From Propionibacteriales bacterium (lineage in GTDB: Bacteria; Actinomycetota; Actinomycetes; Propionibacteriales; Nocardioidaceae): DNA of 64,000 bases. Location of the stretch: assembly GCA_026392415.1 (NCBI GenBank), contig JAPLCC010000049.1, positions 45,174-109,173 on the forward strand, in the 5' to 3' direction. Within the stretch, counting starts at the first letter, position 1. Every line of letters starts with the position of its first letter. A program made the position numbers and the translations under genes. The notes under the pieces are model-generated. The model saw only the letters and a list, made by a program, of their open reading frames with translations. It was not told the DNA's origin and searched no databases. Below, one piece after another: positions 1 through 64,000 of the stretch.

Positions 1-2
1 AC

Positions 3-167
3 TGCATCGCCATCGAGGACTCGCCGACGGGTGCGCGGTCAGCAGAGGCCGCCGGTTGTCGCGTGCTGGTGGTCCCGAACCACGTGCCGGTGCCCGAAGC
101 TCCCGGTCGCACGTTCCGGGACACGCTCGAAGGACTCACGCCGGAGGCGTTGAACTCACTGCTGTGA
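3..167 (+). CDS. HAD-family hydrolase, C-terminal fragment (truncated by window start)
   Basis: Frame 3 reads CIAIEDSPTGARSAEAAGCRVLVVPNHVPVP...LNSLL*; the IEDSPTGxxAAxAAG motif is typical of HAD phosphatases. Confidence 0.75.
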   Translation, partial: CIAIEDSPTGARSAEAAGCRVLVVPNHVPVPEAPGRTFRDTLEGLTPEALNSLL

Positions 168-1053
168 GGGGCAGCGTCGGCGCGGCCGTCAGAGGAAAGG
201 GCGGGGGAGTCCCGTCGTACGACGGGCACAGAGCCTGGTGCGCGCACCAGCGACAGCCGAAGCCCGGCCGGGACTCGAACTCGCCCTTCTCCGTCGCGAG
301 CCGGATGGCCTGCCAGACGGCCTGCACCTTGCGCTCGGTCGCCAACAGGTCCTGCTCGTCGGGCTCGTAGCGAAGCACCTGACTGTCGCCGAGGTAGACC
401 AGCTGCAGCATCTTCGGGACCACTCCGCGAGTACGCCACAGGACGAGCGCGTAGAACTTGAGCTGGAAGAGCACCTTGCTCTCGAACTTCTCGTTGACCG
501 CGTTTCCGGTCTTGTAGTCCACGATCCGGATGGCGCCGTCAGGCGCCACATCCACCCGGTCGATGACACCTCGCAACAGCAACTTCGTGTCGGTCAGCGT
601 CTCGACGTACAACTCGCGCTCGGCCGGCTCCAGGCGGGTCGGGTCCTCGAGGTCGAAGTACTTCACCAGGGTCTCGCGGCACGACACCAGCCACTCGGTG
701 ATCTCGGGGCCGTCGACGGGGAACATGGACGAGACCGCCGGCTCGGCCTCCTGAAGGTCCGCCCACGCCGGCGCGAGCATCGTCTCGGCACGCTCGGGCG
801 TCCGCTCGACAGCTGGCAGGTCGAACAACCTCTCCAGGACCGTGTGGATCACCGTGCCGCGCACCGCGGCAGGCGAGGGCGGCTCCGGGAGCCGGTCGAT
901 CGTGCGGAACCGGTAGAGCAACGGGCAGGACAGGAAGTCACCGACGCGCGAGGGGGACAGCGCGCCCAGCACGTCGACGCCGTCGACGCGAGTGCCACCG
1001 CGCTCCGACGGATCGGCCGGCTCGAGGCCGGTCCGCGCGGGCTGTGTGGTCAT
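136..1053 (-). CDS. RecB-like / Cas4-like PD-(D/E)XK nuclease family protein
   Basis: LSPSRVGDFLSCPLLYRFRTIDRLPE, IRIVDYKTG and C-terminal CRWCAHQALCPSY Cys cluster; start MTTQPARTG at 1053. Confidence 0.85.
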   Translation of the reverse strand: MTTQPARTGLEPADPSERGGTRVDGVDVLGALSPSRVGDFLSCPLLYRFRTIDRLPEPPSPAAVRGTVIHTVLERLFDLPAVERTPERAETMLAPAWADLQEAEPAVSSMFPVDGPEITEWLVSCRETLVKYFDLEDPTRLEPAERELYVETLTDTKLLLRGVIDRVDVAPDGAIRIVDYKTGNAVNEKFESKVLFQLKFYALVLWRTRGVVPKMLQLVYLGDSQVLRYEPDEQDLLATERKVQAVWQAIRLATEKGEFESRPGFGCRWCAHQALCPSYDGTPPPFPLTAAPTLPLTAVSSTPPA

Positions 1054-1121
1054 GGGTCCGACACTAGGCGAGCCCTCCGACACCTCACGGCCGCGGGACG
1101 CGCGACACATAGGGTTGTGCC

Positions 1122-1865
1122 ATGAGTCGATCCTCCGAAAGCCTCCGGCGACGCCTGGCCGCCATGCCTGAGCGCATCGGACATGCCGCCCGCGGTCGAT
1201 ATCCGGTCGTCGCGGTGACCGGCATGACCGGCGTGGGCAAGACCCAGCTGACCGACCGACTCGCCGGAAGTGCCGACGAGGCCGCTGCCGACGTGGGCTC
1301 CGCGGTGATGGAGAAGCGCACCCGGCGTTCGTCCGGGCTTCGAGGCTTCCGCTTCCGGGTGGTGCCCGGCGACAACGCGGCCACCCGACTGGGCGCTCTC
1401 GACGAGGTCTTCCACGACGACCCTGTCGACGGCGTCCTGCCCGTGGTGGCCAACGGCCACGCCACCGCCAGGCGTGCTGCAGGGACGAGCGGCGCGGCAG
1501 AGGCCAGCCGCGAGGAACAGCTGGCCGCCGAACTGGAGGACTGGTCGATCACCTCGCACCGGATCGCCTCCATGGCTGTCCGGCGCGACCGGCCGATCTG
1601 GCTGGTGATCGTCGTGACCAAGGCCGACCTCTTCGCCGACGAACTGGCGGACGTCGTGCACTACTACTCGCCGGGCAGCGGTTCGCCGTTCGCTGACAAG
1701 GTCGACGAGCTGCGCGCACTGGCCGGTGGGGCGCGTCTGTCGGTGGACGTACTCGCCGTCAGCACCCTGCCCGGCGACCGCAAGTCGGCGATGCCGGCCA
1801 AGCGGAGCACCCAACTGCTGGACGCCCTCGCCACGCGCCTCGAGCAGTTGAGCGGCCACCGGTAG
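1122..1865 (+). CDS. P-loop GTPase-like protein of unknown function
   Basis: Walker A GMTGVGKT and VTKAD (G4-like) in a 247 aa protein. Confidence 0.6.
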   Translation: MSRSSESLRRRLAAMPERIGHAARGRYPVVAVTGMTGVGKTQLTDRLAGSADEAAADVGSAVMEKRTRRSSGLRGFRFRVVPGDNAATRLGALDEVFHDDPVDGVLPVVANGHATARRAAGTSGAAEASREEQLAAELEDWSITSHRIASMAVRRDRPIWLVIVVTKADLFADELADVVHYYSPGSGSPFADKVDELRALAGGARLSVDVLAVSTLPGDRKSAMPAKRSTQLLDALATRLEQLSGHR

Positions 1866-1874
1866 CCTCGAAGC

Positions 1875-2999
1875 ATGTCCGAGCCCGAGGTCCCCGCACG
1901 ACCACCGTCGCCGCGGGGCATGATCCGGATCGGGCGAATCGCCGGCAGTGACGTCCTCGTCGCGAACTCCTGGTTCCTCGTCGCTGCCCTGATCGCCTAC
2001 ATCATGGGTCCCCGGGTGGACGAGGTGCAGAGCGGCCTCGGCGCCTGGAAGTACGTCGTCGGGCTGGCCTTCGCGATAGCGCTCTACCTCGCGATCCTCC
2101 TCCACGAGGCATCCCACGCGGTCGTCGCCAAACGCTTCGGCTTCCGGGTCGAGTCGATCACCCTGCACTTCCTCGGTGGCGCGACATCGATCGTCGGCGA
2201 GGCCCGTCGGCCGCGCCAGGAGTTCTGGATCGCCGTGGTGGGACCGATCACCTCGCTGGCCGTCGGTGCTGCCGCGCTGGGCCTCTACTTCGTCGTACCC
2301 CCGGGCCTCGGGCGACTGGTCATCGAGGGCCTGGCCGGCGCGAACCTGATGATCGGGGTGCTCAACCTGGTCCCGGGACTCCCGCTCGACGGTGGCCGGG
2401 TCCTCAAGGCCGGTGTGTGGGCAGCGACCGGTCGTGTGCACACCGGCACCATCGCGGCCGCCTGGGGCGGCCGGGTGACCGCCGTGCTGGTGCTGGTCTG
2501 GGCGCTGCTCAGCGCGACGACCGGCAGCGTGGTCAACCCGGTCATCCTCGCCATCGTCGCCCTCTTCCTCTGGACCGGCGCCAGTCAGTCGCTGGCCGCC
2601 GCCCGGGTGGTGCGGCGACTGGCGCAGGTGGTCCCGCACGAACTCGCGCGTCGCACCCTGGCGGTTCCCGACGACCTCCCGCTCGCGGAAGCCGTCAGGC
2701 GGGCCAGGGAGGCCGGCGCCGGCAGCATCGTGACGGTCACCTCGGACGGGCGCCCGATCGGCGTCGTCGACGAGCAGGCAGTCAACGCGATGCCCGACGA
2801 CCGGAAGCCCTGGGTCGCGGTGTCGACCGTGGCGCGCAGCCTGGCCGGCGGGCGGGCCCTGCCTGCCTCGATCGACGGAGCCGACCTGATCGACGCGCTG
2901 CGCAACTCACCCGCCTCGGAGTACGTCCTGCTCGCCGAGGACGGCAGCGTCTACGGCGTCCTGGCGGCCGCCGACATCGCGCGTGCCGTGCAGCGATAG
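1875..2999 (+). CDS. Site-2 protease (M50) family membrane metalloprotease with C-terminal CBS domains (Rip3-like)
   Basis: HEASHAVVAKRFG, NLVPGLPLDGGRVL, and CBS-like C-terminus. Confidence 0.88.
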   Translation: MSEPEVPARPPSPRGMIRIGRIAGSDVLVANSWFLVAALIAYIMGPRVDEVQSGLGAWKYVVGLAFAIALYLAILLHEASHAVVAKRFGFRVESITLHFLGGATSIVGEARRPRQEFWIAVVGPITSLAVGAAALGLYFVVPPGLGRLVIEGLAGANLMIGVLNLVPGLPLDGGRVLKAGVWAATGRVHTGTIAAAWGGRVTAVLVLVWALLSATTGSVVNPVILAIVALFLWTGASQSLAAARVVRRLAQVVPHELARRTLAVPDDLPLAEAVRRAREAGAGSIVTVTSDGRPIGVVDEQAVNAMPDDRKPWVAVSTVARSLAGGRALPASIDGADLIDALRNSPASEYVLLAEDGSVYGVLAAADIARAVQR

Positions 3000-3008
3000 A
3001 TTGCGCCG

Positions 3009-3962
3009 GTGAACGACGCAACTTCCGACGTGCCCCCGGAGGCCTGGTCCGGCGTCCATCGTGGACCGCTGCGCGAGGGCGAATGGGTGCGACTGGTCGA
3101 TGGCAAGGGCCGTCGCCACAATTTCGCGCTCGAGTCCGGCAAGCGGTTCTTCTCCAACAAGGGACACCTGGAGCACGACGAGCTGATCGGTCGCGAGGAA
3201 GGCTTCACCGTGACCTCCTCGGTCAACGGCGAGTACCTCGTCTTCCGCCCCCTGCTGTCCGAGTACGTCGTCTCGATGCCGCGCGGCGCCGCAGTGGTCT
3301 ATCCCAAGGACTCGGCGCAGATCATCTCGATGGCCGACATCTTCCCGGGTGCGCACGTGGTGGAAGCCGGCGTCGGGTCGGGCGCACTGACCTGCTCGCT
3401 GTTGCGTGCCGTCGGCCCCTACGGCCGCGTGTCGTCGTACGAACGCCGCGAGGAGTTCGCTGACGTCGCCCGACGCAACGTGACCCAGTTCTTCGGCGCA
3501 CCCGACGGCGAGACCCACCCGGCCTGGGAGCTCACGCTCGGCGACCTCGCCGAGGAGCTGCCCGCGTCGGGGAAGCGCTGCGACCGGATCATCCTCGACA
3601 TGCTGGCTCCCTGGGACTGTCTGGACGCCGCCGCCGAGGCGTTGCTGCCCGGCGGCATCATCTGCGCGTACGTCGCGACCACGACCCAGCTCTCGAAGTT
3701 CGTCGAGGCCGTCCGCATGCACGGCGGCTTCACCGAGCCGGCTCCGTGGGAGTCGCTCGTCCGCGACTGGCACGTCGAGGGCCTGGCCGTCCGGCCCGGG
3801 CACAAGATGATCGGTCACACAGCGTTCCTGGTCACGGCTCGCCGGATGGCGCCCGGTGAGCGGGCTCCATTGAAGAAGCGGCGGCCGGCGCCGGGGGCCT
3901 ACGGACCCGACTACGACGGGCCGCGACCGCCCGGCGTGCCGGAAATCACCGAAACTCCCTGA
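3009..3962 (+). CDS. trmI: tRNA (adenine-58-N1)-methyltransferase TrmI
   Basis: VYPKDSAQIISMADIFPGAHVVEAGVGSGALTCSLLRAVGPYGRVSSYERREEFADVARRNV; GTG start; conserved position upstream of arc. Confidence 0.92.
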   Translation: MNDATSDVPPEAWSGVHRGPLREGEWVRLVDGKGRRHNFALESGKRFFSNKGHLEHDELIGREEGFTVTSSVNGEYLVFRPLLSEYVVSMPRGAAVVYPKDSAQIISMADIFPGAHVVEAGVGSGALTCSLLRAVGPYGRVSSYERREEFADVARRNVTQFFGAPDGETHPAWELTLGDLAEELPASGKRCDRIILDMLAPWDCLDAAAEALLPGGIICAYVATTTQLSKFVEAVRMHGGFTEPAPWESLVRDWHVEGLAVRPGHKMIGHTAFLVTARRMAPGERAPLKKRRPAPGAYGPDYDGPRPPGVPEITETP

Positions 3963-3996
3963 ACCGACCCAGTAGGGTCAATTCAGGAGGTGTGCC

Positions 3997-5760
3997 ATGA
4001 CCAACATGGGAGAAGGCACCTCGGGAAGCCAGAGCTCCCCGAGCCGCCAGGAACTAGAGGACCAGGTCGGATTCCTCGAGGCCGAGATCCACGACCTGCG
4101 CCGGCGCCTGATCGACACGCCCGGGTCCACTGCGCGGTCCGTGGACATGCGCCTCGCGGACACCCAGCGGTCGCTGGCGGCGGTGACGGCCCAGAACGAG
4201 CGCCTCGCCAGCACCTTGCGCGAGGCCCGTGACCAGATCCTGAAGCTCAAGGAGGAGGTCGACCGGCTCGCCCAGCCGCCGGCCGGCTTCGGCACCTTCC
4301 TCCAGCGCAACGAGGACGACTCGGTCGACGTGTTCACCGGTGGCCGCAAACTGCGCGTCAGCGTGAGCCCCAACGTCGACCTCGACACCTTGCGTCGCGG
4401 CCAGGAGGTCATGCTCAACGAGGCGATGAACGTCGTCGCAGCGTTCGAGTACGAGACGGTCGGCGAGGTCGTCATGTTCAAGGAGCTGCTGGCCGACGGC
4501 GAACGCGTCCTGGTCATCGCCAACGCCGACGAGGAGCGCGTGGTCCGTCTGGCCGACCCGCTCTTCAACGAGACCCTGCGCGCCGGAGACTCGCTGCTGC
4601 TCGACTCCCGCGCCGGCTATGTCTACGAGAAGGTGCCGAAGTCCGAGGTCGAGGAACTCGTCCTTGAAGAGGTGCCCGACATCTCCTACGAGTCCATCGG
4701 TGGTCTGGGCAACCAGATCGAGATGATCCAGGACGCCGTCGAGCTGCCGTACCTCTACCCCGAGCTCTTCGCCGAGCACGAGCTGAAGCCGCCGAAGGGG
4801 ATCCTGCTCTACGGCCCGCCCGGCTGTGGCAAGACGCTGATCGCCAAGGCGGTCGCCAACTCGCTGGCCAAGAAGGTCGCGGCAAAGACGGGCCAGGAGG
4901 GGAAGTCCTACTTCCTCAACATCAAGGGACCCGAGCTGCTCAACAAGTACGTCGGCGAGACCGAGCGCCACATCCGCCTCGTCTTCCAGCGTGCCCGCGA
5001 GAAGGCCAGCACCGGTACGCCGGTCATCGTCTTCTTCGATGAGATGGACTCGCTGTTCCGCACCCGGGGCTCGGGTGTCTCCTCTGACGTCGAGAACACC
5101 ATCGTCCCGCAGCTGCTGAGCGAGATCGACGGTGTCGAGCTGCTCGAGAACGTCCTGGTCATCGGCGCCTCCAACCGCGAGGACATGATCGACCCGGCGA
5201 TCCTGCGTCCGGGCCGCCTGGACGTGAAGATCAAGATCGAGCGTCCCGATGCCGAGTCCGCACGCGACATCTTCAGCAAGTACCTCACCACCTCGCTGCC
5301 CCTGCACGCCGAGGACGTCGCCGAGTTCGGCGGCGACCGGCAGGCCACGATCGGGGGGATGATCCGCGCCACCGTCGAGCGGATGTACACCGAGACCGAG
5401 GAGAACCGCTTCCTCGAGGTGACCTACGCCAACGGCGACAAGGAAGTTCTCTACTTCAAGGACTTCAACTCCGGCGCCATGATCCAGAACATTGTCGACC
5501 GGGCGAAGAAGATGGCGATCAAGGACTTCATCGACCACAGCCAGAAGGGTCTGCGGGTCTCGCACCTGCTCCAGGCGTGCGTCGACGAGTTCAAGGAGAA
5601 CGAGGACCTGCCCAACACCACCAACCCCGATGACTGGGCGCGGATCTCCGGCAAGAAGGGCGAGCGGATCGTCTTCATCCGCACGCTCGTCACCGGCAAG
5701 CACGGCACCGAGCCGGGCCGATCCATCGACACGGTCAACGACACGGGCCAATACCTGTAG
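3997..5760 (+). CDS. arc: Proteasome-associated AAA ATPase ARC/Mpa
   Basis: Coiled-coil N-term, OB region, [24 protein letters not shown]-terminal GQYL (HbYX-type tail). Confidence 0.96.
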
Positions 5761-5780
5761 GACCCGCGTAGGCTCGATGC

Positions 5781-7289
5781 ATGAGCGTGCGCCGGGTGAT
5801 GGGCACCGAGATCGAATACGGGATCTCGGTGCTGGGACAGCCGACGGCCAACCCGATGGTGGCGTCGTCGCAGGTTGTGAACGCCTATGCGTCAGCGACG
5901 TTGCGGGCGCGCCGTGCGCGGTGGGACTTCGAGGAGGAGTCCCCGCTGCGCGACGCCCGCGGGTTCGACATGTCGCGCCAGATCGCGGACCCGAGCCAGC
6001 TGACCGACGAGGACCTCGGTCTGGCCAACGTGATCCTGACCAACGGCGCCCGGTTGTACGTCGACCACGCCCACCCGGAGTTCTCCACGCCCGAGGTGAT
6101 CACCCCGCTCGACATCGTGCGCTGGGACAAGGCGGGGGAGCAGGTCATGCTGGATGCCGCGCGCCTCGCGCAGCAGTTGCCCGGCAACCCGATGATCACG
6201 CTCTACAAGAACAACACCGACAACAAGGGAGCGTCGTACGGCGCTCACGAGAACTACCTGATGCGTCGGTCGACACCGTTCGCCGACATCGTCCGGCACC
6301 TGACCCCGTTCTTCGTCAGCCGTCAGGTGTTCTGCGGCGCCGGCCGGGTCGGCAAGGGCCAGGACGGTCGGGGCACGGGCTTCCAGATCAGCCAGCGCGC
6401 CGACTTCTTCGAGGTGGAGGTCGGCCTCGAGACGACCTTGAAGCGTCCCATCATCAACACGCGCGACGAGCCGCACGCCGATCCGGACAAGTACCGCCGG
6501 CTCCACGTGATCATCGGCGACGCGAACCTGTCGGAGATCGCCACCTACCTCAAGGTCGGCACGACGTCGCTGGTCCTGGCGATGATCGAGGACCGTTTCA
6601 TCAGCCGCGACCTCACCGTCCAGGGTCCGGTCGCCGCGCTGCGCGCCGTCTCGCACGACCCCGGTCTCGCGCAGCAGGTCACGCTGACCGACGGTCGCAC
6701 CCTGACGGGCATCCAGCTGCAGCTCGAGTACCTCGACCTCGCGAAGAAGTACGTCGAGGACCGCTACGGCTCCGACGCGGACGCCCAGACGATCGACGTG
6801 CTGGCTCGCTGGGAAGACGTGCTGACCCGCCTAGAGACCGACCCGATGTCGCTGTCGGACCAGCTCGACTGGGTCGCCAAGCTGAAGCTGATCGAGCAGT
6901 ACCGCTCCCGCGACGGTCTCGACTGGGACGATGCCAAGCTCCAGTTGATCGACATCCAGTACTCCGACATCCGGCCGGACAAGGGGCTCTACCACCGTCT
7001 CGTGAAGAGCGGTCGCATCCAGCGGCTCCTCTCCGACGCCGAGGTCGACTCCGCGATGACGAACCCGCCCGAGGAGACGCGTGCCTATTTCCGCGGCCGC
7101 TGCCTGGAGAAGTACGCGTCCGACATCGCGGCGGCGTCGTGGGACTCGGTCATCTTCGACCTGCCCGGGCGCGAGTCGCTCCAGCGGGTTCCGACCATCG
7201 ATCCGCTGCGCGGGAGCAAGGCCCACGTCGGCGAACTGATCGACAAGTGTGAAACAGCAGAGGCATTGGTCCGCGCACTCAGCCGGTGA
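5781..7289 (+). CDS. dop: Depupylase/deamidase of Pup (Dop)
   Basis: [42 protein letters not shown], position next to pup. Confidence 0.95.
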
Positions 7290-7306
7290 GTGGCTAGGGT
7301 TGCGGT

Positions 7307-7504
7307 ATGGCCCAGGAGCAGAAGCAACCGCGCAAGTCGGATGACGCCCAGGAGGCGACCGAGGTCGCCACCGAGTCCGATGTTGCCGAGCGCAAGGACG
7401 CGATGGATGACGACGTCGACGCGATCCTCGACGAGATCGACGAGGTCCTCGAGTCCAACGCCGAGGACTTCGTGAAGTCGTTCATCCAGAAGGGCGGGGA
7501 GTAG
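7307..7504 (+). CDS. pup: Prokaryotic ubiquitin-like protein Pup, ending GGE
   Basis: 65 aa; ...[27 protein letters not shown]. Confidence 0.97.
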
Positions 7505-7511
7505 CCCACAC

Positions 7512-8387
7512 ATGACTGGTGACGCACGGATCCCGGCCGCCTTCCTGCGCCCCGGGACCTCCTCCTTCAGCGACTTCATCGGCGTCAACGCGCCCGATCT
7601 GCTGCCTGCCCGTCGATCGCTCCCGGCCGGCACCGCCGCGGACCTCGCCCCGCACGGCACCACCATCGTCGCGGCGACCTTCCCCGGTGGCGTGGTGATG
7701 GCCGGTGACCGTCGCGCCACGATGGGCAACGTCATCGCCCAGCGCGACATCCAGAAGGTCTTCCCGGCCGATGAGTACTCGGTCGTGGGCATTGCCGGCA
7801 CGGCCGGCCTCGCCGTCGAGATGGTCCGGCTCTTCCAGGTCGAGCTCGAGCACTACGAGAAGATCGAGGGCAGCGTGCTGTCCCTCGACGGCAAGGCCAA
7901 CCGGCTCTCGGCCCTGATCCGGGCCAACCTGGGCATGGCGATGCAGGGCCTGGCCGTGGTCCCGATGTTCGCCGGTTTCGACCTGCACAGCGGGGTCGGC
8001 CGGATCTTCGGCTACGACGTCACTGGCGGCCGGCACGAGGAGGCCGCGTTCTTCACGGTGGGCTCCGGCTCGCTGTTCGCCCGGGGTGCCCTCAAGAAGC
8101 TCTACCGTGAGGACCTCAGCCAGGACGACACCGTCCGGGTCTGCCTGCAGGCGCTGTACGACGCGGCCGACGACGACTCCGCGACGGGCGGGCCCGACAT
8201 GGCGCGCCGGATCTTCCCGATCGTCTGGGTGGTGACCGCAGAGGGCGGCGTCGAGCTGAGCCAGGAGCAGATCGGCGCGCTCGCCGACGAGGTCGTGGCC
8301 GCCCGCCAACTGCGACCCGACGGCCCGGTGGCGCCGCTTCCCGGCGGCGACAGTGCCGGCGACAACGGACAGGAGGCCCCGGCATGA
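7512..8387 (+). CDS. prcB: Proteasome subunit beta (propeptide + Thr1)
   Basis: [50 protein letters not shown]. Confidence 0.96.
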
Positions 8388-9187
8388 GCACCCCGTTCTA
8401 CGTCTCGCCCGAGCAGCTGATGAAGGACCGCGCCGATTTCGCCCGCAAGGGCATCGCCCGCGGTCGCTCGCTGACCGCCGTGCAGTACGCCGACGGCGTC
8501 CTCCTGGTGACCGAGAACCCCTCGCAGGCCCTGCACAAGGTCTCCGAGCTCTACGACCGGCTCGCGTTCGCCGCGGTCGGCCGCTACAACGAGTTCGAGA
8601 ACCTCCGCATCGCCGGCGTCCGGCTCGCCGACATGCGCGGCTATGCCTACGACCGCCGCGACGTCACCGGCCGCGGTCTGGCCAACGCCTATGCCCAGAC
8701 GCTGGGCACGATCTTCTCCTCGGGCGGCGAGAAGCCCTACGAGGTCGAGATCTTCGTCGCCGAGGTGGGTGCCACCGCGGCCGACGACCAGATCTACCGC
8801 CTGACCTACGAGGGTCGGGTGGCCGACGAGCACGGCTTCGCGGTGATGGGCGGCGACGCGGACACCGTGTCGGCGTACCTCAAGGAGCACTACACCGACG
8901 GCGCGAGCCTCGATGCCGCGCTGGCCGTCGCCGTGGCCGCACTCGGTCACAGCAGCGACGAGCGCGGGCAGGTGCAGGACCGGGTGATCCCGGTCGAGGA
9001 CCTGGAGGTCGCAGTCCTGGACCGCACCCGCACCCAGCCGCGCAAGTTCCGCCGGATCCTTCCCGCGAAACTCGCCGAACTCCTGGGGGACCGGGGCCCG
9101 GCCGAGGCAGCCCCGGAAGCACACTCCTCAGAGACTCCGACCAACGGCGGCCCCGAAGAGCCACCGGTGGCGCCTCCGCTCGCGTAG
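8384..9187 (+). CDS. prcA: Proteasome subunit alpha
   Basis: [51 protein letters not shown] overlap with prcB. Confidence 0.96.
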
Positions 9188-9196
9188 GGTTCCATC

Positions 9197-10558
9197 ATGG
9201 ACCGCCGAATCTTCGGTATCGAGAACGAGTACGGCGTCACCTGCACGTTCCGCGGTCAACGCCGGCTGAGCCCCGACGAGGTGGCGCGCTACCTGTTCCG
9301 CAAGGTGGTGAGCTGGGGGCGTTCGAGCAACGTCTTCCTCCGCAACGGCGCCCGGCTCTACCTCGACGTGGGCAGCCACCCCGAGTACGCCACGCCCGAG
9401 TGCGACGACATCGCCGAGCTCGTGACGCACGACAAGGCGGGGGAGCGGGTCCTCGAGGGCCTGCTGCTCGATGCGGAGCAGCGCCTGCACGACGAGGGCA
9501 TCGCCGGCGAGATCTACCTCTTCAAGAACAACACCGACTCCGCGGGCAACTCCTATGGCTGCCACGAGAATTACCTCGTGAGCCGGGCCGGGGAGTTCAG
9601 CAAGCTGGCCGACGTGCTGATCCCGTTCCTGGTGACCCGGCAGATCATTGTCGGCGCCGGGAAGATCACCCAGACGCCGCGCGGTACGTCGTACTCCGTC
9701 AGTCAGCGGGCCGAGCACATCTGGGAGGGCGTCTCGAGCGCGACCACCCGCAGCCGCCCGATCATCAACACGCGCGACGAGCCGCACGCCGACGCGGAGA
9801 AGTACCGCCGTCTCCACGTCATCGTCGGTGACTCCAACATGAGCGAGACGACCACGATGCTCAAGGTCGCCTCCTGCGACCTGGTGCTGCGGATGATCGA
9901 GGAGGGCGTCGTCATGCGCGACCTCACGATGGAGAACCAGATCCGGGCCATCCGGGAGATCTCCCACGACGTCACGGGCCGGCGCAAGATCCGGCTCGCG
10001 AACGGCCGGGAAGCGAGTGCGCTCGACATCCAGGGCGAGTACCTCGCCAAGGCTCGCGACTTCGTGGACCGCCGGGGGATCAGCACCCCGATCATCGAAC
10101 GGTCCCTCGACCTGTGGGAGCGCGGCCTGAAGGCCGTCGAGTCCGACGACCTGGGCCTGGTCGACCGCGAGATCGACTGGGTCATCAAGTGGAAGGTGAT
10201 CGAGCGTTACCGCGCCAAGCACGGTCTGCCGCTCAGCCACCCCCGGGTCGCCCAGCTCGACCTCGCCTACCACGACATCCACCGAGGTCGCGGCCTCTAC
10301 TACCTGCTGGAGAAGCGCGGAGCGGTGGCCCGGGTCAGCACCGACCTCAAGATCTTCGAAGCGAAGTCCGTGCCGCCGCAGAACACCCGTGCCCGCCTCC
10401 GGGGCGAGTTCATCCGCCGCGCCCAGGAGCGCCGCCGCGACTTCACGGTCGACTGGGTGCACCTCAAGCTCAACGACCAGGCGCAACGCACCGTCCTGTG
10501 CAAGGACCCGTTCCGGGCCTACGACGAGCGCGTGCAGCGGTTGATCGACGGCATGTAG
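9197..10558 (+). CDS. pafA: Pup-protein ligase PafA
   Basis: [69 protein letters not shown]. Confidence 0.96.
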
Positions 10559-10591
10559 GGACTACTCAGGCCGACTGGGTATGGTTTGCGC

Positions 10592-11713
10592 GTGCTCGAC
10601 CGCCTGCGACGACGTCCCGCTGCCCTGCTGCTGACCGCCCTGCTCCCGGCGAGCCTCGCGCTCGCCGCCTGCGGGGACGGTGACGAACAACTGAAGGGCT
10701 TCGACGCCGTCTCGATCAGCGGAGCGGTCGGCTCCACGCCGAAGCTCGACTGGAAGGGCAAGCTCGCGGCCGGCAAGCGCCAGGTCAAGGTGGTCACCGA
10801 GGGCGACGGGCCCGAGATCGCCAAGGGCGACGTGGTGCAGGTCGACTTCACGATGGCCAACGGGTACACGCACAAGGTCACCTACGACGCCTACGACAAG
10901 TACTCCCTCAGCACGTTGGTCAAGGTCGGCACCGAGCTCGTCCCGTCGAGCTTCTCGGACCTGCTCGCCGCCGGCATCGACGACGAGATCAAGGCCGGCC
11001 AGAAGATCGGCACCCGGATCGCCGTCACGATGAGCAGCGAGGACCTGATCGCCGACTACCTCGGCAACGCCCAGGCCGCCCAGCTCATTGCCTCCAAGGA
11101 CATCGGCAACGAGGACGGCCTGCTCTTCGTCGCCGACCTGACTGCTGTGGCCGGTCCGAGCGGCACCGAGGAGAAGGCGCCCGCCTGGGCGCCGAAGATC
11201 GTCGAGGAGGACGGCGTGCCGTCCAGCTTCGACTTCAAGGGCGCCCCCGCCCCCTCGGGCAAGCTCGAGGTCGCTGCGATCATCCTGGGCGACGGACCCA
11301 AGGTGAAGAGCGGCCAGAACATCCTGGCCAGCTACCTCGGCCAGCTCCCGAAGGAGAAGACGCCGTTCGACGAGAGCTACGCCGACGGTCGAGCTCTCGC
11401 CGCCGTCGTCGGCGGCGCTGATGCATCGGTCGTCAAGGGCTGGTCGAAGGGCCTCGTCGGACTGCCGGTCGGCAGTCGGGTACTCCTGCAGATCCCGCCG
11501 AGCCTCGGCTACGGCAAGGAGGCGCAGAAGGACCAGGCCGGCAAGGTGACCATCCCGGCCAACTCGACGCTCTACTTCATCGTCGACATCCTCGACGTGG
11601 CCGACCCCGAGCCCGCGCCCGAGCCCGCCGAGCCGGCATCGCCGACCGACGCTGCCACCGGCACCCCGTCCGGGACGCCTTCCACAGAGCCGTCCGAAGG
11701 GGCGTCGGAGTAG
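10592..11713 (+). CDS. FKBP-type peptidyl-prolyl isomerase lipoprotein (two FKBP-like segments)
   Basis: Lipobox LALAACG; C-terminal FKBP VVKGWSKGLVGLPVGSRVLLQIPPSLGYG; GTG start. Confidence 0.85.
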   Translation: MLDRLRRRPAALLLTALLPASLALAACGDGDEQLKGFDAVSISGAVGSTPKLDWKGKLAAGKRQVKVVTEGDGPEIAKGDVVQVDFTMANGYTHKVTYDAYDKYSLSTLVKVGTELVPSSFSDLLAAGIDDEIKAGQKIGTRIAVTMSSEDLIADYLGNAQAAQLIASKDIGNEDGLLFVADLTAVAGPSGTEEKAPAWAPKIVEEDGVPSSFDFKGAPAPSGKLEVAAIILGDGPKVKSGQNILASYLGQLPKEKTPFDESYADGRALAAVVGGADASVVKGWSKGLVGLPVGSRVLLQIPPSLGYGKEAQKDQAGKVTIPANSTLYFIVDILDVADPEPAPEPAEPASPTDAATGTPSGTPSTEPSEGASE

Positions 11714-11737
11714 CCCACACCGGGCAGAATCGATCCC

Positions 11738-12700
11738 ATGCCGGCTCCGAAGAGCGAGCGCCTGCTCAACCTGCTGATCATGCTCCTGGTCCAGCGGCGC
11801 CCGATCGCCAAGGACCGGATCCGCGAGTTGCTGTACCCCGACTCGCGGCCGGACGCCTTTGAGAAGATGTTCGAGCGCGACAAGGACGAGCTCCGCAGCC
11901 TCGGCGTTCCGGTCGAGGTCGCTTCGATCGACCCGCTGTTCGAGGACGAGATCGGCTACCGGATCCCGCCCGAGGCGTTCGCGCTGCCCGACATCGAGCT
12001 GACGTCGGAGGAGGCCGCGGTCGTCGGCATCGCCTCCCGGGTGTGGCAGCACGCCACGATGGCCCAGGCCACCACGGACGCCGTACGCAAGCTCACCGCG
12101 GCCGGGATCGACGTCGACCTCGACGCCCTCGAGATCGCGCAGCCGCTGCTCACCGCCGACGAGCCGGCCTTCGAGACCTGCTGGGTCGCGGTCTGCGAAC
12201 GGACCGCCATCGAGTTCGACTACAAGCGCCCCGGCGCCGACAGTGCGCTCACCCGGCACGTCGAGCCCTGGGGTGTCGTGCGCTACTCCGGGCGCTGGTA
12301 CGTCGTCGGCCACGACGCCGACCGAGGCGCCGAGCGCGTCTTCCGCCTCTCTCGCGTCCAGGGCGTCGTCCGCACCGTCGGCCAGCCCGGCGCGTACGAC
12401 GTCCCGCCGGACACCGACGTACGCGAGATCGCGCGGAGGCTGGCCCCGCCGAGTGGCACCGAACGCGCCGTGCTCCTGGTCCGGCACGGCACCGGACACG
12501 TGTTCCGGCGCTCTGCCGACCGCATCGAGACCGGTGTGCTGGGACCCGATCACCTGAGCGCCTGGGACCGCGTCGAGTTGACCCGCCCGGCCGTGGGTCT
12601 CGTTGACGACGTCCTCGCGCAGGGTTCCGACGTGGTGCTGCTCGAACCGGCAGCGCTTCGCCAGCGCATCATCGCCCGCCTCGAGCAGGTGGCCCGGTGA
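11738..12700 (+). CDS. pafB: WYL-domain transcriptional regulator PafB
   Basis: HTH + WYL-like YSGRWYVVGHD; locus position after pafA. Confidence 0.9.
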   Translation: MPAPKSERLLNLLIMLLVQRRPIAKDRIRELLYPDSRPDAFEKMFERDKDELRSLGVPVEVASIDPLFEDEIGYRIPPEAFALPDIELTSEEAAVVGIASRVWQHATMAQATTDAVRKLTAAGIDVDLDALEIAQPLLTADEPAFETCWVAVCERTAIEFDYKRPGADSALTRHVEPWGVVRYSGRWYVVGHDADRGAERVFRLSRVQGVVRTVGQPGAYDVPPDTDVREIARRLAPPSGTERAVLLVRHGTGHVFRRSADRIETGVLGPDHLSAWDRVELTRPAVGLVDDVLAQGSDVVLLEPAALRQRIIARLEQVAR

Positions 12701-13719
12701 GCACGACCCGCGCCGCGAGCGGAGCCGGAGCCCGCGATCAGGTGGCCCGCCTGCTGACCCTGGTGCCCTTCCTGCACCACCGTGACGGCGTACGGCTGGA
12801 GGAGGCGGCCTCGCTCCTCGGCACGTCCTCCGAACAGGTCCTGCGTGACCTCAAGGTGCTCTTCATGTGCGGGCTGCCCGGCGGGCTGCCCGGCGACCTG
12901 ATCGATGTCGACCTGGACGCGATCGAGACCGAGGAGGGCAGCCCCGTGACCGAGGGCGTCATCCGGGTGGAGAACGCCGACTACCTGGCGCGTCCGCTGC
13001 GGCTCAGCGCAACGGAGGCGTCCGCGGTGATCGTCGCGCTGCGCATGCTCCGCGACACGTCATCGGGGGACACCCGCACCCTGGTCAAGCAGGTGCTGAC
13101 CAAACTGGAGAACGCCGCAGCCACGGCCGGCGCCGCCCACTTCGACGTCACGCCCTCGGACCGGGACGCCGCGCAGGTCGTCCAGGCCGACCTGACCCGC
13201 GTGCTCAACGATGCCGTCGCCGCCGGACGCCAGGTGCGGCTGGCCTACTTCGTCCCCTCGCGGGGCGAGGAGACCGAACGCGTGGTCGACCCGCGGGGCG
13301 TCGTCACCCACGGCGTGTTCGCCTACCTCGACGCGTGGTGCCACGGCGCCGACGCCGAGCGCCTGTTCCGGCTCGACCGGATCGCGAAGGCCGAGGTGCT
13401 CGACAGCTCGATCACCACGACACCCCGGGCTCCTCGGGACCTCAGCGACGGCCTGTTCGCCGACGCCGACCAGCCCGGCAGCGCGGTGGTCACCCTGCAT
13501 CTCGCCGCCGAAGCACGATGGGCGACCGAGTACTACCCGATGCGAGACGTGCGTCCGCAGGCCGACGGATCCGCTGAGGTCGACCTCGTCGTCGTCGACC
13601 AGCGCTGGCTGCTCCGGCTGCTGATGCGCCTGGCGCCGCACGCGCGCGTGATCGCTCCCCAGGAGTTCACCGAGTCTTTCACCGCAACTGCACAGGAGAC
13701 CCTCAGTCTCTACCGATGA
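12697..13719 (+). CDS. pafC: WYL-domain transcriptional regulator PafC
   Basis: HTH_11-like N-terminus, WYL region; overlaps pafB by 4 nt. Confidence 0.9.
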   Translation: MSTTRAASGAGARDQVARLLTLVPFLHHRDGVRLEEAASLLGTSSEQVLRDLKVLFMCGLPGGLPGDLIDVDLDAIETEEGSPVTEGVIRVENADYLARPLRLSATEASAVIVALRMLRDTSSGDTRTLVKQVLTKLENAAATAGAAHFDVTPSDRDAAQVVQADLTRVLNDAVAAGRQVRLAYFVPSRGEETERVVDPRGVVTHGVFAYLDAWCHGADAERLFRLDRIAKAEVLDSSITTTPRAPRDLSDGLFADADQPGSAVVTLHLAAEARWATEYYPMRDVRPQADGSAEVDLVVVDQRWLLRLLMRLAPHARVIAPQEFTESFTATAQETLSLYR

Positions 13720-13776
13720 GGGGGGCGTAGGATGGCCCCTGTCCGCACAGCCTGAGACGTGAGAGTTGGTCCTTCG

Positions 13777-14031
13777 ATGACCCCCCTGATCGGAATGCCC
13801 CAGGGAGCCGAGTGGCTCATCATCCTGGCGATCGTGATTCTGGTGTTCGGTGCGGCCAAGCTCCCTGAACTGGCTCGCGGCACCGGCCAGGCGCTTCGCA
13901 TCTTCAAGTCCGAGACCAAGGGCCTTCGCGACGAGGACGAGACGCCCGCCGCCCCCAAGGGTGAGCTGAACGCGGCCGACGAGGTCGCCGAGGGCGAGAT
14001 CGTCGACGAGCGCCGCGAGAACAACGCCTGA
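13777..14031 (+). CDS. tatA: Twin-arginine translocase subunit TatA
   Basis: GAEWLIILAIVILVFGAAKLPELARGTGQALRIFKSETKG. Confidence 0.94.
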   Translation: MTPLIGMPQGAEWLIILAIVILVFGAAKLPELARGTGQALRIFKSETKGLRDEDETPAAPKGELNAADEVAEGEIVDERRENNA

Positions 14032-14032
14032 G

Positions 14033-14872
14033 TTGGCCCTGCTCAGCGTTGCAAAGCTGCTGGTCGGCACACCGGTCCATCCGGTCGGCGCCGACGGACG
14101 GATGGCCCTGTCGGACCATCTGCGGGAGTTGCGCGCCCGGCTGTTGAAGGCGGCGTTCGCCGTCGTCGTCGCGTTCGGCATCGCACTCTTCTTCTACGAA
14201 CCGCTGCTGCACCTCGTTCTCGACCCCTACCTCGAGGCACAGAAGGCACTCCCGGACGGCGCGACCGAGGCCACGACTTCGGGCGCCGCCGGTGGTTTCC
14301 TGTTGTACCTCAAGCTCTGCGGCCTGGCCGCCCTGGTCGGGTCGAGCCCGGTGTGGCTGTACCAGATCTGGGCGTTCATCCTCCCGGGCCTGCACCGCAA
14401 CGAGAAGAAGTGGACGGGCATCTTCGCGGTCATCGCAGCGCCGCTCTTCCTGGCGGGTATCGCGCTGGGTTACTTCACGCTGCCGAAGGGCCTGGAGATC
14501 CTGATCGGTCTCAACCCGGACGAGCTCACGAACCTCGTCGAGTTCAACGAGTACCTCACCTTCTTCAGCCGCACCCTGCTCGGCTTCGGCATCGCTTTCG
14601 AGATCCCCGTCTTCGTCGTGCTCCTCAACCTCGCCGGCGTGGTCAAGGGCAAGAGCCTGGGGGCCCACCGCCCGTGGATCATCGTCGGCTCGTTCATCTT
14701 CGCCGCCGTGATGACGCCCTCGGGTGACCCGTTCACCATGAGCTTCATGGCCGTGCCGATGGTCATCCTGTTCCTGATCTCCGAGGTCATCGCACGGCTC
14801 AACGACCGCCGTCGGGCCAAGCGGGCCATCAACGCAGGTCTTTCTCCCGACGAGGCGAGCCCGCTGCCCTGA
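14033..14872 (+). CDS. tatC: Twin-arginine translocase subunit TatC
   Basis: MALSDHLRELRARLLKAAFAVV, multi-TM, PSGDPFTMSFMAVPM; TTG start at 14033 or ATG at 14102. Confidence 0.93.
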   Translation: MALLSVAKLLVGTPVHPVGADGRMALSDHLRELRARLLKAAFAVVVAFGIALFFYEPLLHLVLDPYLEAQKALPDGATEATTSGAAGGFLLYLKLCGLAALVGSSPVWLYQIWAFILPGLHRNEKKWTGIFAVIAAPLFLAGIALGYFTLPKGLEILIGLNPDELTNLVEFNEYLTFFSRTLLGFGIAFEIPVFVVLLNLAGVVKGKSLGAHRPWIIVGSFIFAAVMTPSGDPFTMSFMAVPMVILFLISEVIARLNDRRRAKRAINAGLSPDEASPLP

Positions 14873-14895
14873 GCGCGGTGCCCTAATCTTCACCT

Positions 14896-15765
14896 GTGCC
14901 TCGCGCCGTCGTACTGACCAACCCCACGTCGGGGAAGGGCCGGGGTGCGCGGATGCGTGACGAAGCACTGCCCAGGTTCCACGGCGCAGGCTGGCGCACC
15001 ACGTCGCTGTACGGGCGGGACGCGGACGAATCGCTCGACCTGGCCCGCAAGGCCGTCGCGGAGGAGCCCGACGTGCTCGTGCTGTGCGGGGGAGACGGGA
15101 TGGTCAATCTCGGACTCCAGGCAGCCGCCGGCACCAGGGTGCCGATCGGCATCCTCCCGGCAGGCACCGGCAACGACATCGCACGCTCCCTCGACCTCCC
15201 GTTGCGCGACGGCGCGGCCGCGGCGACACGGATCATCGAGGGGGCTCCGCGAGCCATCGACCTCGCCCGCATCGGCGATCGCTGGTTCGGTGGTGTCCTC
15301 GCAGCAGGGTTCGACTCGGTGGCCAACGAGCGCGCCAACCGGATGCGCTGGCCCAAGGGCCAGATGCGCTACAACCTGGCCACGCTCGCCGAGCTGCGGG
15401 TGTTCGAGCCCCTCCACTACGTGCTCGAGCTCGACGGCGTGGAGCGGCAGGTCGAAGCGATGCTCGTGGCCGTCGGCAACGGGCCGTCGTACGGCGGCGG
15501 GCTGCGGATGACGCACGGTGCCGTTCTCGACGACGGGCTGCTGGACGTCGTACTGATCAAACCCATGGGGCGTGTCGAGCTGGCGCGCACCTTCCCCAAA
15601 CTCTTCAACGGGACCCACGTGACCCATCCGCAGTACGAACACCACCTCGTGCGCCAGGTGACCATCGCCAGCGCCGGCATCGTCGGGTACGCCGACGGCG
15701 AGCGCTTCGGCCCGCTGCCCCTCACGGTCGAGTGCGTCCCCGGAGCGGTCCAGGTGTGGGCATGA
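14896..15765 (+). CDS. Diacylglycerol/lipid kinase family protein
   Basis: NPTSGKGRGA, VLCGGDGMVN, GILPAGTGNDIARSL. Confidence 0.92.
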   Translation: MPRAVVLTNPTSGKGRGARMRDEALPRFHGAGWRTTSLYGRDADESLDLARKAVAEEPDVLVLCGGDGMVNLGLQAAAGTRVPIGILPAGTGNDIARSLDLPLRDGAAAATRIIEGAPRAIDLARIGDRWFGGVLAAGFDSVANERANRMRWPKGQMRYNLATLAELRVFEPLHYVLELDGVERQVEAMLVAVGNGPSYGGGLRMTHGAVLDDGLLDVVLIKPMGRVELARTFPKLFNGTHVTHPQYEHHLVRQVTIASAGIVGYADGERFGPLPLTVECVPGAVQVWA

Positions 15766-18497
15766 CCGGGCACCCGATCTTCGAGGACTTCGCGGGCACG
15801 TTCCCGTTCCCGCTCGACGACTTCCAGGTCGAGGGGTGCAAGGCGGTGGAAGAGGGGGACAGCGTCCTCGTTGCTGCTCCGACCGGTGCGGGCAAGACCG
15901 TGGTGGGGGAGTTCGCGGTCCATCTCGCGCTCGAGACCGGCCGCAAGTGCTTCTACACGACCCCGATCAAGGCGCTGTCCAACCAGAAGTACAACGACCT
16001 CGTCGTCCGCCACGGGGCCGACAAGGTCGGCCTGTTGACCGGCGACACCTCGATCAACGGCGAGGCACCGATCGTCGTGATGACGACCGAGGTGCTGCGC
16101 AACATGCTCTACGCGCGTTCCCGGACCCTCGTGGGTCTCGGCTTCGTGGTCATGGACGAGGTGCACTACCTCGCCGACCGTGCTCGCGGCGCCGTATGGG
16201 AGGAAGTGATCATCCACCTCCCCGAGTCGGTGTCGGTGGTGTCGCTCTCCGCGACGGTCTCCAACGCAGAAGAGTTCGGCGAGTGGCTCGAGACCGTACG
16301 TGGCACCAACCGCACCATCGTGGCGGAGCGGCGCCCGGTGCCGCTGTACCAGCACGTGATGGCCGGTCGGCGCCTGCACGATCTCTTCGCCTCCTCCGAC
16401 GTCGACGCCGCCGCCGGCTTCGTCCGCGAGGGCGCGCCGGTCAACGAGGAGCTGATGAAGCTCGCCCGCGACGACTGGGCCTCCTCCCGCCTCAAGGACC
16501 GGCGCACACCCAAGGGCGCCAGCAAGGGCGCCCGCCCCGGCGGTCCCGGGAGCCGTTCGGTCGGCAACGGCCGACGGATCTGGATCCCCGGCCGGCTCGA
16601 CGTCCTCGACGCGCTGGAGCGGGCCAACCTCCTGCCCGCCATCGACTTCATCTTCAGCCGCGCCGGATGCGACGCGGCCGTCCAGCAGTGCCTGGACGCC
16701 AACGTCCGGCTCACCACCGCCGACGAGCGTGACGAGGCGATCGCGTACGTCGAGCACACGCTCGGCGCGATGCCACCGGACGACCTGGAGGTCCTCGGCT
16801 ACCACGACTTCCTCGACGCCGCCTCCCGCGGCGTCGCGGCCCACCACGCCGGCATGCTTCCGGCGTTCAAGGAATGCGTCGAGGCGCTGTACCTGCGTGG
16901 ACTCGTGAAGATCGTCTTCGCGACCGAGACCCTCGCGCTCGGCATCAACATGCCTGCCCGCACCGTGGTGCTCGAGAAGCTGAGCAAGTGGAACGGCGAG
17001 ACCCATGCCGACATCACCCCGGGGGAGTACACCCAGTTGACCGGCCGTGCGGGCCGCCGCGGACTCGACATCGAGGGCCACGCGGTCGTGCTCTGGCAGC
17101 CCGGCATGAACCCGCGCGACCTGGCGGGTCTCGCGTCGACGCGCACCTATCCGCTCCACTCGTCCTTCCGGCCGTCGTACAACATGGCGGTCAACCTGGT
17201 GCACGCCTTCGGGCGCCACCGCGCCCGCGAGCTCCTCGAGATGTCCTTCGCACAATTCCAGGCCGACCGCGCCGTCGTCGGGCTCGCCCGCCAGCTGCGC
17301 AAGGCCGAGGACGCCCTCGAGGGGTACGCAGAGTCGGCGCACTGCCACCTGGGCGACTACATGGAGTACGCCGGGCTGCGCCGGCGCATCTCCGAGCTGG
17401 AGAAGGAGTCCAGCAAGGTACGACGCCACGACCGCCGCGACGAGGCAGCGGCCTCGCTCGAACACCTCGAGCCGGGCGACATCATCGTGGTCCCGGTCGG
17501 CAAGTTCGCTGGCCCCGCCGTCATCGTCGAGCCGGGTCTGTCCGAGCAGGGCCACCGGCCCTTGGTGATCACCGCCGAACGCCAGGGCCGTCGTCTCGCG
17601 ATGATCGACTTCCCGGTGCCGGTCGAGGCGGTGGCCAGGATCCGTCTGCCGAAGCGTGTCGACACCCGCAACCCTCAGCAGCGCAAGGACATCGCCCAGG
17701 CGGTTCGGGCAGCGGTCCGGTCCCTGCCCGTTTCCATGACCCGCCCGCGCGCCGAGCGTGCGCCCATGGACGAGGGGGTGGCGGCGCAGATCGCCGAGAT
17801 CCGCACCCAGATCCGTCAGCACCCCTGCCACGGCTGTGACGACCGCGAGGACCATGCACGGTGGGCCGAGCGTCACGCCAAGCTCGCCAAGGACGCGCAG
17901 ATGCTCTCGGAGCGCATCGAGCGGCGCACCAACACCGTTGCCCGGACCTTCGACCGCGTGTGCGAGGTGCTGACCGCTGTCGGCTACCTCGAGGAGGACG
18001 CCGTCACCGACCGCGGCCGGGCCCTGATGCGGATCTACTCCGACCTCGACCTCGTCGCGGCCGAGGCGCTGCGGCTGGGCCTCTGGGAGGGTCTGACGCC
18101 CCAGCAGCTCGGCGCCGTGCTCTCCTCGCTCGTCTACGAGTCCCGTCGGCCCGAGGACGGTCCGGGAAACGTGCCCGGTGGTGTCATCTCCGAGACCATC
18201 GATGCCATGACCCGGCTTTGGTCCGAGCTCGAGCAGCTCGAACGCACCCACCGCCTCGACTTCCTGCGCAAGCCCGACCCCGGCTTCGCGTGGACGGCCT
18301 TCCGCTGGGCGGGGGGCCAGGACCTCGACGAGGTGATCACGCGCAACGACCAGACGGCCGGTGACTTCGTCCGCCAGATGAAGCAGCTGATCGACTTCGC
18401 CGGTCAGATCGCCAACGCCGCCGCGGGGACACCTGTCCGGGACACCGCACGCGACCTGGTCAAGCTGCTGCGCCGCGGGATCGTCGCCGGCGTCTGA
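15762..18497 (+). CDS. helY: DEAD/DEAH-box helicase, HelY / Ski2-Mtr4-like
   Basis: APTGAGKTVVGEFAVHLAL, MDEVHYLADRARGAVWEEVIIHLP, FATETLALGINMPARTVVLEKLSKWNGE, TGRAGRRGLD; ATG at 15762 overlaps the kinase stop. Confidence 0.93.
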   Translation: MTGHPIFEDFAGTFPFPLDDFQVEGCKAVEEGDSVLVAAPTGAGKTVVGEFAVHLALETGRKCFYTTPIKALSNQKYNDLVVRHGADKVGLLTGDTSINGEAPIVVMTTEVLRNMLYARSRTLVGLGFVVMDEVHYLADRARGAVWEEVIIHLPESVSVVSLSATVSNAEEFGEWLETVRGTNRTIVAERRPVPLYQHVMAGRRLHDLFASSDVDAAAGFVREGAPVNEELMKLARDDWASSRLKDRRTPKGASKGARPGGPGSRSVGNGRRIWIPGRLDVLDALERANLLPAIDFIFSRAGCDAAVQQCLDANVRLTTADERDEAIAYVEHTLGAMPPDDLEVLGYHDFLDAASRGVAAHHAGMLPAFKECVEALYLRGLVKIVFATETLALGINMPARTVVLEKLSKWNGETHADITPGEYTQLTGRAGRRGLDIEGHAVVLWQPGMNPRDLAGLASTRTYPLHSSFRPSYNMAVNLVHAFGRHRARELLEMSFAQFQADRAVVGLARQLRKAEDALEGYAESAHCHLGDYMEYAGLRRRISELEKESSKVRRHDRRDEAAASLEHLEPGDIIVVPVGKFAGPAVIVEPGLSEQGHRPLVITAERQGRRLAMIDFPVPVEAVARIRLPKRVDTRNPQQRKDIAQAVRAAVRSLPVSMTRPRAERAPMDEGVAAQIAEIRTQIRQHPCHGCDDREDHARWAERHAKLAKDAQMLSERIERRTNTVARTFDRVCEVLTAVGYLEEDAVTDRGRALMRIYSDLDLVAAEALRLGLWEGLTPQQLGAVLSSLVYESRRPEDGPGNVPGGVISETIDAMTRLWSELEQLERTHRLDFLRKPDPGFAWTAFRWAGGQDLDEVITRNDQTAGDFVRQMKQLIDFAGQIANAAAGTPVRDTARDLVKLLRRGIVAGV

Positions 18498-18524
18498 CAG
18501 GGCAGGCCGGAAGCGCCCGTCGCG

Positions 18525-18947
18525 TCAGTCGAGCGGCAGCGTGGGCAGGGCGATCCCTCGCTCGGCTGCCCGCAGGCGGGCGGCGTACGACTGCCCTCGT
18601 GGTGACAGCGCCACCACGGCCCGTCGGCCGTCGGCCGGATCGGCCCGACGCACCACGAGTCCTCGCTCGACCAGCCGGTCCATGTGCCGGGTCAGACTCG
18701 CCGCCGGCACCACCGCGGCGGTGGCGATCTCGCTCATGCCGAGCCCCGGCTCGTCGTCGATGACAGCAAGGATCCGCCAGTGCTCGAGGGTGAGGCCGTG
18801 CTCCCCCAGGAGGGGCTGCAGCGCGTCGCGCACAGCGGCCTCCACCTGGCGCACCTGGACCGCGATGCTCGAGGTGAGAGCGTGCTGCGTGGTGACCCGG
18901 CTCACGGTGGTCTCCTTCGCGCTGGGCGTACCAACCGAGTGATTCAT
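18525..18947 (-). CDS. MarR-family transcriptional regulator
   Basis: LEHWRILAVIDDEPGLGMSEIATAAVVPAASLTRHMDRLVERGLVVRRADPADGRRAVVALSPRG. Confidence 0.9.
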   Translation of the reverse strand: MNHSVGTPSAKETTVSRVTTQHALTSSIAVQVRQVEAAVRDALQPLLGEHGLTLEHWRILAVIDDEPGLGMSEIATAAVVPAASLTRHMDRLVERGLVVRRADPADGRRAVVALSPRGQSYAARLRAAERGIALPTLPLD

Positions 18948-19076
18948 GACAATCGCGTTAACGGCGCCGCCACGCCGCGGCTTCGGCTCTATCCTAGGCA
19001 TCGCCACAGCAATTCCGGTTGCAATGCGTGCAGGCAACGTCGCCGGCCGAGCCAGCCCCGGCCGCACGGAGGTCCC

Positions 19077-20150
19077 GTGCCCGACCTGCCCAGCGACGTC
19101 CTCTCGGTTGCCTTCGTCGTGCCCCTGCAAGGACCGACGGGTATCTACGGACCGTCCTGTCTGGCTTGCGGTGAGCTCGCCGTCGAACAGCTCAACACCC
19201 GCCACGGCATCGGCGGACGCCAGGTCGAGCTGGTCGTCGTTGACGGCGGCCGCGCGCCTGCCCTGGTGGCCGACGAGGTCGGCCGGCTCGTCGACACCGG
19301 CCGGGTCCAGGCCGTCGCCGGCTGGCACATCTCGGCCGTGCGCCAGGCGATCACGGCGCGGGTCGGCGGCCGAGTGGTCTACGCGTTCGGTGCGATGCAC
19401 GAGGGAGGCGATCCGACGCCCGGCGTCTTCATGCTCGGCGAACGTCCGATCAACCAGTTGCTGCCTGCAGCCCACTGGATGCGCGAGGAGCTCGGTGTCG
19501 GCCGGTGGGCGATCGTGGGCAACGACTACGTCTTCCCGAGGGTCACCGGCACGACGGCGCGGCTCGCGCTCGAGGACACCCCCTCCGAGATCGTGAGCGA
19601 GACCTACGTACCCCTCGGGACCAGCGACTTCAGCACCGTGCTGTCGGACCTCGCCGGCCTTCCCATCGACGGGGTGATCATGCTCCTGATGGGGCAGGAC
19701 GCGGTCCACTTCAACCGCCAGTTCGCCCGCTCCGGTCTGTCGGTGGCGCTGCCCCGGCTCAGCCCGGCGGTGGAGGAGAACACCCTGCTGGCCGGCGGCG
19801 CGGCTGCCCATGACGGCCTGTACGCCGCGGCGGCGTACTTCGACGGCATGGGTACGGCGGAGAGCACCGAACTCGCTCGCGACTACTACGCGCGCTGGGG
19901 ACCCTGGGCGCCGGCGCTCAATGCCGTGGGGGAGTCCTGCTACGAGGCGTTGTACTTCCTTGCACGCGTCGCCGAGGTGTGTGGATCCCTGACGGTCGAC
20001 GCCGTGTCCGGGCTCGAGTCGGGACACTTCTACTCCAGTCCGCGTGGCCTGATGCGCCTCGACGGCAACCTCCTCGACCAGGACGTCTACCTCGCCGCGG
20101 CCGACGGGCTCGGGTTCCGGGTGGAACAGCAGATCGCGCGGGCCCACTAG
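19077..20150 (+). CDS. Cytosolic periplasmic-binding-protein-like receptor (AmiC/UrtA-like, no signal peptide)
   Basis: VAFVVPLQGPTGIYGPSCLACGELAVEQLNTRHGIGGRQVELVVVDGG; no lipobox or signal peptide; GTG start. Confidence 0.8.
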   Translation: MPDLPSDVLSVAFVVPLQGPTGIYGPSCLACGELAVEQLNTRHGIGGRQVELVVVDGGRAPALVADEVGRLVDTGRVQAVAGWHISAVRQAITARVGGRVVYAFGAMHEGGDPTPGVFMLGERPINQLLPAAHWMREELGVGRWAIVGNDYVFPRVTGTTARLALEDTPSEIVSETYVPLGTSDFSTVLSDLAGLPIDGVIMLLMGQDAVHFNRQFARSGLSVALPRLSPAVEENTLLAGGAAAHDGLYAAAAYFDGMGTAESTELARDYYARWGPWAPALNAVGESCYEALYFLARVAEVCGSLTVDAVSGLESGHFYSSPRGLMRLDGNLLDQDVYLAAADGLGFRVEQQIARAH

Positions 20151-20896
20151 AGGCGGTCCTCCGCGCCCGCCATCGCCGCGTCCCAGGCGGCGGGCAGCTG
20201 TGCCTCGTGGGCGCGCACGCCGAGACGGCGCCACAGGGTCCCGCCGTGGTCGAGGTCGTACCTGTCCTCGGCAGGGCCGCCGAACGAGGTCCCGATCGCC
20301 AGGACCGAGGAGACGACCCGGTGCCCACCGAGCAGAGCCGGCGCGCTCGTCGGGTCGAGGGGGAGGTCCTCGACCAGCACGGGAACGCGGTCGAGCGTGA
20401 TCTCCGTCTGCTGGCGAATCGTGCCCGGCACCTCGCCGTAGCGGCCGAGCACCAGCGACTCACGCAGGGCCAGAGCGGCCCCCGGAGCCATCCGGACGAC
20501 GGTACGGCGCTGGACGTCCGCGCCGGCCGAGACCACGAACGGTTCACCGGCCCACGTGAGCACGGCGCCGGGGCCGAGGGTGATGAGCACGGACCAGGAC
20601 GCCCGGCCGCCGCGCATGTCGAACGCGACCGTCCCGCCCGGCTCGATCAGGTCGAGCCGAGCCCCGGCGTCGACCGTGACATCGAGCTCGATCGTGTCGC
20701 CCGCCAGCAACAACGCGCCCTCGGGGACCAGCGACACCCGAGCGCGGTCGGTGTCGTGGTGGACCAGCACCGGTCGGATCGACGCGGCCGTGGGGTCGGA
20801 CAGCGACACCGTGCTGCGCACCCGGCAGCGCGCCCCGCCCTCGCCGACGCCGACCCGCAGGCGGGTGCGCGCGGAACGTTCAGTGCTCGTGAGCAT
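20147..20896 (-). CDS. ureD: Urease accessory protein UreD
   Basis: [56 protein letters not shown]; position after ureG. Confidence 0.85.
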
Positions 20897-21611
20897 GGTC
20901 GTGGTCGTGGGCGTGCTCCTCGCCGGCATGGAAGTGCGGAGCCATCGGACCCGGGTCCACCGGAACCAGACCGCCCGACAGGTGGCGCTCCCTGACGCCG
21001 TCGAGCCAGCCCACCAGGGCGTCGATGCTGGCGCGATCGGTCCGGGACAGCCCGATCACCGGCCGATCGCCACGGGCCTCGGTGGCATCAGCGAGCATCC
21101 GGACCACGTCGACGCCGACGTACGGCGCCAGGTCGGTCTTGTTCACCACGAGCAGGTCGGCACGCTCGATGCCCGGCCCACCCTTGCGGGCGACGTCACC
21201 GCCGCCGGCGACGTCAAGGACGAAGATCTGGATGTCGACCAGAGCCGGGGAGAAGGTCGCGGTGAGGTTGTCGCCACCGGATTCCAACAACACCAGATCG
21301 AGGTCCGGGTACTCCGCCTCGAGCTCCTCGACCATCATCAGGTTCGCGCTGATGTCGTCGCGGATCGCCGTGTGCGGACAGGCGCCGGTCTCCACCGCAC
21401 GGATCCGCTCGGGCGCCAGCACGCCGGCCGAACGCAGGAACCGTGCGTCCTCGTCGGTGTAGATGTCATTGGTGACCACGGCGAGGTCGAGCCGCCCGGC
21501 GAGCTCGCGGCAGAGCAGGGCGATCAGCGAGCTCTTGCCGGTGCCCACCGGCCCACACACGCCGAGTCGCAGGGGACGCACAGCCCGGGTGGGCGCAAGG
21601 TGATCAGGCAC
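20880..21611 (-). CDS. ureG: Urease accessory GTPase UreG with C-terminal His-rich tail
   Basis: [53 protein letters not shown]; tail [21 protein letters not shown] start overlapping ureF. Confidence 0.93.
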
Positions 21612-22263
21612 GGAACAACCTCCTGGAGGTACCGGCATGGGCCTGTGCCCATGCCTCGATCTGGGGTGAGGACACCGCGGGGATCTCCTCGGGTTCGCGG
21701 ACATCGGCGACCGCGGCGACCACCTCGTCGACGCCTGCGAGGGCGTCGTGGACCCAACCGGTGACCACCACCGGGTCCAGCGGGACGAGTTTCAGCGCCG
21801 CCGCGCAGACCGTCTGCACGTCGTCGTAGGCGACCAGGCGGGCCAGCGACGCCGCTCCGAGGTCGAAGTGGGCAGCGACCGTGCCCAGCACCGTCGACCT
21901 GCCCGGTCGCGGAACCTCGCCCAGTGGGTTCGTCGAGGCCGGCCACACCCGGTTCGCCAGTCGGAGCAGCGCCTGGCCCTGCATCCGGGCTGCATCACGA
22001 AGCGCAGGCGACACGGTCCGCACGGCCCACGCCCGGTCGACCGCCACCACCTCCGACCCGGTCACGACGGCGTGCCGAGCCGCAACTGCGGTGCCGGCCT
22101 CGACCCGGGTCACGCCGAGCAGCCGGGTCCGCAGGTAGGCAGGCACGTCGGCCGGGTCCAGCCCGTTGGCCAGCGCGCCTTCGAGCGTGCCCGACTGCGT
22201 GTGTCCGGCGACGGGCAACCGCGCGTCGGCCAGCAGCAGCATCATCAGTTCGGAGTGCGGCAT
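21604..22263 (-). CDS. ureF: Urease accessory protein UreF
   Basis: [34 protein letters not shown]; position between ureC and ureG. Confidence 0.85.
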
Positions 22264-22271
22264 GCGACGGC

Positions 22272-23978
22272 TCAGAACATCGAATAGAGCTGCGCCAACG
22301 GCAGCTCCTCGGCCGGCGCGGGCACGACACGTTCCCCGTCGACATCGATGGCGAACGTCTCCGGATCGATGTCGATCCGCGGCAGCACGCCGTTGTTGAC
22401 CATCGACGCCTTGGTGAGGTCCCGGGTCGGTCGTACGGCGGCCAGCCGACGCCGCAGACCCAGCCGGCCCTCCAACCCGTCGGCGAGCGCTGCGGGCGAC
22501 ACGAACGTCACTCCGTAGGGGCTGCCGTCCTCCACGAGCGTGGGGCGCATCAGCACCGGCTGGGGCGTGGGTATCGACGCGTTCGGATCGCCGAGCGCGC
22601 CCCACACGAGCGCTCCCGACTTCATCACCACGTCCGGCCGGATCCCGAAGAACCGTGGGTCCCAGAGCACGAGGTCCGCCATCTTGCCTGGTTCGACCGA
22701 GCCCACCTCGTGGTCGATGCCGTGCGCGATCGCCGGATTGATCGTGTACTTCGCGACGTACCGCTTCGCCCGGGTGTTGTCGGCCGGTCCCGATCCGAGG
22801 TCCGCGTGGTCACCGAACTGTCGCTTCATCACGTGGGCCACCTGCCAGGTCCGGCAGATGACCTCTCCGATGCGCCCCATGGCCTGTGCATCGGACGAGG
22901 TGATCGACAGGGCCCCGATGTCGTGCAGCAGGTCCTCGGCGGCGATCGTGGTGGCCCGGATCCGTGACTCGGCGAAGGCGAGGTCCTCGGGCACCTGGGG
23001 GTTCAGGTGGTGGCAGACCATCAGCATGTCGAGGTGCTCGGCGACCGTGTTCACGGTGTGCGGAAGCGTCGGGTTGGTCGAGCCGGGGATGACATGGGGG
23101 AGGGAAGCGACGGTCAGGATGTCCGGCGCATGGCCACCGCCCGCGCCCTCGGCATGGAAGGCGTGGATGCCCCGCCCTGCGATAGCGCCCACGGTCGACT
23201 CGACGTACCCCGCCTCGTTGAGGCTGTCGGAGTGCAGCGCCACCTGGAGCCCGAACTCCTCTGCCGCGCGGAGGGATGCATCGATGGCTGCCGGCGTCGA
23301 GCCCCAGTCCTCATGGACCTTGTAGCCGGCTGCGCCAGCCAGGGCCTGCTCGGCGAGGCCCGCAGCACTCACCGTGTTGCCCTTGCCGAACAGCAACACG
23401 TTCAGCGGCACCGTGTCGAGCGCGCGGTGCACGGTAGCCAGGTGCCAGGCACCCGGCGTGACCGTGGTCGCCTTGGAACCCTCGGAAGGACCGGTGCCGC
23501 CGCCGCCGACCGTGGTGATGCCCGTGGCAAGTGCCTCGACGAGCTGCGAGCGGGACAGGAGGTGCACGTGGATGTCGATGGCGCCGGCCGTCAGGATCCG
23601 GCCCTCGCCCGAGATCACGTCGGTCCCGGGGCCGATCACCAGTGACGGGTGGACGCCGTCCGCGATGTCGGGATTGCCCGCACGTCCCAGCGCCACGATC
23701 CGTCCGGCCCGGATGCCGACGTCGGCGCGGACGATGCCCCAGTGGTCCAGCACGAGCGCGCTGGTGATGACGGTGTCGAGCGCGCCCTCACTCGAGGACA
23801 GGGTCGACTGGGCCATCGACTCACGGATCGACTTGCCGCCTCCGAAGACTGCCTCCTCGCCACCGACGACGTGGTCCTGCTCGACCTCGATCCACAGGTC
23901 GGTGTCACCCAGGCGCACCTGGTCGCCGACGGTCGGCCCGTACAACGCGGCGTACGACGCCCGACTGATCTCAACCAT
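22272..23978 (-). CDS. ureC: Urease subunit alpha
   Basis: [68 protein letters not shown]-like region. Confidence 0.97.
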
Positions 23979-24309
23979 GGACCGACCCGCCTGTGGACCT
24001 GATCTGGATCCCCGGCACCCGCCGACGACCGGCGAGCGCCACGATCGCGACCTCCTGCGACGCTCCGGGTTCGAAGCGGCGGGAGGTGCCGGACGGGATG
24101 TCGAGGCGGTAACCCTGCGCCGCCGCGCGATCGAAGTCCAGGGCACTGTTCACGTCGGGCAGGTGCACGTGCGAACCGATCTGGATCGGACGGTCACCGG
24201 TGTTGGTGAAGACGACCAGCGCCCGCTGCTCGGGCGTCCGGTCGCCGTTGAGGACCACGGTGCCGGGCCCGGTACGGGTGGCGCCCGGACCCTCGCTCAC
24301 GATTCCCAC
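23971..24309 (-). CDS. ureB: Urease subunit beta
   Basis: [51 protein letters not shown]. Confidence 0.95.
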
Positions 24310-24322
24310 AGCGGCAGCCTCC

Positions 24323-24625
24323 TCAGGCGATCGGGTGGTGGAGGGTGACGAGCTTGCGCCCGTCCGGGAAGGTCGCCTCGACCTGGACGTCGCGGATCAT
24401 GGCGGCCACGCCGTCCATGACCTGCTCGCGGGTCAGCACGTCGCGGCCACGCTCCATCAGGTCGGCGACCCGAGCGCCCGCGCGCGCCTCCTCGATGACC
24501 CAGCACGACAGGAGCGCCACTGTCTCGGGGTAGTTGAGGCGGATGCCCCGGGCGAGCCGGTCCCGCGCGACGATCCCGGCAACGCTCAGCAGGAGCTTCT
24601 CCGTGTCGGCCGGAGTCAGGTGCAT
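24323..24625 (-). CDS. ureA: Urease subunit gamma
   Basis: [50 protein letters not shown]. Confidence 0.96.
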
Positions 24626-24626
24626 C

Positions 24627-25307
24627 TCAGACCGCCATCGCTGCGCGGACGGCTTCCAGCGCGCCGGCGCCTCCGGCACCACTGGAGGTGATCCGCCCCG
24701 ACTCGATGACGTAGTAGGAGTCCGTGCTGCGCAGCGCGAATCCCACGTGTTGCTCCACCAGGAGGACGGAGAGGTCGCCACGCTGGGTCAGGCTCGCGAT
24801 GACGGCCTCGATCTCTGCCACCACGTTGGGCTGGATGCCCTCTGTCGGCTCGTCGAGGATCAACAGGCGCGGCCTGGTGAGCAGCGTCCGGGCGATCGAG
24901 AGCTGTTGCCGCTGACCGCCCGACAGGAGACCGGCCCGCCGGGGGAGCAGGTCGACCAGTGCCGGAAAGGTTCCCAGCACCTCGTCGATCGCCGACCTCT
25001 CCGTGGTGACCAGCTGCAGGTTCTCCAGCGTGGTCATCTGCGGGAAGCACACCTGACCCTGGGGGACGTAACCCACACCCCGCCGGACCCGCTTGTTGGG
25101 TCGCAGCCTGGTGATGTCCTCGCCGTCGAGCAGCACCTGACCGCGCATCACCGGAATCAGGCCGACAGCCACCCGGAGCAAGGTGGTCTTGCCGGCTCCG
25201 TTGTGGCCCATGATCGCCACGGCGCCGCCGTCGGGCACCTCGATGGTGACGTCCTCCAGCACCCGGGTCCTGCCGTAGCCGGCCCTCACCCCACGCAGCT
25301 CAAGCAT
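24627..25307 (-). CDS. urtE: Urea ABC transporter ATP-binding protein UrtE
   Basis: [81 protein letters not shown]. Confidence 0.94.
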
Positions 25308-26058
25308 GGTCCACCTCCGAATCAGCGGTGCGGCCCAGATAGACCTCCTGGACCCTGGCGTTGGCCTGGATCTCCGCGACGCTGCCCTCGGCCAGGACCT
25401 TGCCGGCATGCATCACGGTCACGACGTCGGCGTAGTTGCGCACGAAGTCCATGTCATGCTCGATCACGACGATCGTGCGCTCGTTCCCGATCCGGCGGAG
25501 CAGGTCGCCGGTCGACTCCCGTTCCTCGGCACTCATGCCGGCCACCGGCTCGTCGAGCAGCATCACGCGGGCGTCCTGCACCAGCAGCATGCCGATCTCC
25601 AGCCACTGCTTCTGGCCATGGGCGAGCACGCCTGCCGGCTTGTCGCGGAGCGCGCCCAGACCGATCGTCTCCAGTGCCTCCTCGACGTACGACGGCGTAC
25701 CTCGACGAGCGCGGACCATGCCCCAGGCCGACCGGTGAATTCCTCCGGCGATGTCGAGGTTCTGCAGGACCGAGAGCCCCTCGAACACCGACGCGGTCTG
25801 GAAGGTGCGCCCGATGCCCGCGCGAACGATCCGGTGCGACCTCATCCGCAGGAGGTCCTGGTGCCGGTAACGAGCCAGGCCGGTCCCAGCGACCAGGCCG
25901 GTGACGGCGTCGACCAGCGTGGTCTTGCCGGCGCCGTTCGGACCGATCAGGAAGTGCAGTTGGCCCTGCAACAGCGTCAGGTCGACGCCGTCGATCGCCT
26001 TGAAGCCGTCGAAGTCGACGGTCAGACCCCGGATCTCGAGGTAGTCGTCCCTGATCAT
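25300..26058 (-). CDS. urtD: Urea ABC transporter ATP-binding protein UrtD
   Basis: [44 protein letters not shown]. Confidence 0.94.
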   Translation of the reverse strand: MIRDDYLEIRGLTVDFDGFKAIDGVDLTLLQGQLHFLIGPNGAGKTTLVDAVTGLVAGTGLARYRHQDLLRMRSHRIVRAGIGRTFQTASVFEGLSVLQNLDIAGGIHRSAWGMVRARRGTPSYVEEALETIGLGALRDKPAGVLAHGQKQWLEIGMLLVQDARVMLLDEPVAGMSAEERESTGDLLRRIGNERTIVVIEHDMDFVRNYADVVTVMHAGKVLAEGSVAEIQANARVQEVYLGRTADSEVDHA

Positions 26059-27134
26059 CACGCCACCTCTGCCTTGCGGAACCGGCTCGTGAGCTGTGAC
26101 CAGGCGTTCCCGAGACCGGAGGGGAAGCACAGGATGACCACGATGAACAGGAGGCCGAGGAAGTAGGTCCACTGGTCGGGGAACCTCTCGGACAAGGTGG
26201 TCTGGCCGAAGCCGACGGCGATGGCACCCAGGGCCGGGCCGAGCAGCAACGCCCGTCCACCGAGCGCCACACCGGCGATCAGGAAGATCGAGGCGGTGGC
26301 GTCGACGTCGGAGGGGGAGATGATGCCGGTGATCGGCGTGAACAGCGCGCCGCCGATGCTGGCCATCACTGCTGCGACCACGAAGGCGACCAGCTTGATA
26401 TTGGCCGGGTCGTGTCCCAGGAAGCGCACCCTTTCCTCGGCGTCCCTCGTCGCGACCAGGAGCTCACCGAAACGGCTTCGGTACAGCTGCCACACGATGA
26501 CCAGGCACACGACCAGGACCACCGACGCGATCGAGTAGATCATCTTCTTGTTGACCGGGTCGTACAGGTTGTAGCCGAAGAACAGCGTGAACTGGTTGAG
26601 GCCGTTGAACCCGCCGGTCTGCTTGATCGTCGCGATCAGCAGGGTGGCGAAGGCGACCGCAAGGGCCTGGGTGAGGATCGCGAAGTAGGCACCCTTCACA
26701 CGGCGCTTGAAGATCGCGTAGCCGAGGATCGCGGCCACCACGGCGGGCACTGCGATGATCGCGAACAGCGTGAACGCTCCGCTGCGGAACGGCTCCCACC
26801 AGCCCGGCATCGTGCCGTCGCCGTAGAGAACCATGAAGTCCGGAACGGCATCCGGTCCGCCCGTGGCCATGGCGGCCTCGAGCTTGAGGTGCATCGCCAT
26901 CGCGTATCCGCCCAGGCCGAAGAAGACCCCTTGGCCCATGACCAGCATCCCGCCGCGGCCCCAGGCCAGTCCGATGCCGACACCGGCGATCGCCCAGCAG
27001 ATGTACTTGCCGAGGTTGTTGAGCCGGAACGGGCTCAGGACGGCGGGCGCCACGACCAGGAGCACCACGGCGACGAGCGCGATGGCCAACAGCGGGCCCC
27101 ACGTCCTGACCAGTTTCTGCAGGCGCTGCTTCAT
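26058..27134 (-). CDS. urtC: Urea ABC transporter permease UrtC
   Basis: MKQRLQKLVRTWGPLLAIALVAVVLL...; multi-TM; GMLVMGQGVFFGLGGYAMAMHLKLE. Confidence 0.93.
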   Translation of the reverse strand: MKQRLQKLVRTWGPLLAIALVAVVLLVVAPAVLSPFRLNNLGKYICWAIAGVGIGLAWGRGGMLVMGQGVFFGLGGYAMAMHLKLEAAMATGGPDAVPDFMVLYGDGTMPGWWEPFRSGAFTLFAIIAVPAVVAAILGYAIFKRRVKGAYFAILTQALAVAFATLLIATIKQTGGFNGLNQFTLFFGYNLYDPVNKKMIYSIASVVLVVCLVIVWQLYRSRFGELLVATRDAEERVRFLGHDPANIKLVAFVVAAVMASIGGALFTPITGIISPSDVDATASIFLIAGVALGGRALLLGPALGAIAVGFGQTTLSERFPDQWTYFLGLLFIVVILCFPSGLGNAWSQLTSRFRKAEVA

Positions 27135-28015
27135 GCGAGCCCCCTCGTCTGCACGGTGAACAGGCCCTGCGGCCGTAGCTGGAGGAAGATCACGACCAGG
27201 GCGAACGTGAACACCTGGGCCATGCTCGAGCTGAACCAGTCGGTGAAGAAGGCCGTCACGATGCCGACGACGAAGGCCGCGATCACGGTGCCCTTGAGCT
27301 GGCCGAGGCCCCCGGCGACCACGACGAGGAAGGCCGAGATGATGTACGTCGTCCCGAGGTTCGGGTTCGTTCCCGAGATCAGGGACACCGCGACCCCGCC
27401 CACACCGGCCAGTCCGGAGCCGACGAAGAACGTCACACGGTCGACGGCCCGCGTGGAGACCCCCATGGTCTCGGCCAGGTCGCGGTTCTGGACCGTCGCC
27501 CTGATCTGCCGCCCGTACGACGTGTACTTCAGCAGCAGGCCGAGGCCGACCAGGGCAGCGACCGCGAGCAGGATCGTGAACATCTGCCGGTAGGGCCAGT
27601 GGTATCCGAAGACGTCGATGAAGCCGTCGAGCCAGCCCGGTGTCTGCACGGGGTCGCCCTGGGCGCCGAAGACGTCCTTGGCGAGCTGCTGGAGGACCAG
27701 GCTCACGCCGACGGTGACCAGCAACGTGTCCAGCGGTCGCCGGTACATCCACGAGATGATCGCGACCTCGAGGAGCAGTCCGAGGGCTCCGGCCACGAGG
27801 AACGCGGCCGGCAGGGCGACGAGGATCGACAGGTCGGTGTTCGTCACGACCTGCTGGGTGAGGAACGTCGTGTAGGCGCCGGCCATGAGGAACTCACCGT
27901 GCGCCATGTTGATGACGCCCATCTGGCCGAAGGTCAGGGCGAGGCCGAGGGCGGCGATGAGGAGCAGGGCACCGGTCGCGGTGCCCGCGAGGAGCGGAGT
28001 CGTGAACGCGTCCAA
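27131..28015 (-). CDS. urtB: Urea ABC transporter permease UrtB
   Basis: LGLALTFGQMGVINMAHGEFLMAGAYTTFLTQQ. Confidence 0.93.
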   Translation of the reverse strand: MDAFTTPLLAGTATGALLLIAALGLALTFGQMGVINMAHGEFLMAGAYTTFLTQQVVTNTDLSILVALPAAFLVAGALGLLLEVAIISWMYRRPLDTLLVTVGVSLVLQQLAKDVFGAQGDPVQTPGWLDGFIDVFGYHWPYRQMFTILLAVAALVGLGLLLKYTSYGRQIRATVQNRDLAETMGVSTRAVDRVTFFVGSGLAGVGGVAVSLISGTNPNLGTTYIISAFLVVVAGGLGQLKGTVIAAFVVGIVTAFFTDWFSSSMAQVFTFALVVIFLQLRPQGLFTVQTRGLA

Positions 28016-28042
28016 GACGGGGTCTCCTGACGGATCGAGAGC

Positions 28043-28079
28043 CCCGGGGTGCCGCGTCGCGTGGACGCGACACCCCGGG
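28043..28079 (-). terminator. Intercistronic hairpin between urtA and urtB (16-bp stem, 5-nt loop; attenuator or mRNA stabiliser)
   Basis: Plus strand cccggggtgccgcgtc-gcgtg-gacgcgacaccccggg; the single mismatch becomes a G-U pair in the minus-strand RNA. Confidence 0.75.
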
Positions 28080-28114
28080 TGGACATTGGAACTGGTCGGT
28101 CGGACCGACTCAGG

Positions 28115-29368
28115 TCACTCCTTGCTCGGGTCCCACCAGGCGTAGCCCTTGAGGAACGGGTCCGGCTCGATCGGCTCCTCGGAGGACCAGACGACGTCGA
28201 ACTGGTTGTCCGAGTTGATCTGACCGATCAGGCCGGTCTTGGCGATGTGGTGGTTCTCGCCGTCGATCGTCACGGTGCCTTCAGGTGCGTCGAACGACAC
28301 GCCGTCGGCCGACGCGTTGATCTCGTCGACCTCGAACGAACCCGCCTTCTCGACCAGGTTCTTGTACAGGTAAAGCGAGGTGTACGCCGCCTCCATCGGG
28401 TCAGAGGTCGGGCGGTCCTTGCCGTACTTGTCCTGGAACGCCTTGATGAAGGTGTCGTTCTCCGGGCTCGACACGGACTGGAAGTAGTTCCAGGCCGCGT
28501 ACTGGCCGGTGACGTCCTTGCCCATCGCCGGCGCCTCCTCCTCGGCGATCGAGACCGAGATGATCGGCGTCGTCTTCGCGGTCAGGCCCTGCTCGTAGTA
28601 CGCCTTGATGAAGCCGACGTTGGACGAGCCGTTGATCGTGTTGAACACGAAGTCGGGCTTGGCGTCCACGATCTTGGCCACCTGGGTGGTCCAGTCGTCG
28701 TCATCGAGCGGGACGTACTCCTCGCCGACGATCTCGATGCCGAGCTCGGCGGCGTACTGCTTGATGATCTTGTTGGCCGTGCGCGGGAAGACGTAGTCCG
28801 ATCCGGCCAGGAACAGGGTCTTCACACCCTTGGTCTTGAGGAAGTCCATGGCCGGGATGATCTGCTGGTTGGTCGTCGCGCCGGTGTAGTAGATGTTCTC
28901 GGAGGCCTCGAGGCCTTCGTACTGGACCGGGTAGAACAGCAGGCCGTTGTTGGCCTCCACCACGGGGAGCATCGCCTTGCGGGAGGCAGAGGTCCAACCG
29001 CCGAAGACCGCCGCGACGCAGTCGCCGGTGAGGAGCTTCTCGATCTTCTCGGCGAAGATCGCCGGGTCGCTCGCGCCGTCCTCCTCGACGAACTCGAGCT
29101 CCTTGCCGAGGATGCCGCCGTCGGCGTTGATCTCCTCAGCCGCCATCGACAGCGAGTCGCGAACGGTCTGCTCGCTGATCGCCATCGCTCCGGACGTGGA
29201 GTTGAGGAACCCGAGCTTGATGGAGTCACCGGAGGTGTCGACGCAGCTCTCGACTGCGGTCTTCTCTCCGGATTTGGTGCCACCACAGGCGCTCAGGCTG
29301 AGCGCTGCGGTGAGGGCGAGGACGGTGCCTGTCGCCAGGCGGGTGCGGGATTCGAACACGGGGGACAA
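28115..29368 (-). CDS. urtA: Urea ABC transporter substrate-binding lipoprotein UrtA
   Basis: Lipobox LSLSACGGTKSG; IKLGFLNSTSGAMAISEQTVRDSLSMAAEEINADGGILGKELEFVEEDGASDP. Confidence 0.94.
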   Translation of the reverse strand: MSPVFESRTRLATGTVLALTAALSLSACGGTKSGEKTAVESCVDTSGDSIKLGFLNSTSGAMAISEQTVRDSLSMAAEEINADGGILGKELEFVEEDGASDPAIFAEKIEKLLTGDCVAAVFGGWTSASRKAMLPVVEANNGLLFYPVQYEGLEASENIYYTGATTNQQIIPAMDFLKTKGVKTLFLAGSDYVFPRTANKIIKQYAAELGIEIVGEEYVPLDDDDWTTQVAKIVDAKPDFVFNTINGSSNVGFIKAYYEQGLTAKTTPIISVSIAEEEAPAMGKDVTGQYAAWNYFQSVSSPENDTFIKAFQDKYGKDRPTSDPMEAAYTSLYLYKNLVEKAGSFEVDEINASADGVSFDAPEGTVTIDGENHHIAKTGLIGQINSDNQFDVVWSSEEPIEPDPFLKGYAWWDPSKE

Positions 29369-29497
29369 CCCTCTCGGTCATCGACCTGCAGTCTCGGGCT
29401 GCAGGCTCGGGGCCAGGGGGCACAGCGGCGGGCCCCGGTGGCGATGAACCTAGGAAGGGCTGATTTCCAACTACTACCAAATGGAATGAAATCGGTG

Positions 29498-30427
29498 TTA
29501 CGAAGCGGACCCGGCGATGACGCCCGTGAGTCGGGCCACGGGAGAGGCCAGCGACCACCTCTCCGCGAGCGCCTCGAGCGCCTCCGGATCGACGGGCGTG
29601 CGGGGCAGTGCCAGCGCGTCGCCACGCGGGAGGTCGATGTCACGAGCGACCGCGACGACCTTCGGGGCCACGTCGAGGTACGCCGCCGCCTCACGGATCT
29701 TCAACCGCGGACCGGGGCCCAGGTCGCTGGCCGGATCCTCGACGGCCGCGCGGACGCCGGCGATGTCGCCGTACTTCTGCAGGAGCACGGCGGCGGTCTT
29801 GTCGCCGACGCCCTTCACCCCGGGGAGCCCGTCGGACGCGTCGCCGCGCAAGGTGGCGAAGTCGGCGTACTGGTCGGCACGAATGCCGTACTTCTCCAGG
29901 ACCCAGGCCTCGTCGACGCGCTCATGGCGGCCGACGCCCTTGCCGACGTAGAGGATCCGGACCCCGGCAGCGTCGTCGACCAGCTGGAACAGGTCGCGGT
30001 CGCCGGTCACCGCGTCGACCGGCATGCCGGCACCGGTCGCCAACGTGCCGATCACGTCGTCCGCCTCGTAGCCGGGGGCACCGATGACGGCGATGCCGAA
30101 GGCCGCCAGCACCTCGCGGATGACCGGCACCTGGACTTCGAGCGGATCCGGCACCTCCTCGACGTCAGGCGCGTCCGGCACTTCGGCCACGACGCGGTGC
30201 GCCTTGTAGGTGGGGATCAGGTCGACGCGCCACTGCGGTCTCCAGTCGTCGTCCCAGCAGCAGACGAGGTGCGTGGGTTCGTACTGCTCCACCAGACTCG
30301 AGATGTAGCCCAGCAGGCCCCGGACAGCATTCACGTTCGTCCCGTCGGGCGCCAGGATCTCGGGCGCCCCGAAGTAGGCGCGGAAGTACATGCTGGCGGT
30401 GTCGAGGAGCATCAGTCGATCAGTCAT
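29498..30427 (-). CDS. 5'-3' exonuclease (PIN/H3TH fold)
   Basis: MTDRLMLLDTASMYFRAYFGAP, GYEADDVIGTLA, VTGDRDLFQLVDD, LRGDASDGLPGVKGVGDKTAAVLL. Confidence 0.92.
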   Translation of the reverse strand: MTDRLMLLDTASMYFRAYFGAPEILAPDGTNVNAVRGLLGYISSLVEQYEPTHLVCCWDDDWRPQWRVDLIPTYKAHRVVAEVPDAPDVEEVPDPLEVQVPVIREVLAAFGIAVIGAPGYEADDVIGTLATGAGMPVDAVTGDRDLFQLVDDAAGVRILYVGKGVGRHERVDEAWVLEKYGIRADQYADFATLRGDASDGLPGVKGVGDKTAAVLLQKYGDIAGVRAAVEDPASDLGPGPRLKIREAAAYLDVAPKVVAVARDIDLPRGDALALPRTPVDPEALEALAERWSLASPVARLTGVIAGSAS

Positions 30428-30508
30428 CGCGAGCCAGACTAGGCCGTCACGGCGCACCGCTGGCGAGACATCGCAGGTTCCGCTGGCTCGCTGCCCTAGG
30501 CTGAGCGC

Positions 30509-30973
30509 GTGAGCCAGAGCATGAATCCATCGGTCGAGGCCATCGATCGACAGATCCTGGAGCTGCTGGCCAAGGACGGGCGGATGTCCTACACCGATCT
30601 CGGGCGGGCCACGGGCCTCTCCACCTCGGCCGTGCACCAGCGCGTCAAGCGCCTGGAACAGCGCGGCCTGATCCTCGGCTACGGCGCCACGGTCAACTAC
30701 GCAGAGATCGGTCTCCCGCTGACGGCGTTCATCGCGATCCGCCCGATCGACCCGTCGCAGCCCGACGACTGCCCCGAGCGACTCGTCGGCATGCCCGAGA
30801 TCGAGTCGTGCTGGTCGGTGGCGGGCGAGGAGTCCTACATCCTCAAGGTGCGGACCCATTCGCCGGCGCAGATGGAGACGCTGCTGGGGCGGATCCGCAC
30901 CGTTGCGAACGTCTCGACGCACACGACGATCGTGCTCTCGACCTACTACGAGAACCGCCCGGTTTCCGGCTGA
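30509..30973 (+). CDS. Lrp/AsnC-family transcriptional regulator
   Basis: AIDRQILELLAKDGRMSYTDLGRATGLSTSAVHQRVKRLEQRGLILGYGATVNYAEIG. Confidence 0.93.
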   Translation: MSQSMNPSVEAIDRQILELLAKDGRMSYTDLGRATGLSTSAVHQRVKRLEQRGLILGYGATVNYAEIGLPLTAFIAIRPIDPSQPDDCPERLVGMPEIESCWSVAGEESYILKVRTHSPAQMETLLGRIRTVANVSTHTTIVLSTYYENRPVSG

Positions 30974-30995
30974 CGCCTCGGATTTCACCGGCACC

Positions 30996-31050
30996 CGGCG
31001 TGCCGTCGGCGACACGCCGATGTGGATGAGATTTTTCCGATCTTTTTCCG
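30996..31050 (+). terminator. Putative terminator of the Lrp gene: 7-bp hairpin followed by T-rich stretch
   Basis: cggcgtg (30996-31002) / cacgccg (31013-31019), then gatttttccgatctttttccgg. Confidence 0.4.
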
Positions 31051-31064
31051 GCCCGACTGCCCCG

Positions 31065-31353
31065 CGCTGACCTGCGAGAACACGTATCAGTGCAGGTCAG
31101 CGACCGGTTGACACCGCAGGCAAGGCTGACCAGAGTACGGTCTCGTTCGCTCGTGCAGGTCGTGGCAGGCGGACCGACGTCCGAGTGGCCGAGCGTCGGG
31201 GGAGTAGCACCAACTCAACCCGACAACGGTTCGCGGAGGTCGGTTCGCTCCTCGAGAGTGAACCGGAAGGGTTCGGGTCCCCCTAGACAACGTCGCGTGC
31301 ATCGGCCGCCAGTCGGAAGTCGGGATGGTCCGAAGGGGGCGCGAACCCTTCCG
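31065..31353 (+). ncRNA. Candidate structured RNA / long 5' leader upstream of lnt
   Basis: Inverted repeats: 31065-31075/31092-31102 (11 bp), 31195-31200/31219-31224, 31241-31250/31256-31265 (10 bp, one G-U), 31264-31275/31342-31353 (12 bp) continuing as 31279-31284/31334-31339 (6 bp). Confidence 0.4.
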
Positions 31354-31395
31354 CCCGCCTGCAAAAGCGTGACAGCCGCCGACTACGCTCGCCTC

Positions 31396-32913
31396 GTGCT
31401 GCAGCGCTCCTTCTTCGCGGTCTTCGGCGGGGCCCTGCTGGCCGCGTCGTTCGAGCCGCTCGCGCTCGCCTGGCTGCTGCCGATCGGAGTCGCCTCGTTC
31501 GCCCTCGTGACCCGCGACCTCACCGTGCGTCGTGCTGGCCTCGTGGGCGTGCTCTTCGGTGCCGCGTTCATGTTCAGCCACCTCGCCTGGATGCGGACAT
31601 CGGTGGGACCGGATGCATGGGTGGCGCTGTCCTCGTTCGAGGCGCTCTTCTACGGCTTGCTCGGACTCTGCGTGCCCCTGCTGCGGCGCCTGCCGGTCGC
31701 GCCACTGTGGCTCGCGGCGGCGTGGACCGCGATGGAGACCCTTCGCAGCGGGTGGCCGTTCAGCGGGCTGCCGTGGGGCCGCCTCGCTTTCGCCGCCATC
31801 GACACCCCGGCAGCACAGGGTGTCGCCTACGTCGGCATGACCGGGCTGAGCTTCCTGCTGGCCCTCGCGGGCTTCCTGCTGGCCCATCTCGTCGAGTCGG
31901 CGCCGGGAACCCGTCGGCTCCGCGCCGCCGCCCTGGTGGGCGTGCTGGCGGTCCTGGTCACCCCCGCGGTCGTGCCCTACGACGTCGCGCAGACAGACAC
32001 CACCACGGTGGCTGTCGTCCAGGGCAATGTCCCCGGTCGCGGTGACGACATCCTCTTCGATGCACGCGGCGTCACGCAGAACCATGTGGACGCCACCCTG
32101 CAGCTCGCCGCGGATGTCGCGACGGGCAGGGCAGAGCAGCCCGACTTCGTCCTGTGGCCGGAGAACTCCACGGCGGTGGACCCGTTCCTCGACGGTCCCG
32201 TCAACCGCGGCATCCACGACGCGGTGCGGGCCATCGACGTACCGGTCGTCGTCGGCGGGATCGTCGACGACGGCCAGGACCACATCCTCAACCAGGGCAT
32301 CGTCTGGGACCCGGTCAGCGGACCAGGGGAGCGCTACACCAAGCAGCACCCGGTGCCGTACGGCGAGTACATCCCCTATCGCAATCTGTGGGACCCCAAG
32401 TTCGGCCAGCTCGCCCTGGTCTCGCGCGACATGAAGAGCGGCACCCGGACCAGCCCGTTGCGCGTGGCGGGCATCGACCTGGCCGACGCGATCTGCTTCG
32501 ACGTCGCCTACGACGACGTGATGCCCGCCCAGGTTCGCGACGGTGCCGAGCTGTTGACCGTGCAGACCAGCAATGCCAGCTTCATCTTCACCCACCAGAT
32601 CGAGCAGCAGTTCGCGATCACCCGTCTGCGCGCGGTCGAGGCCGGCCGCTGGCTCGCGGTGGCATCGACCAATGGACGCAGCGGCGTGATCGCTCCCGAC
32701 GGCACCGTCGTCGCCTCCGCCGAGCCGCGCACCACCTCGGTCCTGGTCCAGGAGGTCGGCCTGAGCACGGACCTGACGCCTGCGATGCGACTGGGGGAGT
32801 GGCCGTCCCGGTTGTTCACTGCGATGACCCTCGCTGCTCTCGTTGCCGGCGCTTTCGCGTACCGTCGTAGGCAAGAGTCGGCCGGGTCCGCGGAGGAGGA
32901 AACCGTTGCCTGA
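31396..32913 (+). CDS. lnt: Apolipoprotein N-acyltransferase
   Basis: WPFSGLPWGRLAFAAIDTPAAQGVAYVGMTGLSFLLAL, QGNVPGRGDDI, DFVLWPENSTAVDPF, GIDLADAICFDVAYDD; GTG start. Confidence 0.93.
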   Translation: MLQRSFFAVFGGALLAASFEPLALAWLLPIGVASFALVTRDLTVRRAGLVGVLFGAAFMFSHLAWMRTSVGPDAWVALSSFEALFYGLLGLCVPLLRRLPVAPLWLAAAWTAMETLRSGWPFSGLPWGRLAFAAIDTPAAQGVAYVGMTGLSFLLALAGFLLAHLVESAPGTRRLRAAALVGVLAVLVTPAVVPYDVAQTDTTTVAVVQGNVPGRGDDILFDARGVTQNHVDATLQLAADVATGRAEQPDFVLWPENSTAVDPFLDGPVNRGIHDAVRAIDVPVVVGGIVDDGQDHILNQGIVWDPVSGPGERYTKQHPVPYGEYIPYRNLWDPKFGQLALVSRDMKSGTRTSPLRVAGIDLADAICFDVAYDDVMPAQVRDGAELLTVQTSNASFIFTHQIEQQFAITRLRAVEAGRWLAVASTNGRSGVIAPDGTVVASAEPRTTSVLVQEVGLSTDLTPAMRLGEWPSRLFTAMTLAALVAGAFAYRRRQESAGSAEEETVA

Positions 32914-33661
32914 TCACATCCCAGACCTGGGCCGCACCATCATGGTCGTTCCGACGTTCAACGAGGCCGAGAACATCGCCTGGATCATCGGACGACTCCG
33001 TCTCGCCCAACCCCACGTCGACGTCCTCGTGGTCGACGACGGTTCCCCCGACGGCACCGGCGCCATTGCCGACCGACTGGCCGGGGACGACACACAGGTC
33101 CACGTCCTGCACCGCACGGCCAAGGGCGGTCTGGGCGCGGCGTACCTCGCCGGCTTCGACTGGGCGCTCACCCAGGGCTACGACGTGATCGGGGAGATGG
33201 ACGCCGACGGTTCCCACCAGCCCGAGCAGCTGCACCGCCTGCTGCGCGGGCTGCTCGACGCCGATCTGGTCATCGGGTCCCGGTGGATTCCCGGGGGCTC
33301 GGTCGTCAACTGGCCGTGGGAGCGCGAGGTGCTGTCGCGCGGCGGCAACCTCTACGTCCGGCTGCTGCTCGGGATCGACGTGCGCGACGCGACGGCGGGC
33401 TATCGCCTGTTCCGCCGCACCACCCTCGAGAAGATCCGCCTCCACGAGGTGAAGTCGACCGGCTACGTCTTCCAGACGGACCTCGTCACCCGCACCCTGC
33501 GCGCCGGGTTGACGGTCCGCGAGGTTCCGATCGAGTTCGTCGAGCGGGTCCGCGGCGAGTCGAAGATGAGCGGCCAGGTGGCTGTGGAGTCGCTGAAGCG
33601 GATCACTGCGTGGGGCTTCCGCGAGCGTTGGCACAAGGTCCGGGCCACGTATCGTCGATGA
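32906..33661 (+). CDS. Polyprenol monophosphomannose synthase (GT2)
   Basis: MVVPTFNEAENIAWIIGRL, VLVVDDGSPDGTGAIAD, GEMDADGSHQPEQL; TTG start overlapping lnt. Confidence 0.92.
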   Translation: MPDHIPDLGRTIMVVPTFNEAENIAWIIGRLRLAQPHVDVLVVDDGSPDGTGAIADRLAGDDTQVHVLHRTAKGGLGAAYLAGFDWALTQGYDVIGEMDADGSHQPEQLHRLLRGLLDADLVIGSRWIPGGSVVNWPWEREVLSRGGNLYVRLLLGIDVRDATAGYRLFRRTTLEKIRLHEVKSTGYVFQTDLVTRTLRAGLTVREVPIEFVERVRGESKMSGQVAVESLKRITAWGFRERWHKVRATYRR

Positions 33662-33662
33662 G

Positions 33663-34124
33663 GTGCCCGTGGTGAGACGAGGCGGCCGTCGGGCCGCGCT
33701 GCTGCTGTTCCTGGCGTTCGTGGTGATGCCGATCCTGGAGATCTTCGTGCTGATCCAGGTCGGGCAGGCGATCGGCCCGTGGTGGACGATCCTGCTGCTC
33801 GTGCTCGACAGCTTCATCGGAGCGTGGCTGATCAAGCGCGAGGGCCGGCGGGCCTGGCAGGCGCTCCAGGCGCGGCTTCAGACCGGCCAGATGCCCGCCC
33901 GCGAACTCGCCGACGGCGTCCTGGTCGTGCTGGGTGGCGCGTTCATGCTGAGCCCGGGATTCGTCACCGATGCCCTCGGCATCCTGCTGATCCTGCCGTT
34001 CACCCGCCCGCTGTTCCGCGGGTTGCTGACGTCGTACGCCCTCAACCGGATCACCACACGAACAAGCCCCGGAACACCGCCGCAGGGCGACGTGGTCCGG
34101 GGCGAGGTCGTAGATCCCGAATAG
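33663..34124 (+). CDS. FxsA family membrane protein
   Basis: PILEIFVLIQVGQAIGPWWTILLLVLDSFIGAWLIKREG...GGAFMLSPGFVTDALGILLILP. Confidence 0.9.
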   Translation: MPVVRRGGRRAALLLFLAFVVMPILEIFVLIQVGQAIGPWWTILLLVLDSFIGAWLIKREGRRAWQALQARLQTGQMPARELADGVLVVLGGAFMLSPGFVTDALGILLILPFTRPLFRGLLTSYALNRITTRTSPGTPPQGDVVRGEVVDPE

Positions 34125-34136
34125 GGCTCGGGCCCG

Positions 34137-34529
34137 TCAGGACTTGGTGGCGGCCTTCCGCTTGCGGGCGTTGGCCCGGTGGAGGTGCGCCGGGCCGATC
34201 TCGCCGCCGCGCAGCAACTCCAGGCGCTCGGTGAGGATCTCCTCGAGCTCCTTCTCCGAACGACGCTCCAACAGCATGTCCCAGTGGGTGCGCTGGGGCT
34301 TCTCGACCTTCACCTCGCGCTCGATGCCCGAGGTGCTCTCGCCCTCGGCACCGCAGCGCGGGCACTCCCACACCGCGGGCACGTCGGCCTCGATCGACAT
34401 GGTGATCTCGAACTCGTGCCCCTGCGTGCAGCGGTATCCGACCTGTTGGCGAGCCGCGAACTCGATTCCTCGCTCGTCCTCGAACGACTGGCCCCCCAGT
34501 CGGGCGCCGCGCAATGTCCGCTCAGCCAT
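34137..34529 (-). CDS. rbpA: RNA polymerase-binding protein RbpA
   Basis: MAERTLRGARLGGQSFEDERGIEFAARQQVGYRCTQGHEFEITMSIEADVPAVWECPRCG. Confidence 0.94.
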   Translation of the reverse strand: MAERTLRGARLGGQSFEDERGIEFAARQQVGYRCTQGHEFEITMSIEADVPAVWECPRCGAEGESTSGIEREVKVEKPQRTHWDMLLERRSEKELEEILTERLELLRGGEIGPAHLHRANARKRKAATKS

Positions 34530-34628
34530 GAGAACTCCACCTCCCGTGTTTCGTCTCTGATCTGTCAACGCTACCCGCCGGTAAAAGGTTCCAGTCCCTG
34601 GCAGACCGGGCGGGTGTCCGCCGTCACG

Positions 34629-36020
34629 TCAGATCACGGGCGGTGGGGTGTTGCCAGCCTCTCGGATGCCTCGCTCGGTGTCCACTCGGAGGAGCAGCAG
34701 GCCGCCGATCACGAAGAAGGCGATGAGCGCGAAGACGGCGGGCCGATAGGAGCCGGACAACTGATAGACGAGTCCGAAGGTGAGCGTTCCGAGCCAGGAC
34801 GTCCCGCGATCCATCGCGTGGTAGAGGCTGAAGTACTCCGCTTCCTTGCCCTTGGGGATGAACAGCGAGAAATAGGAGCGGGCCAGTGCCTGGGTGCCGC
34901 CGAGGACCACACCGATCGCCACCGCGAGCAGCAGGAACGGCCACAGGGTCTTCTCGGGGATGAACAGGGCGGCGGTGACGATCGCCATCCAGATCACGAG
35001 TCCACCGAGGACCACGTTCTTCGCGCCGCGCCTGGCAGCGAGGCGCCCGAATCCGATGGCGCCGCCGACGGCGACCAGCTGGACCAGCAGGTAGGTGCCG
35101 AGCACCGTGCCCGTCTCGAAGCCGAGCTCCTTCTCCCCGAAGATCGCTGCCGAGGCGATCACCGTCTGGATGCCGTCGTTGAAGAACAGGTACGCGAGCA
35201 GGAAGGTCAAGGCCACCGGGTAGTTCCGCAGGTCCTTCAGGGTGGCCAACAGCTGACCGAACGACCGGGCCAGGAGCCCGCCCTCGACGTGCTCGACGGC
35301 GGTCGGTGCGTGCTGCTTGATCCCGCGCCACGGAATGATCGTCCAGGCCGCCCACCAGATCGCGCCGGAGAGCATGCAGAGCCGTACCGCCATGGCGGTG
35401 CTCAGACCGAGCGAGTCATGGAAGGTGACCACGGCGAAGTTCACCGCGAGGAGCAGACCACCTCCGGCGTAGCCGTAGGCCCATCCGATCGAGGAGACCC
35501 GATCTCGCTCCGACTCCTCCGAGATGATCGGCAAGATGGCGTCGTTGATGACCGTGGACGCGCCGAACGCGAGGTTGGCCACGATGAAGACGATGCTGCC
35601 GAAGAGCCAGTTGTCGTCGACCAGGAAGAACAGCAGACCTGCGGCTGCAGCCCCCGTCCAGGCAAAGCCGGCAAGCATGGTGGGCTTGCGCGCCGTACGG
35701 TCGGCCAGGGCCCCGATCAACGGGTACAGCAGCGCGCCGAGCACCGTCGACAAGGTGATGACGTACGACGGCAGCGAGCCCGGGGAGATGGAGAGCCCGA
35801 GCACCTCCAGGCTCTCGCGGCACTTCTGGTTGTCCTCGCTGACGAAGCCGCAGGCAGCCTCCTCGGCGATCGAGATGAGGTACGGCGCGAACAGGACGCC
35901 GGCGATGGTGGTGGCGAACGCCGAGTTGGCCCAGTCGTAGAAGAACCAGGCGCGTTGCTCCTTGGCCCGGTTCAGCGGTGCCAGATCGGCGACACCTGAA
36001 GGCCCGTCGAGCGATTTCAT
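34629..36020 (-). CDS. MFS transporter, UMF1/Atg22-like family
   Basis: RAWFFYDWANSAFATTIAGVLFAPYL, PLIGALADRTARKPTMLAGFAW, multi-TM. Confidence 0.88.
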   Translation of the reverse strand: MKSLDGPSGVADLAPLNRAKEQRAWFFYDWANSAFATTIAGVLFAPYLISIAEEAACGFVSEDNQKCRESLEVLGLSISPGSLPSYVITLSTVLGALLYPLIGALADRTARKPTMLAGFAWTGAAAAGLLFFLVDDNWLFGSIVFIVANLAFGASTVINDAILPIISEESERDRVSSIGWAYGYAGGGLLLAVNFAVVTFHDSLGLSTAMAVRLCMLSGAIWWAAWTIIPWRGIKQHAPTAVEHVEGGLLARSFGQLLATLKDLRNYPVALTFLLAYLFFNDGIQTVIASAAIFGEKELGFETGTVLGTYLLVQLVAVGGAIGFGRLAARRGAKNVVLGGLVIWMAIVTAALFIPEKTLWPFLLLAVAIGVVLGGTQALARSYFSLFIPKGKEAEYFSLYHAMDRGTSWLGTLTFGLVYQLSGSYRPAVFALIAFFVIGGLLLLRVDTERGIREAGNTPPPVI

Positions 36021-36809
36021 GTGGTTGTCCCTCCCTGCGCGGACAGCCATTGGCCGCGCCCCTGGAGGACATCCTTGAGCACATCGGTGCGGTCCGTGAA
36101 GAGACCGTCGACGCCGCGGTCGAGCAACGCGTTCATTTCGGCAGGATCGTCGATGGTCCAGACGTGCACCGGGTGGCCCGCAGCATGGGCCCGGCGGACG
36201 AAGCCCGGCGTCACCACGGTGAGCCGGCCACGACGGTGGGGCACCTGGAAGGCAGCGAACGCGTTGCCGGCCAACAGCTGCGCGACCCGGGCGCTGGGGG
36301 AGAGGCGGAACGCGACGATCTGCCAGGGATGGGCAGCCGTCGGCACCCGGGCGTCGGTCAGTTCGCGAAAGCGCGTGATCCGCCGGCGCGAGAAGGAGCC
36401 GACCAGCACCCGCTCCCACAGGCCACGCTCACGGATCAGCGCGGCAAGTGGCGCAACGGCCTCTTCGGACTTGATGTCGATGTTGAACCGCGCGTTCGGG
36501 AAGGCGTCGAGGAGCTCGACCAGCGTCGGCACCTGCTCCCGGCCCCCGATCCGCGCTTCCCTCACGTCGGCCAGGGCCAGCTCACGGACGATGCCGGCCC
36601 GGTCGGTGACCCGCTCGAGGACGTCGTCGTGGAATGCCAGGAGTACGCCGTCTGCGGTCAGGTGGACGTCGGTCTCGAGGTAGTCGTAACCGAGCGCAGC
36701 CGCGTGCCTGAACGCCGCCATCGTGTTCTCGAGGCCCTCGATCTCGGGGTGGTAGGCACCGCCACGATGGGCGAACGCCAGCACCTTGCCCGGCTGCAGG
36801 TAGGACACG
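36017..36809 (-). CDS. Glycerophosphodiester phosphodiesterase
   Basis: VLAFAHRGGAYHPEIEGLENTMAAFRHAAALGYDYLETDVHLTADGVLLAFHDDVLERVT; GTG start. Confidence 0.92.
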
Positions 36810-36810
36810 G

Positions 36811-38352
36811 TCAGATGTCGCGGAAGGTCTCGATGTCCGCGCCGAGCGAGCTCAGCCGCTCGGCGAGGTCTTCGTACCCGCGATGGATGACATAGGTGCC
36901 ACGCAGGACCGACGTGCCCTTGCTCGCGAGCATCGCCAGCAGCACCACGACCGCGGGGCGCAGGGCCGGCGGGCAGATGAGCTCGGCGCCGGTCCATGAC
37001 GTCGGACCCTCGATCTGCACCCGGTGCGGGTCGAGCAGGGTGACCCGGCCACCGAGCTTGTTGAGCTCGGTGAGGTAGATCGCCCGGTTGTCGTAGACCC
37101 AGTCGTGAAGGTAGGTCTGACCCTCGGCCACGGCGCCGATCACCGCGAAGAACGGCAGGTTGTCGATGTTGAGTCCGGGGAACGGCATCGGGTGGATCTT
37201 GTCGCGAGGAGCGACCAGGTCGGAGGCGTGCGTGGTGATGTCCACCAGGCGGGTCCGGCCGTTGGCTGCGAGGTACTCCTCGGTCAACGTGTAGCGGAAG
37301 CCCATCTCCTCGAGGACGGCCAGCTCGATCTCGAGGAACTCGATCGGCGCGCGCTCGATGGTGATCTCCGAGCGGGTCACGATCGCCGCGGCGAGCAGTG
37401 ACATCGCCTCGATCGGGTCCTCGCTCGGTGAGTAGTCGACGTCGACGTCGATGGCTTCGCATCCGGTGACCGTGAGAGTCGTCGTACCGATGCCCTCGAC
37501 CTGCACGCCGAGGGCCTGCAGGAAGAAGCACAGGTCCTGGACCATGTAATTCGACGACGCGTTGCGGATGACCGTGGTGCCGGGATGCAGGGCAGCCGCC
37601 ATCAGGGCGTTCTCGGTGACCGTGTCACCGCGTTCGGTGAGCACGATCGGCCGGGTCGGGGAGATGGCCCGGTTCAGCTGGGCGTGGTACCAGCCGTCGG
37701 TGGCCTTGACCTCGAGGCCGAACGGACGCAGCGCCGACATGTGCGGCTCCACGGTGCGGGTGCCGAGGTTGCACCCCCCGGCGTACGGCAGGTCGAAGTC
37801 GTCCGAGCGGTGCATCAGCGGGCCGAGGAACATGATCACCGAGCGAGTACGCCGGGCCGCCTCCTCGTCGATCTTCGTGAGGTCGAGGTCCTTCGGCGGG
37901 ATGATCTCGAGGTCGTTGTCGGCGTTGATCCAGCGGGTCTGCACGCCCAGGCTGTCGAGGACCTCGAGCAGCCGGTTGACCTCCTCGATCCGGGCGACCT
38001 TGCGCAGGGTGGTGCGGCCACGGTTGAGCAGGGACGCGCAGAGCAGCGCGACGCCCGCGTTCTTCGAGGTCTTCACGTCGATGTTGCCGACCAGCGTGGT
38101 CGGACCCTTGACGCGCAGGTGCGTGGGCCCGGCACCGACGGCGACGATCTCGGAGTCGACGGCCGCACCGATGCGCGCCAACATCTCCAGGGACAGGTTC
38201 TGGTGCCCCTTCTCGATGCGGTTGATCGCGCTCTGGCTGGTCCCGAGCCGGTCGGCGAGCTGGGCCTGGGTCAGGCCGCGGTGCTTGCGCGCGTCACGGA
38301 TGAGGTTGCCGATGCGACCCTTGTAGTCGTCGCCGGACTCGTCGAAAGTCAT
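36811..38352 (-). CDS. UDP-N-acetylglucosamine 1-carboxyvinyltransferase (MurA-like) fused to an N-terminal XRE HTH domain
   Basis: N-term LIRDARKHRGLTQAQLADRLGTSQSAINRIEKGHQNLSLEMLARI; EPT domain TSKNAGVALL, GGCNLGTRTVEPH (catalytic Cys), HRGYEDLAERLSSLGADI. Confidence 0.92.
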   Translation of the reverse strand: MTFDESGDDYKGRIGNLIRDARKHRGLTQAQLADRLGTSQSAINRIEKGHQNLSLEMLARIGAAVDSEIVAVGAGPTHLRVKGPTTLVGNIDVKTSKNAGVALLCASLLNRGRTTLRKVARIEEVNRLLEVLDSLGVQTRWINADNDLEIIPPKDLDLTKIDEEAARRTRSVIMFLGPLMHRSDDFDLPYAGGCNLGTRTVEPHMSALRPFGLEVKATDGWYHAQLNRAISPTRPIVLTERGDTVTENALMAAALHPGTTVIRNASSNYMVQDLCFFLQALGVQVEGIGTTTLTVTGCEAIDVDVDYSPSEDPIEAMSLLAAAIVTRSEITIERAPIEFLEIELAVLEEMGFRYTLTEEYLAANGRTRLVDITTHASDLVAPRDKIHPMPFPGLNIDNLPFFAVIGAVAEGQTYLHDWVYDNRAIYLTELNKLGGRVTLLDPHRVQIEGPTSWTGAELICPPALRPAVVVLLAMLASKGTSVLRGTYVIHRGYEDLAERLSSLGADIETFRDI

Positions 38353-38363
38353 GTCGACGACCG

Positions 38364-38381
38364 TAACTCATATATGAGATA
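38364..38381. promoter_or_regulatory. Palindromic operator candidate TAaCTCATATATGAGaTA between HTH-murA and the alcohol dehydrogenase gene
   Basis: Perfect 12-bp palindrome CTCATATATGAG at 38367-38378, next to a minus-strand TACGGT -10-like element. Confidence 0.6.
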
Positions 38382-38407
38382 ACTGGTACCCGTGGCAGGA
38401 TCGTGTC

Positions 38408-39424
38408 ATGCGTGCGACCACGATCCATGGTGCCGGTGACATCCGCGTCGAAGATGTCCCGGACCCCGTCCTGAAGAAGCCCACCGACGCCATCATCAAG
38501 GTCACCGCAGGATGCATCTGCGGCTCGGACCTGTGGCCTTACCGGGGCGAGAACCCGATCCGGCGCGGCTCGACGATCGGTCACGAGTGCATCGGCGTGG
38601 TCGAGGAGGTGGGCAGCGAGGTCGGCTCCTTCAAGCCCGGCGACTTCGTCGTCGTCCCCTTCTGCCACTGCGACAACACCTGCGTCCACTGTCGTGCCGG
38701 GGCCCAGTCGGCCTGCGTCAACCTGGGCATGACCACCAGCGGCCAGGCCGAGTACGCCCGAGTCGTCGAGGCCGACGGCAGTCTGGTCGCCACCAACGGC
38801 GTCCCGGACGCGGACCTGATCGCCTCGGTCCTCTCCCTCAGCGACGTGATGCCGACAGGCTGGCACGCAGCGGTCGCTGCCGGGGTCAAGGCTGGTGACA
38901 CGGTGGTGGTCGTCGGCGACGGAGCAGTCGGCCTCTGCGGTGTCCTCGCCGCGTCGGTGCTCGGTGCCGAGAAGATCATCGCGATGTCGCGGCACGAACC
39001 CCGCCGGACCATCGCGCGTTCGTTCGGCGCCACGCACGTGGTGGCGGCCCGCGGCGCCGAGGGCGTCGCCGAGGTCCTGGAGATCACCGGGGGAGTCGGC
39101 GTGGACGCCGCCCTCGAGTGCGTCGGCACCAACGACGCCATGACCACCGCCATCAACGTCACGCGTCCCGGCGGCGGCGTCGGCTTCGTTGGGGTCCCGC
39201 ACGGTGTCGAGCTGCCGGTCGGCACGCTGTTCGCGAAGAACGTCGGGATCCGCGGCGGCATCGCACCGGTACGGAAGTACCTGCCGCACCTCCTCGAGCT
39301 CGTCGTCGAGCGCAAGATCGACCCGGGCCAGGTCTTCGACCTGACGCTCCCGCTCGACCAGTCGCCCGAGGGCTATCGCGCGATGGACGAGCGCCGCGCG
39401 GTCAAGGTGTTGCTGCAGCCGTAA
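38408..39424 (+). CDS. Zinc-dependent alcohol dehydrogenase family protein
   Basis: GCICGSDLWPYRGENPIRRGSTIGHECIGVVEEVG; CxxC zinc lobe CDNTCVHCRAG. Confidence 0.92.
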   Translation: MRATTIHGAGDIRVEDVPDPVLKKPTDAIIKVTAGCICGSDLWPYRGENPIRRGSTIGHECIGVVEEVGSEVGSFKPGDFVVVPFCHCDNTCVHCRAGAQSACVNLGMTTSGQAEYARVVEADGSLVATNGVPDADLIASVLSLSDVMPTGWHAAVAAGVKAGDTVVVVGDGAVGLCGVLAASVLGAEKIIAMSRHEPRRTIARSFGATHVVAARGAEGVAEVLEITGGVGVDAALECVGTNDAMTTAINVTRPGGGVGFVGVPHGVELPVGTLFAKNVGIRGGIAPVRKYLPHLLELVVERKIDPGQVFDLTLPLDQSPEGYRAMDERRAVKVLLQP

Positions 39425-39465
39425 GTGGGATGCGCTTGTCGGCACAGCGCTCTAGCGTCCTTGGC

Positions 39466-40266
39466 ATGACTCTCCTCGGCACCGACGCCTATCTCGACCA
39501 CATCCGCACGGAGTCCGCGCGCTTCGTTGAGGTCCTGACCTCCTGCCCGCCGAACGCACGGGTCCCGTCGTGCCCCGACTGGGACGCCTCGGACCTGCTG
39601 TGGCACCTCGGAGAAGTGCAGCACTGGTGGCACCACGTGATCACCACCCGCCCTGCGGCTCCGGACGCCTACGTCGACCCGGTGCGCCCGGCGACGTACG
39701 AAGGGCTGCTGGCATTCTTCGCGGAGTGGCACGAGAAGTTCGTCGACGAGCTCGTCGCCGCTGACCCGGCCGATGCTGCCTGGTCGTGGTCCGCACGACC
39801 CGACCACCACGACGTGGCGTTCACCTTCCGCCGGCAGGCCCACGAGGCGCTGATCCACCGTCTGGACGCCGAGCTCGCGGCCGGTTCGATCACGCCGCTG
39901 CCCACGGCCCTGGCTGCAGACGGCGTCGACGAGGCCCTGGACGTGATGTACGGCGGACTCCCGTCGTGGGGGCAGTTCGACGCACTCGACACGTACGTCG
40001 AGTACCGGATCACCGACACTGGGGAGTCGGTGTGGGCCCAGCTGGGCCTCTTCTCCGGCACGGCGCCCGACGGTGAGGAGCACAGCGGCGAGCAGGACCA
40101 GCACGTCGTGGCGGATCCGGGGCGTGCAGCCGACCTCGTGATCAGCGGCACCGCCGATGCGCTCGACAGCTGGCTGTGGCATCGCAACAGCGACGGCGTG
40201 CAGATCGAGGGCGACCCGACCGTCCGCGACCACGTCGCGACGGTGCTGGGCAACCCGATCAACTGA
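39466..40266 (+). CDS. Maleylpyruvate isomerase / mycothiol-dependent (DinB-like) family protein
   Basis: CPDWDASDLLWHLGEVQHWWHHVI; FRRQAHEALIHRLDAE. Confidence 0.85.
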   Translation: MTLLGTDAYLDHIRTESARFVEVLTSCPPNARVPSCPDWDASDLLWHLGEVQHWWHHVITTRPAAPDAYVDPVRPATYEGLLAFFAEWHEKFVDELVAADPADAAWSWSARPDHHDVAFTFRRQAHEALIHRLDAELAAGSITPLPTALAADGVDEALDVMYGGLPSWGQFDALDTYVEYRITDTGESVWAQLGLFSGTAPDGEEHSGEQDQHVVADPGRAADLVISGTADALDSWLWHRNSDGVQIEGDPTVRDHVATVLGNPIN

Positions 40267-40278
40267 CCGGGTTGCCGC

Positions 40279-40404
40279 TCAGGAGCGGTGCTGGGCCCGC
40301 CGTCCGGACTTGCCGGCGAAATACACCACGCCGAAGAGCGCCGCGACGAACGCGATGACTGCAAGGACGGACGCAAGAAGGATCACCAGTGCCAGGCCGC
40401 TCAT
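40279..40404 (-). CDS. Putative single-TM microprotein (41 aa)
   Basis: MSGLALVILLASVLAVIAFVAALFGVVYFAGKSGRRAQHRS*; hydrophobic helix plus basic tail. Confidence 0.45.
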   Translation of the reverse strand: MSGLALVILLASVLAVIAFVAALFGVVYFAGKSGRRAQHRS

Positions 40405-40469
40405 GGGGACAGCGTTGCATGACGTGGGTCACAAATCACGGATGTCCTGTTCGTGGAACGGTTGCGGCC

Positions 40470-40601
40470 TCAGGCGCTGGCTGCGGAGTACGCGCACCCG
40501 CACTCGTGGTCACACGGCAGGTAGTAGTGCCCTGCGTGGCCGCACCATGCGCAGGGGCGGTCGTGTGAGAGGTGTTCGGCGCGTTGGGTGTTCGTTTCCA
40601 T
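40470..40601 (-). CDS. Putative Cys/His-rich microprotein (43 aa)
   Basis: METNTQRAEHLSHDRPCAWCGHAGHYYLPCDHECGCAYSAASA*; GGGAG ~7 nt upstream of ATG. Confidence 0.45.
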   Translation of the reverse strand: METNTQRAEHLSHDRPCAWCGHAGHYYLPCDHECGCAYSAASA

Positions 40602-40654
40602 GATGGGCTCCCGGTTGGTTTCCCGGACCATCGGCCGCCGCCGGAGTGACCTGA

Positions 40655-40676
40655 GCCGGGCCTGACAATGCCCGGC
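40655..40676 (-). terminator. Hairpin immediately downstream of sdaA
   Basis: gccgggc-ctgacaat-gcccggc, starting 4 nt after the sdaA stop. Confidence 0.5.
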
Positions 40677-40679
40677 CGC

Positions 40680-42050
40680 TCAACACTCGATGACGTTGAC
40701 AGCGAGGCCGCCGCGCGAGGTCTCCTTGTACTTGGTGTGCATGTCCCGGCCGGTGTCGCGCATGGTCTTGATCGCCCGGTCCAGCGAGACCGTGTGGAGC
40801 CCCGTGCCCACCATCGCCAGCCGCGCCGCGTTGATCGCCTTGACCGACGCGATGGCGTTGCGTTCGATGCACGGGATCTGCACCAGACCGCCCACCGGAT
40901 CACAAGTGAGGCCCAGGTTGTGTTCGATGCCGATCTCGGCGGCGTTCTCGACCTGCTCGGGCGTGCCGCCGATGACCTCGCAGAAGGCGCCGGCGGCCAT
41001 GGAGCACGCCGACCCGACCTCACCCTGGCAACCGACCTCGGCACCGGAGATCGAGGCGTTCTGCTTGAACAGGGCGCCGATCGCGCCGGCAGTCAGCAAG
41101 AAGCGCACGATCCCGTCGTCCGTGGCGCCCGGGACGAACCGCACGTAGTAGTGCAGGACAGCCGGGATGATGCCGGCGGCGCCGTTCGTGGGAGCCGTGA
41201 CCATCCGTCCGCCCGCGGCATTCTCCTCGTTGACCGCGAGGGCGAACAGGTTCACCCAGTCCATGGCCCGCAGCGGGTCGTGGTCGTCCGGGGACGCGGT
41301 GAGGCGGGCCAGCAGGCCCGGGGCCCGCCGCGGCACCTTCAGTCCGCCGGGGAGCACGCCCTCCTGCTCGCAGCCGGCGCGCACGCAGGCGGCCATCGCC
41401 TCCCATATCTCCAGCAGGCCGGATCGCACCTCGGCCTCGGTGCGCCAGGAAAGCTCGTTGGCGAGCATCACGTCGCTCACCCGCAGGCCGTTCTCCGCGC
41501 AGGCGGTCAACAACTCGCCGGCATTGTTGAACGGGAACCGGACCGGCGTCTCGTCGGCCACCACGCGGTCGGCGCCGATCGCGTTCTCGTCGACCACGAA
41601 GCCGCCACCGACGGAGTAGTAGATCCGGTCGCGCAACGACTCGCCGGCGGCGTCGAGCGCCGAGAAGAGCATGCCGTTGGGATGACCCGGCAGGGACCGG
41701 CGTCGATGCATGACGAGATCGTCCTCACCGAAATCGACCTCGTGCCGACCAGCGAGTGTCAACCGCTTCCGAGCCCGTACGCCGAGCGCCCGCTCGTCGT
41801 ACGTCGCGATGTCGACGGTGGCCGGCTCGGCACCCTCGAGCCCGAGGATCACGGCCTTCTCCGAACCGTGACCGTGACCGGTCGCACCGAGGGAGCCGAA
41901 CAGCTCGGCCCGCACCCGCGCCACGGAGTCGATCAATCCGTCGGCGAGGAGCCCGTCCGCGAACTGCTTGGCGGCCCGCATGGGGCCGACGGTGTGCGAC
42001 GAGGACGGGCCGATGCCGACCGAGTAGAGATCAAAGACGCTCAGCGCCAT
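40680..42050 (-). CDS. sdaA: L-serine ammonia-lyase (iron-sulfur dependent)
   Basis: [63 protein letters not shown]. Confidence 0.95.
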
Positions 42051-42069
42051 ACGGCCAATGTAGGTCAGC

Positions 42070-43878
42070 TCACCCCAGAGGCATGTAGGACTTCACTGTG
42101 TCGGCGAGCCGGATGACCGGATTCTTCTTCCCGGGAGGCGCCTCGCCGAGTTGCGGCCACGGTGCGAAGACGCGCTCGACGTCGCCGACCACCGTCCCCA
42201 GCTCGGGATAGTGGCGCAGCATGACGTCCTTCATGCTGGTGTTGTTCACCCAGTCGAGCCCGACCTGGGTGTAGACCTCGGGGCGGTAGTCCTCGGTGAA
42301 GAAGCGGTCGCTCTTGAGGCGGCGCGACGCCATCAGGATGAAGATCCGGAAGGCCGTGTCGGAGAAGCCGAAGCCCTTCGGAGGCTTCTCGGCCTGCATG
42401 CCGATCTGGAGGTCGACGGCGTTGACGTCGCCCTTGTAGATCTCGGCGAGCTCCTTGGCCCAGGCCTTGTCGGGCGTGATGTCGTCGAACGTCTTGCGTC
42501 GCGGCATCCGCAGGACCTCGCGGAAGTCGTTGTAGCGCGGGATGCCGCGCTCGCGGTCCCGCACGATGTCGAGCGTGGCGAGGTCGGTGATCTGGCCGTC
42601 GACGCGGGTCAGCTTGCGCAGTGCGTTCGGGTAGTTCTTGAGGCACACGGCGCCGGCCGAGGCGAGGCCGAAGGAGTACCACATGTCGCCCATCTCCATG
42701 CTGTCCATGAAGTCGCGGGTGTACATGCCCTGCAGGTCGGTGAAGTCGCGGTGCTCGAGGAACTCGCCCGACTCCAGGGAGTAGAAGTCCCAGTCGTCAG
42801 CGATGAGCGGGTGCATCCGGTAGACCGACACGAACTCCTCGGTCAGCGAGAACGGCGCGGAGTGGTGGTCCGCCGACGAACCGATGATCCCGGAGAGTGT
42901 CTCGCTGTCACCGATCCGGCCGACCTTGCTGCGGAAGGTCTCGCCGAGGGCGCCGTACCAGTTGGCGTACATGCCGATCTGGAGCGCCGGGTGCCGCAGC
43001 ACACAGGGGGTCCACTCGACCGTGTGGATCTTCGCGATCAGGGCCGAGACGACGAGGACCCCGAGCTCGAACAGACGCTGGTCACTGAGCGAGGGGTAGG
43101 CCTTCTTCAGCTCGTCGCAGACCGCGTTGTGCTCGCGGGAGAACAGGGTGTGGAGCAGCCCGACGCCCACCCAGTAGTTCTCCTTCATCCCGGTCAGGTC
43201 GATGCCGGGAATGCTGCTCTTCAGCAGGCGACCGTCGTCACCGACCTTGATCTTGCCGTCGACGAAAGTCCTCATCTCGTCCTGGCGGTCGCGGCCACTG
43301 CCGTAGATCTGCGACCCGTCCCACCAGTGGGTCTCCTGGTTGGCGAAGACCGGTGCCGGGCAACCGCTGGCGATCTCGCCACCGTTGATCGGGATGGTGG
43401 AGCGGATCCTCATCGGGTTCTCGGGGAAGTCGTCACCTTCCTGCAACGGGATCTCGATCGTGCGGTCCGGCACGCCGTCGCCGTGGAAGAACCAGTTGTG
43501 GTTCTCGAACTGCAACCAGGCGGCTGCGAGCCCGTTGATGATGCCGGCCGGCTTGAACGTGTCGCGCGCCATCAGGCGCTCGCTGATCACGCGAGGGTCC
43601 GGGTCGAGCAGGCGCTTGAGGTCCGGGGAGGTCTTCTCGATCGGGGCGTTGCGACCGAAGCCGGTGCCCTTGGCGCCCATGTGCTTGCAGCCGAGGTCGT
43701 TCCACGTGCCGTCGGCCGTTCGCGCCCGCACTGCTTCCTCTGGCGGTGTCTCCGTGCCGTCCTCGTCGGGCCTGATGTCCTCGGCCTCGAACAGGTTCTT
43801 CTCGCGGAGGTCCTTGCGCTCCTCGGCGAGGCTCTTGAGCTGGAGGAGAAGGGACGGGTTCTGGTGCCATTGGAGCAT
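42070..43878 (-). CDS. Animal-type heme peroxidase family, alpha-dioxygenase (alpha-DOX)-like
   Basis: [15 protein letters not shown] (distal Gln/His), [38 protein letters not shown] (Tyr-Arg-x-His), [14 protein letters not shown]. Confidence 0.85.
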
Positions 43879-43884
43879 GAGCGA

Positions 43885-43904
43885 AGTGTGACCACAGGCA
43901 CACT
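43885..43904. promoter_or_regulatory. Inverted repeat AGTGTG-N8-CACACT in the divergent promoter of alpha-DOX-like and P450 genes
   Basis: agtgtgaccacaggcacact; one arm coincides with a -10-like CACACT located 6 nt before the minus-strand ATG. Confidence 0.5.
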
Positions 43905-43925
43905 CGGTCGTCTAGTGTCTCGTCC

Positions 43926-45245
43926 ATGCCAGAGTCGAACGACTTCCCGCGTGCCTCGATCATCGAGGGCGTGCGCTTCACCGCACAGGTCGGCGTGCCC
44001 AACGTGATCCAGGGCCTCTTCAAGAAGCGAGAGCTGCCCACGAAGGTCGCGGGCGTTGCCCGTGCCGACCTCTTCGGCTTCATGTTGATCCAGGGCCTGG
44101 TCCGGAAGTACGGACCGGGCCCGTTCTATGTCCGGGTGGCGACGGACGAGACCCTGTTCGTGAGCGACCCGGCCGACATCGTGTTCGTGCTCGGCGGCTC
44201 ACCGGAGCCGTTCGCCTCGGACCCGCCGGCCAAGAAGGCCGGCATGAGCGCCTTCCAGCCGGACGCGTTGACGTTGTCCCGCGACGACCTGTGGCACAAC
44301 CGGCGGGCGTTCGCCGAGAGCGTGCTGCAGACAGGCAAGCCGCTGCACTCCCTGGGCTCACGGATGGCGGAGGTCGCCGGTGAGGAAGCCGCTGGTCTGT
44401 CCGGCGAGATCGGGTACGACGAGCTCAACACCGGCTTCCAGCGCCTCACCAGGCGCGTGGTCTTCGGCGACGCTGCCGCTGACGACACCGGCCTCACCGC
44501 ACTCCTCGGCACGCTGATGTCCGCCGGGAACCGCACGCCCGGCAAGGCCGCGAAGGGCTACGACGAGCTCATCGAGCGGATTGCGGCGTACGTCGACGCG
44601 GCGGAGAAGGGCTCGCTCGTCTCACTGGTCGCCAAGGCTCCGCACGATGACGCCACTGCGGTCCCGGGCCAGCTGATCCACTGGTTGTTCGCGATGGGCG
44701 ACACGCTCCCGGCCAACCTGACCCGCGCCCTCGCGCTGATCGGCAGCCATCCCGAGCAGCGTCGCGAGGTCTACGCCGAGCTCGAGGGCGTCGACGTCGG
44801 CGCCGCCAGGTCCATCGCGAAGCTCGACCACCTCGGCGGAGTCATCCAGGAGGCCATGCGGTTGTGGCCGACGACGCCCATGTTCGGCAGGGTCGCCACC
44901 AGCGACATCACCTTCCCCGACGGTCGGGTGCTGCCCGCTGGCACCCAGGTCCTGATGTCGAACCTGTTCAACCACCGCGACTCCGCCCGGATCCCGTACG
45001 CCGACCGGTTCGCCCCGGGGGAGTGGTCCCGCGGTGACGCCGGCCAGTCGTGGTCCTTCAACTTCTTCAGCCACGGCCCGCAGGGCTGCCCCGGAGCCGC
45101 GATGTCGGTCTTCCTCGGCCAGGCGTTCCTCGCGGCCCTGCTCCGGCGGGCCACGCCGGAGCTGATCAGTCCGTCCCTCAACCCGTCGAAGCCGCTGCCC
45201 CACGGACTCGACCTGTTCGCGATCCGGATCGGACTCACGGCATGA
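43926..45245 (+). CDS. Cytochrome P450
   Basis: FFSHGPQGCPGA (FxxGxxxCxG heme loop), I-helix FAMGDT, ExxR-like EAMRLWP region. Confidence 0.88.
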   Translation: MPESNDFPRASIIEGVRFTAQVGVPNVIQGLFKKRELPTKVAGVARADLFGFMLIQGLVRKYGPGPFYVRVATDETLFVSDPADIVFVLGGSPEPFASDPPAKKAGMSAFQPDALTLSRDDLWHNRRAFAESVLQTGKPLHSLGSRMAEVAGEEAAGLSGEIGYDELNTGFQRLTRRVVFGDAAADDTGLTALLGTLMSAGNRTPGKAAKGYDELIERIAAYVDAAEKGSLVSLVAKAPHDDATAVPGQLIHWLFAMGDTLPANLTRALALIGSHPEQRREVYAELEGVDVGAARSIAKLDHLGGVIQEAMRLWPTTPMFGRVATSDITFPDGRVLPAGTQVLMSNLFNHRDSARIPYADRFAPGEWSRGDAGQSWSFNFFSHGPQGCPGAAMSVFLGQAFLAALLRRATPELISPSLNPSKPLPHGLDLFAIRIGLTA

Positions 45246-46078
45246 GCGATCTCGACGGCAGGACGTTCCTGGTGACCGGGGCCAACACCGGCATCGGCAA
45301 GGAGACCGTTCGCGTCCTCGCCGGGCGTGGCGCCCGGGTGGTGCTCGCGGGACGGTCGGAGGACAAGACCCGCGCTGCCATGTCCGAGATCGCGAACGCG
45401 ACCGGCAACACCGACCTCGACTACCTCCCGCTCGATCTCGGCGACCTCGATTCGGTCCGCCGCGCAGCGACGACCTTCCTCGACTCCGGCGAACCACTGC
45501 ACGTGCTCATCAACAACGCCGGGCTGGCGGGCGCGAAGGGCCTGACGAAGAGCGGGTTCGAGCTCGCGTTCGGCACCAACCACGTCGGCACCTTCCTGTT
45601 CACCGACCTGCTCCGCGAGCACCTGATCGAGAGCGGCCCGGGTCGGATCGTGAATGTCGCGAGCACCGCGCACTACCGGGCCAAGGGCATCGACTGGGAC
45701 GCCGTACGGCAACCGGCGGTGTCGCGTACCGCGTTCGACGAGTACTCCGTGTCGAAGCTGGCCAACGTGCTGCATGCCCAGGAACTGGCTCGACGTCTGG
45801 AGGGGACCGGCGTCACGACTTACTCCCTGCACCCGGGCGCGATCGCCTCCGACGTGTGGCGAGAGGTGCCGTTCGGGCTGCGCCACGTCCTGAAGCTGTT
45901 CATGAAGTCAACTGCCGACGGGGCCAAGACGTCGCTCCACTGCGCGACGTCGCCGGATGTCGCCGGGGATTCCGGGCTCTACTACGACAGCTGCCGCGTG
46001 AAGACTCCGTCGCAGGTGGCGACGCCGGAGCTCGCCGACGAGCTGTGGCGCCGTACCGAGGCCTGGGTCGCTGGCTGA
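45242..46078 (+). CDS. Short-chain dehydrogenase/reductase
   Basis: GRTFLVTGANTGIGKETVRVLAGRGARVVLAGR; NNAGLAG; YSVSKLAN; ATGA overlap with P450. Confidence 0.92.
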   Translation: MSDLDGRTFLVTGANTGIGKETVRVLAGRGARVVLAGRSEDKTRAAMSEIANATGNTDLDYLPLDLGDLDSVRRAATTFLDSGEPLHVLINNAGLAGAKGLTKSGFELAFGTNHVGTFLFTDLLREHLIESGPGRIVNVASTAHYRAKGIDWDAVRQPAVSRTAFDEYSVSKLANVLHAQELARRLEGTGVTTYSLHPGAIASDVWREVPFGLRHVLKLFMKSTADGAKTSLHCATSPDVAGDSGLYYDSCRVKTPSQVATPELADELWRRTEAWVAG

Positions 46079-46110
46079 AGTGCGGTTGGGCACCGTGGGA
46101 TCATGAGGCC

Positions 46111-46602
46111 GTGACCAGCGGACCGGACACGGAACACCTGCGCCAACTGGCCCGCCTGCGGCGTGTCCGCGACCGGATCGACCGTGAGTACGCCCAGCCG
46201 CTCGACGTCGAGGCACTGGCGCGCGACGTCCACATGTCCGCCGGCCATCTCAGCCGCGAGTTCAAGCGGGCTTACGGCGAACCGCCGTACTCCTACCTGA
46301 TGACGCGGCGGATCGAGCGCGCGATGGCCCTGCTGCGGCGCGGAGACCTGAGCGTCACCGATGTCTGCTTCGAGGTCGGGTTCTCCTCGCTCGGCACCTT
46401 CAGCACCCGGTTCACCGAGCTCGTCGGTGTCGCACCGAGCCTCTACCGCGAGCAGGCCGACGCGCCCGGTCCGCAGCCGGCCGAGCCGCCGTCGTGCGTC
46501 ACGAAGAAGGTCACCCGGCCGATGCGGAGGGGAGGGGCTCAGACGAGTCCCGACGTGATCAGGAATCAAGAAGCGCCGCGATTCGAGGCGCCACTAGCGT
46601 GA
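46111..46602 (+). CDS. AraC-family transcriptional regulator (short, DNA-binding domain only)
   Basis: MSAGHLSREFKRAYGEPPYSYLMTRRIERAMALLRRGDLSVTDVCFEVGFSSLGTFSTRFTELVGVAPSLYRE. Confidence 0.93.
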   Translation: MTSGPDTEHLRQLARLRRVRDRIDREYAQPLDVEALARDVHMSAGHLSREFKRAYGEPPYSYLMTRRIERAMALLRRGDLSVTDVCFEVGFSSLGTFSTRFTELVGVAPSLYREQADAPGPQPAEPPSCVTKKVTRPMRRGGAQTSPDVIRNQEAPRFEAPLA

Positions 46603-46607
46603 GCGAC

Positions 46608-49384
<2,777 letters not shown>

Positions 49385-49427
49385 CGTCGACGGCGACCTG
49401 TCGGCGCTCTCCAGTAGAACTGGTGGC

Positions 49428-49889
49428 ATGAGCCGCAACGTGCAGGTCACCTTCGACGCCCACGACCCGCGAGCGCTGTCGTCCTTCTGGCGCGACGTCC
49501 TCGGTTACGTGCATCCGGGTCCACCCGGCGTGGAAATCCCAGCGGGTAGCGACCCGTTGGCCGCCTGGGACGAGTTCCTGGCTCGGCTCGGCGTACCTGA
49601 GGACCAACGGAACTCGCGGTCCGCGATCGAGGACCCCGACGGCGACGGGCCGCGGATCTTCTTCCAGCAGGTTCCCGAGGACAAGGCAGGCAAGAACCGC
49701 GTCCATCTCGACGTGCGCGCGGCCCCCGGGCTCCAGGGCGAGGAGCGGATGGCAGCGCTGGAAGCCGAGTGCGAGCGCCTCGTCGCACTCGGCGGGAACC
49801 GCCTCCAGCGACACGACCCGCAACCTCCCATGGCCGCCGGCCACATCGTGATGGCCGACCCCGAGGGCAACGAGTTCTGCCTCGACTGA
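49428..49889 (+). CDS. VOC family protein
   Basis: VQVTFDAHDPRALSSFWRDVLGYV; HIVMADPEGNEFCLD. Confidence 0.88.
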   Translation: MSRNVQVTFDAHDPRALSSFWRDVLGYVHPGPPGVEIPAGSDPLAAWDEFLARLGVPEDQRNSRSAIEDPDGDGPRIFFQQVPEDKAGKNRVHLDVRAAPGLQGEERMAALEAECERLVALGGNRLQRHDPQPPMAAGHIVMADPEGNEFCLD

Positions 49890-49892
49890 GAC

Positions 49893-52055
49893 CTACGGAC
49901 TCGTGAGCATGACGAGCTGCTGCGTGGCTCGTGTCATCGCGACATAGCGGTCCACCGCGCCCTCGACACCGACCCCGAAGTTCTCCGGATCCATGAGAAC
50001 GACGAAGTCGAACTCGAGACCCTTGGAGTGCTCGGGCGACAGCGACCGCACGCGCCGGCGACCGTCGTACGAGCCGTCCTCGCGCCCGACACCGATGACA
50101 CACGCGGTCCCGTCGGTGTGCTCCGCGAGCCATCCGTCGAGGATCCGGTCGATGTCGGCGACCGATCCGCGCGCCACCGGGACACCGCTCCGGCGGACCG
50201 AAGTCGGGACGTTGGCGTCGGGCAGAACGGCTCGAATCACCGGCTCGGCCTCGTTCATGACCTCTTCAGGCGTCCGGTAGTTGATGCTCAGGGACGCCAT
50301 CTCGATCCGGTCGAGGCCGACGGTCTCGAGCCGCTCCTGCCAGCTGTCGGTGAAGCCGTGCCTGGCCTGCGCGCGATCCCCGACGATGGTGGAGCTGCGC
50401 GACGGGCAGCGCGCCAGCAGCATCTGCCACTCGGCGGCGGTGAGTTCCTGCGCTTCGTCGACGACCACGTGCGCGAACGGACCGGCAAGGAGGTCGGTGT
50501 CGGCCTGGGGGAGTGCGCCTTCGTCGACGAGGGCGGAGCGGATGCCGTCCTGCCGGAGTTGGGCCATCATCCCGTCCTCGTCGTCGAGCTGGAGCAGGTC
50601 CTCGACGACGTCGTCCATCCGCTTGCGTTCGGCAGCGACAGCTGCCTCGTGTCGACGACGTCGACGCGACTCCTCCGGGTCACCGAGACGCAGGCGGGCG
50701 GCGTCGAGAAGCGGCAGGTCGGACGTCGTCCAGGCCCTGGGGTCGGCGCGCCGCAGGAGCTTGACCTGCTCCGGCTCGAGCCAAGGTGCGCACAGTCGCA
50801 GGTAAGCGGGCACTTCCCACAGGTCACCAACCAGGTCCTCCGGGTCGATGAGCGGCCAGGCCTTGTTGAAGGTGGTGACCAGGTCGCTGTTCCGCAGCAG
50901 CGCGGCGCGCAACATCTCCGGGGTGACGTCGTCATCGCCCTCGAACTTGTCGACCAGGATCGTGAGCAACTCGTCCCACACCTGGTCGCGCGCCTCGTTG
51001 TGCGGCATGCCGGGGTCGGCGGACTCGAACGCCTCGGCCCAGTCGTGCTTGCTGAGCCACAGGTCGGCCCAGGGTGTCTCCACTTCGCTGCTCTCCGCGG
51101 GTGGTTCCTCGTACAGGCGCACGGCCGGCTCGATGGCCTTCACCATCTCGACGCTGGCCTTGAGCCGCGCCACCTCGGGGTCGGACTCCGGCTTTGCAGC
51201 CGCACCGCCGGGGACGAGGTCCGCGAGCGTGCAGGTCTGCACCCCGTCCTCACCGAGGCTCGGCAGCACGTCCGCGACGTAGGCGAGATACGGCTGGTGG
51301 GGGCCGACGAACAGCACTCCGCCGCGACCGTCACCGAGGTGCGGGTCCGCGTAGAGCAGGTACGCCGCCCGGTGCAGCGCCACGACCGTCTTGCCCGTGC
51401 CGGGACCACCGTCGACGACCAGCGCACCGCGCGAGGACGCGCGAATGATGGCGTCCTGGTCGGCCTGGATCGTGCCGAGCACGTCACGCATCTGCGGCGA
51501 CCGACTGCTCCCGAGGCTGGCGATGAACGCAGACTGGTCGTCGAGGGCTGCGTTGTCCTCGAGTCCTTCGGCCGTGAACACCTCGTCCCAGTAGTCACCG
51601 ATCCGGCCGAGGGTCCACCGGTACCGGCGGCGGCTGGCCAGGCCCATCGGGTTCGCATGGGTCGCGCCGAAGAACGGTTCGGCGGCGGGGGAGCGCCAGT
51701 CGACGAGGAGCCGACGACCGTCCTTGTCCGTGAGGCCGAGTCGTCCGACGTACAACGGCTCGCCGTCGTCGGCGCTGACCATCCGGCCCAGGCACAGGTC
51801 CAGGCTGTAGCGACGAAGGGTGCGCAGCCGTGCGGCCAGCCGGTGGATCTCCAGATCCCGGTCCATCGCCGCCTGACCTGTGCCTCCGGGCGCCCTGCGC
51901 TCGTGATCAAGACGCTCCGACAGGTCCGCGATCGAATCCTCGAGGCTGGTCCGGATGGCTGCGAAGTGGCGATCGTCGTCGGCGATCAATGCCGGGGCGG
52001 CCTTGGCTGCCAAGTGGTCGGAAAGTGCGAACGCAGTGGTGATTGCGTCGTTCAA
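49893..52055 (-). CDS. UvrD/Rep-like superfamily 1 helicase, HelD type (possible HelR)
   Basis: FFGATHANPMGLASRRRYRWTLGRIGDYWDEVF, GGPGTGKTVVALHRAAYLLY, VVVDEAQELTAAEWQMLLARCPSRSSTIVGD, LSPEHSKGLEFDFVVL. Confidence 0.9.
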   Translation of the reverse strand: MNDAITTAFALSDHLAAKAAPALIADDDRHFAAIRTSLEDSIADLSERLDHERRAPGGTGQAAMDRDLEIHRLAARLRTLRRYSLDLCLGRMVSADDGEPLYVGRLGLTDKDGRRLLVDWRSPAAEPFFGATHANPMGLASRRRYRWTLGRIGDYWDEVFTAEGLEDNAALDDQSAFIASLGSSRSPQMRDVLGTIQADQDAIIRASSRGALVVDGGPGTGKTVVALHRAAYLLYADPHLGDGRGGVLFVGPHQPYLAYVADVLPSLGEDGVQTCTLADLVPGGAAAKPESDPEVARLKASVEMVKAIEPAVRLYEEPPAESSEVETPWADLWLSKHDWAEAFESADPGMPHNEARDQVWDELLTILVDKFEGDDDVTPEMLRAALLRNSDLVTTFNKAWPLIDPEDLVGDLWEVPAYLRLCAPWLEPEQVKLLRRADPRAWTTSDLPLLDAARLRLGDPEESRRRRRHEAAVAAERKRMDDVVEDLLQLDDEDGMMAQLRQDGIRSALVDEGALPQADTDLLAGPFAHVVVDEAQELTAAEWQMLLARCPSRSSTIVGDRAQARHGFTDSWQERLETVGLDRIEMASLSINYRTPEEVMNEAEPVIRAVLPDANVPTSVRRSGVPVARGSVADIDRILDGWLAEHTDGTACVIGVGREDGSYDGRRRVRSLSPEHSKGLEFDFVVLMDPENFGVGVEGAVDRYVAMTRATQQLVMLTSP

Positions 52056-52112
52056 GTGATCAGCTCCGGGGCAGGTTCGTGGCGTGGAATCGGGGATTCT
52101 GCCCTGACAGGA

Positions 52113-52131
52113 GGGCCTTGCCGCAAGCCCC
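52113..52131 (-). promoter_or_regulatory. Rifamycin-associated element (RAE)-like inverted repeat upstream of the HelD-type helicase
   Basis: Minus strand ggggcttgcggcaaggccc; 58 nt upstream of the ATG; TATAAC -10-like at 52139-52144. Confidence 0.75.
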
Positions 52132-52266
52132 CTCGTGCGTTATACCTTGGTGACGGAGGAACCGTTCAACGGCCGCGCCACGGTCCCGACTTTCTCGATT
52201 CGACCGCGGTTCCGGCGACGGCGTGCCTACGATCGCCCGACCAGCCATCCACCTGATTGACGTCGC

Positions 52267-53676
52267 ATGCGCGTTCACGGCCGAGTCGTGCCACTGCCCG
52301 TGGCCGTGTGTGCGCTGATGTGGCTGTGCCTCGTCGTCGGCCTCCTCACGATCCGCCCCTCCGAATCGACCGGGGCCAGCGCCCCGGCGGGAGTTGTGGC
52401 TGCTGGGGCTGGCGAGGGGAGGGGCGAGGGGAGTGGCGACCGGCCACCGCCGGCACCACCGGCACCGGTGGGTGCCGCGTGGAGCGGGTTCGCCTTCGAC
52501 GCGTGCCGGGCGCCCAGGCAGCGCGTGATGGACCGCTGGCGGACCAGCTCGCCGTTCACCGGTGTGGGCATCTACCTCGGCGGTGTCCATCGGGCGTGCA
52601 GACAGCGGCACCTGACACCGACGTGGGTCTCGCGCCAGTTGGCCACGGGGTGGAAGCTGCTGCCGATCTGGGTCGGCCCCCAGGCCTCCTGCACCGGCTA
52701 CCGGCACAGGATCAGGAGCAGACCCGGTCAGTACGAGCAGTACCCGGCCGCCCGAGCCCGGGCAGGACGCGAGGCGCAGCTGGCCGTCCGGGCAGCTCGG
52801 TCGCTGCGACTGCCTCGGGGCGAGCTGATCTTCTACGACATCGAGCCGTTCGACGTGGGTCGGCGACACTGCCGCGGCTCGTCGCTGGCCTTCCTCGACG
52901 AGTGGACCCGTGAGGTCCATCGCCTCGGCTACCGCTCCGGGGTCTACTCCCACGTCAACTCCGGGATCTCGCTGCTCAGCCGGACCGGGCCGAACTACGC
53001 GCAACCCGACGCCGTCTGGTACGCGTGGATCGACCGCGCGGGCAACATGCCGCGGAAGTACGTGTCGAACGCGACCTTCATGCAGGCCAGCCGGGTCCAC
53101 CAGTACGCCCTGGACACCCGCGTGACGTTCGGCGGGTTCCGGATGGACATCGACTGGAACTTCGTGAGTCTCGGCGCCACCCGACGTGCGACGTCACCCG
53201 CCGGCTGTGCAGAAGCTGCCAGCCGGGTACGCACGAGGTCACTGCGCGCGGGGGCGAGCGGCCGGGCCGTGCGGATCCTCCAGTGCTTGGTACTGCCCGG
53301 CGAACGGCATCCACTGAAGACCTCCGGCCGCTACGACCCGTCGACCGTGCGCGCAGTCAAGTCCTTCCAACGGCGTCGCGGCCTCGAGGTGACCGGCATC
53401 GTCGACCGCGGGACCTGGACCTCCCTGCTCATGCGGGGCGGAACGCCCGTCCTGCGCAAGGGAGATCGCGGCGAGCATGTCCGACGACTCCAACGCAGTC
53501 TCAATGCGGCCGTCGGGCGGCCAGCGGTCAGGGTGGACGGCGCCTACGGCCGCGACACTGCGAAGGCCGTTCGGCGCTACCGCACGCAGCTGGGTCTGGG
53601 TCGCAAGGGCGTCGTCAATGACTCGGTGTGGAAGGCGCTCGCGCGAGGAAGGGTGCTGTCGAACGGTGGAGGCTGA
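52267..53676 (+). CDS. DUF1906 glycoside-hydrolase-like (Rv2525c-like) secreted protein with two peptidoglycan-binding repeats
   Basis: WSGFAFDACRAPRQRVMDRWRTSSPFTGVGIYLGG, LIFYDIEPFD; RAVKSFQRRRGLEVTGIVDRGTW and KAVRRYRTQLGLGRKGVVND. Confidence 0.85.
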   Translation: MRVHGRVVPLPVAVCALMWLCLVVGLLTIRPSESTGASAPAGVVAAGAGEGRGEGSGDRPPPAPPAPVGAAWSGFAFDACRAPRQRVMDRWRTSSPFTGVGIYLGGVHRACRQRHLTPTWVSRQLATGWKLLPIWVGPQASCTGYRHRIRSRPGQYEQYPAARARAGREAQLAVRAARSLRLPRGELIFYDIEPFDVGRRHCRGSSLAFLDEWTREVHRLGYRSGVYSHVNSGISLLSRTGPNYAQPDAVWYAWIDRAGNMPRKYVSNATFMQASRVHQYALDTRVTFGGFRMDIDWNFVSLGATRRATSPAGCAEAASRVRTRSLRAGASGRAVRILQCLVLPGERHPLKTSGRYDPSTVRAVKSFQRRRGLEVTGIVDRGTWTSLLMRGGTPVLRKGDRGEHVRRLQRSLNAAVGRPAVRVDGAYGRDTAKAVRRYRTQLGLGRKGVVNDSVWKALARGRVLSNGGG

Positions 53677-53677
53677 C

Positions 53678-54025
53678 ATGGCGGGCGATCGGGAACGCCT
53701 GGAGGAGAAGTTGCGATCCGCTCGTGCCCGGCTCGCTCGACTCACGGACGACTTCGATGATGTCGTCGCGGCTTCGCGCGACACCAACGCCGACGACGAA
53801 CACGATCCTGAGGGCGCGACGATTGCTTTCGAACGGTCACAACTCAGTGCCGTGATCCAGCAGACGCGAGTTCAGGTCACCGAGGCACGAGCCGCACTGA
53901 TCCGCTGGGACTCGGGTGACTACGGCGTGTGTGAGCGCTGCGGACAGCCGATCGGAGCAGAACGCCTCGAGGCCAGACCCACCGCCAGCCAGTGCATCGC
54001 CTGTGCCCGAACAGTTCGCCGATAA
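53678..54025 (+). CDS. TraR/DksA-family zinc finger protein
   Basis: DSGDYGVCERCGQPIGAERLEARPTASQCIACAR. Confidence 0.9.
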   Translation: MAGDRERLEEKLRSARARLARLTDDFDDVVAASRDTNADDEHDPEGATIAFERSQLSAVIQQTRVQVTEARAALIRWDSGDYGVCERCGQPIGAERLEARPTASQCIACARTVRR

Positions 54026-54026
54026 G

Positions 54027-54039
54027 TGACATTATGTCA
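54027..54039. promoter_or_regulatory. Palindrome TGACATtATGTCA upstream of the DUF4331 gene
   Basis: Perfect 6+1+6 inverted repeat in the gap between the TraR/DksA and DUF4331 genes. Confidence 0.4.
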
Positions 54040-54218
54040 TTCAAACGGGATCTGGACCCCTCTCCGCCCTGACGCTCCTCCTGGCCTTTGGTGGTACGAG
54101 CCATAGTGGCCGAGCAATCTGATTTGTCTCTTCACTCGGAATGAGGCCCCCCCAAATCGGCAGCATCCCTGGGGAGGGGCCCGTCCGGCGGTTCGCCGGA
54201 CATTTTGGAGGAGACGAC

Positions 54219-55700
54219 ATGAATCAGATTCCCAGGCGACGCGTGGCCGTGACCGCCCTGCTCGCATCCGGCGGCCTCTTGGCTGCGGTTGGAGCCGCTG
54301 GGCTGAGCCCCACGGGCGCCTCGGCCTCGAGCCACCGCGAGGCGCCACTCATCTCAGGGGCCCCGCAGTACGACAACACCGACACCTACGCGTTCGTCAG
54401 CCCTGACGACCCCGACACCGTCACGCTCGTCGCGAACTGGATCCCCTTCGAGGAGCCGGCCGGAGGTCCGAACTTCTACCCCTTCGCCAACGACGCGTAC
54501 TACGACATCAACATCGACAACGACGGCGACGCTGTGGCTGACATCGTCTACCGCTGGACGTTCAAGACCAAGGTCCGCAACGGCGACACCTTTCTCTACA
54601 ACACCGGCGTGGTGAGCACCCTCGGCGACCCCGACCTCAACGTCCGGCAGACGTATCGTCTGCAACGCATCGAGAACGGCAAGTCACGCCAGCTCCTCAA
54701 CGAAGCCGCCGTCGCCCCGTCGTACGTCGGCGCCGCGTCGATGCCCGACTACGAGGCCCTTTCGAACGAAGCGATCGTCCCGATCAAGAACGGCAAGACC
54801 TGGGCTGGACAGGCCGACGACCCGTTCTTCCTGGACCTGCGCGTCTTCGACCTGCTGTACGGCGGCGACCTGTCCGAGGTCGGCGACGACACCCTGGCGG
54901 GCTTCGGCGTGAACTCGCTGGCACTGCAGATCGACAAGTCGGAGCTCACCGACGGTTCGGATCCCGTCATTGGCGTCTGGTCGACAACCTCCCGTCGTGA
55001 CGCCAAGGGCAAGTACCGCCAGGTCTCTCGACTCGGCATGCCTCTGGTCAACGAGGTCGTCATCCCGATCAAGGACAAGGACAGGTTCAACGCGTCCCGT
55101 CCTGCGGACGACGCCCAGTTCCTCGACTACGTCACCGAGCCCGAGCTTCCCCGACTGATCGAGTCGGTCTACGGGATCCCGGCACCGGCGACGCCGCGCA
55201 ACGATCTCGTCCAGGTCTTCCTGACCGGCGTCCCCGGACTCAACAAGCCGGTCGGCGTCACCCCCAGCGAGCAGTTGCGCCTCAACACCGCGATCGCTCC
55301 GGCAGCAGACCCGAAGCGTCTCGGTGTGCTCGAGGGTGACACCGCGGGGTTCCCCAACGGTCGACGGTTGACCGACGACGTCATCGACATCGCACTTCAG
55401 GTCGTCGAAGGCGAACTCGTCGGCTCCCCCAACGACCTCGGCGACGCGGTCAACGGCAACGACAAGGAGTTCCGCAGCTCGTTCCCCTACCTCGCGCTGC
55501 CTTCCTCGGGTTCGTCCGACAGCCCGCACCCGGTCGGTTTCAATGCGCTGAACGGCGGCGACGCGCCTGACGAGGTCGTGACGGCGTCCGCGGGGATCAC
55601 CTCCTTCGCGCCGTTCAGCCTGGCCGCTGGCCTCGCCTTGTTGCTCGGCGGCGCAGTGTTCGCCACCCGCCGGGCGAAGTCCCCGGTCCTCGCCCACTGA
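54219..55700 (+). CDS. DUF4331 domain-containing secreted protein with C-terminal TM anchor
   Basis: Signal peptide; SSHREAPLISGAPQYDNTDTYAFVSPDDPDTVTLVANWIPFEEPAGGPNFYPF; C-term LALLLGGAVFATRRAK. Confidence 0.9.
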   Translation: MNQIPRRRVAVTALLASGGLLAAVGAAGLSPTGASASSHREAPLISGAPQYDNTDTYAFVSPDDPDTVTLVANWIPFEEPAGGPNFYPFANDAYYDINIDNDGDAVADIVYRWTFKTKVRNGDTFLYNTGVVSTLGDPDLNVRQTYRLQRIENGKSRQLLNEAAVAPSYVGAASMPDYEALSNEAIVPIKNGKTWAGQADDPFFLDLRVFDLLYGGDLSEVGDDTLAGFGVNSLALQIDKSELTDGSDPVIGVWSTTSRRDAKGKYRQVSRLGMPLVNEVVIPIKDKDRFNASRPADDAQFLDYVTEPELPRLIESVYGIPAPATPRNDLVQVFLTGVPGLNKPVGVTPSEQLRLNTAIAPAADPKRLGVLEGDTAGFPNGRRLTDDVIDIALQVVEGELVGSPNDLGDAVNGNDKEFRSSFPYLALPSSGSSDSPHPVGFNALNGGDAPDEVVTASAGITSFAPFSLAAGLALLLGGAVFATRRAKSPVLAH

Positions 55701-55708
55701 GTGTGGTC

Positions 55709-55739
55709 GCCCGCCCCACCACCGCGTGGTGGGGCGGGC
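55709..55739 (+). terminator. Perfect 14-bp intercistronic hairpin between DUF4331 and TPR genes
   Basis: gcccgccccaccac-cgc-gtggtggggcgggc. Confidence 0.7.
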
Positions 55740-55754
55740 TCCGCAAGGAGCTCC

Positions 55755-57047
55755 ATGATTCGCAAGCTGATCCTGGTCCTGGTCGTCGGCCTCGCGCTGT
55801 CGGCCGTGGGCGCATACGGCCTCGACCGGACACCGGACCGGTCGACCCCGGTCAGTGTCGGTGACCTCGCCGGCGTCGACCGCGCTGACCTGGCCTCTGT
55901 CATGAAGTCCCTGGAGGAACGGGTGCGCGAGCAGCCGAAGGACGGGCGCTCGTGGGCAACGCTCGGCCACGTGTACGTCGAGCAGTCGCGCGTCACCGGT
56001 GACCTCGACTACTACGCTCGCGCCGATCGCGCCCTGGCGACAGCACTGTCGCTGAATCGCGACGACGACCTCGCGCTCGCGGGCAAGGCCGCGGTCGCCG
56101 CTGCACGCCACGACTTCCATGGCGCGCTGCGCTACGCCGACGAAGCGCTCGCCCTCAACTCCTACCAACCGACCGCCCTGGCGATCAGGGTCGATGCACT
56201 CACCGAGCTGGGCAGGTACGCCGATCAGGAGTCGGCGCTCCGTACCGCCGACGAGCGGGCGCCCGGCCCACCGGTACTCCTTCGCATGTCGTACGCAAGC
56301 GAGCTGCGGGGTGACCTCGCCGGCGCCGAACGGCTCCTGGCACTGGCGCTGGAAGGCACGACCGCAGGGACCGACCGGGCCTTCATCCTCACCATCCTGG
56401 CCGACCTCGACCGCAAGGCGGGACGGCTCGAGGCCTCCCGGGAACACCTTGCCGAGGCCATCGAGGCTGACGTCGACTTCGGCCCGGCGTACGCAAGCCG
56501 CGCGCGCCTCGCAGTGGCGGGCGGCGACCTCGATGAAGCCCTACGACGCTGGCGCGAGGCCCATGAACGATCGGGCTCCCCCGAGTCGGCGATCGAGCTG
56601 GCCGAGCTCCTCCTGCTTGCCGGCCGCACCGCCGAGGCAGAGCCGCTCCTGCGGGCTGCAAAGGAGGGACGAGTCACCGAGGTGGAGGCCGGTGTCGACA
56701 TGGACCTCGAGGTGGCCCAGTTCGAGGCTGACCACGGCTCGTCGGCGGTCGCTCTCGCGGCGGCCCGACGTGAGTGGGGGCTCCGCGAAACCGTGCACAC
56801 CGCCGACGCCCTGGCCTGGGCCCTGCACGCCGACGGACGCAGCAACGAGGCACTCCCCTACGCCGTCGCCGCCACCCGGCTCGGCACGCCGGACGCGAGG
56901 TTCTGGCTGCACCGCGCGATCATCGAGGCAGAACTCGGACGAGATCGCCCGGCGCGGCTCCACCTCGCCAAGGGCCTGTCAATCGACCCCGGCGTGTCCC
57001 CCACCCTCGCGGACGAGGCCCGTCGAGTCCTCCGTCAGGAGACGTAG
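55755..57047 (+). CDS. Tetratricopeptide-repeat protein with N-terminal membrane/signal helix
   Basis: MIRKLILVLVVGLALSAVGAYG; repeated TPR-like WATLGHVYVEQ..., YADEALALNSYQPTALAIR. Confidence 0.85.
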   Translation: MIRKLILVLVVGLALSAVGAYGLDRTPDRSTPVSVGDLAGVDRADLASVMKSLEERVREQPKDGRSWATLGHVYVEQSRVTGDLDYYARADRALATALSLNRDDDLALAGKAAVAAARHDFHGALRYADEALALNSYQPTALAIRVDALTELGRYADQESALRTADERAPGPPVLLRMSYASELRGDLAGAERLLALALEGTTAGTDRAFILTILADLDRKAGRLEASREHLAEAIEADVDFGPAYASRARLAVAGGDLDEALRRWREAHERSGSPESAIELAELLLLAGRTAEAEPLLRAAKEGRVTEVEAGVDMDLEVAQFEADHGSSAVALAAARREWGLRETVHTADALAWALHADGRSNEALPYAVAATRLGTPDARFWLHRAIIEAELGRDRPARLHLAKGLSIDPGVSPTLADEARRVLRQET

Positions 57048-58198
57048 TCGCTGTACTCCCTGGTCCCCCGGAACGGCATCAGGTGCTGGGCGACGAAACC
57101 GTTGGGCACAGTCTCGGGCTTCAGTACGCCGTACTCGTCGGGCCAGCTGCCGTCACGTGGCAACTTGAACGAACCCATGAGCATGTCGACGACCGGCAGA
57201 TGGATGGCGTAGTTGCGGTCCCAGTAGTCGACGTGACGCGCGTGGTGCCAGTGGTGGTAGCGCGGCAGCGTGATGACGTACTCGAGCCAGCCGAACCGGA
57301 TGCCGATGTTGGCGTGGGCGATGACGGCCTGGAGTCCCACCAGGACGGCGTAGGCGTTCACCGCTTCTTGGGAAAATCCTAGAAGGAGCAGCGGGAGCAG
57401 CACCGTGGAGCGGGTCAGGATGGTCTCGATGAGGTGGACGCGCGAGCCCGCCAGCCAGTCGAGCTCAGGGCTCGAGTGGTGGACCGCGTGGAACCGCCAC
57501 AGCACCATGATCCGGTGGTACGCGCGATGGAGGCCGGCCTGGGCGACGTCGGCAGCGAACACGGCGAGGAAGAACTGCGCGACGAACGGCAGCCCGCCGA
57601 CCCACCCCTGGACTCCCCCGATCCTGACGGACTCGACGACGACGCTGGTAGAAGCCGTGACCGTGATCAGGATGAACTGGACGAGCACGTGCGACATGAA
57701 GAAGTACGCCGCGTCGGTCCGCCAGCCGCCACGCAGCACGGCGAGCGGTCGACGTGCGAAGTGGTGCTCGAGCGGGATGAAGACCAGTGCGGAGAAGAAC
57801 AGCGACAGGACGAACCAGTCGAGGCCCAACGAGTACGGGGTCTTGCCGATGGTCTCGAACTGGACGTCCGATCCCCCGGCCAGGACCGCGATGGTCGCGG
57901 ACCCGACACCGATGAAGGCCAGCCGCTTGTGCTGGTCCCGAAGGATCGCAAACGTTCCGGCGATGAACGCGAAGGAGAGCCCGATGAGGAGTAGCCGCCG
58001 AGCGAAGCCTTCGCTGTAGACCGCGCGAAACTCCTGGCTGGTCAGCAACTCCGGGAAGTGGAAACACAGCACGGCGACGAGGCTGCCCAGTCCGAGGACC
58101 ATCGACGCGGCCGGCGCCAGCAGCGGGTGCCGGTACAGGGGAATGGGGCGGTACTTCTCGGAGGTGGGGGTCTCCCCCGCAACGTCGCCTGATCTCAT
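57035..58198 (-). CDS. Sterol desaturase / fatty acid hydroxylase family membrane protein
   Basis: HRAYHRIMVLWRFHAVHHSSPELDWLAGSRVH; RYHHWHHARH histidine boxes. Confidence 0.9.
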   Translation of the reverse strand: MRSGDVAGETPTSEKYRPIPLYRHPLLAPAASMVLGLGSLVAVLCFHFPELLTSQEFRAVYSEGFARRLLLIGLSFAFIAGTFAILRDQHKRLAFIGVGSATIAVLAGGSDVQFETIGKTPYSLGLDWFVLSLFFSALVFIPLEHHFARRPLAVLRGGWRTDAAYFFMSHVLVQFILITVTASTSVVVESVRIGGVQGWVGGLPFVAQFFLAVFAADVAQAGLHRAYHRIMVLWRFHAVHHSSPELDWLAGSRVHLIETILTRSTVLLPLLLLGFSQEAVNAYAVLVGLQAVIAHANIGIRFGWLEYVITLPRYHHWHHARHVDYWDRNYAIHLPVVDMLMGSFKLPRDGSWPDEYGVLKPETVPNGFVAQHLMPFRGTREYSDYVS

Positions 58199-58275
58199 GT
58201 CTCTCAGTATCGGCGCGGCGACCGGGTTGCAAACGAGCACCTGTGCTCAGTCCTGAACGGAGCTACCGTGAAGGC

Positions 58276-58668
58276 GTGAACGCTCCAAACGGCTTCGCCA
58301 GTGTCCGTTACCTCGTGGATGACGTCGACGAATCGATCGCGTTCTACACGACCCACTTGGGATTCACGCTCGAGATGAGCGCGGCGCCCGCGTTCGCCGA
58401 CGTGCGGCTCGGTCCCCTGCGACTGCTGTTGTCCGGCGCCGCGAGCTCGGGCGCTCGCGCCACTCCCCCGGAACTCGGCGACTCCCCCGGCCGTAACCGG
58501 ATCCATCTGGTCCTCGACGACATCGAGTCGGACGTCGCCCGGCTCGGCGAGGCCGGACTGACATTCGTGAGCGACCTGGTCTCGGGACCGGGCGGCAGTC
58601 AGATCCTGCTGGCCGATCCCTCGGGCAACCTCGTGGAGCTTTTCCAGCCCGCTGCCCGTCGCGCCTGA
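58276..58668 (+). CDS. VOC family protein
   Basis: SVRYLVDDVDESIAFYTTHLGFTLEM; ILLADPSGNLVELFQP; GTG start. Confidence 0.9.
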   Translation: MNAPNGFASVRYLVDDVDESIAFYTTHLGFTLEMSAAPAFADVRLGPLRLLLSGAASSGARATPPELGDSPGRNRIHLVLDDIESDVARLGEAGLTFVSDLVSGPGGSQILLADPSGNLVELFQPAARRA

Positions 58669-58673
58669 CAGCT

Positions 58674-60317
58674 TCACGCGCGTTCTGACACGCGACCGTT
58701 CTCGACGTGCAGCTCCCGCGTCGTGGCGACCGCCGACAGCATCCGGCGGTCGTGGGTGACCAGGAGCAGGGTGCCGGGATAGGTGGCCAGGGCTGCTTCG
58801 ACCTGTTCGATCGCCGGCAGGTCCAGGTGGTTGGTGGGTTCGTCGAGCACCAGCAGGTTCACTCCCCTGGCCTGCAGGAGCGCAAGAGCGGCGCGGGTGC
58901 GTTCGCCCGGTGACAGCGTGGTCGCGGGGCGCACGACGTGGTCGGTCTTCAGGCCGAACTTGGCCAGCAGGGTGCGCACCGGCTCCGGCGCGAGGTCCGG
59001 CACCTGCCGCTGGAACGCGTCGACGAGCGGTTCGTCGCCCTCGAACAGGCGACGTGCCTGGTCGACCTCACCGACGACGACGCCGGGACCGAGATGCGCC
59101 TGCCCCTCGTCGAGCTCCAGGCGGCCGAGCAGCGCCGCGAGCAAGGTGGACTTGCCGGCGCCGTTGGCTCCGGTGATGGCGACCTTCTCGGCCCATCCGA
59201 TCTCGAGCGTCACCGGTCCGAAGGTGAAGTCGCCACGTCGTACGACGGCGTCCCGCAGGGCGGCAGTCACCGCGCCCGAACGCGGTGCGGCCGCGATCTC
59301 CATCCGCAGGTCCCACTCCTTGCGGGGCTCCTCCACCTCGTCGAGCCGCTCGATCGCCCGCTCGGACTGACGCACCTTCGAGGCCTGCTTCTCGCTCGAC
59401 TCGGTCCGGAACCGGCGGATCGACTTGTCGGGCTCGTTGTTGATGCTGCGCCGGGCGTTGCGGACACCCTGCGCCGCCCAATTGCGTTGCATGTTGGCGC
59501 GCGCCTGGAGTCCGGCCACCGTGCCGGCGTACTCCTCGTAGGCCTCGCGGGCGTGGCGCCGGGCGACCTCCCGCTCCTGGAGCCAGGCGTCGTAGCCGCC
59601 GCCGTAGACATTGATCGCCCGCTGGTGCAGGTCCAGCTCGACGATCCGGTTGACCGTCCGGGCAAGGCACTCTCGGTCGTGGCTGACGATCACCGCGGCT
59701 TCCCCGAGGTCGGTGACGAAGCGCTCCAGCCGGGCGAGGCCGTCGAGGTCGAGGTCGTTGGTCGGCTCGTCCAGCAGGAAGACGTCGTAGCGCGACAGCA
59801 ACAGGCTGGCCAATCCCGCCCGGGCCGCCTGTCCACCGGAGAGCGATGTCATCACCTGGTCAAGGTCGACGGCGAGGCCCACGTCTGCGGCGATGACCTC
59901 CGCACGCTCGTCGAGGTCCGGTGCACCGAGCGCCAGCCAACGCTCGAGCGCATCGGCGTAGTCGTCGTCGGCTCCCGGCTCCCCTGTCTCGAGTCGAGCG
60001 GTCGCCGCGTCGAAGGCGGCCTGCGCCTCGGCCACGCCCGTACGACGCGCGAGGAACTCGCGCACCGTCTCACCCTCCCGGCGCTCGGTCTCCTGAGGGA
60101 GGTAGCCGATCGTCGCGGAAGCCGGAGTGACCGTGACCGTGCCGTCCTCCGGATCGAGCTCGCCGGCGAGAGTGCGCAACAGGGTGGACTTGCCCGCGCC
60201 GTTGGGGCCGACGAGGCCGATCACGTCACGCGGCCCGATGACCAGGTCCAGGCCGGAGAAGAGCGCTGTCGCGCCGTGTCCTGCAGCCAGCCCGCTGGCC
60301 TTGATCGTCGCGCTCAC
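58674..60317 (-). CDS. ABC-F family ATPase
   Basis: Two ABC domains; LSGGQAARAGLASLLLSRYDVFLLDEPTNDLDLDGL; LLVLDEPTNHLDLPAIEQVE; GTG start. Confidence 0.93.
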   Translation of the reverse strand: MSATIKASGLAAGHGATALFSGLDLVIGPRDVIGLVGPNGAGKSTLLRTLAGELDPEDGTVTVTPASATIGYLPQETERREGETVREFLARRTGVAEAQAAFDAATARLETGEPGADDDYADALERWLALGAPDLDERAEVIAADVGLAVDLDQVMTSLSGGQAARAGLASLLLSRYDVFLLDEPTNDLDLDGLARLERFVTDLGEAAVIVSHDRECLARTVNRIVELDLHQRAINVYGGGYDAWLQEREVARRHAREAYEEYAGTVAGLQARANMQRNWAAQGVRNARRSINNEPDKSIRRFRTESSEKQASKVRQSERAIERLDEVEEPRKEWDLRMEIAAAPRSGAVTAALRDAVVRRGDFTFGPVTLEIGWAEKVAITGANGAGKSTLLAALLGRLELDEGQAHLGPGVVVGEVDQARRLFEGDEPLVDAFQRQVPDLAPEPVRTLLAKFGLKTDHVVRPATTLSPGERTRAALALLQARGVNLLVLDEPTNHLDLPAIEQVEAALATYPGTLLLVTHDRRMLSAVATTRELHVENGRVSERA

Positions 60318-61189
60318 GCGCTGAGGTTAGCCACCCGCGGGAGCACGTCCTCCACCAGAGCGGTGGCCCAGCCTTCCGGATCCGCGGCCGGCGCCATCAT
60401 CGCGGCGAGGGTGACGCCGATGCCGGCATACCCTTCCATGTCCTTCACGAAGGTGTCCGGGTCAGCGACCGGGTCGCCGAAGTAGAGGATGGTCTTGCGG
60501 ATCGCCTCGTAGTCGCGGCCGAGGTCGTCGCAGTGGCGGCGGAGCACCTCCAGCTTCTTCGCGACACCGGGCACCCCCTCCCCCGTGAACAGGTTGCACG
60601 CGTCGGCGTACTGCGCGACGAGACGCAAGGTCTTTCGCTCGCCCTGGCCGCCGATCATCAGCGGCACCCGGCCGCGTACCGGCTTGGGCAGGCAGATCGT
60701 CTCGGCGAGCTGGTAGTGAGTGCCGTCGAACGGACCGTCGTCATCGCTCCACATCTGCTCGGCGATCCGGATCGTCTCCTCGAGGCGCTCGAATCGCTCC
60801 GCCAGGGGCGGGAAGGGTACGCCGAGTCCGTCGTGTTCGCGGTCGTACCAGGCAGCGCCGATGCCGAGTTGCGCCCGCCCGCGGGACAGCACGTCGAGCG
60901 TCGAGACCACCTTCGCGAGCAGGCCGGGATGGCGATAGGTCACCCCGGTCACCATCAGGCTGAGGTCGATCCGCTCGGTGACGCCGGCGAGGTAGCCGAG
61001 CGTCGTGTAGCCCTCGAGCATCGGCTCGAACGGGCCGCCGAAGTCGACCATCTGGAAGTAGTGGTCCATCACGGTGAAGAGCGAGATCCCGCCCTCATCG
61101 GCGATCTTCGCCGTGGCGGTCAGGTGGTCGACCAGCGTGGTCTCCCATGCCGGTGTCGTGAACGACGCGTAGTGGATACCCAGGTCCAT
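60314..61189 (-). CDS. LLM class F420-dependent oxidoreductase
   Basis: MDLGIHYASFTTPAWETTLVDHLTATAKIADEGGISLFTVMDHYFQ; SRGRAQLGIGAAWYDREHDGLGVPFPPLAERFERLEE. Confidence 0.92.
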   Translation of the reverse strand: MDLGIHYASFTTPAWETTLVDHLTATAKIADEGGISLFTVMDHYFQMVDFGGPFEPMLEGYTTLGYLAGVTERIDLSLMVTGVTYRHPGLLAKVVSTLDVLSRGRAQLGIGAAWYDREHDGLGVPFPPLAERFERLEETIRIAEQMWSDDDGPFDGTHYQLAETICLPKPVRGRVPLMIGGQGERKTLRLVAQYADACNLFTGEGVPGVAKKLEVLRRHCDDLGRDYEAIRKTILYFGDPVADPDTFVKDMEGYAGIGVTLAAMMAPAADPEGWATALVEDVLPRVANLSA

Positions 61190-61240
61190 GGAGTCAACCT
61201 ACGCCGCCACCACACAGGTCGTCTGCGTACGATCGCGCCC

Positions 61241-62005
61241 ATGCGTTCCCGCCTCCTCGCCGGTGTCCCGGCCCTGCTCCTGCTCGCTTCACTCACCGCC
61301 TGCGGTGAGGACGACCCGAAGGCCTCCGACGACACCACGGCGTCCGAGTCGCCGTCGGAGACCCCCGCCGCAGACGAGACCACCACCGACCCGGCCGCGA
61401 GCGGCGACGGCGTCACCTGCGACTTCGTCCCTGCGGGCGAGCCTGCCCGCGACGTGCAGCCGCCCGCCGCCAAGGCGACCCGGACCGGTCAGGTGCCGGC
61501 CACGCTCAAGACCTCCGTGGGTGACCTGAAGGTGATCCTCGACGCCGACAAGGCGCCGTGCACCGTCGAGTCGTTCGCGTCGCTGGCCGAGCAGGGCTAC
61601 TACGACGACACGTCCTGCCACCGCCAGGGCAACGACCCGGGATTCGAGTTCCTCCAGTGTGGTGACCCGAACTTCGACCCGAAGGCCGAGACACCTGCCG
61701 CCAACGTCGGTTCGGGCGGCCCCGGCTACACCATCCCCGACGAGATCGCGGGCGACGAGACCTACCCAGCCGGCACCTTGGCGATGGCCAACACGGGCTC
61801 GGCGAACTCCGGTGGGGGCCAGTTCTTCATCGTCTTCGGCGACTCCGGCTTCCCGCCGGCGTACACGGTCTGGGGCAAGCTCGACGACGCCTCGCTCAAG
61901 ACGCTGGTCAAGGCGACGTCGTCCGGGAACGACGGCTACTGGGCCCAGAGCGGTGGCGGCCGGCCCAACACCCCGGTCACGTTCAACTCCATCACGGTCG
62001 ACTGA
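61241..62005 (+). CDS. Cyclophilin-type peptidyl-prolyl isomerase lipoprotein
   Basis: Lipobox LASLTACGED; CTVESFASLAEQGYYDDTSCHRQ; GGGQFFIVFGDSGFPPAYTVWGKL. Confidence 0.92.
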   Translation: MRSRLLAGVPALLLLASLTACGEDDPKASDDTTASESPSETPAADETTTDPAASGDGVTCDFVPAGEPARDVQPPAAKATRTGQVPATLKTSVGDLKVILDADKAPCTVESFASLAEQGYYDDTSCHRQGNDPGFEFLQCGDPNFDPKAETPAANVGSGGPGYTIPDEIAGDETYPAGTLAMANTGSANSGGGQFFIVFGDSGFPPAYTVWGKLDDASLKTLVKATSSGNDGYWAQSGGGRPNTPVTFNSITVD

Positions 62006-62891
62006 GCTCGACCGACTTCTCCCACAGGGCGGCGGCGAGGACTTCGTCGTCGGCCTTGGGCGACATCCGCGCGGGCGCGGGCCAGCCCCACAGTTCAGAT
62101 CGGCCGTGCGGTCCGATGTAGGTCCCGCCGGGGACGTCCATCGTGGCGGCGTAGACCGTGCACAGGGCACCGCGCCATGCGGGCATGCTGACCAGTCGCG
62201 AGCCGTAGTGGCCGATCGCCGTCACCACCGGGTTGCCGGTGCCGCTCGTGATGGACGTCGCCGAAGCTCCGGGGTGCGCTGCGACGGACCGCAACGGAGA
62301 CCCTTCGGCTCGCAGCCGGCGGTCGAGCTCACGCATGAGGAGCAGGTCGGCCAGCTTGGACGCCCCGTAGGCGCCGAACACCCGGTACGGACGCCGTTCC
62401 CAGGCCAGGTCATCGAGGTCGATCTCGCCCGACTTGTGCTCGCGGGAGCTGATCACCACGACGCGGTCGGTCAGCAGTGGAAGCAGCCCTTGCGTCAGCA
62501 CGAAGTGGCCGAGGTAGTTGGTCGCGAAGTGCATCTCCACGCCCTCGGCCGACAGCGCGTGCGGGACGCCGAGCACGCCCGCATTGTTGATGAGTACGTC
62601 GACCGGTCGACCCTCGTCCTCCAGGCCGGCCACGAAGCGACGGACCGACGACAACTCACTGAGATCGAGCTGACGCACCTGGATCCGGCCCTTGTCGTGC
62701 CCGGGCACGGTGCGCGCGGCGGCCTCGCCCTTCTCGACGCTGCGGCACGCCATCACGATCTCCGCTCCGCGGGACCCGAGGATCCGCGCGGTCTCGAGGC
62801 CGAGACCGCCGTTGGAGCCGGTGATGACGAAGCGGCGCCCCACCTGGGGCGGTACCTGGGTCCACGGACGCATGGGCGAAGGTTGCCACAT
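61992..62891 (-). CDS. Short-chain dehydrogenase/reductase
   Basis: GRRFVITGSNGGLGLETARILGSRGAEIVMACRSV; INNAGVLG; YGASKLAD; alternative leaderless start at 62870. Confidence 0.92.
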   Translation of the reverse strand: MWQPSPMRPWTQVPPQVGRRFVITGSNGGLGLETARILGSRGAEIVMACRSVEKGEAAARTVPGHDKGRIQVRQLDLSELSSVRRFVAGLEDEGRPVDVLINNAGVLGVPHALSAEGVEMHFATNYLGHFVLTQGLLPLLTDRVVVISSREHKSGEIDLDDLAWERRPYRVFGAYGASKLADLLLMRELDRRLRAEGSPLRSVAAHPGASATSITSGTGNPVVTAIGHYGSRLVSMPAWRGALCTVYAATMDVPGGTYIGPHGRSELWGWPAPARMSPKADDEVLAAALWEKSVELSRP

Positions 62892-62904
62892 CTAGGCTGG
62901 TCCG

Positions 62905-64000
62905 ATGAGTAGCGAGTCCGGGACGTCAGCCAACCTCAGCCTCACGCGCGTCGAAGCAGAACACCGCGCGAGCGTGCTCACCGTGACGGCGTACGACATC
63001 GAGCTGGACCTGACCATCGGCGACGACGTGTTCACCTCCCGCACGACGATCAGGTTCTCCAGCGCCAGTGCCACGACGTTCGTGGACGTGAAGCCGCGGG
63101 AACTCCAAGGCATCACCCTCGACGGCGCGAGGATCGAACCCGGCACCCTGGACCGTGGCCGGGTCGCGCTCGAGCTCGGCAGCGGCGAGCACGAACTGGT
63201 CGTCCTCGCGACGATGCCCTTCCGCAACGACGGAGAAGGCCTGCACCGGATGGTCGACCCGGCCGATGGTCTGGCCTACGTCTACGGCATGTCCTTCATG
63301 GACGCGGCCCCCTCGATCTTCGCGTGCTTCGACCAGCCCGACCTCAAGGCGCCGTACACGATGCGGGTGACGGCTCCGGCCGACTGGATGGTCGTCGGAA
63401 ACGCACCGGCCCGCGAGGTCGGGTCCGACGCGACATCCCGTTGCTGGGAGCTGGGGCCCACTCCCCCGCTCTCGACGTACTTCGTCACCCTCGTCGCCGG
63501 TCCCTACCACCGCCTCACCGATGAACACGACGGCATTCCGCTCGGCCTCAGCTCAAGGCAGAGCCTGGCGACAACGCTCGATCGCGAAGCTGACGAGCTG
63601 TTCACCCTGACCCGGCAGTCCTTCGACGAGTTCCACAGGTTGTTCGGCGTCCGCTACCCGTTCGGCGACTACCACCAGGCGTTCGTCCCGGAGTTCAACG
63701 CCGGCGCCATGGAGAACCCCGGCTGCGTCACGATCCGCGACCCGCTGCTGTTCGAGGGCGCCAGCACCCGCGCCGATCGGAGCTTTCGCGCGGCCCTGAT
63801 CGCTCACGAGATGGCCCACCAGTGGTTCGGCAACATCGTCACCCCGCGGTGGTGGGACGACCTCTGGCTCAACGAGTCGTTCGCCGAGTACATGGGCTAC
63901 CGGGTGACCGCTGAGGCAACGCAGTACGACGACGCATGGCTGCACCAGTCCTACGCACGGCGGACCTGGGGCATCACCGCCGACTCCCGACCGACGACGC
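62905..64000 (+). CDS. pepN: M1 family aminopeptidase N (truncated by window end)
   Basis: NAGAMENPG, HEMAHQWFGNIVTPRWWDDLWLNESFAEYMGY; no stop before 64000. Confidence 0.95.
   Translation, partial: MSSESGTSANLSLTRVEAEHRASVLTVTAYDIELDLTIGDDVFTSRTTIRFSSASATTFVDVKPRELQGITLDGARIEPGTLDRGRVALELGSGEHELVVLATMPFRNDGEGLHRMVDPADGLAYVYGMSFMDAAPSIFACFDQPDLKAPYTMRVTAPADWMVVGNAPAREVGSDATSRCWELGPTPPLSTYFVTLVAGPYHRLTDEHDGIPLGLSSRQSLATTLDREADELFTLTRQSFDEFHRLFGVRYPFGDYHQAFVPEFNAGAMENPGCVTIRDPLLFEGASTRADRSFRAALIAHEMAHQWFGNIVTPRWWDDLWLNESFAEYMGYRVTAEATQYDDAWLHQSYARRTWGITADSRPTT

Follow-up and report, generated by a model that had tools for sequence, protein, structure and literature searches.

A Nocardioides-like helR gene behind a rifamycin-associated element with two divergent, equally spaced -10 elements

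In Actinobacteria the rifamycin-associated element (RAE) has been described as a 19-bp palindrome that overlaps the -35 of the sense promoter and is possibly the site of a regulator. Both M. smegmatis HelD (MSMEG_2174) and M. abscessus HelR (MAB_3189c) are RAE-driven and rifampicin-induced. The genes that rifampicin induces most strongly in M. smegmatis include rox, helD and arr, and deletion of MSMEG_2174 leads to higher susceptibility (PMC6529629); a sense promoter, P2, whose -35 overlaps the RAE has been mapped in this species, and deletion of half of the RAE in M. abscessus abolishes induction (PMC10719064). HelR, a Class II HelD-type motor, enters RNA polymerase (RNAP) and opens it, and the acidic tip of its primary-channel loop deforms the rifamycin pocket so that the drug is expelled; mutation of the two acidic loop-tip residues compromised resistance while RNAP binding was retained (PMC10719064). 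The other closely comparable system is the dual-promoter rifampicin alarm of B. subtilis helD and pps, in which the promoters are convergent and separate with 39 bp between their starts, and the polymerases collide, the stalled one being removed by the sense polymerase (PMC12802891). As of January 2026, RAE-based rifamycin sensing in actinobacteria was called unresolved (PMC12802891).

The window analyzed here is a stretch of 64,000 nucleotides from a Nocardioides-like genome (4.19 Mb, 60 contigs), and the features discussed below are collected in Table 1. An earlier note on this DNA had placed the RAE correctly but had given the gene downstream of it an ATG start; the start is instead the TTG at 52055, 57 nt from the RAE. 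Divergent from helR lies a gene (52267-53676, plus strand) for an Rv2525c-like glycoside hydrolase with peptidoglycan-binding domains. Also near helR, a gene (47021-49384, plus strand) whose 787-aa product looks like a UvrA/DrrC-type ABC ATPase with two domains is flanked on both sides by genes of the glyoxalase/bleomycin-resistance type.

Table 1. Positions in the window of helR and of the elements upstream of it
Feature	Position	Strand	Basis
helR CDS, 720 aa, TTG start	49893..52055	minus	ORF reading and NF041254 motor_HelR match
E493-D494 codons, primary-channel loop tip (DDEDG)	50574..50579	minus	alignment to 6yxu chain H
TTG start codon of helR	52055-52053	minus	sequence
Shine-Dalgarno-like GGAG, 8 nt before TTG	52064..52067	minus	sequence
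Sense -10 CAGAAT; predicted transcription start near 52089	52096..52101	minus	column conservation
RAE, 19-bp palindrome, centre 52122	52113..52131	minus	exact 19-mer; conserved beside helR of relatives
Sense -35 TTGCGG in RAE (putative helR promoter)	52121..52126	minus	19-bp spacing to sense -10 in 98/99 sites
Antisense -35 TTGCCG in RAE	52118..52123	plus	palindrome, spacing
Antisense -10 TACCTT (TAnnnT), 19-bp spacer	52143..52148	plus	conservation at fixed distance
Predicted start of antisense transcription; GG, almost invariant among relatives	52155	plus	column conservation

Searches of the NCBIfam profiles matched the window protein to motor_HelR (NF041254) with 1239 bits over profile positions 1-706 of 706, against a curated cut-off of 750 bits, whereas it reached 379 bits on the mycobacterial HelD family NF041465 (cut-off 1051) and scored far under the cut-off of a second HelR family. 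The nearest named relative is a Nocardioides sp. Root682 protein with 88-89% identity. A tree of 42 proteins placed the window protein inside the HelR clade (21 HelR rows, support 100/100), while 20 HelD paralogues fell outside it and the paralogue from the same genome (L214) was placed elsewhere, apart from the HelR clade. The closest solved structure is that of M. smegmatis HelD (6yxu chain H; also 8q3i), with residues 43-717 collinear between the two proteins, although the mycobacterial protein sits outside the NF041254 clade and the window protein inside it. The primary-channel loop reads DDEDGMMAQ in the window protein and DDEDHLLAQ in M. smegmatis HelD, with the acidic DDED tip and the following Q common to both (E493-D494 and Q499 correspond to E484-D485 and Q490); the exact acidic loop-tip residues differ among HelR proteins. 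An AlphaFold model of the window protein was too weak (pLDDT 63) to carry any conclusion, though its best PDB matches were M. smegmatis HelD chains. The earlier note had read a HelD-type protein of the HelR type and had proposed tree placement and loop inspection as checks; NCBIfam score, tree, solved-structure homology and loop tip all agree with that identity. Compared by way of NF041254 rather than by direct alignment, the window gene and S. venezuelae HelR (SVEN_6029) are alike in family, upstream RAE and Class II HelD layout, and the window gene differs in its TTG start and Nocardioides host. Judged by its sequence, the gene is a helR, an added member of the already known kind of helR with an RAE, and by analogy with tested relatives (PMC10719064, PMC6529629) it would be rifamycin-inducible and its product would protect RNAP.

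Recycling of stalled RNAP is another activity of Class II HelD proteins, and a second HelD-like gene of the host genome lies on C40, observations that would suit a general HelD recycling factor with no special role in rifamycin resistance. This explanation is very improbable given that the window protein groups with HelR in the tree and exceeds the HelR cut-off, and that an RAE stands at the window copy with none at the paralogue. More generally, HelR over the cut-off was found in 35 of 59 relatives, all 35 of which had an RAE near helR, and no RAE was present within 700 bp of the 20 HelD paralogues. One of the cases that the earlier note had named as speaking against its reading, a protein in a non-HelR clade with an RAE poorly conserved in relatives, did not occur.

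The window RAE reads GGGGCTTGCGGCAAGGCCC (52131-52113, minus strand) and matches the RAE known from Actinobacteria at 19 of 19 positions, so that what had been called near-perfect is exact. With up to three mismatches allowed, the element and its own reverse reading were the only matches in the window, where 0.01 matches were expected by chance. The exact 19-mer occurs once in the whole genome, other places with at most three mismatches (C7, C46) being degenerate, and the full module, i.e., the RAE with both -10s, likewise occurs once, at the window site. The gene classes found downstream are those of the known RAE: among 70 sites, 66 were assigned to HelR (34), FAD monooxygenases (15), Rph (7), Rgt (5) and Arr (5), with four sites outside the tally. 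Representatives of rifampin monooxygenase, Rph (a partial sequence) and Arr scored over their NCBIfam cut-offs, and those of Rgt and of a second monooxygenase type scored below them. Five of the 24 HelR-less relatives carry the module before an FAD monooxygenase (L204-L207, L209), and the RAE core was found in 120 of the 297 genomes of the class.

While a helR gene with an RAE is already known, the unexpected part is the promoter architecture that flanks the element. Whereas the RAE as described overlaps a sense -35, the sites compared here place it at the centre of a ~53-bp unit whose two -10s diverge and are set off by equal spacers of 19 bp. We compared ~200 other RAE elements. With sites aligned in gene orientation and the RAE centre as position 0, the invariant columns on the gene side were A+22 (1.00), A+24 (0.96), A+25 (0.91) and T+26 (0.99), and on the far side A-26 (0.99), T-22 (0.98) and A-21 (0.98), the latter giving TAnnnT in antisense reading. 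The RAE centre reads as a -35 on both strands, TTGC(G/C)G, with exactly 19 bp to each -10 hexamer, CAnnnT toward the gene and TAnnnT away from it. Within the discovery set (n=99) the antisense -10 was present in 97 sites, the sense -10 in 98 and both in 96, whereas both -10s at any other distance from 8 to 44 were found in 0 of 99 and the antisense TAnnnT at any other distance in at most 2 of 99. Out-of-sample sites from a phylum-wide search, none of which was picked by flank content, had both -10s in 48 of 56 cases and in none at 12 other spacings; the eight misses comprised five RAE-like matches with odd centres and without a promoter, and three sites shifted by 1 bp. When loci were picked by HelR protein only, an RAE lay within 1.5 kb in 67 of 80, and 63 of these 67 had both -10s (0 at other distances), three of the four misses being cut by the locus edge and one being shifted by 1 bp. 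In the pooled non-redundant set, thinned to <75% identity outside the RAE, both -10s were present at 122 of 125 sites.

Additionally, a search for the -10s with CTTGnnnCAAG between them, which does not require the GGG/CCC arms, returned 127 places, spread over 97 of the 198 genomes, whereas the reversed pattern gave 2, a reversed-control rate of ~1-2%. In other classes of the phylum the RAE centre is often altered (e.g., CTTGAAGCAAG, CTTGATTCAAG, CTTGTTTCAAG) with both -10s kept, and the architecture is alike at HelR, rox-like FAD monooxygenase, rph, rgt and arr genes. Beyond the -10s and a G at position 17 (G17), the flanks are not mirror images; an extended operator with full mirror symmetry was rejected, the outward profiles being otherwise uncorrelated (0.11). 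A MerR-type operator sits within a 19-bp spacer, and this possibility was also discarded because the RAE palindrome is centred on the -35 rather than in the spacer. Considering the HelR identity and the two-promoter architecture jointly, and leaving aside the cause of the promoter shift, we regard both as highly probable. In the RAE literature covered, paired divergent -10s were not found described; an earlier notice in the primary HelR and RAE papers is possible.

The earlier note had also pointed to TATAAC as an upstream promoter element. Its position is as given, 7 nt upstream of the RAE (52144-52139), but it overlaps the antisense -10 TACCTT (52143-52148, plus strand), which explains these bases better. 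Reading TATAAC, or the variant TATAGC, as the -10 of a P1 promoter would make the region a pair of tandem sense promoters, with the RAE at the P1 start and overlapping the P2 -35. P1 and P2 have indeed been mapped in M. smegmatis (PMC10719064), and TATA-like bases do lie 7 nt from the RAE. However, taken as a sense hexamer it has C as its last base in 95% of the sites, no -35 is conserved ~17 bp upstream of it, and A-26, T-22 and A-21 coincide exactly with the T, A and T in the antisense TAnnnT; furthermore, the M. smegmatis P1 start lies ~20 bp upstream of the RAE, a misfit to the TATA box. The hexamer was accordingly rejected as a sense -10, lacking T at the sixth position and a -35, and tandem sense promoters are very unlikely. 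Of the further upstream P1 of M. smegmatis (PMC10719064) the aligned columns show no trace.

The antisense side has further conserved features. At 7 nt beyond the antisense -10, ~97% of sites have a G, and the predicted start is GG in 88 of 99. In 80 of 155 sites the antisense start base is itself the first base of an unbroken stem of 6 bp or more, a count to be read with the control in mind, as shifted starts overlap the same hairpin and a 3-nt shift still gives 66 of 155. Pairs 3 to 5 of the hairpin vary with compensation (CG, AT, GC), and the 9 nt that follow it on the antisense strand contain a mean of 4.06 T compared with 1.49 further out, with at least four T in 48 of 80 cases. Where the hairpin is present, the antisense side looks like a promoter whose product would end within ~30 nt. 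A terminator hairpin was rejected as a universal part of the module, since it occurs at only about half of the sites; it is weak at arr sites, and the window and its closest Nocardioides relative are without a clear one. Because of its absence in the window, transcription from the predicted antisense start could continue into the divergent gene (52267-53676).

Folding could instead concern the RAE itself, acting as RNA in a 5' UTR hairpin that controls termination, stability or translation. The palindrome can fold, yet positions -6/+6 are usually purine-purine and unable to pair, there is no Rfam match, and the position of the sense -10 predicts a start downstream of the RAE, which would put the element outside the main mRNA; moreover, induction in mycobacteria is transcriptional (PMC10719064). 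The RNA hairpin was rejected on the non-pairing -6/+6 and the missing Rfam match, and we consider this reading exceedingly unlikely.

In the arrangement that the alignments point to, the RAE would provide one -35 core for two sigma-A-type promoters that overlap, diverge and have the same spacer length of 19 bp: a sense promoter, TTGCGG-N19-CAGAAT, which would make helR mRNA, and an antisense promoter, TTGCCG-N19-TACCTT, which would fire the opposite way. We infer that both promoters are used and are mutually exclusive; both need the RAE, and therefore only one polymerase could occupy the module at once. When rifamycin is absent, the antisense promoter would usually win and helR would remain low, a dominance expected because the antisense -10 is nearer to TAnnnT and its start is a purine, whereas the sense -10 begins with C. 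Sub-inhibitory rifamycin would then move promoter use to the sense side.

It is possible, though we put this forward tentatively, that the divergent promoters with their one palindromic -35 form a self-contained switch governed by the state of the polymerase, the RAE not being primarily a regulator site. The antisense promoter would act as a decoy, often quickly self-terminated, that occupies the site while the polymerase is healthy, and rifamycin-bound polymerase would tip use to the sense promoter. This rifamycin-driven reversal of promoter choice is the weak step of the mechanism. At first sight a rifamycin-stalled antisense polymerase would seemingly block the sense promoter as well, and simple competition alone therefore does not predict induction.

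The B. subtilis alarm offers a partial parallel. As there, one sense and one antisense promoter lie upstream of a rifamycin-protection gene, judged by sequence elements, and the unusual 19-bp spacers, which in B. subtilis occur in the antisense promoters (PMC12802891), are found in both promoters of the RAE module. In contrast to the convergent B. subtilis promoters with room for two polymerases, the RAE promoters diverge, share a -35 and would be mutually exclusive, and the module is therefore not counted as a B. subtilis-type alarm. When the B. subtilis promoters were moved close enough to exclude each other, induction was abolished (PMC12802891), which cautions against a simple transfer of that model.

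Conservation of the GGG/CCC arms far beyond what a -35 needs suggests a further DNA-binding protein at the RAE arms. The RAE may accordingly be mainly the operator of a putative dimeric regulator whose signal is either rifamycin or stalled polymerase, a reading to which we give slightly less than even chances. The divergent -10s would then be real, with output set not by competing polymerases but by a repressor leaving both -35s or by an activator replacing sigma contact. The full GGGnCTTGnnnCAAGnCCC core was present in 66 of the 67 protein-selected RAEs, G17 is conserved on both sides, and such a factor was deemed possible by the authors of PMC10719064 and of PMC12802891. Nevertheless, no candidate regulator was identified in the present analysis, such a factor would need the same wide distribution as a module that stands at five gene classes in several classes of the phylum, and a regulator alone gives no account of the kept antisense -10 and its spacing.

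Several other RAE modules were observed in the course of the comparison. In many Streptomyces and related genomes (L006, L010, L012, L015, L017, L131) an interval of 1.3-1.5 kb separates helR from the upstream RAE, and where these loci were read the start of an Rgt-like glycosyltransferase gene follows the RAE, which suggests an rgt-helR operon. HelR genes are also carried on actinobacterial (mega)plasmids of Streptomyces clavuligerus, Rhodococcus and Streptomyces sp. (L238, L239, L240, plasmid matches H1-H24), and the three plasmid loci read (L238, L239, L240) all had the full RAE module with 19-bp spacers. A genome of another class of the phylum (G549) has four RAE modules (L104-L107), all before Rph-like phosphotransferases. 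At L102 (G346:C1:1048690-1052510) the nearest ORF downstream of the module encodes a 224-aa secreted amidase-like protein, and no rifamycin gene was seen near this module. Modules at L069, L117, L205, L206 and L207 precede FAD monooxygenases that resemble the second type; the one of these tested, L069, scored 327 bits against a rifampin monooxygenase cut-off of 800, which suggests a separate RAE-linked family. Additionally, a complete module near 1917 on the minus strand of L077 (G112:C34:5500-9300) precedes the gene of an ABC transporter ATPase of the DrrA type, with 338 bits above the cut-off of TIGR01188; this is not a known rifamycin gene and is a possible efflux member of the RAE set.

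The RAE module parallels the two-promoter alarm of Bacillus in another geometry. As an exactly spaced divergent promoter pair stands at nearly every RAE, the question of how rifamycin is sensed becomes reducible to a few promoter mutations. The module can serve as a search pattern for further rifamycin-linked genes at the low reversed-control rate given above, and it has already led to the DrrA-type transporter and to FAD monooxygenases that score under the Rox threshold. If the polymerase-state switch proves true, one portable ~53-bp unit would control helR, rox, rph, rgt and arr across Actinomycetota, and no dedicated sensor protein would be needed.
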